Assembly: GCA_021780105.1 (NCBI GenBank)
Contig: JAJXZJ010000023.1
Span: 62,001-126,000, forward strand
From: a bacterium
Lineage (GTDB): Bacteria > Verrucomicrobiota > Verrucomicrobiia > Limisphaerales > J093
DNA: 64,000 nt
Direction: 5' to 3'
The notes below the pieces were generated by a model that made no database searches, was not told where the DNA came from, and was given only the letters and a program-made list of their open reading frames with translations. This document shows, in pieces, positions 1 through 64,000 of this stretch. Position 1 is the first letter of the stretch. Every line of letters begins with the position of its first letter. The position numbers and the translations under genes are program-made.

Positions 1-235
1 TGGTCAATCACCAGCGCCGTGAAAGTTCTCGGCGAGCCGACGTTGAAAATTATCGGACGGGAATTGGTTTCCCAGGTCACGCACAAACGTGACGATTGAT
101 TGGACGCCACGGAAAAGTGCGCAGGCTCAAATCCACGTCCAGGACCGTCGCATTGTCTGCAAGACGGCGATGCGCCCGACAGGCAGGAAAAGGCGACACA
201 AACCTTTTTGGAACAGGCCAAGCCCCTCCCGCGTC
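1..235 (+). pseudogene. C-terminal remnant of a type I restriction enzyme R subunit (HsdR, DUF3387-like), frameshifted and cut by the window edge
   Basis: Frame 1 reads WSITSAVKVLGEPTLKIIGRELVSQVTHK; the next frame reads VTIDWTPRKSAQAQIHVQDRRIVCK; frame 1 resumes as APDRQEKATQTFLEQAK. Joined, this follows the HsdR C-terminal pattern '..VLGE..L..IARELV..V..NVTIDWT.R...A.....V.RIL.KYGY.PD.QEKAT..VLEQA'. Needs one inserted and one deleted base. Confidence 0.7.
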
Positions 236-323
236 ATGGGCGGACGATGCCCGGAGCCAACACGGATGCTGACGCCGAAGCGGGTGTCGTGCCCTCTGGC
301 GCACGCCCGGCTGGACCGCCGTT

Positions 324-1784
324 TCAACGCGTGCGGATGATGAGCAAGGCGAGATCCGTCGTGTAGGGCGGGGAGGCGATGGCGAGCGCACCGCCGGGGT
401 GGTCAAATTGCCGCTGCCCGATCAACTGTCCCGCCACCGGATCAAACCACTCGGCTCGAAACGCGCCGGCCGGCAGCACCAGTTTGAGCGTCGCGTTGCC
501 ACATGCCGCCGGTCCCTTCCAGGGCCGGGCAACCTGCGACAGGTAGATGGCGTAAAGGTGGTCCGGCTTGACCAGCGCGCGGGCGGTCTGCCCGGCGGGC
601 ACGCCGCCGAGGATGACGCCGTCATCCGGCCGCATCCGCACGAAGTCGAGGCGGTCGAAAAACTCCTTCAGGAAGCGGAACTGCCGCCGGAGCGCCGGGC
701 TGCCGGCGCCGGGTTGGTTGTTCGGGAAGACAAACGTCCCGTCCTCCCGGCCGGCGACAAACGAATAGTCCAGGTGGTTGAACAGACCGCCGCCGGCGAG
801 GAGAAAGTTCCACGCTTCGATGCGATACGGCGCGTCGTTGGTGGTGTTGAAGCCGGTTTCGTTGTCGCCGATGACCTTGTTCAAACCGTAGTTCATCGCC
901 ACCGTGTCCGGCGGCGTGGCGTAATGGAAGTTGAAGACCGAAACCTCGGGGATCGGATTTTCCACCTTTGCCTTGTCGTTGGCGATGTTCTGGGAAATCA
1001 AGTGCCGGCAGCCGAGGCCGCTCTCGGTTTCGTTGATCACGCCGGCGATGTGCTGCTGCCACGGGATGGTCACGCCGCCGAAATACGGCTCGTTGCAGAT
1101 TTCGTAGTAGAGGTTGTCGGCGCCACGCAATTCGGTGACGAGCTTGCGGACGAGAGTTTCCTGCACTTTCAACAAACCGCCGTGGCGATCGAGCGTATAG
1201 ACGTTCGTCCGGGCGATGGCGCCGACGCCGTTGATGTTGTTGGCCGCGTTCATCGGGCTGAGCCGCCACTGGCTTTCGTCGTAGAATGGGCAAAACAGAT
1301 TCATCTCCACGACCACGCCGCGTTTGCCCGCCAGCGACACGAAGTCCTTCAACCGCCGGAAATAGGCGTCATCCCAGCGGTTGAGGTCGAATTTGTTGCC
1401 CCCATTCGCGTAGCCGGGCTGGTCGCTCCGCGCCCACGGGCAGATGAACCGCCCCGGCGCCGGCGCGAGGGTGTTGCTGGCGATGTTGAACGCGCCGGAT
1501 GGTTCGACGTAAGCGCCGGAGAACGTGCGTGTCAGATTCAGCCCGTCCGCGGCGAGCGTGCTCAGATACCAGACGTAGTTGAAGTCCTGGTTCAACACCG
1601 CGCCGTAATGCTCGGTGGAGCCGATGAGCACCGCCGGTCGCCCGCGGAATTCAAAGTAATGCGGGTTGACCGGGTTGAGCGCCAACGGTGTGCCGCCCAG
1701 CGCGAACACGCAGACCGCTGTCAGACTGGTTGCCACGACGGCGAGGCAGGTCGAGAACTTCCGAAACGGGACGCGGTGTTTCAT
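324..1784 (-). CDS. secreted putative glycoside hydrolase (TIM-barrel, cellulase-like)
   Basis: ORF with signal peptide (MKHRVPFRKFSTCLAVVATSLTAVCVFA) and motifs HYFEFRGRPAVLIGSTEHYGAV and YYEICNEPYFGG (NEP-type catalytic region). Confidence 0.7.
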   Translation of the reverse strand: MKHRVPFRKFSTCLAVVATSLTAVCVFALGGTPLALNPVNPHYFEFRGRPAVLIGSTEHYGAVLNQDFNYVWYLSTLAADGLNLTRTFSGAYVEPSGAFNIASNTLAPAPGRFICPWARSDQPGYANGGNKFDLNRWDDAYFRRLKDFVSLAGKRGVVVEMNLFCPFYDESQWRLSPMNAANNINGVGAIARTNVYTLDRHGGLLKVQETLVRKLVTELRGADNLYYEICNEPYFGGVTIPWQQHIAGVINETESGLGCRHLISQNIANDKAKVENPIPEVSVFNFHYATPPDTVAMNYGLNKVIGDNETGFNTTNDAPYRIEAWNFLLAGGGLFNHLDYSFVAGREDGTFVFPNNQPGAGSPALRRQFRFLKEFFDRLDFVRMRPDDGVILGGVPAGQTARALVKPDHLYAIYLSQVARPWKGPAACGNATLKLVLPAGAFRAEWFDPVAGQLIGQRQFDHPGGALAIASPPYTTDLALLIIRTR

Positions 1785-1885
1785 GGCGTGGAGTCTGCCA
1801 GAACCGGGGACCGCGGGAAACCCAGAAATGCGCCGGCGACTGACGAGGTTTGCTTTTCTGCCGCGGTCCGGCACAGTCAACCGCC

Positions 1886-4171
1886 ATGCCAACGTCCGAG
1901 AGCTCGGCGTCCGCCGGACCGGCCGAGGCCGAAGCCTGGCTGACGCCGCACCGGTTTGGCCTGTTGCTGGCGCTGCTGCTTATCGCGAGTTTTCCGGCGG
2001 TTGTTACCGGGACAAAATCGTTTTTCTTCCGCGATTTCGGGACGGTGGCGTATCCGACGGTGTGCTACCAACGCACCGCGTTTTGGCGCGGCGAACTGCC
2101 GCTCTGGAATCCACTCAGCCATTGCGGCGTGCCGTTCCTGGCGCAATGGAACACGCTCGTGCTGTATCCCGGCGCGCTGATTTATCTGCTGCTCCCGCTA
2201 CCGTGGTCGCTGAATCTGTTCTGCCTCGCCCATCTCTGGCTGGCGGGTTTTGGCATGTTCCGGCTGGCCCGTCGCTGGACGGCAAACCACCTTGCCGCGG
2301 GCGTCGCCGGCGTCGCGTTTGCGTTCAGCGGCATCGTGCTCGCGAGCCACATCTATCCGAACTACCTCGTCGCGCTGGGCTGGATGCCGTGGGTCGTGCT
2401 CACGGCCGAAGCCGCGTGCCGCCTCGGCGGGCGGCACGTGGTGCTGGCCGCGCTCGTGGGGGCGATGCAAATGCTCTCCGGCGCACCGGAACTGATCCTG
2501 GAAACGTGGTTGGTCGTGGCCGGCCTGCTGGTTGTCGAACTGGCCCTTCGCCGAACGCAACCGTGGCGGCCACTCGGACGTTTGCTGGCGGTCGCCGGTT
2601 TCGTGGCGGGATTGTGCGCGGCGCAACTGCTCCCGTTTTTGGCACTGCTGACGCGGGCGCAGCGCGGCACCGGCTACGCCGACGCGTTCTGGAGTCTGCC
2701 GGCGTGGGGTTGGGCGGATTTAATTGTGCCGTTGTTTCGGTGCTTTCGCACGCCGCAGGGAGTCTGGTTTGAGTCCGGCCAGGTTTTTCTTGGCTCCGTA
2801 TATCCGGGTATCGCCGTGGTCGCACTTGCGCTGCTGGCGCTGGGCCGGCGACAAGGCCGGCGCTTCTGGCTGCTGACGGTTCTGGCGGCGGCCGGATTGC
2901 TGCTCGCGTTGGGCGAACACAGTCTTCTCTATCGTGTCGCGCGCAGCATCGCACCGTTTCTGAGCGTGATGCGGTATCCGATCAAATTCATTTTCCTCGT
3001 CGCGTTCGCGCTGCCGTTGCTGGCGGCATTCGGCGTGAACAGCCTCGCCGACAAACCACGTTCGCGGGCGGTTCGCTTCTCCATGATTGCCGGCTTGCCG
3101 ATTCTGGCGGCGATCGGCGCGATCGTGGCCTTCGCGGCGGCGCATCCGTTGCCGACGGACGACCGGCTGGCGCTGTGCCGGAACGCCGCCGCACGCGCCG
3201 GGTTTCTCATCGTGATTCTCGCGGCACTGGTCGCGCGTGCCTTCGAATCGTCACCCAGGCTGGCGCGTTTTCTCGGCGCGGCGGTGTTGCTCCTGCTGTG
3301 GCTGGACGCGCGGATGGCCATGCCGCTGGTGACGCCGGCAATTGCGAGCGCCGCGCTGGCTCCGGGCATGGCGGAATTGCGCCCGCCGCCGCGGCCGGGC
3401 GAGGCGCGGGCCTTCATCGCGCCGCAGGCGGAACGGCTGCTGGCGACGCGTCTGCTGCCGGACTTCACGCAGGATTTCCTCGGCGCGCGGCTGGCATTGT
3501 GGGCAAACCTGAATCTCGTCGAAGGCCTTCCGAAGGTGAACGGCGCGATGACGCTGCGGCTGAGTGAAGAAGCCGAGGTGGAAGCGCGGCTTTACACGTC
3601 GCCGACGAACCGCTTTCCGCGACTCGAAGCATTCCTCGGCGCGGCGTTCGCGTCCGCGCCGAACAATCCGGTGGAATGGGTGCCGCGTGCCCACCAACTG
3701 CCGGTGGTAACGGCGGGACAACGGCCGGTGTTCGCGTCGGGCACGGATGCGCTGGCGGCGTTATTCGCGCCGGATTTTCGTCCGGCCGACGTGGTTTATC
3801 TGCCGCCGGCAGCGCGTGGCGGCGTCCGCGCCGGGCCAGCGACGGCGCAGGTGACGAACGTGGAGTTTACCGCGGAGCGTATCGCCGCCGTGGTGGCATC
3901 GCCGTCAGCCACAATGCTGGTGCTCGCGCAGACGTTCGACCCAAACTGGCGGGCGCGGGTGGACGGCCAGCCGGTCAGATTATGGCGGGCGGATTTCGCG
4001 TTCCAAGCGGTGGCGTTGTCCGCTGGCCGGCACCAGGTGGAACTGGTTTACCGCGACAGCGCTTTTGAAATTGGCACCGCGTTGTCGCTGTTGACACTCG
4101 TGGGCGGCGGCTGGTTTTGGCGACGGGAATTGCCGCGGCCGCGCTCGCCGGGCCGGGCTATTTGTCGGTGA
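1886..4171 (+). CDS. YfhO-like polytopic membrane protein (putative glycosyltransferase-type)
   Basis: Many hydrophobic helices; motifs FFFRDFGTVAYPTVCYQRTAFWRGELPLWNPLSHCGVPFLAQWNTLVLYPG and a C-terminal 'DPNWRARVDGQPVRLWRADFAFQAVALSAGRHQVELVYRD' domain. Confidence 0.8.
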   Translation: MPTSESSASAGPAEAEAWLTPHRFGLLLALLLIASFPAVVTGTKSFFFRDFGTVAYPTVCYQRTAFWRGELPLWNPLSHCGVPFLAQWNTLVLYPGALIYLLLPLPWSLNLFCLAHLWLAGFGMFRLARRWTANHLAAGVAGVAFAFSGIVLASHIYPNYLVALGWMPWVVLTAEAACRLGGRHVVLAALVGAMQMLSGAPELILETWLVVAGLLVVELALRRTQPWRPLGRLLAVAGFVAGLCAAQLLPFLALLTRAQRGTGYADAFWSLPAWGWADLIVPLFRCFRTPQGVWFESGQVFLGSVYPGIAVVALALLALGRRQGRRFWLLTVLAAAGLLLALGEHSLLYRVARSIAPFLSVMRYPIKFIFLVAFALPLLAAFGVNSLADKPRSRAVRFSMIAGLPILAAIGAIVAFAAAHPLPTDDRLALCRNAAARAGFLIVILAALVARAFESSPRLARFLGAAVLLLLWLDARMAMPLVTPAIASAALAPGMAELRPPPRPGEARAFIAPQAERLLATRLLPDFTQDFLGARLALWANLNLVEGLPKVNGAMTLRLSEEAEVEARLYTSPTNRFPRLEAFLGAAFASAPNNPVEWVPRAHQLPVVTAGQRPVFASGTDALAALFAPDFRPADVVYLPPAARGGVRAGPATAQVTNVEFTAERIAAVVASPSATMLVLAQTFDPNWRARVDGQPVRLWRADFAFQAVALSAGRHQVELVYRDSAFEIGTALSLLTLVGGGWFWRRELPRPRSPGRAICR

Positions 4172-4538
4172 CTTCCAACTGATACGTCTGCGAGAGCTTG
4201 CTGTCCGGGCGCGCGATCGGAATGCTGTCGTAGAGGTAATTGAACTTGAAGTGATAGGTCAGGAACCGCTGTCCGGGCGACAACGGCACGACTCCTTCCC
4301 AGCGGTTTTGCGTGAGCGGCGTGCGCTGGAGCGGGTAGAAATCCGTGCCGACAACCACCTGCGCTTTGATGGTGTCCGGGCGAACAGAGCGTTGGTTGCT
4401 GTCCCAGCGCGCCTCGACCGGGTAGAGGCCGTCGGCGTTGCGCGGCGCAATCTTGGGCGTCAGGTTGGTGATTTTGTTCGTGGTGCAGCCCGCGAATAGC
4501 AGCGGCAGCAGCGCGAGGGCAAACCAGCGGTTCAACAT
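4158..4538 (-). CDS. small lipoprotein of unknown function
   Basis: Start MLNRWFALALLPLLFAGCTTNK with lipobox LFAGC; overlaps the convergent YfhO gene end. Confidence 0.65.
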   Translation of the reverse strand: MLNRWFALALLPLLFAGCTTNKITNLTPKIAPRNADGLYPVEARWDSNQRSVRPDTIKAQVVVGTDFYPLQRTPLTQNRWEGVVPLSPGQRFLTYHFKFNYLYDSIPIARPDSKLSQTYQLEVTDK

Positions 4539-4663
4539 GGCGGAAGCGTTACGCCACGACGGCATCCAAGTAAAGCCGGTTTTGCCGGCCGGCGCACCCG
4601 CCGGCAGCTTTCCGCAAGGGCCAACGCGGAAAGCGATTTGCTTTGACCGGGAGCCACGCCGGT

Positions 4664-5464
4664 TCACACGACGCCGATTCCCAGCAGTGCCTGCGCGTTG
4701 CCGCCCAGCACGCGGGCTTCAAACGCTTCGCCGAGGCCAAACGACCGCAGGCTCGCAATCGTCCGCTCCTGGTCCACCCACGGGCTGTCCGACCCGAACA
4801 GGAGCCGGTCAGCCGGATGGCTGCGAAGCAGGCGCCCGGCCTGGACGCGATCCATGAAATCGAAGCAGGTCGAGATGTCGAAGTAAACCGGCTGGCCGAC
4901 GAGGTGGCGCTCGACTTCATCCCAATCGCGCCAGGCGCCCAAATGCGCCGCGATGATGCGCAACCGGGGAAAACGCTCCACGACGCATCGCAGACGAACC
5001 GGATCGGCGATGCGGTCGTATGGAAAGGAAATGTCGAACCCGCAGTGCAGCAGCAGGACGAGGCCGCATTCGGCCATCGCGGCGTAAACCGGCTCCAGTC
5101 GCGGCTCGTCCACCGTGAATTCCTGGTAATACGGATGCAGTTTGATCCCGCAAAAGCCCGCGGCCGCGATGCGTCGCACCTGCTCGGCGGCGTCCTCGGC
5201 CGCCGGATGCACGGAGGGAAACGGCACGATGCGCGGCGAGCGGATCGTCGCCGACCAGCGCAGGATCGGCTCGAACTGCTCCGGCTTGGTGGCAATGGAC
5301 GCGACCACCGAGGCGTCAACGCCGGCGCGGTCCATCGAGCACAGCAGGTCACTCACCGTCCCGTTGAGCACCGCCTTGACCTCGTCGGTTCCGGACTGGA
5401 GCTGCGCCATCGCGCGCCCGGCGAGTTGATCGGGAAACGCGTGCGTGTGGACATCAATGACCAT
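4664..5464 (-). CDS. amidohydrolase family protein (TIM-barrel metal-dependent hydrolase)
   Basis: MVIDVHTHAFPD N-terminal motif, GIKLHPYYQEF, LLHCGFD, IIAAHLGAW, LLFGSDSPW. Confidence 0.85.
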   Translation of the reverse strand: MVIDVHTHAFPDQLAGRAMAQLQSGTDEVKAVLNGTVSDLLCSMDRAGVDASVVASIATKPEQFEPILRWSATIRSPRIVPFPSVHPAAEDAAEQVRRIAAAGFCGIKLHPYYQEFTVDEPRLEPVYAAMAECGLVLLLHCGFDISFPYDRIADPVRLRCVVERFPRLRIIAAHLGAWRDWDEVERHLVGQPVYFDISTCFDFMDRVQAGRLLRSHPADRLLFGSDSPWVDQERTIASLRSFGLGEAFEARVLGGNAQALLGIGVV

Positions 5465-5499
5465 GCGCAGACTGGACTGGAACCGATGTCGCCGCCAGT

Positions 5500-6225
5500 T
5501 TAGCGCAGTTCCTTGACCTTGAGATTGCGGAACTCGATCCGATAGCCCTCGGCCTCCAGCCCGACGTGGCCTTTCGCCAGTCCGCACTCGTCAAACTGGC
5601 ACGTCACCGCGCCGTTGACCCAGAGCGTGAGTTTCGGGCCGCGGGCGGTAACCTCGAACGTGTTCCACTCGCCGGCCGGCTTCACCCGCATGTCGGTGAC
5701 CTGCTTTTGCAGGCTGAAGAATTTCTTTTTGCCATCGGCGGTCGGCGTTTCACCGAAGAGGAAGCCGTCCTTCGCGTCGCCAAACTGCGCCTGGTGCCAG
5801 ATCGCGCCATCCTGGGAATTGCGGACGTAGGCGCCGCTGTTGTAGCCCGTCTTGCCTTCGATCTTCGTGTAGCAAAACTCGAAGTGGAAGATCACGTCGC
5901 CGTATTCCTTCTCCGTAAGCAGCATGTCATGACCGCCGTCGCCGTCACAGATCAAGATGTTCCGTGCCGTGTCCACGTGCCACTGCGCCCGGCCGAGATG
6001 ACCGCCGGGCGGCACGGGGACGCGATACCAACCGCTCAACTCGGCCGGCGGCATGATGTCCGTCCAGCCCGTCGGATCGGCCTGCAATGCGGACGATGTT
6101 TCGTCTGCGGCGGTGGCCTGCGGCAGCGGCAACGCGACCGCGAGGAGGAGCAAGCCGGAGATGGCGCCCGTGAAGCGAATCAGTTTCAGCCAGCGCGCAC
6201 AGCGGAAGGACAATGAATTTGACAT
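5500..6225 (-). CDS. DUF1080 (3-keto-disaccharide hydrolase-like) secreted protein
   Basis: Signal peptide plus GDVIFHFEFCYTKI...YNSGAYVRN...GEWNTFEVTARGPKLTLWVNG...HVGLEAEGYRIEFRNLKVKEL. Confidence 0.85.
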   Translation of the reverse strand: MSNSLSFRCARWLKLIRFTGAISGLLLLAVALPLPQATAADETSSALQADPTGWTDIMPPAELSGWYRVPVPPGGHLGRAQWHVDTARNILICDGDGGHDMLLTEKEYGDVIFHFEFCYTKIEGKTGYNSGAYVRNSQDGAIWHQAQFGDAKDGFLFGETPTADGKKKFFSLQKQVTDMRVKPAGEWNTFEVTARGPKLTLWVNGAVTCQFDECGLAKGHVGLEAEGYRIEFRNLKVKELR

Positions 6226-6388
6226 GCCGAGAGTTAAACCGGCGGGCCGCGCGTTGGCAAGCGCCGGGGTGCATCTGGCCACGCTCTGTAGTTCAGCCGT
6301 TCCGGCGGGAAACCCGTGTAGCGATTCCACCGGACCTGCTGGCCGAAAACCCGTTGCCGCCGCCGCCCCGCCTACGCTACGCTGCGCC

Positions 6389-6472
6389 ATGCCACTTTCG
6401 TGGAACGAAATCCGCCACAATGCCATCCGTTTTGCCAAGGAATGGGCCGGCGAAACCCACGACTGGGCCTGA
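6389..6472 (+). pseudogene. N-terminal remnant of a class I SAM-dependent DNA methyltransferase (type IIG-like)
   Basis: 27-aa ORF MPLSWNEIRHNAIRFAKEWAGETHDWA* resembles the N-terminus of these methyltransferases (..LSWNEI..RA..FSKEWA.ET..) and then stops. Confidence 0.5.
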
Positions 6473-6523
6473 CCCGGTTTGATGGCCACCTTGGGGGGGC
6501 GGGGCGCTACAACGAAAGCGCAC

Positions 6524-6631
6524 ATGAAGCAAAACACGAAGTCCGAGAAGACAACCGCAGGCACGACCAGCGCGGCCCCGCAGACCAAACGCTACGACGA
6601 AGCTTTCAAGCAGGCGGCGGCCAAAGCCTGA
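6524..6631 (+). pseudogene. N-terminal remnant of an IS3/IS66-type transposase orfA
   Basis: 35-aa ORF ending TKRYDEAFKQAAAKA*, resembling the 'KRYDEEFKR.AV' start of IS orfA proteins, truncated. Confidence 0.4.
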
Positions 6632-6647
6632 GGCCGTGCCCACGAAA

Positions 6648-6687
6648 CGGAACAAGCCGGACCCGCAGACACGTTCCGGCCTTTTTT
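6648..6687 (+). terminator. putative Rho-independent terminator
   Basis: Stem gccgga(6656-6661)/tccggc(6675-6680), alternative cggaac/gttccg, followed by cTTTTTT (6682-6687). Confidence 0.5.
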
Positions 6688-6835
6688 GCGTCGTGGCCAG
6701 GTCCGCCGAAGGAGCGCGGCACGAACGGGCGCGTGGCCGGAGAGAATTGGAGGTGACGCGGCGCGGGTCGCTGAATTAGGCTCAAGACGTTCACTGGCAT
6801 GCTTTCACGAAAGCGTGAAGCGAAACCGTGCAGCT

Positions 6836-9133
6836 ATGCGTTCATTCATTTTATTGACGGGCCTGATGGCACTGACCTGTGTCGGCGGGGCGAACACACT
6901 CACCATCGAAAACCGCGGGCTGGTCGTGCGGCTGGATACAACAACCAGCCGGTTCACGCTCACAGCGCGGGCGTCGGGACATCCGTTCGTCACCGACGGC
7001 CGGTTGCGGGGCGCAAGCAGCGACGCCCGGATCGTGGCGGTCACCGACCCCGCGCTTGGACGCGGCCAGGCCATCGAAATCAACTACGGCAACGAAGGTC
7101 GCGACGTTGTCCAGGTATTTTCCACGGTGCCGTTTGTGCTGTTTCGTTCCACGATCCACAACGCCGTCGGGGCGGTGCTCGACACGAACCGCGTGCAAAC
7201 CCTTTCCTTCGGCATTGACCTGGGCGCGTCCGCGGCCGGACTGAAAACGCTCGGCACCGGCGGTTTGCTCGCGCCGGACAAGAACCCCGGCAGCTATGTC
7301 TGGCTCGCCGTGGCCGAACCGCGCAGCCGGCACGGCGTGGTCAGCGGCTGGCTCACGCAAAACCGCGGCAGCGGCGTGGTGTTCAGCGGCGTGGAAAACG
7401 GCCAGGTGCGCGTGAACACGCGGCTGGAGTTTGGCCATTTGCGGTTGGCGCCGGGGCAAAGCGAAACGCTGGAGACGTTCGCCGTCGGTTATTTCAACGA
7501 CGCGCGCCTCGGCCTCGAAGCGTGGGCCAATACGATTGCCCGAGTGGATCGCATCAGGCTGCACCCGCAGCCGGTGGGCTACTGCACCTGGTATTCGAAT
7601 CCGCACGGCGGTTCCTCGGACGAACAGCACCTCGCCGAACTGTCCCGGTTCGCGGCGAAGGAACTCGCGCCGTTCGGTTTCTCCGTGGTGCAAATTGACG
7701 ACGGCTGGCAGGCGGGCATTTCCACCAACGGGCCGAAGCGCAACTTCACCACCAACGCGCCCAACGGGCCGTATCGCAGCGGCATGAAGGCCATCGCGGA
7801 GAAGATTGCATCCGATGGACTGATGCCAGGGATCTGGTTCATGCCGTTTGCCGGGACGTTCTACGATCCGTTCTTTGCCAGCCACCAGGACTGGTTCGTG
7901 AAACGCGCGGACGGCACGCCTTACGAAACCGACTGGGGCGGCACCTGTCTTGACCTCACGCAACCGGCGTTGCGGGATTATTTGCGCACGAACATCCGGC
8001 GCATCGGGCGCGAATGGGGTTTCCGTTACTTCAAAATGGACGGCCTCTGGACCGGCACCGCCACGCGGCAGCAATACGTGAACGAAGGCTATCGCGACGA
8101 CCACATGGGCGACGCCGTGTTTCACGACCCGAATGTCACCAATCCGGAGTCGTATCGCAGCGGCTTGCGGCTGGTGCGCGAAACCGACCCGGACGCCTTC
8201 ATTCTTGGCTGCTGCATTCCGCAGAACATGCGCTCGTATGGCGGCGCGTTCGGGCTGGTGGACGCCATGCGCGTCGGGCCGGACAACGGCGCGGACTGGA
8301 ACGGGCTGAAACGCGGCCCGACCTTCGGCACGCGGCATTATTTTCTCAACGGCCGCGTCTGGTTCAACGACCCGGACCCGGTTTACGTCCGCACCAACCT
8401 GCCGTTGAACCACGCGCAACTGATCTGCTCGTGGGTCGCGCTGAGTGGCCAGATGAACCTGAGCAGCGAATGGCTGCCCGGCCTGCCCGCAGAACGGCTC
8501 GACATCCTCAAGCGCACCATGCCGCCGCACGGCCTTCGTCCGCGGCCGGTGGACTTGTTCGACGACCCCCTGCCGCGCATCTGGCTGCTCACGGACACGC
8601 GCCACGCGCCGCGCCGCGACGTGATCGGCCTGTTCAACTGGAGCGACACCAATGTCACGTTCGACACGTCGCTCGAACGCATCGGTCTGCCGGCGAACCG
8701 CACCTACGCGGCGTTTGATTTTTGGGGCAACGCACTCCTCGCGCCGATCAAGGACCACTTGAACGTGACCGTCCCTGCGCAATCCTGCCGCATCCTTGCG
8801 GTCCGACCTGAACTCGACCGGCCGCAGTTGCTGAGCACCTCGCGCCACGTCACGCAAGGCATCGTGGACGTGCTGGCCGAGAAATGGAGCGGCAGCGCGA
8901 AGACGCTTTCCGGCGACAGCAAGGTCGTCGCCAACGACCCTTACGAACTGCGCGTTGTTCTACCCGCAAGCGATAAGCCTTGGTCCGTGTCGGCGGCTGA
9001 AGTTACCGCTGCTGATCGGGAAGCGGGCGTGACCATCGCCGTCAACGCCGGGAGCAGCTCCGACCTGGTTCGCGTGACGATCCGTTCGACGACGAGCCGG
9101 GACGTGACGTGGTCGCTGCGATTCCGCCACTGA
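6836..9133 (+). CDS. secreted alpha-galactosidase-like glycoside hydrolase (GH27/GH36 clan)
   Basis: Signal peptide MRSFILLTGLMALTCVGGA; motifs PVGYCTWYSNPHG, FSVVQIDDGWQAG, WGFRYFKMDGLW. Confidence 0.8.
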   Translation: MRSFILLTGLMALTCVGGANTLTIENRGLVVRLDTTTSRFTLTARASGHPFVTDGRLRGASSDARIVAVTDPALGRGQAIEINYGNEGRDVVQVFSTVPFVLFRSTIHNAVGAVLDTNRVQTLSFGIDLGASAAGLKTLGTGGLLAPDKNPGSYVWLAVAEPRSRHGVVSGWLTQNRGSGVVFSGVENGQVRVNTRLEFGHLRLAPGQSETLETFAVGYFNDARLGLEAWANTIARVDRIRLHPQPVGYCTWYSNPHGGSSDEQHLAELSRFAAKELAPFGFSVVQIDDGWQAGISTNGPKRNFTTNAPNGPYRSGMKAIAEKIASDGLMPGIWFMPFAGTFYDPFFASHQDWFVKRADGTPYETDWGGTCLDLTQPALRDYLRTNIRRIGREWGFRYFKMDGLWTGTATRQQYVNEGYRDDHMGDAVFHDPNVTNPESYRSGLRLVRETDPDAFILGCCIPQNMRSYGGAFGLVDAMRVGPDNGADWNGLKRGPTFGTRHYFLNGRVWFNDPDPVYVRTNLPLNHAQLICSWVALSGQMNLSSEWLPGLPAERLDILKRTMPPHGLRPRPVDLFDDPLPRIWLLTDTRHAPRRDVIGLFNWSDTNVTFDTSLERIGLPANRTYAAFDFWGNALLAPIKDHLNVTVPAQSCRILAVRPELDRPQLLSTSRHVTQGIVDVLAEKWSGSAKTLSGDSKVVANDPYELRVVLPASDKPWSVSAAEVTAADREAGVTIAVNAGSSSDLVRVTIRSTTSRDVTWSLRFRH

Positions 9134-9142
9134 GGTAAATCG

Positions 9143-11239
9143 TCAATTCTGGCCCCGACGCGTTTGGTAAAGGTTGGCCGCCACCTCTCGGCTGGCGGCG
9201 ATCATTTCCACGTAGGGCGTGTCCGCGACATCCACGAAGCCGATCTGATAATTCTCCTCGTCGTAGGTGCGGCCGGTTGTCGGCTCGTCCTGGTATTGGA
9301 ACCAGTGGCAGCCGACGAATTGCGGATGCCGCAGCGCACCGCGGACGTAATCCGTGTAAGCCCGCGCCCGCGCCGCCTGGTTTGCGGTCGGCACCAAGCC
9401 GGTGTGAAACAGGCCGCGGTCCAAGGCGCCAAAGTGGAATTCACCGATGATCAACGGCACGTCCGCCCCGCCGTTGAAATGAAAGTCCGCGACGCTGCGT
9501 TGATAGAGATTGTAGCTCACCACATCGCAGAACTTCGCCGCCGCCGCCGCCGCACGGGCGTTCACCCACGCGAACCGGCAGCCGAGGTAAAGCTGGTGCG
9601 GCGCGACGGCCTTGATGGCGTCGCGCACGGTTCGGAAATACTGCTCCGCGGCGCGCGTGTAAAACGTCTCCAAGTCGGCTGACGCACGCGCCTTGGCCGG
9701 CGCCTCGCGGCTTTCACGCAGCGCGTCCCACGACGCGTGACTCGTGCCCCAGGCGGCGTTGAGCCTGGCAATGTCGCCGTATTTCGCCTGCAAATCCGCG
9801 AGGAACGCCGCCTTCGCCGCCTGGTCGGCTGGCGACCGTAACGCCGCCAGGCCGAGCGACGTTTCGTCGCCCCACGACATTTCGTTGTCGGAGAAATAGC
9901 CGAGGCACCAGGGATCGCCCGCGCTGCCGCCCGCCTTGCCCGCCATGCTGCGGCGCACGCTCTCGGCAAAGCTGGCGTCGAACACATCCGGAAATTTGCC
10001 CCAGTAACCCTCGCTGCCTTCGATCATTCGCGTGCGGCCCGAGCTGACGGTGTCGGTGTAGGGCGTGCGGCGCAGCCGGCTCACGGTGGCGTCGGACCAA
10101 TTGCCGATGGTGTTGATGCCCCAGCTTCGCAGCCGCTGCTGGATGACGGCCGGGTAAACGCGTTGCCAGTCCGGGCCGTATTTGCGAAGCAAGTTGGCGC
10201 CGCCGAAGGAAAACGTCTGCACCGTGCGACCCGCGTAGTGGCCCTTGAGCGCGTAGCCCTGTGAGAGAAAGCCGGCGAATTCCGGCTGTTTGCCGGGAAA
10301 ATCGGCGAACCAGCTTTCGCGCTCCTCGACCGGCGTGGCGTCGCGCGCGCCGACACAGTCAATCCCCTGGGAAAAGAACAGGCGGCCATCCGGGTCCACC
10401 AGCCACCACTTGCCCTCGAGTTTCTGGGTGCGGAAAAAACCGGTGGCGTCGAGCCGGGGTCCGTTCGCCCAGCCGCCGTATTGATCCCAACCAACCGGGG
10501 CGGGCAGGCGCGCGAGTTCGTCCGCTTCCTTGGCGCGTTTCTCCGTCAATTCGGCGAGCGAATGCGTCTTGCCCGGCCAGTCCTTGTGCCGGTATTGGCC
10601 GAAGGTGTCCATGAACGGAAAGAACGGATCGGCATCGGTGATCCAGGCGGTCGGCGGCGTGTAACCGCCGGTGGCGCGGACGCTCTCGATTTCGAAGCGA
10701 CGGTCGGCGTCCGGGCAGCTGACGAACACAAGCAGTTGGATGACGTTCTTCGGATCAATCGTGCCCGGCCCGCCGATGGCGACCGGATAGCCTCTCATGC
10801 CGAAAAGTTTTTCGCCCAGTGTGCTGCCGGCGGCACGCGTCAACGACACATCGAGCGTGCCGGTTTGGCCGGGGTTGAGCCGCAGCGAGCCGGTCAGACA
10901 ATTTTTTGTGCCATCGGCGCCTGGATTATCCACGCGGCAATTCACGGTGACCACGTTGGTGCCGGCGTTGTGCAGTTGCAGTGTGACCGCCCCGTTGGGG
11001 GACAGATCCCAATGTCCCTCCGGTGCCGGCAGCGTGATGCCGGGCCATTCGGCTTGGTGGCCGGTGCTGACGGTCAGAACGCCGCTTTTGACGGAGACCG
11101 TCGCGTCCTGCGTGCGAACCGTCGCCGGATCAAAGCCGGACGTGAAATCGAACAACGTCCGATCCGCGGCGGCCACGGTGAACGCCGCCGCCAGCGCGGC
11201 CAGAAACGTGGAGAAGTGAATCGAGAGCAGCGCCTTCAT
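9143..11239 (-). CDS. secreted GH42/agarase-like beta-glycosidase
   Basis: Signal peptide MKALLSIHFSTFLAALAAAFTVAAA; motifs KLEGKWWLVDPDGRLFFSQGIDCVG, RLRSWGINTIGNWSD, CLGYFSDNEMSWGD, PLIIGEFHFG. Confidence 0.75.
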   Translation of the reverse strand: MKALLSIHFSTFLAALAAAFTVAAADRTLFDFTSGFDPATVRTQDATVSVKSGVLTVSTGHQAEWPGITLPAPEGHWDLSPNGAVTLQLHNAGTNVVTVNCRVDNPGADGTKNCLTGSLRLNPGQTGTLDVSLTRAAGSTLGEKLFGMRGYPVAIGGPGTIDPKNVIQLLVFVSCPDADRRFEIESVRATGGYTPPTAWITDADPFFPFMDTFGQYRHKDWPGKTHSLAELTEKRAKEADELARLPAPVGWDQYGGWANGPRLDATGFFRTQKLEGKWWLVDPDGRLFFSQGIDCVGARDATPVEERESWFADFPGKQPEFAGFLSQGYALKGHYAGRTVQTFSFGGANLLRKYGPDWQRVYPAVIQQRLRSWGINTIGNWSDATVSRLRRTPYTDTVSSGRTRMIEGSEGYWGKFPDVFDASFAESVRRSMAGKAGGSAGDPWCLGYFSDNEMSWGDETSLGLAALRSPADQAAKAAFLADLQAKYGDIARLNAAWGTSHASWDALRESREAPAKARASADLETFYTRAAEQYFRTVRDAIKAVAPHQLYLGCRFAWVNARAAAAAAKFCDVVSYNLYQRSVADFHFNGGADVPLIIGEFHFGALDRGLFHTGLVPTANQAARARAYTDYVRGALRHPQFVGCHWFQYQDEPTTGRTYDEENYQIGFVDVADTPYVEMIAASREVAANLYQTRRGQN

Positions 11240-11403
11240 AATTTGAACTTGGGACAACTTGAGTTGAGGCTGCACAAGCGATGTGGCTTTGTAAAGGATG
11301 GAGCGGCAACACGCGAAACGTCGGGTGGTCGGAGAGGAAACGCCGCGTCCCAGACAACCGTGGCCGCGCTTGAATTCCTCCCGGCTTTTCCTAATGTCGG
11401 CCC

Positions 11404-12093
11404 GTGGATCTCGCCAGCAATCTGTCCGCCGTCGAACAACGCCTCGCCGCCGCTTGCGCCTGCGCGGGTCGCGAACGGTCATCGGTGACGTTGGTCGCCG
11501 TGAGCAAGGGCCAGCCGCCGGAACTCGTGCAGGCGGCTGCGGACCTTGGCCTGACGTTGTTTGGGGAAAACAAAATGCAGGAGGCGAGGGCAAAAATCCC
11601 GCTCTGTCCGGGCCGCCTGCGCTGGCACATGATCGGTCATCTCCAGACCAACAAGGTCCGCGACGCGGTGCATTTCTTCGAAATGATTCACAGCGTGGAC
11701 AGCCTGGCGCTGGCGGAAGAGGTTCAAAAACAGGCGGAGAAGGCGGCCAAGCGGATGCCGGTGCTGCTGGAAGTGAACGTCGCCGGGGAGGCAAGCAAGT
11801 TTGGTTACGCGCCGGCGCGGTTGCTACAGGAATTGGGTCAGCTCAACGCGCTGCCGCGGCTGGAAATCCACGGTTTGATGACGATGGCGCCGTGGTCGCC
11901 GGATGCCGAACGGGCGCGGCCCGTCTTCCGCCGGCTGCGCGAGCTGAAGCAGGAATGCGAGCAACTCCTGGGCGCGCCGCTGGCCCATCTGAGCATGGGC
12001 ATGAGCGGCGACTTCGAGGTGGCCGTCGAGGAAGGCGCCACGCTGGTGCGGATCGGCACGGCGTTGTTTGGCGAGCGCCGCCCGGCGAAATAA
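11404..12093 (+). CDS. yggS: YggS-family PLP-binding protein (PLP homeostasis)
   Basis: VTLVAVSKGQPPELVQAA, LFGENKMQEARAK, WHMIGHLQTNKVRD, LEIHGLMTMAP, LSMGMSGDFEVAVEEGATLVRIGTALFGER. Confidence 0.93.
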   Translation: MDLASNLSAVEQRLAAACACAGRERSSVTLVAVSKGQPPELVQAAADLGLTLFGENKMQEARAKIPLCPGRLRWHMIGHLQTNKVRDAVHFFEMIHSVDSLALAEEVQKQAEKAAKRMPVLLEVNVAGEASKFGYAPARLLQELGQLNALPRLEIHGLMTMAPWSPDAERARPVFRRLRELKQECEQLLGAPLAHLSMGMSGDFEVAVEEGATLVRIGTALFGERRPAK

Positions 12094-12195
12094 GGATTGC
12101 GCCGCGGCCTGCTTTTCATCCGCCCGTCTTGCGGCGATTCTCCGGCATCGTGGAAAGACGGTGGACGCCACAGCCCAAAGTTGTAAGGTCGTGCC

Positions 12196-14235
12196 ATGCA
12201 AACCATCGGGCCGGCTCTCTTCGAGAACAAGGCCGACGGCCAATACGCCTCGCGCATTGGCACACTGTTCCCCCGCCACGAATTGCTCGTCACCGATCCG
12301 CCGATGCACGCGCTCCAGCGGGAGGTGTTCAAGGACTGGCTTCATGCCAGACAGATCAAGGCCGGCGTGCCGCCTTCCAGCGAACAACAGTTGGTCTGGG
12401 AGGCCGCCGAGAGCGTGGACCTCATCTTCGCCGGCGGCGACGTGGTGCAGATCCGGCCGGAAATCGAGCGGCTGGACCTCGCGTTTGCCGCCGATGATCA
12501 ACTGCAGGAGGCCTGGGGCGTGCCGCGACAGCGCATCCGCTTCCTGTCGGTGCGGAATCCTTCGGTCCGCCAGGCGTTGCGCGAGCGCGGTGAACTGTGG
12601 CGGATGACGGCGCCGCCGTCCGGAGCCGAGGAAATCAGCCGGGCGATTGCGCACTCGCGGGTGGCGATCGGCGAGCGTCCGCTCTACTACTACAATCCAC
12701 ACACCGGCAGCCGTCACGTCACCTTCACCGAGTTTCAGCGGCTGGCGGCGCTGGACGATGCCGCGCTGGCGCGGCAGCTTGACGAAATCGCGCAGCACAG
12801 CATCCGGCGCAACCGGCACGGCCATCCGGAAGTGTGTTTTTTTGGCGTGGACAGCCTGAAGTTTGGCGCGCCCAATTTTGTGGGAGTCGCGTTTGCCGAA
12901 CTGGCCGCCGCGGAGCTGCGTTCGCGCTATGACACCCTGGCGCGTCTGTTTGGCGACGCGACGGAGCCGGACCTGCGGGAGGACAGCCGGCACTCGGCCG
13001 CCTGGCGGGAACGCATGTTCGCCGCCATTGCCAGCGAGGACCGCGAGGAGCCGGCCCCGGAATTGCTCCAGGGCCTGAACCTGGACTTTTTCCTGCGGAT
13101 TCGCTGGCTGCCGGGCGGACGTTTCGAGGTGGGCGAGTTCATGTTTGCCGCCATCTTCCCCAGGGAAAACGGCGTGCCGAAGGACCCGGACTTGCAGCGG
13201 CTCTGGGATCCGCTCGCGCGCGGGTTCATCGCCAATTTCATCCGCGAATACGGCACCATCGAATATCTCAATCTGGGCCGGATCGAGCCTGCCGCCGGCA
13301 CGCCGCCGCCGGCGGGGCGCGGGCGGCGGGGCGTTTACCTGGCGGAGATCAAGGTCCGTGGTGAAACCAGCCCCCGCGTGCTGTTGTTGCGCGTGCAGCG
13401 TTGGGGCATTCGCGAACGCCTCGACGAGAAGGACGCCTTCGGCAAGCCGAAGGATTTCATCCGCGCGGTGTTTGAAACCGAGGAATATGTGGACTACACA
13501 CTGGACCGGCGGCTGGGCTGCCTGCAATTCGGCTTGCACCTGCCGCCGCGCGTCCACATGCGCCGGGTGACCGAGCCTTACCTCGACGGGCGCGAGGAAT
13601 TCCGCGGCCGCCTGTTTCCGGTCATTTATTTCGAGCGCGACTACCTGCCCGGCGTTCCCACGAACAAATTGCTCGACCGCAAACTGGCGGACCCGCGTTA
13701 CGCGCTGGCGCTGGCCCGCTTGCTTGGCCGCGCCGCCGCGCCGAACATTGTCGTGGGCCGCACGCTCGATCCGGTGTCGCCGGAGGTTTCCGGAGAAACG
13801 TTGTTCGACGACGGCAACGAAATCGTCGTCGAAGGCTCCGACGGGCTGCCGCGCGACCTGGTGCTGGTGGATCACAGCGGCGCGTTCGCCGACTGGCGCA
13901 CCGGCTCCCTCCTGGCGTTTGCCCGCAGTTACGCGGGGCCGGTGAACCGCCGGGTGGACAAGGTGCCCGATCCCAGACTTTTCGCCGAAACCTACCTCGC
14001 GGCCTTTCGCGAGGAATTCACCCGCATCCAGTCGGATTATCGCCGCCGGCGCGGCGCGTTTGACCGGCTGTTCAAGCACCTGCCTTACAGCGAAGGCAAT
14101 TTCGCGTGCCGCTGGGAGCGCGTTTTGCAGCGCCTGCGGGAAACGGAGCTCGAACCGCTGGTGCGCGAAATCGGCCGGCACATCACCGTGCTCACCCTGC
14201 CGGCGGCCCAGGATGTCGCGGCCGGCGGCCGGTGA
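12196..14235 (+). CDS. uncharacterised 679-aa protein
   Basis: Single long ORF, no signal peptide; region FRGRLFPVIYFERDYLPGVPTNKL...DLVLVDHSGAFADW; no family recognised by eye. Confidence 0.75.
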   Translation: MQTIGPALFENKADGQYASRIGTLFPRHELLVTDPPMHALQREVFKDWLHARQIKAGVPPSSEQQLVWEAAESVDLIFAGGDVVQIRPEIERLDLAFAADDQLQEAWGVPRQRIRFLSVRNPSVRQALRERGELWRMTAPPSGAEEISRAIAHSRVAIGERPLYYYNPHTGSRHVTFTEFQRLAALDDAALARQLDEIAQHSIRRNRHGHPEVCFFGVDSLKFGAPNFVGVAFAELAAAELRSRYDTLARLFGDATEPDLREDSRHSAAWRERMFAAIASEDREEPAPELLQGLNLDFFLRIRWLPGGRFEVGEFMFAAIFPRENGVPKDPDLQRLWDPLARGFIANFIREYGTIEYLNLGRIEPAAGTPPPAGRGRRGVYLAEIKVRGETSPRVLLLRVQRWGIRERLDEKDAFGKPKDFIRAVFETEEYVDYTLDRRLGCLQFGLHLPPRVHMRRVTEPYLDGREEFRGRLFPVIYFERDYLPGVPTNKLLDRKLADPRYALALARLLGRAAAPNIVVGRTLDPVSPEVSGETLFDDGNEIVVEGSDGLPRDLVLVDHSGAFADWRTGSLLAFARSYAGPVNRRVDKVPDPRLFAETYLAAFREEFTRIQSDYRRRRGAFDRLFKHLPYSEGNFACRWERVLQRLRETELEPLVREIGRHITVLTLPAAQDVAAGGR

Positions 14236-14262
14236 TGACAATTTTCAAAAGGAGGGAAACCC

Positions 14263-16503
14263 ATGTGTAAACGGATTCTTAAACTCGGTCGGCTGGCGGT
14301 TGCCATTGCGGGCCTGTCCGCTTCGTTTTGGAGCCGGGCGGAAACTGCGGGAACCGACGTTAGAAATCTCCACTTCGACGGCAGCGACGCGCTCGCCGGC
14401 TGGGCAACCACGGGCAACGTGGCCGTTGATTTGACTAAGGATCGTGATGGCCGCGCCGGCGCGCTCAAGATTGCTCCCGGCGGCGCGGCCCGGCTCAAAC
14501 TGCGCGCCGGGGACGGATCGGGCCGGGCCGACTTCTGGGTTTATGACGACGGCACGCGGCCCGACAATCCGAAGGCCGGCCGTGCCGGTCCGCGTTGGGG
14601 CCTGGTGCAAAGCGACGGCCGCGTGTTCGCCGTCGGCATTCTTTACGCCAGCTATTTGGGCGGCAGCGAGGGCTACACGGCCACGGCATCGGACGGGAAG
14701 GATTGGTTCGACCAGTTGTTCTGGCTGGGCAGCAATCGCGCCCCCGCCGGCTGGCACCAGTGGACGATTGATTTTGATCCGGAAACCGGCTTGCACCTCC
14801 GCCGGGACGGCAAGGAACTCCATATTGACCTCGACAAGGCCGGCTTGCAGGGCTTCAGCGGGATTGCCATTTGGGGCGACAGCGGTCCGGGCGCGGGCCA
14901 GACCGTTTGGGTGAGCGATGTCGCCGTCACGTTGGGCGGGCCGGCGAACCTCGTCAAAACCGTCGAGGCCGATCCGTATGACGCGAAGGCGCTCGCCGCC
15001 GATCCGAGCCTTCACCGGCCGGTGACGATCTACACCACGAACAACGCCCCGCCGGCGCCAAGACTTGAAGACCTGCCGTGGAAGTCCAGCGTCTCGCAAT
15101 ACGGCATCACATGGACATTCGCGCAGCCGGCGCGCGTCGGGCAATTCGTGAACGGCGACTGGTATGTGGTCGGGCCGGTGACGATCCAGGCGATTAACCC
15201 GCGGCCGCTTTACGACGCGGAGATTCCGCGGCGCGAACTCGATCCCATGGACCTGGAGCGGCCGGAAGCCCGGCGTGTCCGCAACGGCTTCATGCTGAAT
15301 CCGCCGGCCGCAATGAAGGTCGCCTACGACAGCGGTGTGCGGAACTGGTTCGATCCGGCGCTGATCCAGAAACTGCCCGTGGCCATGAAGCCCGGCGACT
15401 CGCTCGTCGCCACCATCAGCATGGCCAAAGGCCTGGTGCTGCACGCGCAGTTGCGGAACAAGATCGAGCGCGGCGAGGACGATTCCAGCCCGATCCGGAC
15501 CGCCGCGGTGTTGACCTGCGCGGCCGTGCCGCCGCCGCCGGACGCGTTCCGGCCGGCGTTTTGCGATCGCACGCAGAAGCTTTACCTCGCCCGCAATCTG
15601 CGGCGTGACGCGCTGCCCGCCGCCGCCGCGACGAAGAGTATTCCCAACGTCGAACTTTATGTCCGGTTCACCCAACGACCGTGGGTGGGCACCTGTTTCT
15701 TCGGCTTCGAGGAGCCGGTCGAAAACATGCCGCAATACGGCCTCGAATATGGCCGCGTTGCCGGCATCTCGGCGCTGCTGCTCTGCACCGATCTCAAGCC
15801 GGAGCAGAAGGAGCCGCTGCTGCTCAACTACGTTCAGGTGGGCATTGACCTCGGCGGCATGATCCGCGCGGGACATCCCGGCTGGACCTGCTGGGGCGGG
15901 CACGGCAGCGGACGCAAACTGCCGATCGTGTTCGCAGGGCTGCTGCTGGGCGACGACCAGCTCGCCCACATCAACGAATCCTTCCCGAAGGCGAGTTTCG
16001 GCGAGGACGAGCAGACGGCTTACGGCGACGGCTGGACCGGGGCGAAGGTGGTGTTCACGGGACACTCCGGCATTGACGTGGTGACCGGCGCGGGCCGCTC
16101 GCGCGGCAGCGGCTGGGGACCTTACGAGCACACGCCGCCCTCCACTTGGAAGGACGGCCAGAACACCAGCGAAAGCTACCGCCGGTGCTGCACCAGCGTC
16201 GGTTGGGTCGCGCAGGCTTTGGCGCTCCGCCTCATGCGCGCCGAGAAGGCGTGGCACCACGACGCGTTATTCGATTACGTGGACCGCTGGATGTTCGAGA
16301 ACGACGCCGGGTTCGTGAAGACCATCAAGACGGCCACCGGTCGCGATCACGACCACGACTGGTCGCGGCAGGGCCAGGCCTGGGACGCGTTCGTCAACGA
16401 GATGTGGGCGCGCCATCGGCCCACGCTTGCCGCGCCCACCAACGGTTGGCAACAAGCGCACGACGACAGCTACTACCGCACGGCCGTCGAGACGCTCAAA
16501 TAA
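14263..16503 (+). CDS. secreted uncharacterised protein (concanavalin-like N-terminal region plus catalytic-like C-terminal region)
   Basis: RBS AAGGAGGG upstream; signal peptide; long ORF with YEHTPPSTWKDGQNTSESYRRCCTSVGWVAQALALRLM. Confidence 0.75.
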   Translation: MCKRILKLGRLAVAIAGLSASFWSRAETAGTDVRNLHFDGSDALAGWATTGNVAVDLTKDRDGRAGALKIAPGGAARLKLRAGDGSGRADFWVYDDGTRPDNPKAGRAGPRWGLVQSDGRVFAVGILYASYLGGSEGYTATASDGKDWFDQLFWLGSNRAPAGWHQWTIDFDPETGLHLRRDGKELHIDLDKAGLQGFSGIAIWGDSGPGAGQTVWVSDVAVTLGGPANLVKTVEADPYDAKALAADPSLHRPVTIYTTNNAPPAPRLEDLPWKSSVSQYGITWTFAQPARVGQFVNGDWYVVGPVTIQAINPRPLYDAEIPRRELDPMDLERPEARRVRNGFMLNPPAAMKVAYDSGVRNWFDPALIQKLPVAMKPGDSLVATISMAKGLVLHAQLRNKIERGEDDSSPIRTAAVLTCAAVPPPPDAFRPAFCDRTQKLYLARNLRRDALPAAAATKSIPNVELYVRFTQRPWVGTCFFGFEEPVENMPQYGLEYGRVAGISALLLCTDLKPEQKEPLLLNYVQVGIDLGGMIRAGHPGWTCWGGHGSGRKLPIVFAGLLLGDDQLAHINESFPKASFGEDEQTAYGDGWTGAKVVFTGHSGIDVVTGAGRSRGSGWGPYEHTPPSTWKDGQNTSESYRRCCTSVGWVAQALALRLMRAEKAWHHDALFDYVDRWMFENDAGFVKTIKTATGRDHDHDWSRQGQAWDAFVNEMWARHRPTLAAPTNGWQQAHDDSYYRTAVETLK

Positions 16504-16722
16504 TGGGATACCGCGACTTTCGCTGCCGGGCCAGGGCGGATTGGGGAATGTGATGTTGCTGGGGTTCTGGCGGCGCGAGGGGGCAAGGTCGCCACCAGCT
16601 CGGCGGACTCAATTCGCTTTGGGTGGGCTGAGGCGGGGGTGGTTGGAGTGGCAGAGGCAGATTCAACTGCGCCGCAGCCACGCCACGTTCCAGTCCGGTT
16701 CGGCAAGACGCACCAGGTGCAG

Positions 16723-17007
16723 TTACCCCACCGACCGCTCGCGCACCAGCAGGAGCTTGTCGTCCCGAAACACCACGCCCCGCACGTCCACCTTGGGCGT
16801 GGCGTAGTCGGTTTCCTTTTCGAGCAAGCCAAGTATGGTCGTGATTTTGAGGCCGGAGCCTTCGGCCAGCATCTCGGCGGCGAGCTGGCGGATGGCGCGG
16901 TAACGCTCAAGATCATACGGGTCGCGGGCGAAGGTGAGACCGTTTTGGGCAATGGTCTGCAGCCGCGTGCTCCAATCCAGCCAGCGTATGTTCGAGGATT
17001 TTACCAT
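16723..17007 (-). pseudogene. truncated Nudix hydrolase (N-terminal domain only)
   Basis: MVKSSNIRWLDWSTRLQTIAQNGLTFARDPYDLERYRAIRQLAAEMLAEG...TPKVDVRGVVFRDDKLLLVRERSVG* stops before any Nudix box (GX5EX7REUXEEXGU). Confidence 0.75.
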
Positions 17008-17240
17008 GATGTCCGGGATCCAACGTGACGGGCCGGCAACCGAATTACAAGCCGCCGCGCGAGCCGCTCCTCTTCTCGCCAGCCATATAGCGCCGCCGCT
17101 TCCGGTTCGCTTCGTCCGGGGTGAATCGTAATCAAAACGGGAAACCCGCCGCGAGCGGTTTCATTCAAGTTCCGCAGTGAACAACGCCGCCTTGACACCC
17201 GAGCGACGTGGTTCAGCTTTGGGCGCAACACGAACGCATC

Positions 17241-20200
17241 ATGTTCCGCCGCCTTGCCCAGTTCGCCCGCCGGCCGACCGTTTCACCGGGGCTGGCGCTG
17301 CTCGTCCTGCTCGTTTTCTGGGCAGGCTGTTCGCCGCGGCGGCAGATCGCCGACGGCGTGCAACTGGTGCTGAACCCCGACACGCTGGAGCCGACGACAA
17401 CGTTCGAGCTGCGGTTCGATCAGCCGGTGGTGCGGCCGGATTGCGTGGGCCAGAGTGCGACGCTGTCGCCGCTGGTCATCACGCCGGCGCTGCGCGGGCA
17501 GTTCGTGTGGCTGAGCCAGCGCAGCGGTGTGTTCACACCTGCCGAGCCGGCCGCGCTGGACATGGAGTATCGTTTCCAGGTGCGCGCCGGGCTGACGCAG
17601 GCCGACGGCCGGCCGCTGGCAGCGCGGTTGGACTGGCGGTTGCGCACGCCGCCCTTGCGCGCGGAGTTGATGTGCTCAACGTCGTCCGGCACAACGGATA
17701 CAAATCTGCCGGCGGTCCCCGTGCTACGGCTGGATTTCAACGCCGCCGTGCGGGCAGCCGCGGCTGCGGGCGACATCGTGTTTCGCAGTCGCACGGGCGG
17801 CACGATGACGGCGCGCGTGGTGCAGGCAAGTCGGCATGAGTGGCAGGCGGCAGGCGTCTGGTGGGCTGATCCCGCGCCGACATGGCAACGGCAGTTTGCC
17901 ACGCCGCGCGTGAAGGATGCGGTATCGGCGCAGATTTTTTCAATGCCCGCGCCAGCAAACGACGAAACCTTCGCCAACGCGCTGCTCGTCACGCCGGTCA
18001 AGCCGCTGCCGGTGGGTGAGGGCTGGGAACTGGTGCTGGCACGCGGGCTGCCGGCGGCGGATGGCCGCCTGCGGTTGCCGGCGGAACTGCGGCTGCCGCT
18101 GGGTGGCGTGCAGCCGTTTGTCGTCACCGGCGTGGCGCCGCACAACACGCTGCGCGGCGGCCGGCGCATCGAGGTGGCGTTTTCCAAGCCGCTCTCGCCG
18201 GAACTCAACGTGGCGAACCTCACGAACTGGGTTGCAGTCGAACCGGCGCCGGCGAAGGTGGCCATCACCCCGACCTGGAACCGCGTGATCGTGACCGGCC
18301 GTTTTGAGCTGACGAACGAGTATCGCGTGACGATCCGGCGCGGGCTGCCGGCGCGGGAGCCGTTTGCGCTGGCGGCGGACGACACGACGGCAGTGCAGTT
18401 CGAGCCGATGCCGCCGCGGCTTTACTTCCCGGAATTTTCGACCGAGCAACTGGCCGCCGGCCGGCGCGAGTTTCCGTTGCTGTGCGTCAACGCGCAACGC
18501 GTCACGGTGCGCGCCAGGGAACTCAGCCGCGACACGCTGGTCCACGCGCTGCGCGGCTACCGCAGTTATTACCGGTCATGGGACGAGCGGGACGATCCCG
18601 ACGAGCCGTTCCGCGAAATCGGGTTCAACCTCGTGCCCGGCCGGACGATCTTCGAGCGCAACTACACGTTGACGAACGCGACCGACGCATCGGGACAGCT
18701 TCCGTTGCGTTGGGACGACGTGCTCGCCGGCCGGCCGCATGGCGCGGTGTTCCTGGAAGCCGTGGACGAAACCAGCCGCGCGGGGCGAACCTGGCGCGTC
18801 GGCACCGAGGCGCTCGTGCAGCTCACCGACCTGGGGTTGGCGTGGAAGCGCAGCCGGGACGCCGGCCTGCTGGTGCAGGTGTTTTCCTACACGACCGGCC
18901 GGCCGGTGACGGGCGCGGCGGTGCGGCTGGCGACCGACGAAAACGAAACGCTGGACCGCGCGGTCACGGACGCCGCGGGGCTGGCGCAATTGCGCGCGGC
19001 GACAAACGCCGCCTTCGTGCTGGCGGAGACGGCGGACGATTTACACGCGGCCTCGCTCGACGCGGGCAGCATCCCGCTCTACGGATTTGGTCTGCCGGTT
19101 GAGTGGGACTGGCAGAGGGACACCGACACGCTGCAGGTGATGTTTTTCAGCGACCGGCCCGTGTATCGACCCGGCGACACGGTGCAACTGAAGGCCATTG
19201 CGCGCGACAGCCGCGGCGGCGCATTCATGGTGCCGGCGGGCCGGCCGGTGACGCTGCGCGCCGTCAACGCGGTGGGGCAGACGTTTCTGGAAACGAACCT
19301 CGTGTTCGGGCCGCTGGGTTCGCTGGACCGCGCAGTGACGCTGCCATCGGTGGGATCGGGCGGCTATTACGCGGAATTGTGCCGGGGCGACGCTGTTCTG
19401 GCGCGACGCGACTTTCGCGTGGCGGAATACAAGCCGAACGCCTTCGAGGTTTCGCTGACGACGAAGCCGGTTTTCGCCGCGGGCGAAGCCCCGGCCATCG
19501 GCCTGGACGCGCGTTACCTGCTCGGCCAGCCGTTGACGAGGGCAAACATCGCATGGTCGCTGCGCGGCCAGGACGAGGACTTCGCTCCGGCCGGATTCGA
19601 CCGGTTTGTGTTTTGCGGCGACATCTGGATGACCGAACTCGACCGCGGTCCCGGCTCGCTCACACTCGAAGGCCAGGCGGCATTCGCGACAAACCTGGTG
19701 ATCAAGCCGGCGGTGACGATCACGCCGCGCGCGCCGCATCCACGCCGGTGCGAATTGCTCGCGGAGGTGACCGACCTCAACCAGCAGACAGTGTCGCAGC
19801 GGACGGCGTTTTTGCAGCACAGCTCGGCGTTTTATCTCGGGCTCGACACGTTGCCGGACTTGTTACGCGCCGGTGAAACGGTGCCGGTCAGCGTCGTGGC
19901 CGTGGGCGCGGACGGACAACCGTGGCCGACGCCGGTGCGCGCGCGGGTGACGTTGCAGCGCGTGATGTGGCGCACGGTGCGCGTCGAGGCCGCGGGCGGC
20001 GTGGTGAGTTACCAAAACGAGCCGGTGCTGCAGGACGTTGCGCGGGCGACCGTGGACACCGCCGCCGTGGTGCAGGACAACGGCCATTGGGTCACAAAGG
20101 GCGAGCCGGCGACCCGGCTGCCCGTGGCAGAGGCGGGCATGTATTTGCTGGACGTGACGGCAAAGGACGACGCCGGCCACGACGTGGTCACGGCGACGAT

Positions 20201-22946
20201 GTTCAACGTTTTTGGCACCGACCGGCTGGCCTGGAATTACGGCAACGAAGTGCGCGTCGAACTCACGCCCGACCGCACGAACTACGCGATTGGCGAAACC
20301 GCCATCGTGCTGGTGAAAACGCCGATCAACGGTCCCGCGCTCGTCACCGTGGAGCGCGCGAACGTGCGCCGCGCGTTTGTGACAAACCTCGTCGGCAACG
20401 CGCCAGCGGTGGCGGTGCCAATCCTGGCCGGCGACGCGCCGGACGTCTTCGTTTCCGTGCTGGTCCACCGTGGCGCCGCGGACAGCACCCGCGAGGTCAA
20501 GATGCCCGAATACCGCCTCGGCTACTGCCAGCTCAACGTCGAGGCGCCGGATGCGCGGTTGCAGGTCACGGTCAAACCCGACGCCCCCGCGCACCGGCCG
20601 GGCGAGTTGATCCGCGTTGCGGCGGACATCACGGACGCGCGCGGCCAGCCCGCGCCGGACGCGGAGGTCACGCTGTTCGCGGTGGACGAAGGCGTGTTGA
20701 GCCTGACCGGTTTTCCGACGCCGGATCCCTATGCGTTTTTCTTTGCGCCACGGCCGCTGGCCGTCACGAGCGGCATCACGCTGTCGCAACTCATGCCCGA
20801 GGACCCGGCGCAACTTGGTTTTCAAAACAAGGGCTTTATCATCGGCGGCGGCGGACTCGCGCGGCGGCGACAGAATTTTGCGGCGCTGGCATTCTGGAAC
20901 GCGGACCTGCGGACCGACGCCGCCGGGCGCGTCACCGCGGAGTTTCCCGCGCCGGACAACCTCACGCGCTACCGGATCATCGCCGTGGCGCACGACGCGC
21001 GCAGCCGGTTCGGCAACGGCGAGGCCTCCGTGGAGATCAACAAGCCGCTGATGATCGAGCCGGCGCTCCCGGCCTTTGCCAATGTTGGTGACAAACTGTT
21101 CGCGCGGGCCGTCGTGCTGAATCGCACGGATGCGGCTGGCGAAGTCGAAGTCAGTCTCGCGCTCGATGAGACGGCGAAACTGGACGCCGCGGCGCCGTCG
21201 CCGGCTGCCTTGACGAATCGCGTCACCGTGCCGGCGCAAGGTTCGGCGAAACTGGATGTGCCGGTGGAATTCGTCAACGCCGGCGCGGCAAAATGGACGT
21301 GGCGCGCGCGGTTCATCGCGGGAGCGGCGGCCACCGACGCAAAGACGAAAGGTTTTGCCGACGCGGTCCAGTCCACGCTGAAGGTCGGTTACGCGACACC
21401 GCAACGGCGCGACGTTTACCTGGCGCGCGTGACCGGCCAGACAAATCTGCTCGCCGGCGCGGATCCGCAATTGCTTGAAGGCCAGGGGAGCGTGACCGTC
21501 CGCGTCGCCAACACGCGGCTCGGCGACCTCGGCGAAGTGGCGCATTCCCTGCTGACTTATCCCTATGGCTGCGTCGAGCAAACCGCGTCCAAGCTGCTGC
21601 CGCTGCTGGTGCTCCGCGAGCATCCGGCGTTTTTGCCCGGCGTGACGAACCCCGCCGCCATCGAGCGGCAGACGCGCGACGGCGTCTATCAACTGCTGGC
21701 GATGCAGACGCCCGCCGGCGGTCTGGCCTACTGGCCGCACGGCCGCGAGCCGGTGCTCTGGGGCAGCGCCTACGGCGGCATCGCGCTGGCGCTGGCGCGG
21801 CGGCAGGGCGTCCCCGTGGGCGACGCGAGCCTCGACGCACTCGCCGGTTACCTGCGGCAGCAGCTCGAAGGCACGGCGTCACTGCGTGAAAACACGGCCC
21901 TCGGCGACCGCTGCCTGGCGCTTTACGCGCTCGCCTTGCTGGGCAAACCGGAACCGGCGTCCGCCGAAACGTTGTTTGCCAAACGGGCCGAGCTTTCCGG
22001 CGAGGCCACCGCCTGGCTGGCGCTCGCGATTCTGGAGCAGCACGGTGCTTCCGACATGGTCGGCACCCTGCTCGACCCGCGGGCCGCGGTGCGCGCCACC
22101 GGCGGCTGGTTTGGCAACGCGGCCAGCGAACTGGGCGCGCGGCTCCTCGCGTGGGTGCGCTTCCGGCCGCAGGACCCGACCGTGGACGTGCTGGTGCGGG
22201 AGCTGTTCGCCGCGAACCGCAACGGCTGCTGGCAGACCACGCAAGGCAACGCCTGGGGTCTGCTGGCGCTGGCGGAATACGCGGCGCGGGTGGAGGCAAA
22301 ACCCGCCGTCAGCGCCGGCGCGGCGGTTTGGGGCGGCAAGCGGTTTGACTTCGCCTTTGGCGACGAGCCGGCCGCGCGCGAACACACGTTCCTGCTGGCG
22401 ACCCCGCTCGCCAACGTGCCGCTGATGCTGACGAACGCGGCGGCGCAGCCGGTCTTCACCGAAGTCACGCTGGCGGCCCGGCCACGCCTGGCCCAACTGC
22501 CGCGGCAGGACCGTGGCTACCTCATCCAGCGGACTTACGCCAAGCTCGACGGGCAGAACCGGCCGCAGCCGGCGACGGCGTTGCGCGTAGGCGACCGCGT
22601 GCTGGTGACGCTGACGCTGGAGGCGCGGCAGACGGCGTATTTCCTGGCCGTGGATGACGCGCTGCCGGCGGTGTTCGAGGCGGTCAACCCGGAATTCAAA
22701 TCGCGCGCGGCCGCCGGCGCCGATCTGGCCGGGGACTGGGTGAGCGACCACCGCGAACTGCGCGCGGACCGCGTGCTCTTCTTCTGCAACCAGCTTTTAC
22801 CGGGGCGCTACACGATCCGCTACCTCGCGCGCGTTTGCGCGGCCGGCACCGTCACCGCGCCGCCGGCGAAAGCGGAGGAGATGTATCATCCGGAGCGGTT
22901 CGGGTTGACGGCGACAGAAACCGTGGCCGCCGCGCCGCTGAATTGA
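17241..22946 (+). CDS. bacterial alpha-2-macroglobulin family lipoprotein with thioester motif
   Basis: Lipobox LVFWAGC; MG-type repeats; FFSDRPVYRPGDTVQLKAI; thioester YGCVEQTASKLLPLL (CVEQ at 21570-21581). Confidence 0.92.
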   Translation: MFRRLAQFARRPTVSPGLALLVLLVFWAGCSPRRQIADGVQLVLNPDTLEPTTTFELRFDQPVVRPDCVGQSATLSPLVITPALRGQFVWLSQRSGVFTPAEPAALDMEYRFQVRAGLTQADGRPLAARLDWRLRTPPLRAELMCSTSSGTTDTNLPAVPVLRLDFNAAVRAAAAAGDIVFRSRTGGTMTARVVQASRHEWQAAGVWWADPAPTWQRQFATPRVKDAVSAQIFSMPAPANDETFANALLVTPVKPLPVGEGWELVLARGLPAADGRLRLPAELRLPLGGVQPFVVTGVAPHNTLRGGRRIEVAFSKPLSPELNVANLTNWVAVEPAPAKVAITPTWNRVIVTGRFELTNEYRVTIRRGLPAREPFALAADDTTAVQFEPMPPRLYFPEFSTEQLAAGRREFPLLCVNAQRVTVRARELSRDTLVHALRGYRSYYRSWDERDDPDEPFREIGFNLVPGRTIFERNYTLTNATDASGQLPLRWDDVLAGRPHGAVFLEAVDETSRAGRTWRVGTEALVQLTDLGLAWKRSRDAGLLVQVFSYTTGRPVTGAAVRLATDENETLDRAVTDAAGLAQLRAATNAAFVLAETADDLHAASLDAGSIPLYGFGLPVEWDWQRDTDTLQVMFFSDRPVYRPGDTVQLKAIARDSRGGAFMVPAGRPVTLRAVNAVGQTFLETNLVFGPLGSLDRAVTLPSVGSGGYYAELCRGDAVLARRDFRVAEYKPNAFEVSLTTKPVFAAGEAPAIGLDARYLLGQPLTRANIAWSLRGQDEDFAPAGFDRFVFCGDIWMTELDRGPGSLTLEGQAAFATNLVIKPAVTITPRAPHPRRCELLAEVTDLNQQTVSQRTAFLQHSSAFYLGLDTLPDLLRAGETVPVSVVAVGADGQPWPTPVRARVTLQRVMWRTVRVEAAGGVVSYQNEPVLQDVARATVDTAAVVQDNGHWVTKGEPATRLPVAEAGMYLLDVTAKDDAGHDVVTATMFNVFGTDRLAWNYGNEVRVELTPDRTNYAIGETAIVLVKTPINGPALVTVERANVRRAFVTNLVGNAPAVAVPILAGDAPDVFVSVLVHRGAADSTREVKMPEYRLGYCQLNVEAPDARLQVTVKPDAPAHRPGELIRVAADITDARGQPAPDAEVTLFAVDEGVLSLTGFPTPDPYAFFFAPRPLAVTSGITLSQLMPEDPAQLGFQNKGFIIGGGGLARRRQNFAALAFWNADLRTDAAGRVTAEFPAPDNLTRYRIIAVAHDARSRFGNGEASVEINKPLMIEPALPAFANVGDKLFARAVVLNRTDAAGEVEVSLALDETAKLDAAAPSPAALTNRVTVPAQGSAKLDVPVEFVNAGAAKWTWRARFIAGAAATDAKTKGFADAVQSTLKVGYATPQRRDVYLARVTGQTNLLAGADPQLLEGQGSVTVRVANTRLGDLGEVAHSLLTYPYGCVEQTASKLLPLLVLREHPAFLPGVTNPAAIERQTRDGVYQLLAMQTPAGGLAYWPHGREPVLWGSAYGGIALALARRQGVPVGDASLDALAGYLRQQLEGTASLRENTALGDRCLALYALALLGKPEPASAETLFAKRAELSGEATAWLALAILEQHGASDMVGTLLDPRAAVRATGGWFGNAASELGARLLAWVRFRPQDPTVDVLVRELFAANRNGCWQTTQGNAWGLLALAEYAARVEAKPAVSAGAAVWGGKRFDFAFGDEPAAREHTFLLATPLANVPLMLTNAAAQPVFTEVTLAARPRLAQLPRQDRGYLIQRTYAKLDGQNRPQPATALRVGDRVLVTLTLEARQTAYFLAVDDALPAVFEAVNPEFKSRAAAGADLAGDWVSDHRELRADRVLFFCNQLLPGRYTIRYLARVCAAGTVTAPPAKAEEMYHPERFGLTATETVAAAPLN

Positions 22947-23006
22947 CGCGCCGCGAACATCTGGCCGCTTGCGCGTGCCGGCTCTCAACGCCACACTGGG
23001 CGCGTC

Positions 23007-23903
23007 ATGCAGCTCATCCGCGAGATTTACGCTGCCGCCAGCGCCGACGAACGGCCGGTGGTGTCGTTCGAGTTTTTCACCCCAAAAACCGACGAGGGCG
23101 ACCGCGCGTTTTTTCACAGGACACTGCCGCAGCTTGCGCGGCTGAAGCCCGGTTTTTGCTCGGTGACCTACGGCGCCGGCGGCAGCACACGCGAAAAAAC
23201 GCTCGGCATGGTCGAGCGAATGCAGCGCGAGTTTCACACGCCCGGCATGGCGCATCTGACGTGCGTCGGCTCCACGCGCCGGCAAATTGTGGAACTGCTG
23301 GCCGATGCGCGTGCCCGCGGCATTCAAAACATCCTGGCGCTGCGGGGCGATCCGCCGGCGGGTACCGGGGGGTTTGCGCGGACGGAGGGTGGTTTTGCCT
23401 TCGCGCACGAACTGGTCACGCTGACGCGCGAGCTGGGCGGATTCTCGGTCGGCGTGGCGGGTTTTCCGGAAGGCCACCCCGAATGCAAGGAAGGCCGGCA
23501 TGTGGACTGGCAGCGGCTGTGCGCGAAGATCGAGTGCGGGGCGGATTTCGTTGTGACGCAGCTCTTTTTTGACAACGCCCTGTTCTACGAGATGCGCGAC
23601 TTCCTGACGAAGAAACTGGGCCTGACCGTGCCGATCGTTCCCGGCATCATTCCGATTCTCAACGCCGGGCAGATCAGGAAATTCGTCGCGTTGTGCGGCG
23701 CCACCCTGCCCGGGCCGTTGCTTGAGGGGCTGGAAAAAATCGGCGACGACGAGGCCGCCGCCACGGAATTCGGCATTGATTACGCCACGGATCAATGCGC
23801 CGATCTGCTGCGACAGGGCGTGCCGGGACTGCATTTTTACACGCTCAACAAGACGCACTCGACGACGCGTATTCTCCACAACCTGGGCCTGGCACCCCAA
23901 TAG
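23007..23903 (+). CDS. metF: methylenetetrahydrofolate reductase
   Basis: VSFEFFTPKTDEGDRAFF, CSVTYGAGGSTREKTL, ILALRGDPPAG, DFVVTQLFFDNALFYEM, VPIVPGIIPI. Confidence 0.95.
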   Translation: MQLIREIYAAASADERPVVSFEFFTPKTDEGDRAFFHRTLPQLARLKPGFCSVTYGAGGSTREKTLGMVERMQREFHTPGMAHLTCVGSTRRQIVELLADARARGIQNILALRGDPPAGTGGFARTEGGFAFAHELVTLTRELGGFSVGVAGFPEGHPECKEGRHVDWQRLCAKIECGADFVVTQLFFDNALFYEMRDFLTKKLGLTVPIVPGIIPILNAGQIRKFVALCGATLPGPLLEGLEKIGDDEAAATEFGIDYATDQCADLLRQGVPGLHFYTLNKTHSTTRILHNLGLAPQ

Positions 23904-23939
23904 GCTCCGAGGCAAACCTGCTGACCAAACCGAACAATC

Positions 23940-24830
23940 ATGTTTCTCACCGGCATTGCAGACGAGGCGGGCGCGGACGTTGACACGCAAATCCGCGCCA
24001 CGCGCGAACTCGGTTGGACCACGCTCGAAGCCCGCGCCGTCGCGGTGCCCGGCTTCGAAAAGGCCAACTTCCACGACATCCCGGACGCCGCGTTCGACGC
24101 GGTGGCCGGCCGGTTGCGCGACGCGGGCATCAGCGTTTGTTGCCTCGGCTCCGCCATCATGAACTGGGGCAAGACGGTGGACACGCCGTTTGACGTGACG
24201 CTTGCCGAGGTGCGCCGCGCCATCCCGCGGATGCAACGGCTGGGGACAAAATTCGTCCGCGTCATGAGCTTCAAGCCGGCGGACGAGGCCGACACGATCC
24301 CGCCGGTGGTTTTCGAGCGCGTCCGCGAAGTGACGCAAAGGTTTCTCGACGCCGGCCTGCAACCGGTCCACGAGAACTGCATGAACCACGGCGGCATGAG
24401 CCCGCGGCACGCGTGCCAGTTGCTCGCCGAAGTTCCCGGCCTGAAGTGGGTTTTCGACACGGCCAACCCGATCTTCAACCCCGACCGCTCGCGGCCCCGC
24501 CCCTGGCCGCGGCAGGATCCGTGGGAATTCTGGCTCGCGGTGCGCGATGTGACCGCCCACATCCACGCGAAGGACGCCGTGTGGAATCCGGTGAAAAACG
24601 ACGCCGATTACCACTGGCCAGGCGCGGGCGACGGCCGCGTGCGAGACATCCTGCGGGACGCGCTGAGCCGCAGGTATGACGGCGGCATTTCCATCGAACC
24701 GCACATGGCCGTGGTGTTTCACGACGCGCGGGTCACGTCCTCGGCGGAGGCGCAGTTTGCCAACTACGTCGAATACGGCCGGCGCTTGGGCAAGCTGCTG
24801 GCCGGACTGGCAGGGCCGGCCGCTGCCTGA
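23940..24830 (+). CDS. sugar phosphate isomerase/epimerase (xylose isomerase-like TIM barrel)
   Basis: LTGIADEAGADVDTQIRATRELGWTTLEAR...LQPVHENCMNHGG...LKWVFDTANP...HIHAKDAVW...GGISIEPHM. Confidence 0.85.
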   Translation: MFLTGIADEAGADVDTQIRATRELGWTTLEARAVAVPGFEKANFHDIPDAAFDAVAGRLRDAGISVCCLGSAIMNWGKTVDTPFDVTLAEVRRAIPRMQRLGTKFVRVMSFKPADEADTIPPVVFERVREVTQRFLDAGLQPVHENCMNHGGMSPRHACQLLAEVPGLKWVFDTANPIFNPDRSRPRPWPRQDPWEFWLAVRDVTAHIHAKDAVWNPVKNDADYHWPGAGDGRVRDILRDALSRRYDGGISIEPHMAVVFHDARVTSSAEAQFANYVEYGRRLGKLLAGLAGPAAA

Positions 24831-24843
24831 AGGCGAGCGGGAT

Positions 24844-25503
24844 TCAGGCGGCCCGTTTCGAAAGCAGGTTGGCGAGTGCGTTGAACAAGACCGGACGATC
24901 CGCCAGCTCCTGCGTTGGAGTAATGGCGGTCATCAGGCCAAAGCCCGCGCCGTAGGCCGGGCCATTGATCACGCAGGCATCCGTGTGGCAGTCGCGCATC
25001 TGTCGGGCCGCCGCGACGAGCGCCTGCTCACGGCCGCCGTCCACCTCGAACTTCCAGCCGGCCAGAATCGCCCCCGGAAACCAGTCACGCAGCTCGGCGA
25101 TGATTTTCGGCGTCGGCACGAGTTCCGCGAGCAGGCTGCCGGCGCGCGTGGACAGTTTGCCCGCAGCGAGTGGAGTTAATTCGCCGGCGGCTGATCGTTG
25201 CCAGACTTGGCCAAAGGCGAAATCGCTCACGGCGGCGGCGTGGAAGACAGCGTCCACCGGCGTGCCAGCAAGCCGCTGCAGCCGCGTGCGCAAATCCGCC
25301 GTCGTGGAAAAACGTTCGACGGTCCGGGCCGACTGTTCGCCGGCCCAGACCGATATTTCGCCAAGGAGCAGCGTGACGCTGTGGCCGCGGGCGGTGAGAA
25401 GGTTTGCCAGCTCGGAACCCAGCCGGCCGGTGGAAAAATTTGTCAACCGCCGCACCTGATCGAGCGGCTCGAAGGTCGGGCCGGCGGTGACGACACAGTT
25501 CAT
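24844..25503 (-). CDS. coaB: phosphopantothenate-cysteine ligase (CoaB domain only)
   Basis: MNCVVTAGPTFEPLDQVRRLTNFSTGRLGSELANLLTARGHSVTLLLGE, DAVFHAAAVSDF, KFEVDGG; no CoaC/Dfp flavoprotein domain in the ORF. Confidence 0.8.
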   Translation of the reverse strand: MNCVVTAGPTFEPLDQVRRLTNFSTGRLGSELANLLTARGHSVTLLLGEISVWAGEQSARTVERFSTTADLRTRLQRLAGTPVDAVFHAAAVSDFAFGQVWQRSAAGELTPLAAGKLSTRAGSLLAELVPTPKIIAELRDWFPGAILAGWKFEVDGGREQALVAAARQMRDCHTDACVINGPAYGAGFGLMTAITPTQELADRPVLFNALANLLSKRAA

Positions 25504-25539
25504 CCGCTTGGGTTCACGATTGGCTGAAACGGTCTCGTT

Positions 25540-26418
25540 TCAGAATTTGACCGTTTCGAGATAACGCAGGCTGACGGGCAGTTGCGGCTCCACGCTCGGC
25601 GACTCGTCCTCGATGAAATACCATTTCACGCCGACCTTTTTTGCAGCGCGAAGGATGCCCGGCAGGTCCATCTGGCCTTCGCCGCAGGCAACATCATTGG
25701 TCACGTCCGTGCCCCCGGCGAGCGAGCCAGTTGTAAGCCCCTTGCGCATGTCTTTCAAATGCATCAGCTCCCAACGATGGCCGTATTTCTTCAGCAGCCT
25801 GACGGGGTCCTGACCGGGGAAGACGATCCAGAAGATGTCCATTTCGTAGCCGACATATTTCGGGTTCGTTTCCTGCATCAGCAGGTCAAACAGCGTGCCA
25901 TTGCCGTGGGGTTGAAACTCATATCCGTGAGTGTGATAGAAAAATTTGATCCCGTGCTTCGCCAGCACTTCGCCGGCATGGTTGAAGACGGTGGCCGCCT
26001 CGCGGCAGCGCTGCTCCGTGAACGGCCCGTCGTGCGGAATCCACGCGCAGCCGGCATATTTCAAACCCAAAGCCTCGGCCTGCCGGGCGACGCCTTCGGG
26101 GTCGTCACGGAATTGTTCAAAGCCGAAATGATCGGAAATGGGGGTGATGCCGTGCGCGGTGAGCTGGGCCTTGAACTGCGCTGGCTCCATGCCGTAGGTG
26201 CCGGCCAGCTCCGCGTATTTGAAACCCAGCTTCTCCACCTTGGCGAGGGTGCCGGGAACGTCATTTTTGAACGAGTCGCGGAGACTGTAGAGTTGGAGGC
26301 CCAGCGGTCCCTTGAAACTGGGGCCGATGCCGGCATCGTCGGCGGCAAGATTGAAGGCAGCGAGACCGATGACAAGCGCCGGAATGGTGGTGGCGAAGGA
26401 AAACAAAGTCATTTTCAT
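25540..26418 (-). CDS. secreted sugar phosphate isomerase/epimerase family protein
   Basis: Signal peptide; [37 protein letters not shown]...[22 protein letters not shown]...[25 protein letters not shown]. Confidence 0.88.
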
Positions 26419-26491
26419 GCGGCTCCTTTACCACAGACCGGCACGTTTGAAAAGGACCCTCTGCACGGCCGGCACCCGTCGGCGCGTGCGT

Positions 26492-26522
26492 GCGCAACAA
26501 TTGCGCGTGACGCGTTGACGCG
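26492..26522. promoter_or_regulatory. clustered palindrome and direct repeat in a divergent intergenic region (candidate operator)
   Basis: GCGCAA-CAA-TTGCGC (26492-26506) followed by TGACGCG-T-TGACGCG (26508-26522). Confidence 0.3.
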
Positions 26523-26687
26523 CGCAGGAATTGCCCGAATCTGGCGCCAGGAATCGCTGGAAATGGCCGGATTCCAAAATGGTATGCGGGATGCTTGGCA
26601 GGGTGGCAGCAGCCAGTGGCGGCGATGTGCTGCGCGCTGGGGCTGCGAGTTATCAACAAAGCAACCAGAGTAAATCAGGAGACGGTT

Positions 26688-27257
26688 ATGAGAAAATTCA
26701 AACGCATGTTGGTGGTGGCCGGGACCGCGTTGGTTTTGGGTCTTGGCGCGGGCAATCTCGCGGCCCAGAACGGGCCGCCGGGCGGAGGCGGGCCGGGTGG
26801 ACGAGGCAACTTTGATCCTGCCCAGTTCCAGCAACGCATGATGGAGCGCATGAAGGAACAGCTTGAAGTCACGGATGACACGGAGTGGAAAGCCATCGAA
26901 CCGCTCGTGCAAAAAGTCATGGAAGCCCGGCGTGACACCATGATGGGCATGATGGGTGGCCGGGGCATGTTCGGTCGCGGTCCGCGGCCGGGAGGTCCGG
27001 GTGGTGACAACGCGGCCCCGAACAGTGGGAACCAGAACCGCCGCCGCGGCATGTTCGGAGGACCCAGCCCGGAAGCGGAGGCGCTGCAAAAGGCCATTGA
27101 CGCCAAGGCGTCCAGTGCGGAGCTGAAGGCGGCGCTGGACAAATACGTCGCCTCGCGGAAGGAGAAACAAGCCGCGTTGCTGTCGGCGCAGGAGGAACTC
27201 CGCAAGGTGCTCACGCCGCGTCAGGAAGCCATCGCCACGCTGGACAGTCTGCTCTAG
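26688..27257 (+). CDS. secreted Spy/CpxP-like hypothetical protein
   Basis: RBS aggaga upstream; signal peptide MRKFKRMLVVAGTALVLGLGAGNLAAQ; helical, charged C-terminal half. Confidence 0.75.
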   Translation: MRKFKRMLVVAGTALVLGLGAGNLAAQNGPPGGGGPGGRGNFDPAQFQQRMMERMKEQLEVTDDTEWKAIEPLVQKVMEARRDTMMGMMGGRGMFGRGPRPGGPGGDNAAPNSGNQNRRRGMFGGPSPEAEALQKAIDAKASSAELKAALDKYVASRKEKQAALLSAQEELRKVLTPRQEAIATLDSLL

Positions 27258-27264
27258 GACGGCA

Positions 27265-29070
27265 ATGGAAACCAACAGGCATGAGAAGCTGGTGGTCCGG
27301 GCGGCGGCCGAGGTGAAAGCTCCGACGGTGGCGCTGCCGCCCCTGCTCGAACGGATGGTGGCCGCCCGGCAGCTTTCGGCGCTGGACGCTGCCGCCCTCC
27401 TCCGCGCCGGTCCCGCCGGCGCGGTTGAGACGGAGGAAGCCGTGCTCCGCTGGCTGGCGAAGGAATACGATCTCGGTTACACGACGTTGGAAGACGTCGA
27501 ACCCGACCGCCAGCTTCTCTCCCTGTTTCCCGCCCGCATTTTACTGAAGGAGGAATTGCTTCCCCTGCGGCGGATCAACGGGACGGTCGAGGTCGCCACC
27601 AGCCGGCTGTTCGCCACGCACGGCCTGGACGCCTTGAAGACGCTGACCGGCTTGAGCCTCAAGCCGGTTTTGGCGTCCACCGAGGCCATTCAGCGCGAGA
27701 TCAAGCGGCGCCTGGGCGTCGGCGCGGACACGATTGACACCCTGGGCGAGGAAGCGTCGCTCCAGGTCGTGGATGAAAATGCCGAGGATAAAAACGACCT
27801 CGACAACGCGGCCGAGGACGCCTCGATCATCCGGTTCGTGAACCAGGTGGTGCGCGACGCCATCGAATTGCGCGCCTCGGACATTCACCTGGAGCCGTTC
27901 GAGGACGAGTTTCGCATCCGCTACCGCATTGACGGCGTGCTGCAGGAGGTGCCGGTGCCGGCCCAGATCAAGCGCTTCCAGCCGGCCATCGTGTCGCGTG
28001 TCAAAATCCTCAGCCACCTGAACATCGCCGAGAAGCGCCTGCCGCAGGACGGCCGCATCAAGATTCGCATAGACGACGCCGAGGTGGACATCCGCGTGTC
28101 CGTGATCCCCATGCTGCACGGCGAGGCGGTGGTGATGCGCCTTTTGCGCCAGAACTCCACGCTCCGCGGCATGGGCGAGCTGGGCATGGACTCGCGCGAA
28201 TCCGAGTGCTTCGAGCGCGTCCTGCAACTGCCGCACGGGATCATTCTCGTCACCGGGCCGACCGGCAGCGGCAAAACCTCGACGCTCTACACCGCCCTCA
28301 ACACGATCAATGACGCGGTTCGCAAGATCATCACGATCGAGGATCCGGTGGAATACCAGCTAAAAGGCGTCAACCAGATCCAGGTTTCGGAAAAAGCCGG
28401 GCTGACGTTCGCCCGCGGCCTGCGCTCCATCCTGCGCCACGACCCGGACGTGGTGCTGATCGGTGAAATTCGCGACCATGAAACGGCGCAGATTGCCGTG
28501 CAGGCCTCGCTGACCGGCCACCTGGTCTTCTCCACGTTGCACACCAACGACGCTCCTGGCGCGCTGACCCGCCTGGTGGACATGGGCGTGGAACCTTATC
28601 TTGTGGCCTCTTCGCTCGAGGCCGTGCTGGCCCAGCGTCTCGTGCGTGTCCTCTGCAAGCAGTGCAAGGAAGTGGACAACTCGCCGGCCGCCCTCGCCTT
28701 CAAGGAGAAGGTGGACATCCCCGCCAACACGCCGATTTACCGCTCGGTCGGCTGCCGCGAATGCCGCAACACCGGCTTCTACGGCCGCCATGCGATCTTC
28801 GAGTGGATGGATTGCGACAACGAGACGCGGGCGCTGATTTTGAAAAACGTTTCGAGCGACATCATCCGTGACGCCGCGCGCCGCGCCGGCATGAAGACGC
28901 TGGCCGAGGATGGCTGGCGCCTCGTCCGGATGGGCATCACCACGGTGGAGGAGGTTCTGAGCGTGACCACGGCAAAGGAAGTGGCGCAGACGACCAAGGT
29001 GAAAGCCGAACCGGAGGACGGAACCGCCAAACCGGCCGCGCCCGCCGCCCTGGCAGCAAACCGCGCGTGA
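27265..29070 (+). CDS. gspE: type II secretion / type IV pilus assembly ATPase (GspE/PilB)
   Basis: Walker A GPTGSGKTSTLY, DIHLEPFEDEFRIRYRIDGVLQEV, AspBox/HisBox, zinc motif CKQCKE...CRECRNTGFYGR. Confidence 0.97.
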   Translation: METNRHEKLVVRAAAEVKAPTVALPPLLERMVAARQLSALDAAALLRAGPAGAVETEEAVLRWLAKEYDLGYTTLEDVEPDRQLLSLFPARILLKEELLPLRRINGTVEVATSRLFATHGLDALKTLTGLSLKPVLASTEAIQREIKRRLGVGADTIDTLGEEASLQVVDENAEDKNDLDNAAEDASIIRFVNQVVRDAIELRASDIHLEPFEDEFRIRYRIDGVLQEVPVPAQIKRFQPAIVSRVKILSHLNIAEKRLPQDGRIKIRIDDAEVDIRVSVIPMLHGEAVVMRLLRQNSTLRGMGELGMDSRESECFERVLQLPHGIILVTGPTGSGKTSTLYTALNTINDAVRKIITIEDPVEYQLKGVNQIQVSEKAGLTFARGLRSILRHDPDVVLIGEIRDHETAQIAVQASLTGHLVFSTLHTNDAPGALTRLVDMGVEPYLVASSLEAVLAQRLVRVLCKQCKEVDNSPAALAFKEKVDIPANTPIYRSVGCRECRNTGFYGRHAIFEWMDCDNETRALILKNVSSDIIRDAARRAGMKTLAEDGWRLVRMGITTVEEVLSVTTAKEVAQTTKVKAEPEDGTAKPAAPAALAANRA

Positions 29071-29084
29071 GGAATTGAACTGTT

Positions 29085-30341
29085 ATGCCCCGCTTTCAAT
29101 ACAAAGCCCTCAAGACCGACGGTGCCGTGGCGGAAGGACAGCTTGAGGCCACGGGCCGCGTGGAAGCGCTGCGGCAGATCGAAAGCCTGGGCCTGCGGCC
29201 GGTCAACCTCGCCGAGCAGGCCGGCAAGAACGGCGACAAGGGCGCGAACGGCTCAACGGTTTCATTTTCCCTCGGGTCGCTTTCGCTGGGCGGCCCGTCC
29301 GACAAGGTGGCGCCGCGCGAACTGGAGAATTTCACGCGGTTGCTTTCCAGCCTGCTCGCCGCCGGCGTGCCGCTGAGCCGGGCGCTGGTGATTCTGTACA
29401 AGGAAGCCTCGTCCCCCGCCGCCGCCGCGAAATGGAAGGAGGTTCACGATCTTGTGGTGGACGGCATGGCGCTGGCCGATGCGATGGCCCAGTCGCCGAA
29501 AACGTTTCCGCGTGTGTATGTGGCGATGGTGCAGGCGGGCGAGACGGGCGGCTTTCTGGACGTGGTGCTGAACCAGATCGCGGATTTTCAGTCGCGCGAG
29601 AAGGACCTGAAGTCCAAGGTGATGACGGCGATGCTGTATCCGTGCATCCTGCTGGTCCTGGCGCTGGCCGTCGTGGTGTTCCTGCTGACGTTCTTCATTC
29701 CGCGCTTCCAGAGCGTGTTTGCCGGCTTTGGCGCGGCGTTGCCGATGGCGACGCAGATCGTCGTGGGCGTCAGCGAAATTGTGCGGCACTACGGGCTGTT
29801 TGCCGCGGCCGTGATCGTCGTCGCGGTTTTTCTGGTGCGCAACTGGTTCACTTCGGAAAAAGGAAAGCGAAGCTGGGAGGGCCTGGTCCTGCGCGCGCCG
29901 CTGGTGGGACCGCTGGTCGCGCAGTTCGCGATGTCGCGGTTCTGCCGGATGCTCGGCACGTTGCTCGGCGCCGGTGTCCCGTTGGTGCAGGGCCTGAACG
30001 TCGCCCGCAAATCCATCGGAAACCAGGTGCTCGTGGACGCGGTCACGAATTCCATCGAACGCGTCCAGCAGGGCGAACAGCTCGCCGCCAGCCTGGCCGA
30101 CTGCCAGGGACTGTTCACCGGCTCGGTGCTGGAGATGATTTCCGTGGCGGAGGAAAGCGGCCGGCTCGACGCCGAGCTGGTGCGCATCGCCAACGTGACC
30201 GAAGGCGACCTGGACCGGCAGTTGAAGACGGCGGTGGCCTTCGCCGAGCCGCTCATGCTGTTCCTCATCGCCGGCTTCATCGGCACGATTTTCATCAGCA
30301 TGGTGCTGCCCATTTTTACACTGCAAGAACACATCAAATAA
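29085..30341 (+). CDS. gspF: type II secretion inner membrane platform protein GspF/PilC
   Basis: MPRFQYKALKTDGAVAEGQLEA, two T2SSF domains with VYVAMVQAGETGGFLDVVL and FTGSVLEMISVAEESGRLDAELVRIA. Confidence 0.97.
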   Translation: MPRFQYKALKTDGAVAEGQLEATGRVEALRQIESLGLRPVNLAEQAGKNGDKGANGSTVSFSLGSLSLGGPSDKVAPRELENFTRLLSSLLAAGVPLSRALVILYKEASSPAAAAKWKEVHDLVVDGMALADAMAQSPKTFPRVYVAMVQAGETGGFLDVVLNQIADFQSREKDLKSKVMTAMLYPCILLVLALAVVVFLLTFFIPRFQSVFAGFGAALPMATQIVVGVSEIVRHYGLFAAAVIVVAVFLVRNWFTSEKGKRSWEGLVLRAPLVGPLVAQFAMSRFCRMLGTLLGAGVPLVQGLNVARKSIGNQVLVDAVTNSIERVQQGEQLAASLADCQGLFTGSVLEMISVAEESGRLDAELVRIANVTEGDLDRQLKTAVAFAEPLMLFLIAGFIGTIFISMVLPIFTLQEHIK

Positions 30342-30362
30342 CTCCAAAGCGAGGTTGAGAAC

Positions 30363-30815
30363 ATGAACTGCAAACCCAATCGAACCCATTGGACCGGGCG
30401 GCACGCCGCGCGGGGCTTCACCCTCATTGAACTGCTGCTGGTGCTGGTGATTCTGGGCATTTTGGCCGCCATCGTGGTGCCGAAATTTGCCGGCCGCACC
30501 GAGCAGGCCAGACAGGCGGCAGCCCTGACGCAAATCTCGTCCTTCAGCACGGCCCTGGACGCCTTCGAGGTGGACAACGGTTACTACCCCAAAGGCCGGA
30601 ACGGTCTCATGGAACTGGTCCAGCAGTCGCGCGACGCGCAAAGCTGGCACGGACCTTACGTCAAGGAAGTGCCCAAGGACCCGTGGGGCAATGACTACAT
30701 CTACGAATGCCCCGGCCGGCATAACCCAAGCTCCTACGATCTGAGTTCGATGGGGCCGGATCTGCGTGCAGGGACCGACGACGATATCACCAACTGGCAA
30801 CAGCAAAAGAAGTAA
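30363..30815 (+). CDS. gspG: major pseudopilin GspG
   Basis: ARG|FTLIELLLVLVILGILAAIVVPKFAGR...DNGYYPKGRNGLMEL...KDPWGNDYIYECPG. Confidence 0.96.
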   Translation: MNCKPNRTHWTGRHAARGFTLIELLLVLVILGILAAIVVPKFAGRTEQARQAAALTQISSFSTALDAFEVDNGYYPKGRNGLMELVQQSRDAQSWHGPYVKEVPKDPWGNDYIYECPGRHNPSSYDLSSMGPDLRAGTDDDITNWQQQKK

Positions 30816-30854
30816 CGCCACGGAGCGACCCGGCCGGCCGCCCCGGAATTGTCC

Positions 30855-31472
30855 ATGACCACACGAAGCCGCCATCACGAAAGCCAGGCGATGCCGCCGA
30901 CGGCCACGCGCCGGGCCTTCACGCTTGTCGAGCTGCTCGTGGTCATGACCCTGCTCACCGTGGTCCTGGCCATCGCCGCGCCTTCCCTGGGCAAGTTCTT
31001 CCACGCCCGCACGCTGGACTCCGAGGCGCGCCGGCTTCTCGCGTTGACGCGATCCGGCGGCAGCCGCGCGGTGGCCGAGGGGTTGCCGATGGTCCTGTGG
31101 CTGGACGCCAAGCAGGGCAGTTACGGCCTGGAAGCCGAACCCGGCTACGACGACCGCGACCCCAAGGCCGTGGAGTTCAAGATGGACAAGGATTTGACCA
31201 TGGCGGTCGCGGATACCAACACCCGCACGAACCTCTTCGCGGGCATCAATCCGATCACCGGCCGCAGCCAAATCCTGCCGGCCGTCACGCTGCCGGACAA
31301 CCGCGGCAATCTGCCGCAAATTCGTTTTCTGCCGGACGGCAGCATTGACGGGAGCAGCCCGCAGAGCGTGCGGCTGCAGGATCGCGACGGGAACGCGCTG
31401 TCGCTCGCGCTGTCAGACAACCGGTTGAATTATGCGATTCAATCCCAGCTCACGAACACGGACGGGCAATAG
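30855..31472 (+). CDS. gspH: minor pseudopilin GspH-like
   Basis: TRRA|FTLVELLVVMTLLTVVLAIAAPSL; alternative TTG start at 30849. Confidence 0.85.
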   Translation: MTTRSRHHESQAMPPTATRRAFTLVELLVVMTLLTVVLAIAAPSLGKFFHARTLDSEARRLLALTRSGGSRAVAEGLPMVLWLDAKQGSYGLEAEPGYDDRDPKAVEFKMDKDLTMAVADTNTRTNLFAGINPITGRSQILPAVTLPDNRGNLPQIRFLPDGSIDGSSPQSVRLQDRDGNALSLALSDNRLNYAIQSQLTNTDGQ

Positions 31473-31938
31473 CCGTGGGCGGGCGCAAGCCGGTTTCACG
31501 CTCGCCGAGGTGCTGGCCGCGTTGCTGTTCATGGCCATCGTGATTCCCGTGGCCATGCAGGGGCTGCACATCGCCACCCGCGCCGGCGTGGTGTCGGTGC
31601 GGAAGATGGACGCCGCGCGCATCGCCGACCGCCTGCTCACCGAAAGCATCATCATGACCAACTGGGTCCAATCCTTCCAAAGCGGCGTCGTCGAGGAAAA
31701 CGGCCGGACCTACCCGTGGAGCATTAGCAGCGAGTTGTGGATCCAGATGCAGACGAACCAGCCGGTGGACCTCGCCTCAGGCATGGGCGTCATCGCCGGC
31801 AGCCAGCCGTTGGTCAACCAGTCCACCGCCAACCAGATCACGATGAACCTGCTCACCGTGGAGGTGAATTACTTCGTCCAGGAGGAGAAATACACCGTGC
31901 GCTTGAGCACGCTGGTGAACCCGGAGACCGCACAATGA
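31432..31938 (+). CDS. gspI: minor pseudopilin GspI-like
   Basis: QAG|FTLAEVLAALLFMAIVIPVAMQGL; overlaps the gspH end. Confidence 0.85.
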   Translation: MRFNPSSRTRTGNSRGRAQAGFTLAEVLAALLFMAIVIPVAMQGLHIATRAGVVSVRKMDAARIADRLLTESIIMTNWVQSFQSGVVEENGRTYPWSISSELWIQMQTNQPVDLASGMGVIAGSQPLVNQSTANQITMNLLTVEVNYFVQEEKYTVRLSTLVNPETAQ

Positions 31939-32735
31939 CCGCGCACCGTCCCACCACCGGGCGCGGCCGCCGCGCCTTCACGCTGATCGAATTGCTGCTG
32001 GCCACGGCGATCTTTGCCATCATCCTGGTCGCCATCAACACGGTCTTTTACAGTGCGCTCCGGCTGCGCAACCGCACCAGTGACGCGATCGAGGCAACCC
32101 TGCCGGTCAACCAGGCGTTCGCCATCATGCGCCGCGACCTCCTCGGCGCGATGCCGCCGGGAGGCACGCTGGTCGGCGATTTCAAGAGCGGCAGCGGCAA
32201 CGCCAATGTGGGGACCCGCAGCAACTACGGCGGCAGCAGTGCGGCCGCCAACGCCAACACCGGCGCAGCCATGGCCCAAGGCAGCGGGTTGAGCGCCGCC
32301 CAGCTCGGCAGCCTGGACTTCTTCACCACCACGGGCACGCTCAGCGATGCCTCGCCGTTTGCCGACATCCAGGAAGTCAACTACCAACTGGTGCCCGCGG
32401 CCGACCAGGCCCATGCGCTGGGCAAGGATCTCGTGCGCACCGTCAACCGCAACCTGCTTGCCACGACGACGCCGGCCAGCCAGGATCAGAAGCTCCTGAG
32501 CAACGTCGCCAGTCTGGAATTTCTCTTCTTCGACGGCGTCGAATGGCGGAACACCTGGGATACCAGCATGGGCGACACCAATCTGCCGCTGGCGGTCGAG
32601 GTCCGCCTCCTGGTGGCTTCGGACAATTCGCAGGCCAACGATGTCAACCGCCAGCCGATGGAGATGATGGTGCCGCTGGAGATCACCACGAACAGCACCG
32701 CCGCCACCAACCAAACCACAGGAGGGCAGCTATGA
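31935..32735 (+). CDS. gspJ: minor pseudopilin GspJ-like
   Basis: RRA|FTLIELLLATAIFAIILVAINTVFYSAL; ATGA overlap with gspI. Confidence 0.85.
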   Translation: MTAHRPTTGRGRRAFTLIELLLATAIFAIILVAINTVFYSALRLRNRTSDAIEATLPVNQAFAIMRRDLLGAMPPGGTLVGDFKSGSGNANVGTRSNYGGSSAAANANTGAAMAQGSGLSAAQLGSLDFFTTTGTLSDASPFADIQEVNYQLVPAADQAHALGKDLVRTVNRNLLATTTPASQDQKLLSNVASLEFLFFDGVEWRNTWDTSMGDTNLPLAVEVRLLVASDNSQANDVNRQPMEMMVPLEITTNSTAATNQTTGGQL

Positions 32736-34135
32736 ACGTGCAGCCTTCCCCGCGGGCGTCGCAGCGCAGCTCCGTGCTGGTCATCGTGCTCTGGATCGCG
32801 CTCGGCCTGGTGGCGATCACCCTGTATTTCGCCAACTCGATGTCGTTCGAGCTGCGCGCCTCCGACAACCGCGTGGCGGCGATGTCCGCGGACCAGGCCA
32901 TCGAGGCCGCCGCCCGCTACGTCAGCGTCGTGCTCGCGGCCCAGGCGACCAACGGCACGCTGCCGGACGTCACGACCTACCAATGCGAGGCCGTGCCCGT
33001 GGGCGACGCGCATTTCTGGCTGATCGGCCGGGCCGGCGCCACCAACCTCAACGTCCAGCCAGACCAGGTTTTCTTCGGGCTGGTGGATGAAGGCGCCAAA
33101 CTCAACCTCAACACCGTCACCGCCAACATGCTCAACATGCTCACGAACATGACCCTCGAGCTGGCGGCAAACATCGTGGACTGGCGCGACACAAACGGCG
33201 GCGTGTCCACCAATGGCGACGGGCCGACCATCTACAACCAGATGGACCCGCCCTACCTCTGCAAGAATGCGGCTTACGAAACGGTGAACGAAGTCCGGTT
33301 GGTCTATGGCATGGACCTGGCGACGCTGTTCGGCGAGGATCTCAACCTCAACGGCGCGCTCGACCCGAACGAAGTGGACACCAACCGCAACAACTATGTG
33401 GATCCCGGACTGCTGGAATACTTCACTGTTTACAGCCGCGAGCCGAACACCCAGCCGGACGGCACCGCCCGCGTCAACATATCGAGCCTCAGTGGGACGG
33501 CCACCGCGTTGTCTTCCCTGCTGCAAACCAACCTGAGCGCCGCGCGCGCCACGGCGATTTTGAGCCGCCTCGGCCTGGGAGGCCAGTCCGGCGGTGGCGG
33601 CGGCCGGCCCGGCGGCGGCGGCGGGGGCACGACCACCGTGACGTTCACCAGTCCGTTGCAATTCTACGCCCGCAGCGGCATGACGGCGGATGAATTCGCC
33701 CTCATTGCCAACTGCATCACGGTGAGCAGCAACGACTACATCCAGGGGCGCGTCAACGTGAACACCGCCAGCGCCGCCGTGTTGGACTGCCTGCCCGGCA
33801 TCACCCCCGACGTGCTGCCGCAACTGTTAAACTACCGCCAGAACAATCCCGACAAGCTTACCTCGATCGCCTGGATGGTGGACGCCCTGGCCTCCAACAG
33901 CTCCGCCCTCCAGTTACTCGAAGCGGGGGACTACATCACCACGCAAAGCTACCAATTCACGGCGGACATCGCCGCGCTGGGTCCCTACGGCCGCGGCTAC
34001 CGGCGGGTGAAATTTGTGTTCGACATGAGCACGGGCACGCCGACCATTCTCTACCGCCAGGATCTCACCCATCTCGGTTGGGCCTTGGGCCGCTACGTGC
34101 GGCAAACCTGGTTGATGGCAAAGGATACACGATGA
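32732..34135 (+). CDS. gspK: GspK-like general secretion protein
   Basis: SSVLVIVLWIALGLVAITLYFANSMSFELRA; FGLVDEGAKLNLNTVTANML; RVNVNTASAAVLDCLPGI; ATGA overlap with gspJ. Confidence 0.88.
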   Translation: MNVQPSPRASQRSSVLVIVLWIALGLVAITLYFANSMSFELRASDNRVAAMSADQAIEAAARYVSVVLAAQATNGTLPDVTTYQCEAVPVGDAHFWLIGRAGATNLNVQPDQVFFGLVDEGAKLNLNTVTANMLNMLTNMTLELAANIVDWRDTNGGVSTNGDGPTIYNQMDPPYLCKNAAYETVNEVRLVYGMDLATLFGEDLNLNGALDPNEVDTNRNNYVDPGLLEYFTVYSREPNTQPDGTARVNISSLSGTATALSSLLQTNLSAARATAILSRLGLGGQSGGGGGRPGGGGGGTTTVTFTSPLQFYARSGMTADEFALIANCITVSSNDYIQGRVNVNTASAAVLDCLPGITPDVLPQLLNYRQNNPDKLTSIAWMVDALASNSSALQLLEAGDYITTQSYQFTADIAALGPYGRGYRRVKFVFDMSTGTPTILYRQDLTHLGWALGRYVRQTWLMAKDTR

Positions 34136-35589
34136 TCAGTCTGGAAAAACTCAGTTCATGGCGGTCGCAACGCCTCAACGGGCTGTTGGGCCTCGCGCTC
34201 GACGGCAACCGGCTGGAAGGCGTCGTGCTCCGGCGCACGAACGGCTCGGTGCAGGTGCAGCAGACCCTGTCCGTGACCCTATCCCTCGACCCGCTGACGA
34301 ACGATCCCGAACTCGTCGGCCGGGAAATCCGCAATCATCTCAATGCCGCCGGCGTGCGCGAACGGCTGTGCGCCGTGTGCCTCCCGTTGAAATGGGTGCT
34401 CGTCGCCCACACCACGTTGCCGGACCTGCCCGAGAGCGAATTGCCGGGACTGCTGCAAATCGAGGCCGAACGCGGCTTTCCGTGCGACGTGGCGACGCTG
34501 ATGCTGGGCACCTCCCGCCACGTCATTCCCGGCGGCGGCATGCACGCCACCCTGCTCGGCGTGCCGCGCAACCAAGTCGAACCGCTGGACCACGCCCTGC
34601 GGGCCGCGCAGCTCCGGCCGGTCAGTTTTTCGCTGGGAGTCTGCGCGTTGCAGCGGCCCGACGCCGAGGCTTCCAACGGCGTGCTGGCGCTGACCATCGG
34701 CGAAAGCCACGTCGGACTCCAGGTCACGGGCGGCGGCGGCGTGGCGGCGCTGCGGGTGTTGGAAGGGGCGGTGGAAACCCAGGGCGGCGCCCGCACGGTG
34801 CATGCGGACCTGGTGGCGCGGGAGGTGCGCATCACGCTGGGGCAGATGCCGGCGGAGTTCCGCGCCACGTTGCAGCGCGTGCGCATTTTCGGACCGCGCG
34901 ACCTCGCGGAAACGCTGGCCGACGAGATGGAACTCCGGCTGGAGCCGCTGGGCTTCAAGGTCGAGGTGGTGACCGCCTACGCGGCGAACGAGTTCAGCGT
35001 GGGAATTCCGCCGGCGACCACGGTTTCGGCCGCGTTCAGCCTGGCCGCGGCGCATCTGGCCGGGCGGCCGGCGGCGTTCGAGTTCATGCCGCCGCACGTC
35101 ACGGCCTGGCAGCGTTTCGCCACGCGGTATTCGTCCGGCGCCCTGCAACGGACAGGCGTGGCGGCCGGCGCGGCGGCGGCGCTGGTGATGGCGTTGTTCC
35201 TATATCAACAGATGCAAATCTGGGGGCTGCAATCGCGCTGGGGCAAGATCGAGACGCAGGTGCGCGCCGTGCAGTCCGCCGAGCAGCAAATCCGGCAGTT
35301 CCGGCCCTGGGGCAACCACTCGCTGCGCAGCCTGACGATTCTCCGCCAGCTCACGCAGGCCTTTCCGGAGGACGGCTCGGTGACGGCCAAAACGCTGGAG
35401 ATTCGCGACCAGTCCGCAGTGAGCTGCTCCGGCACGGCCACCGACCATCCGGCGCTGCGCCGGACGCTGGAGAAACTCGGGGCCGCGCCGGCTGTGGCCA
35501 ATCTCAACGTGGACATGATCCGCGGCAAAACCCCCATGCAGTTCACCTTTGATTTCCGCTGGAGCGAAGGAGGCAAGAGTGAAAATTAA
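34132..35589 (+). CDS. gspL: GspL/PilM-PilN-like actin-fold assembly protein
   Basis: LGLALDGNRLEGVVLRR, CAVCLPLKWVLVAHTTLPDLPESELPGLLQIEAERGFP, single TM followed by a PilN-like region; ATGA overlap with gspK. Confidence 0.75.
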   Translation: MISLEKLSSWRSQRLNGLLGLALDGNRLEGVVLRRTNGSVQVQQTLSVTLSLDPLTNDPELVGREIRNHLNAAGVRERLCAVCLPLKWVLVAHTTLPDLPESELPGLLQIEAERGFPCDVATLMLGTSRHVIPGGGMHATLLGVPRNQVEPLDHALRAAQLRPVSFSLGVCALQRPDAEASNGVLALTIGESHVGLQVTGGGGVAALRVLEGAVETQGGARTVHADLVAREVRITLGQMPAEFRATLQRVRIFGPRDLAETLADEMELRLEPLGFKVEVVTAYAANEFSVGIPPATTVSAAFSLAAAHLAGRPAAFEFMPPHVTAWQRFATRYSSGALQRTGVAAGAAAALVMALFLYQQMQIWGLQSRWGKIETQVRAVQSAEQQIRQFRPWGNHSLRSLTILRQLTQAFPEDGSVTAKTLEIRDQSAVSCSGTATDHPALRRTLEKLGAAPAVANLNVDMIRGKTPMQFTFDFRWSEGGKSEN

Positions 35590-36112
35590 GGACCGACAGC
35601 AGCTTCTTCTTGTCCTCGCGGCCGCCGCCGTGGCGTTGTTCATCGCGAACAAGGTGGTCTTCACGCCGCTGACCAACGCGTGGAAGGCCCGCTCGGATCG
35701 CATCGCCGATTTGCGCAAACGCGTGACGGACGGCGAACTGCTGCTCCAGCGTGCGTCCATCATCCGCTCCCGCTGGGACCAAATCCGCACGAACACGCTG
35801 TCGAACACGCCTTCCGTCGCCGTGCAGCAGCTTCTGAAAGCCGTGGAGGGCTGGTCCCAGGACAGCCGCGCGACGCTGACTTCCGAAGCCCCGCAATGGC
35901 GGCGCGACGCGGACGATTACATGACCCTGCAATGCCGCGTGGAAGCCGCCGGCACGCTCGATACGCTGACGCGGTTTCTTTACAACATCGAGCGCGATCC
36001 GCTGGCCGTGAGAATCGAGTCGGTGGAACTCAGTTCGCGCGACAATACGGGCCAGCAGCTCAACCTTGGCCTCCAGATTAGCGGGCTGGTGCTCAATCCG
36101 CCGCCGCAATGA
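35579..36112 (+). CDS. gspM: GspM/PilO-like protein
   Basis: GTG start preceded by AAGGAGG (35568-35574); KIKDRQQLLLVLAAAAVALFIANKVVFTPLTNAW with coiled-coil and PilO-like C-terminus. Confidence 0.7.
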   Translation: MKIKDRQQLLLVLAAAAVALFIANKVVFTPLTNAWKARSDRIADLRKRVTDGELLLQRASIIRSRWDQIRTNTLSNTPSVAVQQLLKAVEGWSQDSRATLTSEAPQWRRDADDYMTLQCRVEAAGTLDTLTRFLYNIERDPLAVRIESVELSSRDNTGQQLNLGLQISGLVLNPPPQ

Positions 36113-37224
36113 ATCCGATGCGAATCCATCCTTTGCCGAATGACACCGCCGCCGGCGACCTCACGGCGCCGGCCACCCTCGCACTGCGGACCAGGGAAAC
36201 GCGCGGCCGCCGGCCGGCGGGCTTGGTGGCGGCCCTGGCCGCCGCATTCGCCCCGCTTTCCCTGGTTGACCGGGGCGTGATGATCCGGCGCCGGGGGCTG
36301 CGGACAATGTTGTCGGCGGCACTGCTGCCGTGGGCCATCGCGCTGGCGCAGGAACCGCCGGCCGGGCCTGAAACCGCCACGAACGTGCCGCCCGCAGCCG
36401 CAACGAATGCAGCGCCGGAGCCGCCCAGCGGCCCGCCGGAGGCGGCTCCGGAGGCCGCTCCCGAAGCGCCGGAGCATCCCCCGGCCGAGGCCGGCGAAGA
36501 GCCGGCCGCCAACGCGGCGTCCGACGCGGCGCCCTTTGCGGCGGCCCGCAGGGCGGTCATTCCGGCGCGGCCCGCGCCCGCCACGACCTCGAATCTGCCG
36601 TTGGCAACCACCAACGTCCCTGGCGAATTCCCGGCCAATACACCGGCCAGTGCCGCCACGAACGCCTCCGCCGGCGCCGCAGGCGAAACGCCCGCCGGAC
36701 CGGCCGAAACGGCCGCCACCGCGAACCCCAATCCCCTGAGCTTCGCCGCGTTCAAGCTCATTGTGGATCGCAACATCTTCGATCCCAACCGGCAGCCGCA
36801 CCGGCCCGGCTACCACCCCGCGCGGAAGAACCCCGTGGTGGATTCCTTTGCGTTGGTGGGCACGATGACTTACGCGAAGGGCCGCTTTGCCTTCTTCGAC
36901 GGCACCAGCTCCGAGTATCGGAAGCAGGCCCAGGCTGCCGATACGATTGCGGATTACAAAATCGCGGCAATTGCGACCGACCACGTGGAACTCGTCTGCA
37001 AAACCAACAAGGTGAACCTGGCCATTGGGATGCAGTTGCGCCGCGAGGACGAGGGCGATTGGACGATGAGCGAGCAATCCGGCGCGTTCGGCGGCGCCGG
37101 CACCGGCACCAACGCCGCCAGCGGCAGCGCCGATTCAGGCGCCGCCCCGGGTGGCCTCTCCGCTGGCGCTTCAGACATTCTCAAAAAATTAATGGAACGA
37201 CGTGCAAAGGCAATGAACCCATGA
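36109..37224 (+). CDS. GspC/PilP-like periplasmic protein with Ala/Pro-rich linker
   Basis: Operon position; Ala/Pro-rich segment then LIVDRNIFDPNRQPHRPGYHPARKNPVVDSFALVGTMTYAKGRFAFFDG...DHVELVCKTNKVNLAIGMQLRRED. Confidence 0.65.
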   Translation: MNPMRIHPLPNDTAAGDLTAPATLALRTRETRGRRPAGLVAALAAAFAPLSLVDRGVMIRRRGLRTMLSAALLPWAIALAQEPPAGPETATNVPPAAATNAAPEPPSGPPEAAPEAAPEAPEHPPAEAGEEPAANAASDAAPFAAARRAVIPARPAPATTSNLPLATTNVPGEFPANTPASAATNASAGAAGETPAGPAETAATANPNPLSFAAFKLIVDRNIFDPNRQPHRPGYHPARKNPVVDSFALVGTMTYAKGRFAFFDGTSSEYRKQAQAADTIADYKIAAIATDHVELVCKTNKVNLAIGMQLRREDEGDWTMSEQSGAFGGAGTGTNAASGSADSGAAPGGLSAGASDILKKLMERRAKAMNP

Positions 37225-38831
37225 AAACCATTCCGACCTTCATTCTGTTGGCGACTCTGACCACCGGCTTCTGGTTGCGGGCGGCGGATGCGCCCGGCAC
37301 CGCACCTGACACGACCAACGCGCCCGCCGCGACAAACGAGGCGGCCGTGGCCAGCCCGCCCGGCCTGGTGCCGCCGCCGGCGGACACCAACGCGCCACCG
37401 GCCGCCCCGGCTTTCACCAACACCCCCGCCGGGGCGCCACCGGACAGTGGCGGCACCAACGCGCCGGAAAGCGGCGTCACCAGCGACGGGAAGATCTACT
37501 TCAACCTGCGCAACGCGCCGCTGGACCTGGTCCTGAACTACATGAGCGACGCCGCCGGCTTCGTCATCAATCTGCAAACGGAAGTCAAGGGCCGGGTGGA
37601 CATGTGGAGCAAAGGCCCCGTCACGAAGGACGAGATGGTGGACCTGCTCAACAGCGCGCTGAACCGCAACGGTTACGCGGCCATTCGCAACGGACGCATT
37701 CTTACCATCGTGAGCCGGGACGCCGCCAAGACGCAGGACGTGCCGGTCAAGAGCAACCGCAAGCTGGAGGACATTCCCAAGAACGACGAGATCGTGACGG
37801 AGATCATCCCGGTGCGCCACGCCACGGCCTCCCAGTTGACCAAGGACCTGGAGCCGTTGCTGCCGACCTCGGCGACCATGACGGCCAACGAAAGCGCCAA
37901 TTCACTGGTGATCACGGATACCCAGGCGGACATTCATCGGGTGGTGGAAATCGTGAAGGCCCTGGACGGTTCCATTTCCAGTGTGTCGACGATCAAGGTC
38001 TTCCCCCTCCAATACGCGGACGCCACGGCCCTGGCCAGTGTCATCAAGGAGATATTTGCCACGCAGAGCACCGCCAACGCGGCCGGGAACAATCCGCGGG
38101 CGCAATTCTTCAACATGTTCCGCGGGCGCGGCGGTTTTCCGGGCGCCCAGGGAAGCACCGAAAGCAACGGCGGAGCCAACACCCGCGTGGTGGCCGTGGC
38201 GGACGACCGGTCCAATTCGCTCGTGGTCAGCGCGCCGCAGGACATGATGTCCACCATCGCCGACATGGTGAAGGAGATTGACCTGCCCGTCAGCGACATC
38301 ACCGAATTGCGGGTGTTTCATCTCAAAAATGCCGATCCAACCGAGTTGGCCAACCAGTTCACTCAAATCTTCCCCAGCAGCACGCAATCCACCCAGAATC
38401 AGTTCCAGCGTTTTCGTTTTGGCGGACCACCCATGTTTGCCAACAACCAGAACAACTCCAGCGAACGGCAGCAGAAGCAGAGCCAGGTGGTGGCCGTGGC
38501 AGACGCCCGCACATCGTCTCTGATCGTCAGCGCCGCCAGCACGCTGATGCCGCAGATCGCGCAGATGATCGCGCAACTGGATGAGAGTCCCGCGAAAAAG
38601 GAGCGAGTGCTGGTCTATGATCTCCAGAACGCGGATCCCCAGGACGTGCAGCAGGTCTTGCAGGATTTGTTCAACCGGAACAACACCATGCGGACCAGCA
38701 CCGCCAACCGGAATTCGCTATTGCAGAATAACCCGCTGACGACGCGGGCGACGCAAAACCAGCAGGGCACCATGACCACCACGACCACCGGTTTTGGCAG
38801 CATGGGCGCCCGCACAGGGACCGGTTTTTAG
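37221..38831 (+). CDS. secretin N-domain protein (N0-N1-N2-N3 part of GspD, no secretin core)
   Basis: Signal peptide; repeated N-domains ending ..NSLVITDTQADIHRVVEIVKALDG, ..NSLVVSAPQDMMSTIADMVKEID, ..SSLIVSAASTLMPQIAQMIAQLDES; stops after a half domain. Confidence 0.88.
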   Translation: MKTIPTFILLATLTTGFWLRAADAPGTAPDTTNAPAATNEAAVASPPGLVPPPADTNAPPAAPAFTNTPAGAPPDSGGTNAPESGVTSDGKIYFNLRNAPLDLVLNYMSDAAGFVINLQTEVKGRVDMWSKGPVTKDEMVDLLNSALNRNGYAAIRNGRILTIVSRDAAKTQDVPVKSNRKLEDIPKNDEIVTEIIPVRHATASQLTKDLEPLLPTSATMTANESANSLVITDTQADIHRVVEIVKALDGSISSVSTIKVFPLQYADATALASVIKEIFATQSTANAAGNNPRAQFFNMFRGRGGFPGAQGSTESNGGANTRVVAVADDRSNSLVVSAPQDMMSTIADMVKEIDLPVSDITELRVFHLKNADPTELANQFTQIFPSSTQSTQNQFQRFRFGGPPMFANNQNNSSERQQKQSQVVAVADARTSSLIVSAASTLMPQIAQMIAQLDESPAKKERVLVYDLQNADPQDVQQVLQDLFNRNNTMRTSTANRNSLLQNNPLTTRATQNQQGTMTTTTTGFGSMGARTGTGF

Positions 38832-38880
38832 CCGGACGATGGCATATCCATTCTGTTCAGTCTATTCCATTGAGGTCAAC

Positions 38881-40068
38881 ATGATGAAACTTAACCACAA
38901 GCTAACCGGTCTGTTCATGATCGCGCTCGGACTCTGTTTCGGTCTGGGGCAATCGGTCCAGGCACAGAACCGCGGCGGATTCGGCGGCGGCGCCGGCGGC
39001 AGCACCACCACCCGCACTTACCCCAGCAATGGTCAGATCGGCGACGCCTATTTCTCCATTGATCCCGAATCGCGCCGGGTCGTGGTGATCACCGACGAGG
39101 CCACCGCCCTCAGCGTGGGGCAGGTGCTGACGAATCTGGACCGGCCCAAGCCCCAGGTGCTCATCAAGGTCGCCTTCGTGCAGGTGGCCCGCAACACCGG
39201 CCTGGACCTCGGCGTGGAAGGCGCTTACGCGCACAATGTGGGCGGCGGCCAGACCAACAACTTGGCCCAGGTCTTCGGATTGTCGGGCCTCAACTCCAGT
39301 TCCAATGCGCTCAATGCGCTGGGCATGCCGACCCAGAGCTTTCAGCCCATCTCGCCGATGACCGCCCAGGGCGCCGGCCTGTATCAAATCCTGGGACAGG
39401 ACTACCAGGTGGCGTTGCGCGCCATTGCCCAGTCCGGCAACGCGAAGATTTTGTCCCGGGCTTCCATCATGGCGCGGAACAACCAACCGGCCGTAGTCCA
39501 AGTCGGTCAGGAGGTTCCTCTGGTCACCAGCACTTCCTACAACGGCCTGAACGGAACTCCCATCAATGCGTATCAGTATCAGCCCGTCGGTGTCATTTTA
39601 CAGGTCACACCGTTTATCACCGCCGATGGCCTGGTCGAAATGATTCTGAACCCCCAGGTGTCGTCCATTGATCAAACCACGTCCATCCCGATTGCGGCTG
39701 GTATCAGCGCCCCGGTTATTGACATCAGTCAAGCCAACACGGTGGTGGTGACTCCCAGCGGACAGACGGTGGTCATCGGCGGGTTGATCCAGGACCAAAA
39801 GACGAAGTCGGTGAGCAAAATTCCGCTGCTGGGTGACATTCCCGGACTGGGCGCGCTCTTCCGCCACACGATCACGACCGACAGCAAGAGCGAATTGATC
39901 ATCTTCCTGACCCCGAAAGTCGTGGAAGCGCCGCAGCAGTATGCCTCCGTCTCCGACCGGGAGCGGGCAAGGTCGCAGGCGACGCAAGGACTGACCGATC
40001 AGGAGCTGGATCGGTTCCTCGACAGCCTCCCGCAAAAGACGCCGGCGAAGGGTTCCAAGACCAAGTAG
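38881..40068 (+). CDS. gspD: secretin core protein (C-terminal part of GspD) with its own signal peptide
   Basis: MMKLNHKLTGLFMIALGLCFGLGQSVQAQ; RRVVVITDEATALSVGQVLTNLDRPKPQVLIKVAFVQVAR; VPLVTSTSYN...VGVILQVTPFI; KIPLLGDIPGLGALFRHTITTDSKSELIIFLTPKVV. Confidence 0.92.
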   Translation: MMKLNHKLTGLFMIALGLCFGLGQSVQAQNRGGFGGGAGGSTTTRTYPSNGQIGDAYFSIDPESRRVVVITDEATALSVGQVLTNLDRPKPQVLIKVAFVQVARNTGLDLGVEGAYAHNVGGGQTNNLAQVFGLSGLNSSSNALNALGMPTQSFQPISPMTAQGAGLYQILGQDYQVALRAIAQSGNAKILSRASIMARNNQPAVVQVGQEVPLVTSTSYNGLNGTPINAYQYQPVGVILQVTPFITADGLVEMILNPQVSSIDQTTSIPIAAGISAPVIDISQANTVVVTPSGQTVVIGGLIQDQKTKSVSKIPLLGDIPGLGALFRHTITTDSKSELIIFLTPKVVEAPQQYASVSDRERARSQATQGLTDQELDRFLDSLPQKTPAKGSKTK

Positions 40069-40101
40069 TCCGCCCTGACAGCACGACCCGCCACCCCGCG
40101 T

Positions 40102-41583
40102 ATGATCCGTCCACGATTGCTGGTATATGGACTCTTGCTGGCCGGATGGGGCGTGATCGTCGCCTGGCAGGTGGCGGAACATGCGCGCGTGCGCAGTTCC
40201 GCGCGGGCCGCGTTGATCAACCGTGCCAAGGACATTTCCAGCACGCTGGGCATCGTGATCCGTTCGCAGCGGCGTTTTGGAGGACTGGTGTCCAAGGAAC
40301 GTCTGGAGTCCGCCCTCAAGGATCTGGTCCGACAGGGCGAACTTACCGGTGTGGCGCTGCTGAACGCGGACGACGAAGTCGTCGCCTCCGCCGGTGAAAC
40401 CCCGGAACTGCAACCGAAGGCGTTGCTCCGCACCGCCGCCGTCTGGGAAAAGCAGAACGTGACGCTGATGAACCTGGTGGACCTGGGCACGAACGTCACC
40501 GCCGACCTGGAAGGCACGAACCCGCCCATCGTGCTGGCCATGCGCGACATGTTCCCGCATTTCGACACCAACCATCCGCCCGGCCCGCCGCGCGAATTCC
40601 GTCCGCCGCCGCCGGGCGACGGCGACAAGGACCGTCGCAAACCGCCGGAACGCGGGTTCGGCCGGCCACGGTTTGCCCGGCCGTTCTGGATGAGCGAAGA
40701 AGAATACCAGACGGTGATCCAGAAACAGGGCGTTCACAGCTTCGTGCTGATGATGTCCACCAAATCCCTCCGGGCCCTGACGAGCCAGGATTTGTGGCTG
40801 CGCAGCCTCGTGGTCCTGCTGGCCACGGTGTCCGTGGTGGGCAGCGGCGTGGCCTGGCGCAATCTGGAGCGATTCTCCGACCTCCAGCTCCGGCTGGTGC
40901 GCGCCAGCGAGGCCAACACGCACCTGCGCGAGTTGAACCTCGCCGCCGCCGGTCTGGCGCACGAGACGCGCAATCCGCTCAACATCATCCGCGGCTTCGC
41001 CCAGATGATCTCGCGGACAGACGGCGCGGTGCCGGAAATCCGCAAGCGCGCCGGCGAGATCATCGAAGAAACGGACCGGATCACGGCCCAGTTGAACGAG
41101 TTCATCAACTACTCCCGGCCGCGGGAGGTCCGGCGCCTGCCGTTGTCGCTGGAAACCGTGGCCGGCGAGGTCGCCCGCGCGCTGAGCTGCGATCTGGAGG
41201 ACAAACACGTGCATCTGGAGGTGAAGGCGGACCGCTTCCTCGTGGAGGCGGACGAAGCGCTGCTGCGGCAGGCCCTCTTCAATCTGTTGCTCAATGCGAT
41301 TCAAGCGGTGGAACCGGACGGAACCATCCAGATTCTCGCCGCCAAAACCGGCCCCACCGAGGCGCAACTGGAAATTCGCGACAACGGCCACGGCGTCCCG
41401 CCCGAGCGGCGCGAGGAAATCTTCAAGCCGTATTTCACCACGCAGAAGAACGGCGCGGGACTGGGGCTGGCGGTCGTCCAGCAGATCGTGCTGGCGCACG
41501 GCTGGGAGATCAAATGCCTGGCCAATGAACCCCGCGGCGCGATCTTTCGGCTCACGCACCTCAAGCTCCGGACGCCGGCTTGA
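40102..41583 (+). CDS. membrane sensor histidine kinase
   Basis: LAAAGLAHETRNPLNIIRGFAQMI (H-box), LLNAIQAVEPDGTIQIL (N-box), IRDNGHGVPPERREEIFKPYFTTQKNGAGLGLAVVQQI. Confidence 0.95.
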   Translation: MIRPRLLVYGLLLAGWGVIVAWQVAEHARVRSSARAALINRAKDISSTLGIVIRSQRRFGGLVSKERLESALKDLVRQGELTGVALLNADDEVVASAGETPELQPKALLRTAAVWEKQNVTLMNLVDLGTNVTADLEGTNPPIVLAMRDMFPHFDTNHPPGPPREFRPPPPGDGDKDRRKPPERGFGRPRFARPFWMSEEEYQTVIQKQGVHSFVLMMSTKSLRALTSQDLWLRSLVVLLATVSVVGSGVAWRNLERFSDLQLRLVRASEANTHLRELNLAAAGLAHETRNPLNIIRGFAQMISRTDGAVPEIRKRAGEIIEETDRITAQLNEFINYSRPREVRRLPLSLETVAGEVARALSCDLEDKHVHLEVKADRFLVEADEALLRQALFNLLLNAIQAVEPDGTIQILAAKTGPTEAQLEIRDNGHGVPPERREEIFKPYFTTQKNGAGLGLAVVQQIVLAHGWEIKCLANEPRGAIFRLTHLKLRTPA

Positions 41584-41598
41584 GGACCGTCCCGGACG

Positions 41599-42966
<1,368 letters not shown>

Positions 42967-43016
42967 CCCCGCGGACCAAGGCGGCGGTTCGCGGCCACGC
43001 GGGCCGCTTGGGCGCC

Positions 43017-44168
43017 TCACTGAAACAGCCGCGGCAGCAGTTCGCCCAGATAACCCCGCCAGACCGGCCAGGCGTGCGTGCCCTCGCTCGAATGCCATTC
43101 GTAATGGATGTCCTTCGCTTTGAGCAACGCCATGAACTCCAGGTTTCGTTGACGCAGAAAATCGTCCTTGCCGCAGCCGATCCACAAGAGCTTCAGCCCC
43201 GCGTTCACGACGTCCGGATGGTTGAGCGCATCCGCCACCGCCTCGGCGGACGGCGGCGCCGCGCTGAAGCCGCCCACCCACGCGAACCGGTCCGGGTGGT
43301 TCAAGCCGATCTGCAGCGATTGTTCGCCCCCCATGCTCAGGCCCACGATTGCGCGGTCCGCGGCGTCGGTTTTGACGCGGTAAGCCGCCTCGATGAGCGG
43401 CATCACGTCCTCCAGCAAATCGCGTTCGAAGAGCGCCGTGTTGTTCTGGTAGGACGCCGCGCCGTTGCGTGTCAACGCCGCGTGGCCGTCCATCATCACG
43501 ATGACCATCGGCCTGGCGCGGCCTTGCGCGATCAGGTTGTCGAGCATCCAGTGCGCCTTGCCGTGAACGGTCCAGGTGGCCTGGTTGTCGCCGGAGCCGT
43601 GTTGCAGGTAGAGCGTCGGAAATTTCGTCCCCGTTTCGGATTCATAACCCGGCGGCGTGTAAACCACCAGATCGCGCACGCGGCCGAGCGATTTCGAGCG
43701 GTAGGTATGCAGATGCACGACGCCATGCGGCACGTCCTGATAATCCGTCAACAGCGGCGGCTGGCCGGGCAGTTGCAGGATGCTCGTCCGCGGCTCGCGC
43801 ATCGGTTTGATCGCCGGATTCCCCGGATCAATCATCGTCAGGTTGTCCACCTGAAAACTGTATTCCCAGACGCCCGCCGGAATCGGACCGGTGGTGACGC
43901 TCCACACGCCGTCGTCGCCTTTCGTCATCGGTGCCCGGCCTTCCGGCCACTGGCCAAGCACGATCACCTCGCTGGCCTTGGGCGCGCGCAGCCGGAAGGT
44001 CACCCGGCGATCGTCCAGCACCTCCGGCGAACGCACCGGCTCGCGGTTGGACGCCCGCCTGACCCGCGCGGCATTCGTGGGCTCCTGGGCGACGGCCGGC
44101 GGGGCGGCGGCGAAATTTGCGAGCGCGAGGCTGGCGAGGGTGACGAACAAGGCGAGCGGTAGTTTCAT
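43017..44168 (-). CDS. secreted esterase (Fes/IroD-like alpha/beta hydrolase with N-terminal E-set domain)
   Basis: VTFRLRAPKASEVIVLGQWPEG...YTPPGYESETGTKFPTLYLQHGSGDN...AIVGLSMGGEQSLQIGL. Confidence 0.87.
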   Translation of the reverse strand: MKLPLALFVTLASLALANFAAAPPAVAQEPTNAARVRRASNREPVRSPEVLDDRRVTFRLRAPKASEVIVLGQWPEGRAPMTKGDDGVWSVTTGPIPAGVWEYSFQVDNLTMIDPGNPAIKPMREPRTSILQLPGQPPLLTDYQDVPHGVVHLHTYRSKSLGRVRDLVVYTPPGYESETGTKFPTLYLQHGSGDNQATWTVHGKAHWMLDNLIAQGRARPMVIVMMDGHAALTRNGAASYQNNTALFERDLLEDVMPLIEAAYRVKTDAADRAIVGLSMGGEQSLQIGLNHPDRFAWVGGFSAAPPSAEAVADALNHPDVVNAGLKLLWIGCGKDDFLRQRNLEFMALLKAKDIHYEWHSSEGTHAWPVWRGYLGELLPRLFQ

Positions 44169-44427
44169 GGGCCAGGTTGTAGCGCGTCGCGCGCCGCGCG
44201 CAAAGCCGAAACGCGATGGCTTGATGGGGGACACGGTTTGCTTTGGAAGACGCAATTCAGCCACGGATCGAAACCGATGACCACGGATACCAGACACTTG
44301 CCGAGAACCACCAGACCATCGTTGGGTGAACCGGGGCGTGGTCCCGATGACGGTTTCTGTTCATCCGCCATCCGTCAATTCCCCATCGGTGGCACTTCTC
44401 CAATTGAATGGGTCCGGCCGCGAACCC

Positions 44428-45726
44428 TCAGGGACCGGCCCTGCCGCCTTCGTGCTTTGTCGCCGGCTGGCGTGATTCCGCCCCTGCGGACGCGATCGCC
44501 GTTGCGTTCGTGGAATTTGCCGACGCCTCAGCTATCATCGCCTCGAATACTGCGAGGCTGCGCGATCCGATGAACCGCCGGCGCGCGTTGCCGCGCGCGT
44601 CCACGATGACGGTCGTCGGCAATTCACCGCCGTTGTAGCGCCCGCCCGCCTCGTCGCGCTCGTCCAGCAGCACGGGATAGTTGATGCCGCGCACCTTGAC
44701 CGCGCGGGCAACCTTCTCGCGAATTTGTTGCCGCGCCGCGGCGGTGAGGTTGCGCGCGGCGGGCGTGGCGTCCTCCGCGGGCACCAGATCCAACGACACG
44801 CCCAGGATGACCAGGTTGTCCGGGTGCTGCTTCTGCAACGCCACCAGCGCCGGGATTTCCGCGACGCAGGCGGAACACCACGTCGCCCAGAAATTGATCA
44901 ACACCACCCGTCCGCGATAATCCGCGAGCCGGACCTCCCTGCCCTCCAACGTGCGCAACGTAAAATCCGGCGCCGGCACGATCCGGCGCACGGCAAAGGC
45001 CGCGGGCGGAACGTCGAGTTTCACGGGCGGGTACTCCGGCTGATGCGCGCTCCACCAGGAACGCGCTTTCGCCGCGGCGGCCTCGATTCTCGTCACGCCC
45101 GCCGCCTGAAACTCGAGCAGACCGTTGGTTTGATTGTCCACCTGCACGGTGTCCGCCAGCTTCACCCCGAAACTCTCCCCGCTCCACCGCTCCAGCAACT
45201 TCACACTCATGCCCAGGACGGCGGGATCGGGATCGTTCAGCAACGCCGCAGCGCACGGTGCGCCCACGGCCGGCGCGGCCTGCTTGAGGCAGTTCAACCC
45301 CAGCAACCGCACCTGCTGGTCCGCATCCTTGAGCTGCTCCACCGCCAGGGCCGCCAGGGCCGGATCGCGGCGCTCGCGCAAAATCCCCAGCGCCGTCTCG
45401 CGCACGCTCAGGTCCGGATCGAGCGCGGCCGAAAGCACGAGCGATTCGATCGGCGCCGGCAGTGGCTGCCGAGTGGGGAACAGTGTGGACACTTCGCAAA
45501 TCGCCACCTCGCGATCACCAATCTTCCCGGTATTCCAGGCTTCCAGCAAGGCCGCCGGCGGATTGGCGGCGTGTTCGATCAGGTCCGAGATGACCTCCGG
45601 CGACGGCGCTGGATTGTCGAGGGCGGCGCGTTCAAAAAGCGCCCGCCGCAGCGGTTCACGAAAGACCAGCACGGCGGCCGTGGCAACGACGACGACCACG
45701 ACAAGTTTCAGCCGGACGACGCTCAC
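44428..45726 (-). CDS. HEAT-repeat protein fused to a TlpA-like thioredoxin domain
   Basis: N-terminal TM; HEAT-like repeats (LSVRETALGILRERRDPALAALAVEQLKDADQQVRLLGL); VRLADYRGRVVLINFWATWCSACVAEIPALVALQKQHPDNLVILGVSLD. Confidence 0.87.
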   Translation of the reverse strand: MSVVRLKLVVVVVVATAAVLVFREPLRRALFERAALDNPAPSPEVISDLIEHAANPPAALLEAWNTGKIGDREVAICEVSTLFPTRQPLPAPIESLVLSAALDPDLSVRETALGILRERRDPALAALAVEQLKDADQQVRLLGLNCLKQAAPAVGAPCAAALLNDPDPAVLGMSVKLLERWSGESFGVKLADTVQVDNQTNGLLEFQAAGVTRIEAAAAKARSWWSAHQPEYPPVKLDVPPAAFAVRRIVPAPDFTLRTLEGREVRLADYRGRVVLINFWATWCSACVAEIPALVALQKQHPDNLVILGVSLDLVPAEDATPAARNLTAAARQQIREKVARAVKVRGINYPVLLDERDEAGGRYNGGELPTTVIVDARGNARRRFIGSRSLAVFEAMIAEASANSTNATAIASAGAESRQPATKHEGGRAGP

Positions 45727-45864
45727 AAAGCAACTACAGTGCTGGCAAATTCGGCGGCGTCAAACGCAGACCGATCATGCCGGCCGGCTTCCCCACTCAA
45801 TATGATTGAGGCGGGAGCTGACAATTGGTGGTGAATTTATTGCGTTGCGTTTGGTCTGAACCGC

Positions 45865-46208
45865 ATGACCGCGATCCCCAAGCAAGAGAACCGGCTCAAG
45901 CTCCCGTTTGTCGCCAACACCGATCGCTCCGTCCACGCGGGCCTGGTGGCGGTTGAGCCAATGGCCGGACGCTTCGATTTATGGAACACGGTGCGGAAGC
46001 TTTCCTCCTGGACCCGCATCGTCCACTCTGCCCGGCGCTGCGGGCCAATCAAGTTTACTGCCTGATCGCGGCGCTGGCGTATGATTTGAGGGCGGCAATC
46101 AAGCTCCTGGACTTGAATGACGACGTCCAGGGCTGGCGGATCAAGACGCTGATGCAGAAGCTGGTGATGCTGCCGGGCCGGCCCCGATTGGCCGTGGCCA
46201 CCGGCTGA
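45865..46208 (+). mobile_element. internally deleted IS1380-type transposase remnant
   Basis: Frame A: MTAIPKQENRLKLPFVANTDRSVHAGLVAVEPMAGRFDLWNTVRKL; frame B: MEHGAEAFLLDPHRPLCPALRANQVYCLIAALAYDLRAAIKLLDLNDDVQGWRIKTLMQKLVMLPGR, typical N- and C-terminal transposase segments with the middle missing. Confidence 0.6.
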
Positions 46209-46512
46209 ACCCATCGGCTTCCGCTGCAACTGCACCCGCCGAAACGCTTCGGCGCGGCGGCAGCTTGTCAGGCTCACGCGCGAGGGTGGGAAAACCTCCC
46301 GTCCGGCGCCTCCTGACGGCCAGAACCAGCAGCCTTGATCTCCGTCAACACCGGCCGCGATTCCTGCCGGCCTCCGATTCAATCCCTTCCGTAGTCAACC
46401 CCAGCTCATCGTAATGATGGGGGAGGATTCCCTGCACGATTTCAAAAGTTGCTTTACACTGCCCCGGTCAGTCGTTACTCTTTGTGTCTTTAGATAGCGG
46501 TTAACCAACAGT

Positions 46513-46770
46513 ATGGAAGCCAAGAGCAAGACGATTTCCGATTTTCGGATTCACGAGCGCGACACGGGTTCAGCGGACGTGCAGATCGCGCTGCTGACGC
46601 AGCGGATCAACCAGCTCACCGAGCATTTGCAGGCCCATAAGAAGGACCACAGTTCCCGCCGGGGTCTGCTCATGATGGTGGGCCAGCGCCGTCGCCTGCT
46701 GGACTATTTGCACACCACCGACAACGCCCGCTACCTGGCGGTGACCAAAAAACTCAAACTGCGTAAATAA
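46513..46770 (+). CDS. rpsO: 30S ribosomal protein S15
   Basis: [56 protein letters not shown]. Confidence 0.98.
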
Positions 46771-46921
46771 GTCCGCACCGAAGCGCGACTCTGCGGCCAT
46801 TCCTCGGTTGATTTGTGCCGTCAGTCCGCCTGTTTGGGCGGAAGGCTGGAAACGCGTGATCCGGCAACGACGGCTCCAAACACATCACGCACAATGACCA
46901 TACCCGTTGGCTTAGGGAAAT

Positions 46922-46956
46922 TTCATCGAACCGCTCCGTCGGAGCGGCTCGATGAA
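46922..46956 (+). promoter_or_regulatory. long hairpin in the pnp leader
   Basis: TTCATCGA-a-CCGCTCC-gtc-GGAGCGG-c-TCGATGAA: 15 bp with one A/C mismatch, about 40 nt upstream of the pnp ATG. Confidence 0.7.
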
Positions 46957-46994
46957 GTTCCTCGCGGCCGACGGGCGTGGTGTATTAAGATACC

Positions 46995-49295
46995 ATGCCA
47001 GAAAAAATAACGGTTCCCATCGGGACCAACCCCATCCACATCGAAACCGGCCTCCTCGCCAAACAGGCGGACGGCTCGGTCACCGTCCAACTCGGCGAAA
47101 CCATTGTCATCGTGGCCGCTGTGGCCGCCACCAAAGCCAAAGAGGGGCAGTCCTTCTTCCCGCTTACGGTGGATTATCGCGAGAAGGCCGCGTCGGCGGG
47201 CAAGTTCCCCGGCGGTTATTTCAAGCGCGAAGGCCGTCCGACGGAAAAGGAAATCCTGACCTGCCGCATGATTGACCGGCCCATCCGGCCACTCTTCCCC
47301 AAGGGCTGGTTCAACGAAGTCCAGGTGCAAAGCATCCTGCTCAGCGCCGACGGCGAGAACGACCCGGACATCCTGGCGATCAACGGCGCTTCCGCAGCGC
47401 TGATGGTCAGCGACATCCCCTGGGCCGGCCCGCTCGGCGCCGTCCGCATCGGCCGCATCAAGGGCCAGTTGATTGCGAATCCGACGCACCCCCAGTTGCA
47501 GGAGAGCGACCTTGATCTCGTTTACGTCGGCAGTGAAACCGAACTCGTGATGTTCGAAGGTTCCGCCAACGAGATCCCCGAGGCGGATTTCATCGCCGCC
47601 TTGAGTTTCGGCCACGCCAGCATCCAGCCGATCATCAGCGCCCAGAAGGAACTGGCGGCCAAGGCGGGCAAGCCCAAGCGCCAGATCAGCCCGCACACGG
47701 TGCCGGACGAAATCCTCAGCGAGGCGAAGGCGCTCGCCGGCGACCGCACCATCCCGGCGTTGCTCACGCCCGGCAAACTCGCCCGTGAAGCCGCCTGCCA
47801 GGCCATCGCCGACGAGGTGGGCGCCAAGTTGGTGGAGAAATTCGGCGCGGACAAGGTGACGCCATTCGTGGTGGAAAGCGCGTTCGACCACATCCAGGAG
47901 GAAGCCGTGCGCAGCTTGATCCTCGATCAAGGGAAGCGGCTCGACGGCCGGAGCTACGACGATCTTCGTCCGATCTCCAGCAGCGTCGGCCTGCTGCCCC
48001 GCGCCCACGGCTCGGCCTTGTTCACCCGCGGCGAAACCCAGGCGATCGCACTGGTCACGCTGGGCACCACCGCCGACGCGCAGGAACTCGATTCCTACGC
48101 CGGCGGCGACACCGAGAAGCGCTTCATCCTGCACTACAATTTCCCGAACTTCTCCGTCGGAGAAACCGGCCGCATCAGCGGACCGGGCCGACGGGAAATT
48201 GGTCACGGCGCGCTGGCCGAGCGTTCCATCGAGCCGATGGTTCCGCTCAAGGAATTTCCTTACGCTGTCCGCGTGACCAGCGAGATCATGGAGTCGAATG
48301 GTTCGTCCTCGATGGCCACGGTCTGCGGCGGCACGTTGGCGTTAATGGACGCCGGTGTCCCGCTCATCCGGCCGGTTGCCGGCATCAGCGTCGGTCTATG
48401 CACCGAATACGGTGCCAGCGGCGCGATCGCCCGTTACCGTCTCCTTACCGACATCATCGGCTGGGAGGATCATTTCTGCGACATGGATTGCAAGATCGCC
48501 GGCACCGAAAAGGGCATCACCGGCTTTCAACTCGACCTCAAGCTCAAGGGACTGCCGCTGCACCTGATGGCCGAGGCAGTCGAAAAGGCGCGCCTGGCCC
48601 GTCTGCACATCCTCAAGCTCATGGCCGCCACCATCGCCGAGCCGCGCAAGGAACTGAGCAAATACGCGCCGCGCATCCTGACGATCAAGATCAATCCGGA
48701 GAAGATCGGCGCCCTCATCGGCCCCGGCGGCAAGAACATCAAGCGCATCGTGGATGAGTCCGGCTGCGAGATCAACATCGAGGACGACGGCACGGTGCAA
48801 GTCTATTCCACCTCCGCCGAAGGCATGGCGGTGGCCCGGCGCGAAATCGAAGGCATGACCGCCGAGATCGAGGTCGGCAAGATTTACCGCGGCCGCGTCG
48901 TCACCATCAAGGAATTCGGCTGCTTCGTCGAAGTCTTCCCCGGCCAGGACGGCCTGGTTCACATCAGCGAACTGGCCAACTTCCGCGTCAAGCAGACCGA
49001 GGACATCGTCAAGCTCGGCGATGAAATCCTGGTCAAATGCCTCGGCGTGGATGAAAAAGGCCGGGTCCGCCTCTCGCGCAAAGCCGCCATGGAAGAGCGC
49101 GACCGGCAGGAAAATCCGGACAGAGCGCCGGCCGCCGAAGGCGAGCCATCGGCCCAGCCAGCCGACGGCGCGCGGCCGGAGTCGGAGCGCCCGCCCGAAG
49201 GCGAACGCCGGCCCGAAGGCGAACGCCGACCGGAACGCGAACGCGGAGATCGTGACCGTCCTCGCGGCGGCCGGCACCATCGCGACCGCCGGTAA
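46995..49295 (+). CDS. pnp: polyribonucleotide nucleotidyltransferase (PNPase)
   Basis: RNase PH domains, KH ([28 protein letters not shown]) and S1 ([34 protein letters not shown]); rpsO-pnp synteny. Confidence 0.98.
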
Positions 49296-49314
49296 GAACC
49301 ATTTCGTTTCACAC

Positions 49315-49346
49315 GGGCGGAGCCGGAAGGCTCCGCCCTTTTTTTT
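49315..49346 (+). terminator. Rho-independent terminator of the rpsO-pnp unit
   Basis: GGGCGGAGCC-ggaa-GGCTCCGCCC followed by TTTTTTTT. Confidence 0.95.
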
Positions 49347-49385
49347 GGCAGAGCAGCAACATTTCGTGATGTTCAAGCCCGCCGT

Positions 49386-50261
49386 TTGCGCTTGAATCAT
49401 CGCGTGCCGCCCGCCATCGGTTACCAACTCGTCCAGCTCGTCAACGGCGCCTGGAGCGTCCACGCCCTCGCCGAACGTGAAACCTTCCATCCCGTCATCG
49501 GACCAGTGGCCGAGGCCGAGGCGCTTTACGTCCGCCAGCTTGGCCTGATCGAACGACTGCGCGCCCATGCCGGCGAATTTGTCGTCTGGGATGTCGGCCT
49601 CGGCGCGGCCGCCAATTCGCTGACCGTCCTGCGCCACACCCGCGCCATTCCGCGGCCGCTGCGGCTGGTCAGCTTCGATCACACGCTCGAACCGCTTCGC
49701 TTCGGCCTGGCGCACGCCGCGCAACTCGGTTACTTCGCCGGTTATGAGCCGGCTGTGCAACAACTCCTCGCCGGGAAAGTTGCGCGTTTCACCGACGGCG
49801 TCCGCGAAGTGGCCTGGGAAGTGCGGCACGGCGACTTTCCCACCCTCCTCGCGCAGCCGGCGGCAGCCACCCTGCCCCACCCCGACGCGATTTTGTTCGA
49901 CGCCTACTCGCCCGCCCGCAATCCGGCCATGTGGACGCTGCCGTTGTTCGCGAATCTGTTTCGCCGGCTCGATCCCGCGCGACCGTGTTCGCTCGCCACG
50001 TATTCGCGCAGCACGCTGCTGCGCGTGTCGCTGCTGGTGGCTGGATTCTTCGTCGGCGCCGGTCACGCCACCGGTGAAAAGGAGGAAACGACCCTCGCCG
50101 CGAACGATCCGGCGCTGATCGCCGACCCCCTCGACCGCCGCTGGCTTCAGCGCGCGCGCCGCTCAACCAGCACCGAGCCATTGGTCGGGCCGGTTTACCG
50201 CCAGACACGTTTGTCCGATGAAACGTGGGAACGGCTGCTGGCCCACGCGCAATTCCGCTGA
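49386..50261 (+). CDS. MnmC-like SAM-dependent methyltransferase domain protein
   Basis: VVWDVGLGAAANSLTVLRHT...LVSFDHTLEPLRFGLAHA...PDAILFDAYSPARNPAMWTLPLFANLFRRL; TTG start assumed. Confidence 0.72.
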   Translation: MRLNHRVPPAIGYQLVQLVNGAWSVHALAERETFHPVIGPVAEAEALYVRQLGLIERLRAHAGEFVVWDVGLGAAANSLTVLRHTRAIPRPLRLVSFDHTLEPLRFGLAHAAQLGYFAGYEPAVQQLLAGKVARFTDGVREVAWEVRHGDFPTLLAQPAAATLPHPDAILFDAYSPARNPAMWTLPLFANLFRRLDPARPCSLATYSRSTLLRVSLLVAGFFVGAGHATGEKEETTLAANDPALIADPLDRRWLQRARRSTSTEPLVGPVYRQTRLSDETWERLLAHAQFR

Positions 50262-50264
50262 AGC

Positions 50265-50504
50265 TCAGCGAATCGGTTCGTTTGTCGTGGCAGGTTTGAA
50301 CGGCGCCACCACCACGTTGGTCACGGCGTTCGTGCCGTAGCGCTGCACCTGACGCTGCTCCACCAGCCGCAGTTCGCGCCGGAGCCGTTGCAGCGCCACG
50401 GTGTTCGCCGCGATGAACGATACCATGGCCAGCAGGACCACCAGCACGATCACGGAGGCCGCGAGGCCGCGTTTGCCGCGGCGCGAATTCGAGGACGTTT
50501 TCAT
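50265..50504 (-). CDS. small single-TM protein at the end of the mini-T2SS-like cluster
   Basis: GLAASVIVLVVLLAMVSFIAANTVALQRLRRELRLVEQRQ; ATGA-type overlap with the upstream gene. Confidence 0.65.
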   Translation of the reverse strand: MKTSSNSRRGKRGLAASVIVLVVLLAMVSFIAANTVALQRLRRELRLVEQRQVQRYGTNAVTNVVVAPFKPATTNEPIR

Positions 50505-51019
50505 GGTCTGGCCTCCGCCGGGGCAACCGCTTCAAACGTGAACAACGGCCGCACGCGGGCCGGCCGGCGCGTCGCCAGTTCCACTTCCCATCGCCACGAC
50601 CCGACCCGCTGGCGCTGGTCACGGATAAAACTGGACGCCTTCAAATCAGCCAGAAACGACACCGGCGTGTTCGTGCCGACGCCACGCGTAAGCGACTTGC
50701 CGTCGAAGAAATACACGACCTCGCCAGCCGGTCGCGGGATGTGCAGCGCCTGGAGCGGAGCGGCGGCCTCCAAACGCGGCAGACCGTTCGCGGCGCGCAG
50801 GTCCGCCCGCCACCGTTCGCCAGCCGCCAGCGCGCGGCTGATATCCGCCGCCACCCGCCGGCCTTCCCGCGCGTGATCCAACGTCCGGGAAAATGCCCGC
50901 GCAGCCAGCACGATCACCACCGCCAGCACGGCAATGTAAACCAGCATTTCGATGAGCATCGTGCCCCGCAACCGGCGGTCCGGCTTGATGCTCCTTTCGC
51001 GGTTTCCAAGCGATTTCAT
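50501..51019 (-). CDS. type IV pilin-like / pseudopilin protein
   Basis: RRLRG|TMLIEMLVYIAVLAVVIVLAARAF with conserved E5. Confidence 0.75.
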   Translation of the reverse strand: MKSLGNRERSIKPDRRLRGTMLIEMLVYIAVLAVVIVLAARAFSRTLDHAREGRRVAADISRALAAGERWRADLRAANGLPRLEAAAPLQALHIPRPAGEVVYFFDGKSLTRGVGTNTPVSFLADLKASSFIRDQRQRVGSWRWEVELATRRPARVRPLFTFEAVAPAEARP

Positions 51020-51396
51020 GGCGTCACCGTCACTTCCCGGACGACAGGTCCGCCTTGGTCACGGTGATCGGGCCGCCATTCGAGCCGGATGCGGTTCGTG
51101 CCGATCGTGAGCGTAAACTTGCCCGGCAGGAGGTTCTTCACCGACGCGGCACGCGGCGTGTAAACCTGCGCTCCGGCCGGAAACGCTTTCCATTCGCCGG
51201 CGACCAGCACCTCGGTTTCGCCGTCCACAATTTCCATCGCCACCGTGCGTTGGTAGGCGGCGCGGGCCAGTCGTTGTTCGCCGAGGAACGAGTAGGAAAC
51301 CGGCAGCACCGCCACCGCGAGGATGCTCAAGGCAACCACCAGCTCGACCGTGACGGTGCCGCGGCGACGAAATGTTGTATGTGCGCCAATCACCAT
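51016..51396 (-). CDS. type IV pilin-like / pseudopilin protein (GspI-like)
   Basis: RRRG|TVTVELVVALSILAVAVLPVSYSFLGEQRLARAAYQ. Confidence 0.72.
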   Translation of the reverse strand: MVIGAHTTFRRRGTVTVELVVALSILAVAVLPVSYSFLGEQRLARAAYQRTVAMEIVDGETEVLVAGEWKAFPAGAQVYTPRAASVKNLLPGKFTLTIGTNRIRLEWRPDHRDQGGPVVREVTVTP

Positions 51397-52589
51397 AGCG
51401 TGCCTGCCTCGATGAGGTTGGTGAACATTTGGAACAAACCGCCCGCCAGCAGGGCCACCAGCAGCCCGTTGAACAGGACCAGGGCGGAGGTGAGCAATTG
51501 CGCCGCCGTTTGCTCCTGCTGAAACGCCTGCGCGGCCAGCGCCTCGTGCCAGCCGGCCAGGGCCATCCGGAAGCCGCGCCCGCTGCGGGCCGCGTTGGCC
51601 ACGCGCCAGCGAAACTCGCCCGCGGTGTCGAGCCGTCCGAGCGCCTCGGGCAGTTTGACGCCGCGTGCCAGGTCAGCTACCACGGCGCGAGCGCGGGCGG
51701 CGAAACATTCATTGTCCGCTGCCTCCGCCGCAAGCGTCACCGCCCGCGCCTCGGACATCCCGGCGTCCAGCAGCACCGCGAGCGTGGCCGAAAAGTCCCG
51801 TTGCATGCGTTTCCGCCGCCACGGGATGTGCCAGAGCAGCTCGGCGACGCCCGCCGGCGAGAGCCGGGCAAACCGCGACCGCAACCGCGGTCCACCAATG
51901 TAAAGCAACGCCAGAAACCAGAAGCCGAGCACCAGCAAGGCTTCGACCGCGATCAGCCAACCGCCGTGCGCCGCCAGGGTTCCTAACCAGAATGGCCAGA
52001 CGGCGCCCATGTCATCCGCAATCATGTGCATCCGCGGCATGATAAAAACTATCAACGCACCAAATACCACGGCCCAGGCTGGCGTGACCACGAACACCAG
52101 CAACGCCAGATAATGCTGCGCCTTCCAGACTTCCTCGACGCCGTCCCGCGCCGGCTCGTGGCAGGCGGGCAGCACTCTGGCCACGTCGCCGGCCTCGGCC
52201 CCGGCCCTGAGCATGGCCACGGTTTCCGCGGGCAAAAACCGCGGCGGCACCGAGATCGCCTGCGCGAAGCCGATGCCCTGCGCCATCCGCCGCGCCAGCA
52301 TTTGAAATCCGCCGCCGAGCGAACGGTCCCCGCTGGCGGCCACGCCGAGCACGGTTTGCTCGATGGTTTGGCCGTACTTCAGACCGCTCTCGATCAAATC
52401 GAGAAACAACCGCGCCCGCTCGCGCCGCCGCATGGGGAGGCTGAACAGGTAGTAAATCACGTAGAACAGGAGGCCCAGCTTCGCCCAGACCAACGGGCTT
52501 AACAACAGGACCAGGAGGACGGCCATCCTGTCGTCCGCCAGGACGCCGGTCGGGCCTCCCTCCGCAGTGAGCATGGCGAGCAGGTTCAT
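51390..52589 (-). CDS. GspF/T2SSF-domain membrane protein
   Basis: RARLFLDLIESGLKYGQTIEQTVLG...RMAQGIGFAQAI...AETVAMLRAGAEAGDVARVL; C-terminal paired TM helices. Confidence 0.8.
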   Translation of the reverse strand: MNLLAMLTAEGGPTGVLADDRMAVLLVLLLSPLVWAKLGLLFYVIYYLFSLPMRRRERARLFLDLIESGLKYGQTIEQTVLGVAASGDRSLGGGFQMLARRMAQGIGFAQAISVPPRFLPAETVAMLRAGAEAGDVARVLPACHEPARDGVEEVWKAQHYLALLVFVVTPAWAVVFGALIVFIMPRMHMIADDMGAVWPFWLGTLAAHGGWLIAVEALLVLGFWFLALLYIGGPRLRSRFARLSPAGVAELLWHIPWRRKRMQRDFSATLAVLLDAGMSEARAVTLAAEAADNECFAARARAVVADLARGVKLPEALGRLDTAGEFRWRVANAARSGRGFRMALAGWHEALAAQAFQQEQTAAQLLTSALVLFNGLLVALLAGGLFQMFTNLIEAGTLW

Positions 52590-52599
52590 CGGGCCTCCC

Positions 52600-53592
52600 T
52601 CAATCCATCGCGGTCAGCATGTTCACGAACAACATGATGCTGCGCAGCGCCGGCTGGAGACAAAAGGCAAGCATGGTTCCCAGCACAAGGATGGCCACGG
52701 GCAGGGCCGCGAAAAGCATCATTTCAATGCGGTAGCGCGCCCGTTGGAAATAAATCTCCGCCGCACGGCCAAAACCGCTGGCCAGATCCTCGCCGCCTTG
52801 CGAGACGAGCCACACAAACAGCGGCGGAAAGGCCCGGCCGGCGGTGGCCACCTCCGACAGCTTGCGATGCCCTGCCGCGAGCCGCGCCTGCCAGTCTGCC
52901 AGTTCGCCGCCCATGTCACTGCCTTCCTCCATCGTCTGCATCAGTTCGACCGCCTGCGGCAGCGGGCTGCCGCCGTGGAGCAGCAGCTTCATGCTGGATG
53001 CGAACCGGGCGAGATTCGCTTCGCGAAAGCCGGGCAGTTTGCGGCGCAACCAAGCGCGGCCGCCAGGAGCCAACATCGCCGCCATGAACGCGACGCCGAA
53101 CAGGATCAACCACGCGGCCGGCAACATGGCCAGCCAGGGAGTCAGATTGATCCGGCTGCTCCCGAGAGTGGTAAGCCATGTCTCCGTCCATGTGCGGCTC
53201 AGGTTCAGCACGAGCCAGCCCAGAAACAGGAACACCGCCAACATGACGAGATACACCAACGCCGGATACACCATCAAAGCCTTGAGCCGGCCCCAGAGCG
53301 AGGCCGCCCGCTGGTAGTGGTCGGCCACCATCGTGAGGACGCCGGGCAGGTCGTTGCTGTGTGTGCCGACCTGGATCATCTCCACGTAAAACTTCGGCAA
53401 CGTCCGTCGCGGCAACGCCTCGCGCAGCGGCACGCCTCTGGCCAGGTCCGCGCCCAGCGCCTCCAGTTCCGACCGCAGTTCGCCGGCTCGCATTGTCTCG
53501 CACAACTGCCGCAGCGCCCCTTCCAAGGGAATGCCGCTTTTCAGCATCCCGGCCAGTTGCTGGTTGAAGAAGGCGAATTCGTCGTAATTCAT
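52600..53592 (-). CDS. second GspF/T2SSF-domain membrane protein
   Basis: YDEFAFFNQQLAGMLKSGIPLEGALRQLCETMRAGELRSELEALGADLARGVPLREAL...YVEMIQVGTHSNDLPGVLTMVADHY. Confidence 0.85.
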   Translation of the reverse strand: MNYDEFAFFNQQLAGMLKSGIPLEGALRQLCETMRAGELRSELEALGADLARGVPLREALPRRTLPKFYVEMIQVGTHSNDLPGVLTMVADHYQRAASLWGRLKALMVYPALVYLVMLAVFLFLGWLVLNLSRTWTETWLTTLGSSRINLTPWLAMLPAAWLILFGVAFMAAMLAPGGRAWLRRKLPGFREANLARFASSMKLLLHGGSPLPQAVELMQTMEEGSDMGGELADWQARLAAGHRKLSEVATAGRAFPPLFVWLVSQGGEDLASGFGRAAEIYFQRARYRIEMMLFAALPVAILVLGTMLAFCLQPALRSIMLFVNMLTAMD

Positions 53593-53744
53593 AGCGTTGT
53601 CCTCAAGCCGCCGTGCAACCCGGCCTCGCGAACCAAGGCTCGATTTCAAACGTTTGGACCGGCCTCGTTGAAAACTGTCACGCGTGTTTGCGCGCGAAAA
53701 TCAACCGCACCCGGCGGATCGCCCGGAGAGGCAACGTCAACGTC

Positions 53745-56438
53745 CTATTGGGAACCGGCCGCACACTGCCGCCAAAGAGCGGCGATCTGTTGTCTCCGCG
53801 CATCCGCACTCGTGCCGTAAGCTTCCAGCACGCGCACCAGACCGTCTGTCAGCTTGCGCGCGGTGTCGAGATACAGGAAATCGGCCGCCATCTCCGACAC
53901 CGGCTCGGCCAACGGCTTCAATGGCCCGTTTGCCAGCAGGGCCAAACGGCGGTGCGCGACGGCGAGACTGTCGAGCGCGAGCCGCACGTGGGCGGCTTCG
54001 TAACTGTCCGCCAATCCGTGTTGGCTGAGCAACTGATGGAAACTCCGCAAACGCCGGGCCGTGGTCAGCAAAGCGGCAACATCAGGCATCGGTGAACCGC
54101 TGTGTTGGGCAACCGTCTTTCCATTCAGGTAGAGCGCGAGGCTGCCGTCCGGCGCAACGGTCGCCGCCACGTGCATCCATCGGCCGGGAACCAGTTTCGC
54201 CGCATAGCTGAGCGTGCCGGCCTCTGAAATCAAGCGCAGTGAATTGCCGGGGTAGGTGTCGAGCAAATAGCCGTTCGACGTGCCAACCTCGGATTTGTCA
54301 ATGATCCGGCCGCCGCCGGCCGGCAGATTCGCCGGGCAAATCCACGCCGCGAGGGTGCAGGCGTTGGTGAAATCGAGCGCCGGATTCGGCGCAATTTCCA
54401 GGTAACCGGAGCCGTCCAGCCGAAGCGCCGGACCGGCTGAAGCGTTGGCCAAGCCAACCCCGCCAACAATCTTCGCCCGCAAATGCGTGCCGACCGGCGA
54501 CGAAAACGAACCGTCTTCGTCACGGTCGAAGACCCAGTCGCCAACCAGCGCCGGATCGTTCGTGAGCGACCCGGCTTCGTGCCGGGCCAGCACGGCGATT
54601 TCGTCTGCCGACAATGCGCGGCTGAAGACTAGCGCCTGGGCGATGTCGCCGCGGAACCGGTTTCCGCCGTCGCTGTCGGCGCCCATGCGGAGCGGCCGGC
54701 TGTTCTTGACGAGGTTGGTTTTCTTGAGCCGCCGCCAGACGGCGTCCGCCGCTGGGATCGGCGGGAGCGGATCGTCGCTCTCCGGCGCTTGGAAGCCGGG
54801 CGGCTGGGCGTCACCCAGAACAACCTCGACGACGGCGCGTTCAGGCACCTGCTCGTAGGGGAAAAAAACGGACTGCCGGTCGAACCGCGTCCAGGATTTG
54901 CCGTTGAGTGTGACGGCCGTAATGGGACCGGCGCCCACGGTCGCGAGGAAAAGCTGTTTTGTGCCGAAGCGAATCGGAAAACGCTGCTCCAGCCGCGTGA
55001 TGCCGGGCGGGATGTGCGGCAGCAGCGCGAGTCCGTCGGCGCGGTAGAGATACTCGAAGAGGCCGCGCACAAACGCCGCCGGCGGACCGAACGCGTCGTC
55101 GGTGAGGTTGATGGGTTGATTGGGCTGATAGACATCGCTGCCGAACTTCACCAGCGGATTGTCCATCCGAAACCGGTCGGCAAAGGTCATCAACTGGAGC
55201 ATCGAACGGCGCGCGTCGTCGAACCGACCGAGCCGGTAGTAGCCAAGCATCATCCGCGCCTCGCAGGTGGACCAGTGCCCGCCGTTCACCCAGGTGCCAA
55301 ACGCCCACAGCCCTTCCGGTTGTTCATACATGTCGTCGTAGGAGGGGTAGTTCGGCAGGATGAAATCGTGCGGGCGCAGGCCGGGAATGGCCGCGATTTT
55401 CGTGTAAATCCGGGCCGCCTGGGCGTCATCCACCACGCGAAAGGCGATCGCATCGTGATTCGGTGACGCCTCGAAGTAACCGTGCTGCGCGGCGCCGAAC
55501 ACGCCGTGGCGCGTGCCGTCGGGGTCGAGCGACCGGATGAAGTAGCCTTCCTCGGTGGTGACGTGCGCGAGGCCTTTTCGCGCAACGTCGCGGCGCCGGG
55601 TTTGAAGCGTCACCTGCTCCGCGCGGCCGGCGAGTTTCTCCAGTTCAATCAAGCGGTCCAGCGCCGCAATATAAGTGACGGAGAGACCGGTCAGGTAAGC
55701 CTGGCCGTAAGTGCCGTCAGGTTTCTTCCAGCCCGCGTAACTCGGCGCCAGCAGGTTCCCCGCGGGTCCGGCGAGAAAAAGGTTGTTCGTCGGGTCGCGC
55801 CGCGTTTCGATGAAGTTGGCACAGCGCTCCAGCTTCGGCAGATATCGCGCGATCGCTGACTTGTCCCGGCTGATGAGCAACAATTCCGACTGCATCAGCA
55901 CGCCCGCCGCCGTGAACTCCATGGCCCAGTCGTGGATTTGCGGACGGCCGTCGCCCTGCCGATAGACGATCCAGCCCGGCCGCGCGCAGTCGCACAGGCA
56001 ACCGTCCGGCGCAACCCAGTTGAACGGCGGCGCGGCGCCAACGCGCTTGCCGTCGCCCATCTGGTCGAACCACAAATCCTGCGAGTTCTGCAGGAACGTG
56101 ACGAACGGTTCCTCGAGGAACGGCAGCATGCTGTAGGTCGTGCCGTAGCTGTTTTGAATCCACCACGCGTCCCAGGTCGGCCCCTCCACCAGCCCGTTCC
56201 AGCCCGGCATGTAGAGCATGGACAGATTCTCGAACTCCGGGTCGGGCGCGAACATCCGCCGGGCCGTGTCCAGGAGACGCAGATACTCAACGTCGCCGGT
56301 GCCGCGGAAGAACGCGCCTTCGAACCGCCCGTTCTCCGCGGCCACCGGCGGCAAGCGGAGCAGTGTGATCAAGACGAGCAATCCGAGCGACCATCCGGAG
56401 GCGATGGCCGGCTTTTTCAACGTGTTCACAGGCTGCAT
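53745..56438 (-). CDS. secreted glycoside hydrolase-like protein ((alpha/alpha)6-barrel) with C-terminal LamG/concanavalin domain
   Basis: Signal peptide MQPVNTLKKPAIASGWSLGLLVLITLLRLPPVAA; PTWDAWWIQNSYGTTYSMLPFLEEP; LamG-like NPALDFTNACTLAAWICPANLPAGGGRIIDKSEVGTSNGYLLD. Confidence 0.78.
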   Translation of the reverse strand: MQPVNTLKKPAIASGWSLGLLVLITLLRLPPVAAENGRFEGAFFRGTGDVEYLRLLDTARRMFAPDPEFENLSMLYMPGWNGLVEGPTWDAWWIQNSYGTTYSMLPFLEEPFVTFLQNSQDLWFDQMGDGKRVGAAPPFNWVAPDGCLCDCARPGWIVYRQGDGRPQIHDWAMEFTAAGVLMQSELLLISRDKSAIARYLPKLERCANFIETRRDPTNNLFLAGPAGNLLAPSYAGWKKPDGTYGQAYLTGLSVTYIAALDRLIELEKLAGRAEQVTLQTRRRDVARKGLAHVTTEEGYFIRSLDPDGTRHGVFGAAQHGYFEASPNHDAIAFRVVDDAQAARIYTKIAAIPGLRPHDFILPNYPSYDDMYEQPEGLWAFGTWVNGGHWSTCEARMMLGYYRLGRFDDARRSMLQLMTFADRFRMDNPLVKFGSDVYQPNQPINLTDDAFGPPAAFVRGLFEYLYRADGLALLPHIPPGITRLEQRFPIRFGTKQLFLATVGAGPITAVTLNGKSWTRFDRQSVFFPYEQVPERAVVEVVLGDAQPPGFQAPESDDPLPPIPAADAVWRRLKKTNLVKNSRPLRMGADSDGGNRFRGDIAQALVFSRALSADEIAVLARHEAGSLTNDPALVGDWVFDRDEDGSFSSPVGTHLRAKIVGGVGLANASAGPALRLDGSGYLEIAPNPALDFTNACTLAAWICPANLPAGGGRIIDKSEVGTSNGYLLDTYPGNSLRLISEAGTLSYAAKLVPGRWMHVAATVAPDGSLALYLNGKTVAQHSGSPMPDVAALLTTARRLRSFHQLLSQHGLADSYEAAHVRLALDSLAVAHRRLALLANGPLKPLAEPVSEMAADFLYLDTARKLTDGLVRVLEAYGTSADARRQQIAALWRQCAAGSQ

Positions 56439-56864
56439 GGCTTCACGCCTACACGAGTTTTCGCCGCGCGAACAGCCTGGAGTTCGTTCCCGCGAGCCGG
56501 CAAACCACCGGCCAGGCCCGGCCTGTCGCCACGGCGCCTGGCTCCCGGCCATGCTCTTCCCTGCGGCGCAACCAACTTGCAGCTCCGTTTCCAGTTTGCC
56601 TGGCTGAACGAGGCGGAGGACGTATTGATTGAACCGGGTGGGAGGCGATGGGTGCCGGGCATCGGCCACCAACAGGACGGGGAGAATTATTCCTGCGCGG
56701 TGACGCGTGATGCGCGACGACGATTTGCAGCGCATCCAGCGGAACGTCATCATGACCGAACAAGTCTGACACCACGCCGGGGGCGACAAGCTGGGAAGGG
56801 GCCGCCCATTTCACGCTTTACGAAACAGGCGGCGACGGGTTGGATGCGAGGACACTTGGGTATC

Positions 56865-57497
56865 ATGCCCGTCCGAGTCAAAATTTGCGGCATTACGAAT
56901 CCTGCCGATGCCCGCGCGGCCGTGGCGGCCGGCGCCGACGCGCTGGGATTCATGTTCTTCGCCGGCAGTTCGCGGCGCGTTTCGTTTGCCGCGGCAGCCG
57001 ACATCCTTTCCCAAATCGCCGCGCCGGTCATGCGCGTGGGCGTGTTCGTGAATCCCGCCGCGGATGAGGTCCGCCGTGCCGTTGAGGAAGCCGGCGTGGA
57101 CACGCTGCAATTCCACGGCGAGGAAACGCCGGAGTTTATCGCCGGCCTTAAACCCGGCAATCACACGGTCCGCACGATCAAGGCGTTTCGCGTCCGCGAC
57201 GCGGCGTCACTCGCCGAACTGCCGCGTTTTGCCACGGACTTCTGGCTGCTCGACAGTTACGTTCCGGGCGCACGCGGCGGCACGGGCGCGAGTTTCAACT
57301 GGGACCTCGCCATGACCGCGAAGCAGGCCGGGCGCCCGATCTTCCTCGCCGGCGGTTTGACGCCGGAGAACGTGGCCGAAGCGGTCCGCACCGTGCGACC
57401 GTTTGCGGTGGACGTTTCCAGCGGCGTGGAATCTGCGCCGGGACGGAAGGACCACGCGAAGCTACGCGCGTTCATCACCGCGGCGAAGGCCGTTTAG
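56865..57497 (+). CDS. trpF: phosphoribosylanthranilate isomerase
   Basis: VRVKICGITNPADARAAVAAGADALGFMFFAGSSRRVS...TLQFHGEETPEF...DSYVPGARGGTGASFNWDLA...FLAGGLTPENVAEAV...FAVDVSSGVESAPGRKDHAKLRAFI. Confidence 0.97.
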   Translation: MPVRVKICGITNPADARAAVAAGADALGFMFFAGSSRRVSFAAAADILSQIAAPVMRVGVFVNPAADEVRRAVEEAGVDTLQFHGEETPEFIAGLKPGNHTVRTIKAFRVRDAASLAELPRFATDFWLLDSYVPGARGGTGASFNWDLAMTAKQAGRPIFLAGGLTPENVAEAVRTVRPFAVDVSSGVESAPGRKDHAKLRAFITAAKAV

Positions 57498-57506
57498 AAA
57501 GCCGCC

Positions 57507-58526
57507 ATGGACGCCGCCCTGCAACAGGAATCGGAAAAGCTCGCCCGCTCGTGGATGCGGCACGACGAGGCGATGCTGCGCGATTATCTCGTGGCTGACG
57601 TGGAGGATCCACGCCTGAACACGCAGAGCATTTTGACGCGGCATTTCCTCGCGTTCTCGCTGTTCGCGGACAAGTTCCAGCCGCTCGCCGACGCAGAGCT
57701 GGCCTTCGGCGCAGCGATGAACTGGCTGCTCGCCACGGCAAAAAAGGCCGGGCACGAAGATGCGCTCGCCGGCATTGCTTACGCGCTCCAGCGCGGCGCG
57801 GACAACGCCGAGGGCTTCGATTTGCCGCCATTCGTGCGGACGATCTTCCGCGCGCTGCCGCAGAATATCGCCGGACAGACGGTGCCGAATTATCTCGAAA
57901 TCGTCCTGCGCGAGACGCGGTTCGCCAACGGCGAGCCGATGCTCCCGTCGTCCGCGCTCGCCATGTTCCAGCGCCTGTGGACCTCGGCGCTCGCCGCCGA
58001 ACCAGCCTCCGGAGCAACTGTGATTGAGCCTGCCTGCGGTTCGGCGAACGACTATCGTTTTCTGGAAAGCTATGGGTTCACGCGGCTGATTGACTACGCC
58101 GGTTTTGACCTTTGCGAAAAGAATGTGGCGAATGCGCGCCGGCTGTTTCCGCAGGCGCGCTTCGCGACGGGCAATGTCTTCGCCATCGGCGCAGCAGACA
58201 GCGCGTTTGATCTTGGCTTTGTCCACGATTTGTTCGAGCACCTCTCGCCGGCCGGCATGGACACCGCCGTCCGCGAGCTTTGCCGCGTGACGCGCCGCGC
58301 GATGTGCGTCCATTTTTTCAACATGGACGAGACCGAGGACGACGCGATCCGGCCGGTCGAGGAATACCACTGGAACACGTTGAGCGTGGAACGAATGCGG
58401 GAACGCTTTGCCGAACACGGTTTCACCACGCAGGCGCTGCACATCGGCTCGTTTCTGCGCTGGCGCGTCGGCTGCGACCAGACCCACAACCCGCACGCCT
58501 ACACCTTCGTGCTGGGGCGGGAGTGA
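57507..58526 (+). CDS. class I SAM-dependent methyltransferase
   Basis: VIEPACGSANDYRFLESYGFTRLIDYAGFDLCEKNVANARRLFPQARFATGNVFAIGAADSAFDLGFVHDLFEHLSPAGMDTAVRELCRVT. Confidence 0.85.
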   Translation: MDAALQQESEKLARSWMRHDEAMLRDYLVADVEDPRLNTQSILTRHFLAFSLFADKFQPLADAELAFGAAMNWLLATAKKAGHEDALAGIAYALQRGADNAEGFDLPPFVRTIFRALPQNIAGQTVPNYLEIVLRETRFANGEPMLPSSALAMFQRLWTSALAAEPASGATVIEPACGSANDYRFLESYGFTRLIDYAGFDLCEKNVANARRLFPQARFATGNVFAIGAADSAFDLGFVHDLFEHLSPAGMDTAVRELCRVTRRAMCVHFFNMDETEDDAIRPVEEYHWNTLSVERMRERFAEHGFTTQALHIGSFLRWRVGCDQTHNPHAYTFVLGRE

Positions 58527-58596
58527 TGCGCGGCGCCGGACCCGGACGATCCAGTCAACCCGGCTGGAATTCACCGGCCACGGCAAGGCGGCGGGT

Positions 58597-61041
58597 TCAC
58601 CGCGAAGTCGTCGGCTGGATCGTGTAGCGCTCGCCTTTGCGCGTCGGGAATACCACGACATCGGATTCCGGATGCTGGACTTCAAGTTTTTCCCGCCCGG
58701 AAACCACGACCGCACCCGGCGCGTGCAGCCGGCAGGGATTGCCGTTGAGTGAAGCGATCGTGGCCGACACGAGTTGGCCGTCGTGCCATGCCATATCCAC
58801 CGTGAATCCGCCGCGGGCGCGGAGGCCGGTGACGCTACCGTCGCGCCAGGCGTGAGGCAGCGCGGGCAGCAGGTGGACTTCGCCGGCCTGGCTTTGAAGC
58901 AGCATCTCCGCGATGCCGGCCGCGCCGCCAAAGTTGCCGTCAATCTGAAACGGTGGGTGCGCGCAGAACAGGTTCGCATACACGCCGCCACCGCCGTCGT
59001 AACGGAAGCCTTGCGTCTCGACGACGTGAATCAGGTTGCGGACAAGTTTCAGCGCATGGTCGCCGTCCTGGAGCCGCGCCCAGAAGTTGATCTTCCATGC
59101 CATGGACCAGCCGGTGCCGCCGTCGCCACGGACTTCCAGCGATTTCTTCGCGGCGGCGAACAGCGCCGGCGTCTGTGGCGTGATTTGGTGGCCGGGATGC
59201 AACGCGAACAGGTGGGAAACGTGGCGGTGGTGCGGGTCGGTTTCGCCAAACTCCTGCGCCCATTCCATCAGCCGGCCGTCGTGAGCGATTTGCGGGCCGA
59301 GCAATTTCGCCCGCGCGTCGGCGACCCGCCGGGTGAAATCATCTTGTTCCCCGAGTTCGTGCGCGGCGGCGAGCACGTTGCCGAACAAATCCCAGATGAT
59401 TTCCTGTTCCATCGCCGGCCCCATGCTGAGCGAAGCACGCTGGCCGTCCGGAGCGATAAAGGTGTTCTCCGGTGAGTTCGCGGGCCCGGACACGAGCTTG
59501 CCGGTTTTCGGGTCCGGCACCAGCCAGTCGAGGTAAAATTCCGCCGACTGCTTCATCACCGGATAGGCCCGGCGCAGATACGCGCGGTCGCCGCCGAAGG
59601 CGTAGTGCTCCCACAAATCCTGGCAAAGCCACGCGCCAGCCGCCGGGAACAAGCCCCAGCCGGGCGATTCGCCCGGCGAAGTGAAGCCCCACGGATTCGA
59701 GATCGTGTGGACGCACCAGCCGTGCGCGCCGTAATGCACCCGCGCCGTTTTGGCGCCGGGAACGGCGAGCGACTCGATGAATTCCAAGAACGGCTCGTGA
59801 CACTCGGCGAGGTTTGCGACCTCGGAAGGCCAGTAGTTCATCTGGTCGTTGATGTTGTGGTGATAATCGCAATTCCACGGCGTCTGCGTTCCGTCCGCCC
59901 ACAGGCCCTGTAAATTCGCCGGCAGACTGCCAGGCCGCGAACTGCTGATGAGCAGGTAGCGGCCGAATTGAAAATAGAGTGCGATCAGCGCCGGATCCTC
60001 ACCGCCGCGGCGAAATGCCTCCAGCCGCTCGTCGGTGGGCAGACTGGCGGCGTCCGTGACACCCAGGTCCAGTTGCACGCGGCGGAACAACCGCTGGTGA
60101 TCGGCGAGTTGCGCGGCCCGCAGCCGATCGGGCGATTGGCCGAGGGCCGGGTGGAGTTGGGCCGCCGTCACGGCTTCGGGGTCGCCCTTGCGATACGTCG
60201 GCGGTTGCGGCCAGTAATCGGTGGCTGCCGCCAGCACCAGCCGGGCGGATGTCGCCGCTTCCACTCGCAGTGAACTGGCGTTCGCGCTGATTTTGCCGCC
60301 TGTCGCCACGGCGTGCAAACGCGCGGCGAACTTCAGACCGTTGGCGGCCTGGCCGTCGAACATCTGGCCCGCCAGGAGCAGTTCGTTGTTTGTAACTGCT
60401 TTCACCACGCCGGTTTCCGGCCGGGACAGGCTGGCGGTGAAATTGAGTTTGCCGGGCCGGTCGCAGTCAATTTCAACGACCAGCACCTGGTCCGGAAAGC
60501 TGGCGAACACACGACGGGTGAAGGCGACGCCACCGGCCTTGAACCGCGTTGTGGCCGTGGCGGTGTCGAGGTCCAGTTCCCGCCGGTAATCGGTGACGTC
60601 GTTGGTGGCGATGCCGTCGAACGCCAGGCGCAAGTCGCCCAGCGTCTGATAGCAGCCATAAGGCACTTTGCTGCCGTTGCCTGACCCGGAGCCCGCGCCG
60701 CGGCAGATCAGCGTTTTGGCGGCGAGGCGGTCGGCCTCCTCGTATTTGCCGGCCCAAAGCAGGCGGCGAATTTCCGGCAACGCGGCGAACGCGGCGGGAT
60801 TGTCCGCGTCCTGCGGTCCACCGGACCAGAGCGAGTCCTCGTTCAATTGCAGCCGCTCGGAGGCGATGCCGCCGAAGACCATCGCGCCGAGGCGGCCATT
60901 GCCGACCGGCAACGCTTCCGTCCACTTTTGCGCCGGCTGGCGATACCACAGGACGAGCGGCGTGGCGGCACGAACCGGCCGCGCGGCGAGGACCGCCATC
61001 ACCACCAGCGCGAGCATGAATCGGGAGCAAACGGAGTTCAT
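58597..61041 (-). CDS. GH95-family alpha-L-fucosidase
   Basis: [54 protein letters not shown]...[46 protein letters not shown]. Confidence 0.93.
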
Positions 61042-61202
61042 GCCGCGATTGTGGCTTGCGGACATGGCAAACGGCAAGCGCGGAAAACCCGTCACCAGCG
61101 CGGCAATATCCAGCCACGCGCCGCTTTCCGCGGAGAACCGTGAAACGAATGCTCTTTCGCGTCCACTCGGCCTCAAGAATTGCCGGCCGCGGCAGTCGAA
61201 GA

Positions 61203-61345
61203 CACAAAAAGGCGCGCAGCCCTTGGACTGCGCGCCAGCCGAAAGCTTGGATTGACCGGGAAACTATGCTTTACGGATCGGGTAACGATAACCGCAAAAA
61301 GCGGCCAATCCAAGCCAAAGAACCTAAGAAACCCTAACACTCACT
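61203..61345 (-). ncRNA. candidate structured RNA (attenuator, riboswitch or terminated sRNA) of unknown class
   Basis: 10-bp perfect closing helix GCTTGGATTG/CAATCCAAGC (61306-61315 with 61245-61254), internal CCGC-UUUUU-GCGG hairpin, then a 9-bp GC terminator hairpin and U5; 5' end approximate. Confidence 0.6.
61206..61236 (-). terminator. Rho-independent terminator hairpin
   Basis: Minus strand GGCGCGCAG-tccaaggg-CTGCGCGCC followed by TTTTT. Confidence 0.85.
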
Positions 61346-61471
61346 GGTTGCATAATGGTCCTTCGCCCGGCCGGTGCAAAGTCGGCTGTTCAAGCGTCAA
61401 CTGCTCGTGGGACAGAGTTTGTTTTGAAGTCCAGCCGGCGTTTCGAATGGGCCGGTTCAGGTTGCAGGCGA

Positions 61472-63829
61472 TCAGGTCTGCGGCCCCCGTTTCCGGGCTA
61501 GAATCACATCGCGTCCGGTGAGATACAGCAACGAAACCAGCCCCAGAAACGGCAGCAGCGCGAGGACGTTCGACCACGGGCCTTCGGTGAAGGGGTCTTT
61601 CGCCGCCAGGGCGTTGACGTGTTCGTTGAACTGGGCCAACCAGCCACGGAAGCCGCCCGCGTGGCCGTCCGCCAGGCCGGTGATGATGGCGATCAGGATG
61701 CCGGCAATCGCCCCGCCGGCGATATAGCCGGAGGCGAGCAGCACGCCGGAGCTTTTGTCGCTCTCGGCGACGAGCTGCTTTTCGGTGAGATTCGCCGCGC
61801 GGTATTTCTTGCGCAGGTAAAGGTCCACCAGCCAGCGGACCAGGCCGCCAATAAAGACCGGCGTGGACGACGACAGCGGCAGATAAACGCCCACGGCGAA
61901 GGCAAGCGACGGGAGAAGCGACATTTCCAGCACGACGACGATCATCATGCCCAGCAGGACAAAGCCCCACGGCAACTGCTGGTTCAAAATGCCTTTGATG
62001 ATGTAGGACATCAGCGTGGCCTGGGGCGGATGAAATTTCTCCACCTGCGTGCCGTCCGGCCGGGTGCGATAGGCGCCGTTGATGCCGGGGTCCACCAGGT
62101 AAACCGGCGTGCCGGCGGCATCCACCAGGTAACGGCCGGGCGGGCCGATCTTCTCGTCGGTGTTGTGCCAGACGAGGTATTCGTGCGCGTCGTCGGAGGC
62201 CTGCGGCCCGTGCAGGGTGTCGTGCTGGGTCAGTTTCGTGGGATCAACGCGCATCGCCACCGGGAAATCGGCGTTGCCCTTGACCGCGACATAGACGGTG
62301 GCGCCGTCGTTCAACCGCATCAGCACCGGCCCAAGCACCAGCGCCGACCCAAGTGCGCCGATCAGCAACGCGATTTGCTGCGCCCGCGGCGTTGAACCCA
62401 CCAGGAAACCCGTCTTCAAATCCTGCGACGTCGTGCCGCCGTTCGACGCCGCGATGCAGACAATGCCGCCGACCGACAGCGCGGTGACGTAGTAATTGCT
62501 GCTGGTCCAGTGAAGAATCAAAAAAATCAGGCACGTCAACAGCAGCGTGGCGACCGTCATGCCGGAAATCGGGTTCGACGAGGAGCCGATTTCACCTGTC
62601 AATCGTGACGAGACCGTGACGAAAATGAAGCCGCACACGACGATCAAGACCGCGCCGAGCAGGTTCATCTGGAGCGGTTTCGCGGAAACAATCGCCACCA
62701 GCAACGCCACGATGCCCAGGAGGACGAACGTCATCGGCAGGTCGTTGTCCGTGCGTGCCTTGGCGGCCGCGCCGGTGGCCGCGCCGCGCAGGTCTTTCAA
62801 CCCTTCCTTGAACCCGTGCCAGATGGTCGGCAACGCGCGCAACACGCTCAACACGCCGGCCGCGGCCACCGCGCCGGCGCCGACATACAGAAGATACGCG
62901 CGGCGCACGTCATCCGGTGTCATGTCGGCGATCGGTATCGTGCCCGGCGAAAGTGGTTGCGTGAGGTGCTCGCCAAACAGTTTGATCATCGGCACAAAGA
63001 CGAGATACGAGAGCGCGCCGCCGGCACACATGATCGAGGCGATGCGCGGGCCGATGATGTAACCCACGCCGAGCAGTTCCGGCGAAATTTCGGCCGAGAG
63101 CGAACCGCCCTTCAGCGGCGCGCCGAACACTTTTTCCGGCACGTCCTTCCACAGCCGCAGCGCGGCCATCATCGTCTTGTAAACCAGACCGATGCCGAAG
63201 CCGATGAAGATGGTGGCCGGATTGGATTCGGCCAGCACGCCGGCGGCGTTCGCGGCCACCGCTTCCTGACGCGCGGCCGCCGAGGAGTGGGCTTTCGACT
63301 CCGCGGAGGCGCCGGCCTTGAGCACCTCGGCGCACGCCGTGCCTTCGGGGTATTTCAACGTGCCGTGCTGCGCGACAATCAACGCCCGCCGCAGTGGAAT
63401 CATCATCAACACGCCCAGCAGCCCGCCCAGCACGGCCACCAGCATCACCCGCGTCAACTCCAGATCGAAGCCGAGAATCATGATCGCCGGCATCGTCGCG
63501 CCGAGGCCGAAGGCGATGGATTCGCCCGCCGAGCCGGCGGTTTGCACGATGTTATTCTCCAGGATCGTGGTTTCCCGCGCGCCGAATTTGCGCGCCAGCT
63601 TGAACAGCGTGATCGCGATCACCGCCACGGGAATCGAGGCGCTCACGGTCAGGCCGACCTTCAGCACGAGATAAAGCGATGACGCACCGAACACCATGCC
63701 CAACAGCGTGCCGACGATGACTGGCACGATGGACAGCTCCGGCAGCCGGGCTTCGGTGGGAATATAGGGTTGGAAAGGTGCGGACGGCGTGCCGCCGGAC
63801 GGCGGTTTCGGTTCGGTATGCGCGCTCAT
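61472..63829 (-). CDS. OPT-family oligopeptide transporter
   Basis: RLPELSIVPVIVGTLLGMVFGASSLYLVLKVGLTVSASIPVAVIAITLFK...ENNIVQTAGSAGESIAFGLGATMPAI...KYPEGTACAEVLKAG; GTG alternative start at 63835. Confidence 0.93.
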   Translation of the reverse strand: MSAHTEPKPPSGGTPSAPFQPYIPTEARLPELSIVPVIVGTLLGMVFGASSLYLVLKVGLTVSASIPVAVIAITLFKLARKFGARETTILENNIVQTAGSAGESIAFGLGATMPAIMILGFDLELTRVMLVAVLGGLLGVLMMIPLRRALIVAQHGTLKYPEGTACAEVLKAGASAESKAHSSAAARQEAVAANAAGVLAESNPATIFIGFGIGLVYKTMMAALRLWKDVPEKVFGAPLKGGSLSAEISPELLGVGYIIGPRIASIMCAGGALSYLVFVPMIKLFGEHLTQPLSPGTIPIADMTPDDVRRAYLLYVGAGAVAAAGVLSVLRALPTIWHGFKEGLKDLRGAATGAAAKARTDNDLPMTFVLLGIVALLVAIVSAKPLQMNLLGAVLIVVCGFIFVTVSSRLTGEIGSSSNPISGMTVATLLLTCLIFLILHWTSSNYYVTALSVGGIVCIAASNGGTTSQDLKTGFLVGSTPRAQQIALLIGALGSALVLGPVLMRLNDGATVYVAVKGNADFPVAMRVDPTKLTQHDTLHGPQASDDAHEYLVWHNTDEKIGPPGRYLVDAAGTPVYLVDPGINGAYRTRPDGTQVEKFHPPQATLMSYIIKGILNQQLPWGFVLLGMMIVVVLEMSLLPSLAFAVGVYLPLSSSTPVFIGGLVRWLVDLYLRKKYRAANLTEKQLVAESDKSSGVLLASGYIAGGAIAGILIAIITGLADGHAGGFRGWLAQFNEHVNALAAKDPFTEGPWSNVLALLPFLGLVSLLYLTGRDVILARKRGPQT

Positions 63830-63942
63830 GGCCACTTGTTGGCCGCGCAGGCTAAACCGAAGTCGAGGTGCGACGCCAGTTGAATGTCGGCCAGCCGGTT
63901 TGGTTTTGACTTCGCCGGCCGCGACGGTTCACTGAAGGCATC

Positions 63943-64000
63943 ATGTTCACCGCACGTTGCTGGTTGCGCGCCGCCGCTCTCGGCGCGTTCACGCTGCTCG
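63943..64000 (+). CDS. start of a putative exported protein, cut by the window edge
   Basis: MFTARCWLRAAALGAFTLL, signal-peptide-like; only 19 codons visible. Confidence 0.4.
   Translation, partial: MFTARCWLRAAALGAFTLL

Follow-up and report, generated by a model that had tools for sequence, protein, structure and literature searches.

The locus and its surroundings

The window, by which we mean the whole 64,000-nt stretch of a Limisphaerales contig that was analyzed, carries on its minus strand (positions 61316-61206) a small folded RNA of about 75 bases followed by a transcription-stop hairpin. The element lies between the genes of an oligopeptide transporter and a glycoside hydrolase (Table 1). 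Three segments singled out in a first-pass annotation of the sequence, CUUGGAUUG (61314-61306), CAAUCCAAG (61254-61246) and CAGUCCAAG (61230-61222), were found at these minus-strand coordinates. The terminator hairpin described there is present as well, with a stem of 11 rather than 9 bp. The 151-nt leader folds with an energy of -60 kcal/mol versus -44.5 ± 3.8 kcal/mol in shuffled sequences (z = -4.1).

Table 1. Features of the element (window coordinates, minus strand, unless locus L002 is indicated) and of the genes around its two copies
Feature	Position	Strand	Remarks
Upstream gene, OPT-family oligopeptide transporter	61472..63835	minus	PF03169 (E = 9.9e-92), TIGR00733; stop codon ~155 nt before P1
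Downstream gene, GH95 glycoside hydrolase	58597..61041	minus	PF22124 (E = 2e-180); ATG ~165 nt past the U-tract
Structured core	61316-61244	minus	73 nt
P1 5' arm, GGCUUGGAUUGGC	61304..61316	minus	closing helix of 13 bp; versus copy 2, compatible changes on both sides (3) or one side (2), 0 broken
P1 3' arm, GUCAAUCCAAGCU	61244..61256	minus	partner of 61304-61316
P2 5' arm, GCUU	61299..61302	minus	pairs with AAGC (61271-61268); same in both copies
P2 3' arm, AAGC	61268..61271	minus	partner of GCUU
P3 5' arm, UGCGG (copy 2: CUAGG)	61292..61296	minus	with 61276-61272, 3 double compensatory changes in a row; hand-adjusted alignment
P3 3' arm, CCGUA (copy 2: CCUAG)	61272..61276	minus	partner of the P3 5' arm
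Apical hairpin AUC-GUUACCC-GAU, conserved loop UUACCC	61277..61289	minus	one base differs between the copies; loop largely unpaired
Conserved 3' internal-loop strand, AUAGUUUCC(C)G	61257..61267	minus	copy 2 differs only by one inserted C
Intrinsic terminator	61206..61236	minus	GGCGCGCAGUCCAAGGGCUGCGCGCC + UUUUU; 11-bp stem, 4-nt loop, U5
Tandem PEP-CTERM-type proteins flanking copy 2	L002:798-1496, 1849-2580	plus	NCBIfam PEP-CTERM models, matches below cut-off

A good σ70-like promoter was not found just upstream of the element, and no other strong terminator was found between the transporter gene and the element's own. Only two strong intrinsic terminators were detected in the window. The second, at 49315-49345 on the plus strand (10-bp stem, T8), directly follows a gene (46995-49295) that reads as polynucleotide phosphorylase (pnp). 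Since it ends a pnp-like gene, the terminator of the element could likewise be an ordinary mRNA end. Orthologues of the transporter gene in related genomes have neither the element, nor a comparable terminator, nor a GH95 neighbor within the flanks examined.

No part of the window reaches the gathering threshold of any Rfam 15 family, which agrees with the earlier remark that the core was not recognized as a known riboswitch class. The best sub-threshold match of the element, to NmsRb (27.3 bits; gathering score, 52), relies mostly on the terminator.

A second copy in the same genome

A whole-genome search retrieved a second copy at positions 71348-71426 of contig C16 (L002:1501-1579) that is 78% identical to the first over the core; no third copy was found in the genome by sequence or model searches. 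The similarity is confined to the core, where the stretches UUACCCGAU and AAGCAUAGUUU are identical in both copies, and the flanks are dissimilar. The tetranucleotide composition of C16 correlates with that of the window at 0.93-0.95, equal to the within-window value, and a binning error is therefore unlikely. The GC content is ca. 0.51 in the core of both copies versus 0.64-0.65 in the surrounding DNA. Matches of copy 2 to Rfam families were at chance level only.

Copy 2 sits between two PEP-CTERM genes, beginning 10 nt past the stop codon of the first and upstream of the second, with no space for a leader promoter of its own outside coding sequence; a promoter-like site is located after its hairpin, in front of the next gene. 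Both copies are preceded by a same-strand gene and have a terminator-like hairpin downstream, which follows P1 at a spacing of 8 and 11 nt, respectively. The hairpin of copy 2 (L002:1591-1611) has a poor U-tract.

Compensatory changes between the copies

The consensus fold of the two copies consists of P1 (13 bp), P2, P3 and a short AUC/GAU stem with the UUACCC loop; the stem inside P1 carries a bulge. Of the 25 pairs of this fold, 6 differ between the copies at both positions and 2 at one position, and all remain able to pair, as judged from two sequences of one genome. In the P3 columns, a small gap was shifted by eye relative to the MAFFT alignment; without this shift, the alignment backs P1 and P2, in which it shows 3 double changes. 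In 2000 simulations that placed these substitutions at random along the alignment, in either direction, the observed consensus energy was reached 0 times. For P1 and the first P2 pair alone, a simple test yielded p ~2e-4 with equal substitution rates and 0.04 with transitions only. Substitutions are commoner in paired columns (14/50) than in unpaired ones (3/25), which is the pattern expected if the fold and the unpaired core were both under selection.

Taken alone, the cores fold with z-scores of -5.4 (copy 1, 73 nt) and -5.6 (copy 2), and the opposite strand folds less well; the G-U pairs of the consensus fold become A-C mismatches when read on that strand. The first-pass annotation had placed a CCGC/GCGG hairpin in the core. 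This hairpin can form, but at a cost of about 4 kcal/mol relative to GCGG paired with CCGU (4.3 in copy 1; its counterpart in copy 2 is 7.8 worse), and we rejected it: the consensus fold contains the GCGG/CCGU pairing. In contrast, the proposal of a structured RNA with a closing helix is borne out by the compensatory changes. The two sequences, both from one genome, very probably represent a genuine structured RNA. Since the fold is kept by paired mutations, the element is probably a real functional RNA, whose function we infer.

Distribution

Covariance-model searches covered 322 genomes of the order (13 of them from the family), 390 from the class and 394 from the phylum and yielded no homologues, the matches being limited to the genome's own two copies. 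Seven weak model matches, the strongest among them, were checked; each of them overlaps a long reading frame and folds differently. An exact core pattern was found in 0 of 85,488 species genomes and in no IMG/VR viral contig. Looser patterns matched 63 loci in genomes and, among viruses, 11, 78 and 24 loci; all of these lacked the fold and are taken as chance matches, and plasmid and phage sequences contained no core-pattern homologue. The pattern scans accept identical letters only, so that a core that had diverged would escape them; filtering was stricter in the model searches that spanned many genomes. None of the relatives searched is from the same genus, so the element may just be restricted to that genus. 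We found no description of it in the literature.

The proposed on/off switch

The first-pass annotation had read the locus as an OFF-type riboswitch or attenuator in which the closing helix and an antiterminator are mutually exclusive. The 9-bp match between the P1 5' arm and the terminator on which this reading was built does exist. Forcing the antiterminator, however, gives -37.2 versus -60.0 kcal/mol for the state with P1 and the terminator; the two energies are not comparable, and the antiterminator state is 22.8 kcal/mol worse since P1 and the terminator are both broken. Dinucleotide shuffles of the leader give a match of 9 or more to the terminator in 3.4% of cases. Copy 2 lacks such a pairing, its longest match of 6 being the usual shuffle value. 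In the predicted folds, P1 is already whole in every transcript long enough to include the terminator, and no alternative partner sequestering the P1 3' arm was seen. Because of the energy gap, the chance rate, the lack of a match in copy 2 and the non-consensus hairpin, we do not accept the OFF-riboswitch layout; the switch with competing P1 and antiterminator was rejected on the first three of these.

A transcription-attenuating riboswitch or other cis-regulator, perhaps working in another way, is unlikely; its core would be an aptamer controlling the terminator and hence, in copy 1, the GH95 gene and, in copy 2, a PEP-CTERM gene. In the two copies available, a conserved core sits inside covarying helices, as in an aptamer, with the unpaired core more constant than the helices; this, the short distance from P1 to the hairpin in both copies and the 9-bp pairing of copy 1 speak for such a regulator. 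On the other hand, besides the failings of that pairing (energy, p = 0.034, absence in copy 2), ~165-237 nt separate the hairpins from the start codons, the hairpin of copy 2 is followed by a promoter-like site, the downstream genes of the two copies are unrelated, and the transporter and GH95 genes are not adjacent in relatives. As far as the parts of the reports on terminating and orphan riboswitches available to us go (PMC8632094, PMC11109978), the element resembles these in having a conserved unpaired core in covarying helices and then a terminator, and differs from them in that it has neither a conserved alternative pairing, nor a consistent downstream gene, nor a ligand.

A possible mobile origin or purely cis-acting role

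Given the sporadic distribution and the low GC content, a mobile origin is a live alternative. The element would then be a small non-autonomous palindrome (MITE- or REP-like) that is important for the hairpin it forms in single-stranded DNA. Two dispersed copies that share a core and not the flanks, absence from the searched genomes of family, order, class and phylum, and the GC difference all fit, as does the presence of seven Y1-transposase genes in the genome. These RAYT-like matches are located on contigs C13, C26, C28, C33 and C34. However, all seven are on contigs other than those of the element, so that neither copy lies beside one; there are only two copies, and no target-site duplication is obvious by eye. 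Both copies have the same orientation relative to the following terminator-like hairpin, and the RNA strand is favored by the G-U pairs and better folding. We consider this origin improbable.

Similarly improbable is a 3'-UTR structure acting only in cis, which stabilizes the upstream mRNA or binds a protein: the copies do follow stop codons (by 10 nt in copy 2 and ~155 nt in copy 1) and precede terminator-like hairpins, but near-identical loops beside two unrelated genes suggest a shared partner and not simple stabilization.

A candidate small RNA

Since copy 2 starts 10 nt past a stop codon and both copies precede a terminator-like hairpin, a riboswitch is in our view less likely than a small RNA that stands alone or derives from a 3' UTR; a terminated small RNA, which the first-pass annotation had named as its alternative, fits better than the switch. 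We estimate at about 0.5 the probability that the element is a genuine structured RNA which, with its C16 paralogue, is most likely a small regulatory RNA. A 3'-UTR-derived or short terminated RNA is also the simplest reading common to both copies, and near-identical loops in two unrelated gene neighborhoods imply that they share a binding partner. We infer that the element is transcribed and processed and acts in trans on targets: it would be freed from the 3' UTR of the gene before it or produced as a short, terminated transcript, P1 and the terminator would shield its ends, and the conserved unpaired stretches, the UUACCC loop and the AUAGUUUCC strand, would be the sites where target mRNAs or a protein bind. 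The terminator such an RNA calls for is strong in copy 1 and in copy 2 is represented by a hairpin with a weak U-tract.

The siblings NmsRa and NmsRb of Neisseria adjoin each other, whereas the copies described here sit on separate contigs. Both systems have a short hairpin, a single-stranded stretch, a GC-rich terminator and two similar copies per genome (RF02877; PMC5362039), but the RF02877 model lacks a P1 closing helix. In the available part of a review of 3'-UTR-derived bacterial small RNAs (PMC7821165), these are likewise found after a stop codon, with the terminator as the 3' end, two features that we read here from sequence.

Several observations count against the small RNA reading. 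A conserved small RNA would not usually be missing from all the relatives searched; the comparison involves two sequences of one genome and a hand-adjusted P3 alignment; no good σ70-like promoter was found just upstream of copy 1, and the U-tract of copy 2 is poor. More speculatively, the element may belong to a new class of ligand- or protein-sensing RNAs in a poorly sampled lineage, in which the UUACCC loop and the AUAGUUUCC internal loop steer unrelated surface and carbohydrate genes from untranslated regions, an idea that we regard as doubtful.

The mechanism of the element is not yet surprising as such. Reading a single sequence led to an orphan structured RNA that is backed by compensatory change, beyond folding energy alone. 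Its apparent confinement to one genome indicates that comparative RNA screens needing many homologues can miss lineage-specific RNAs.
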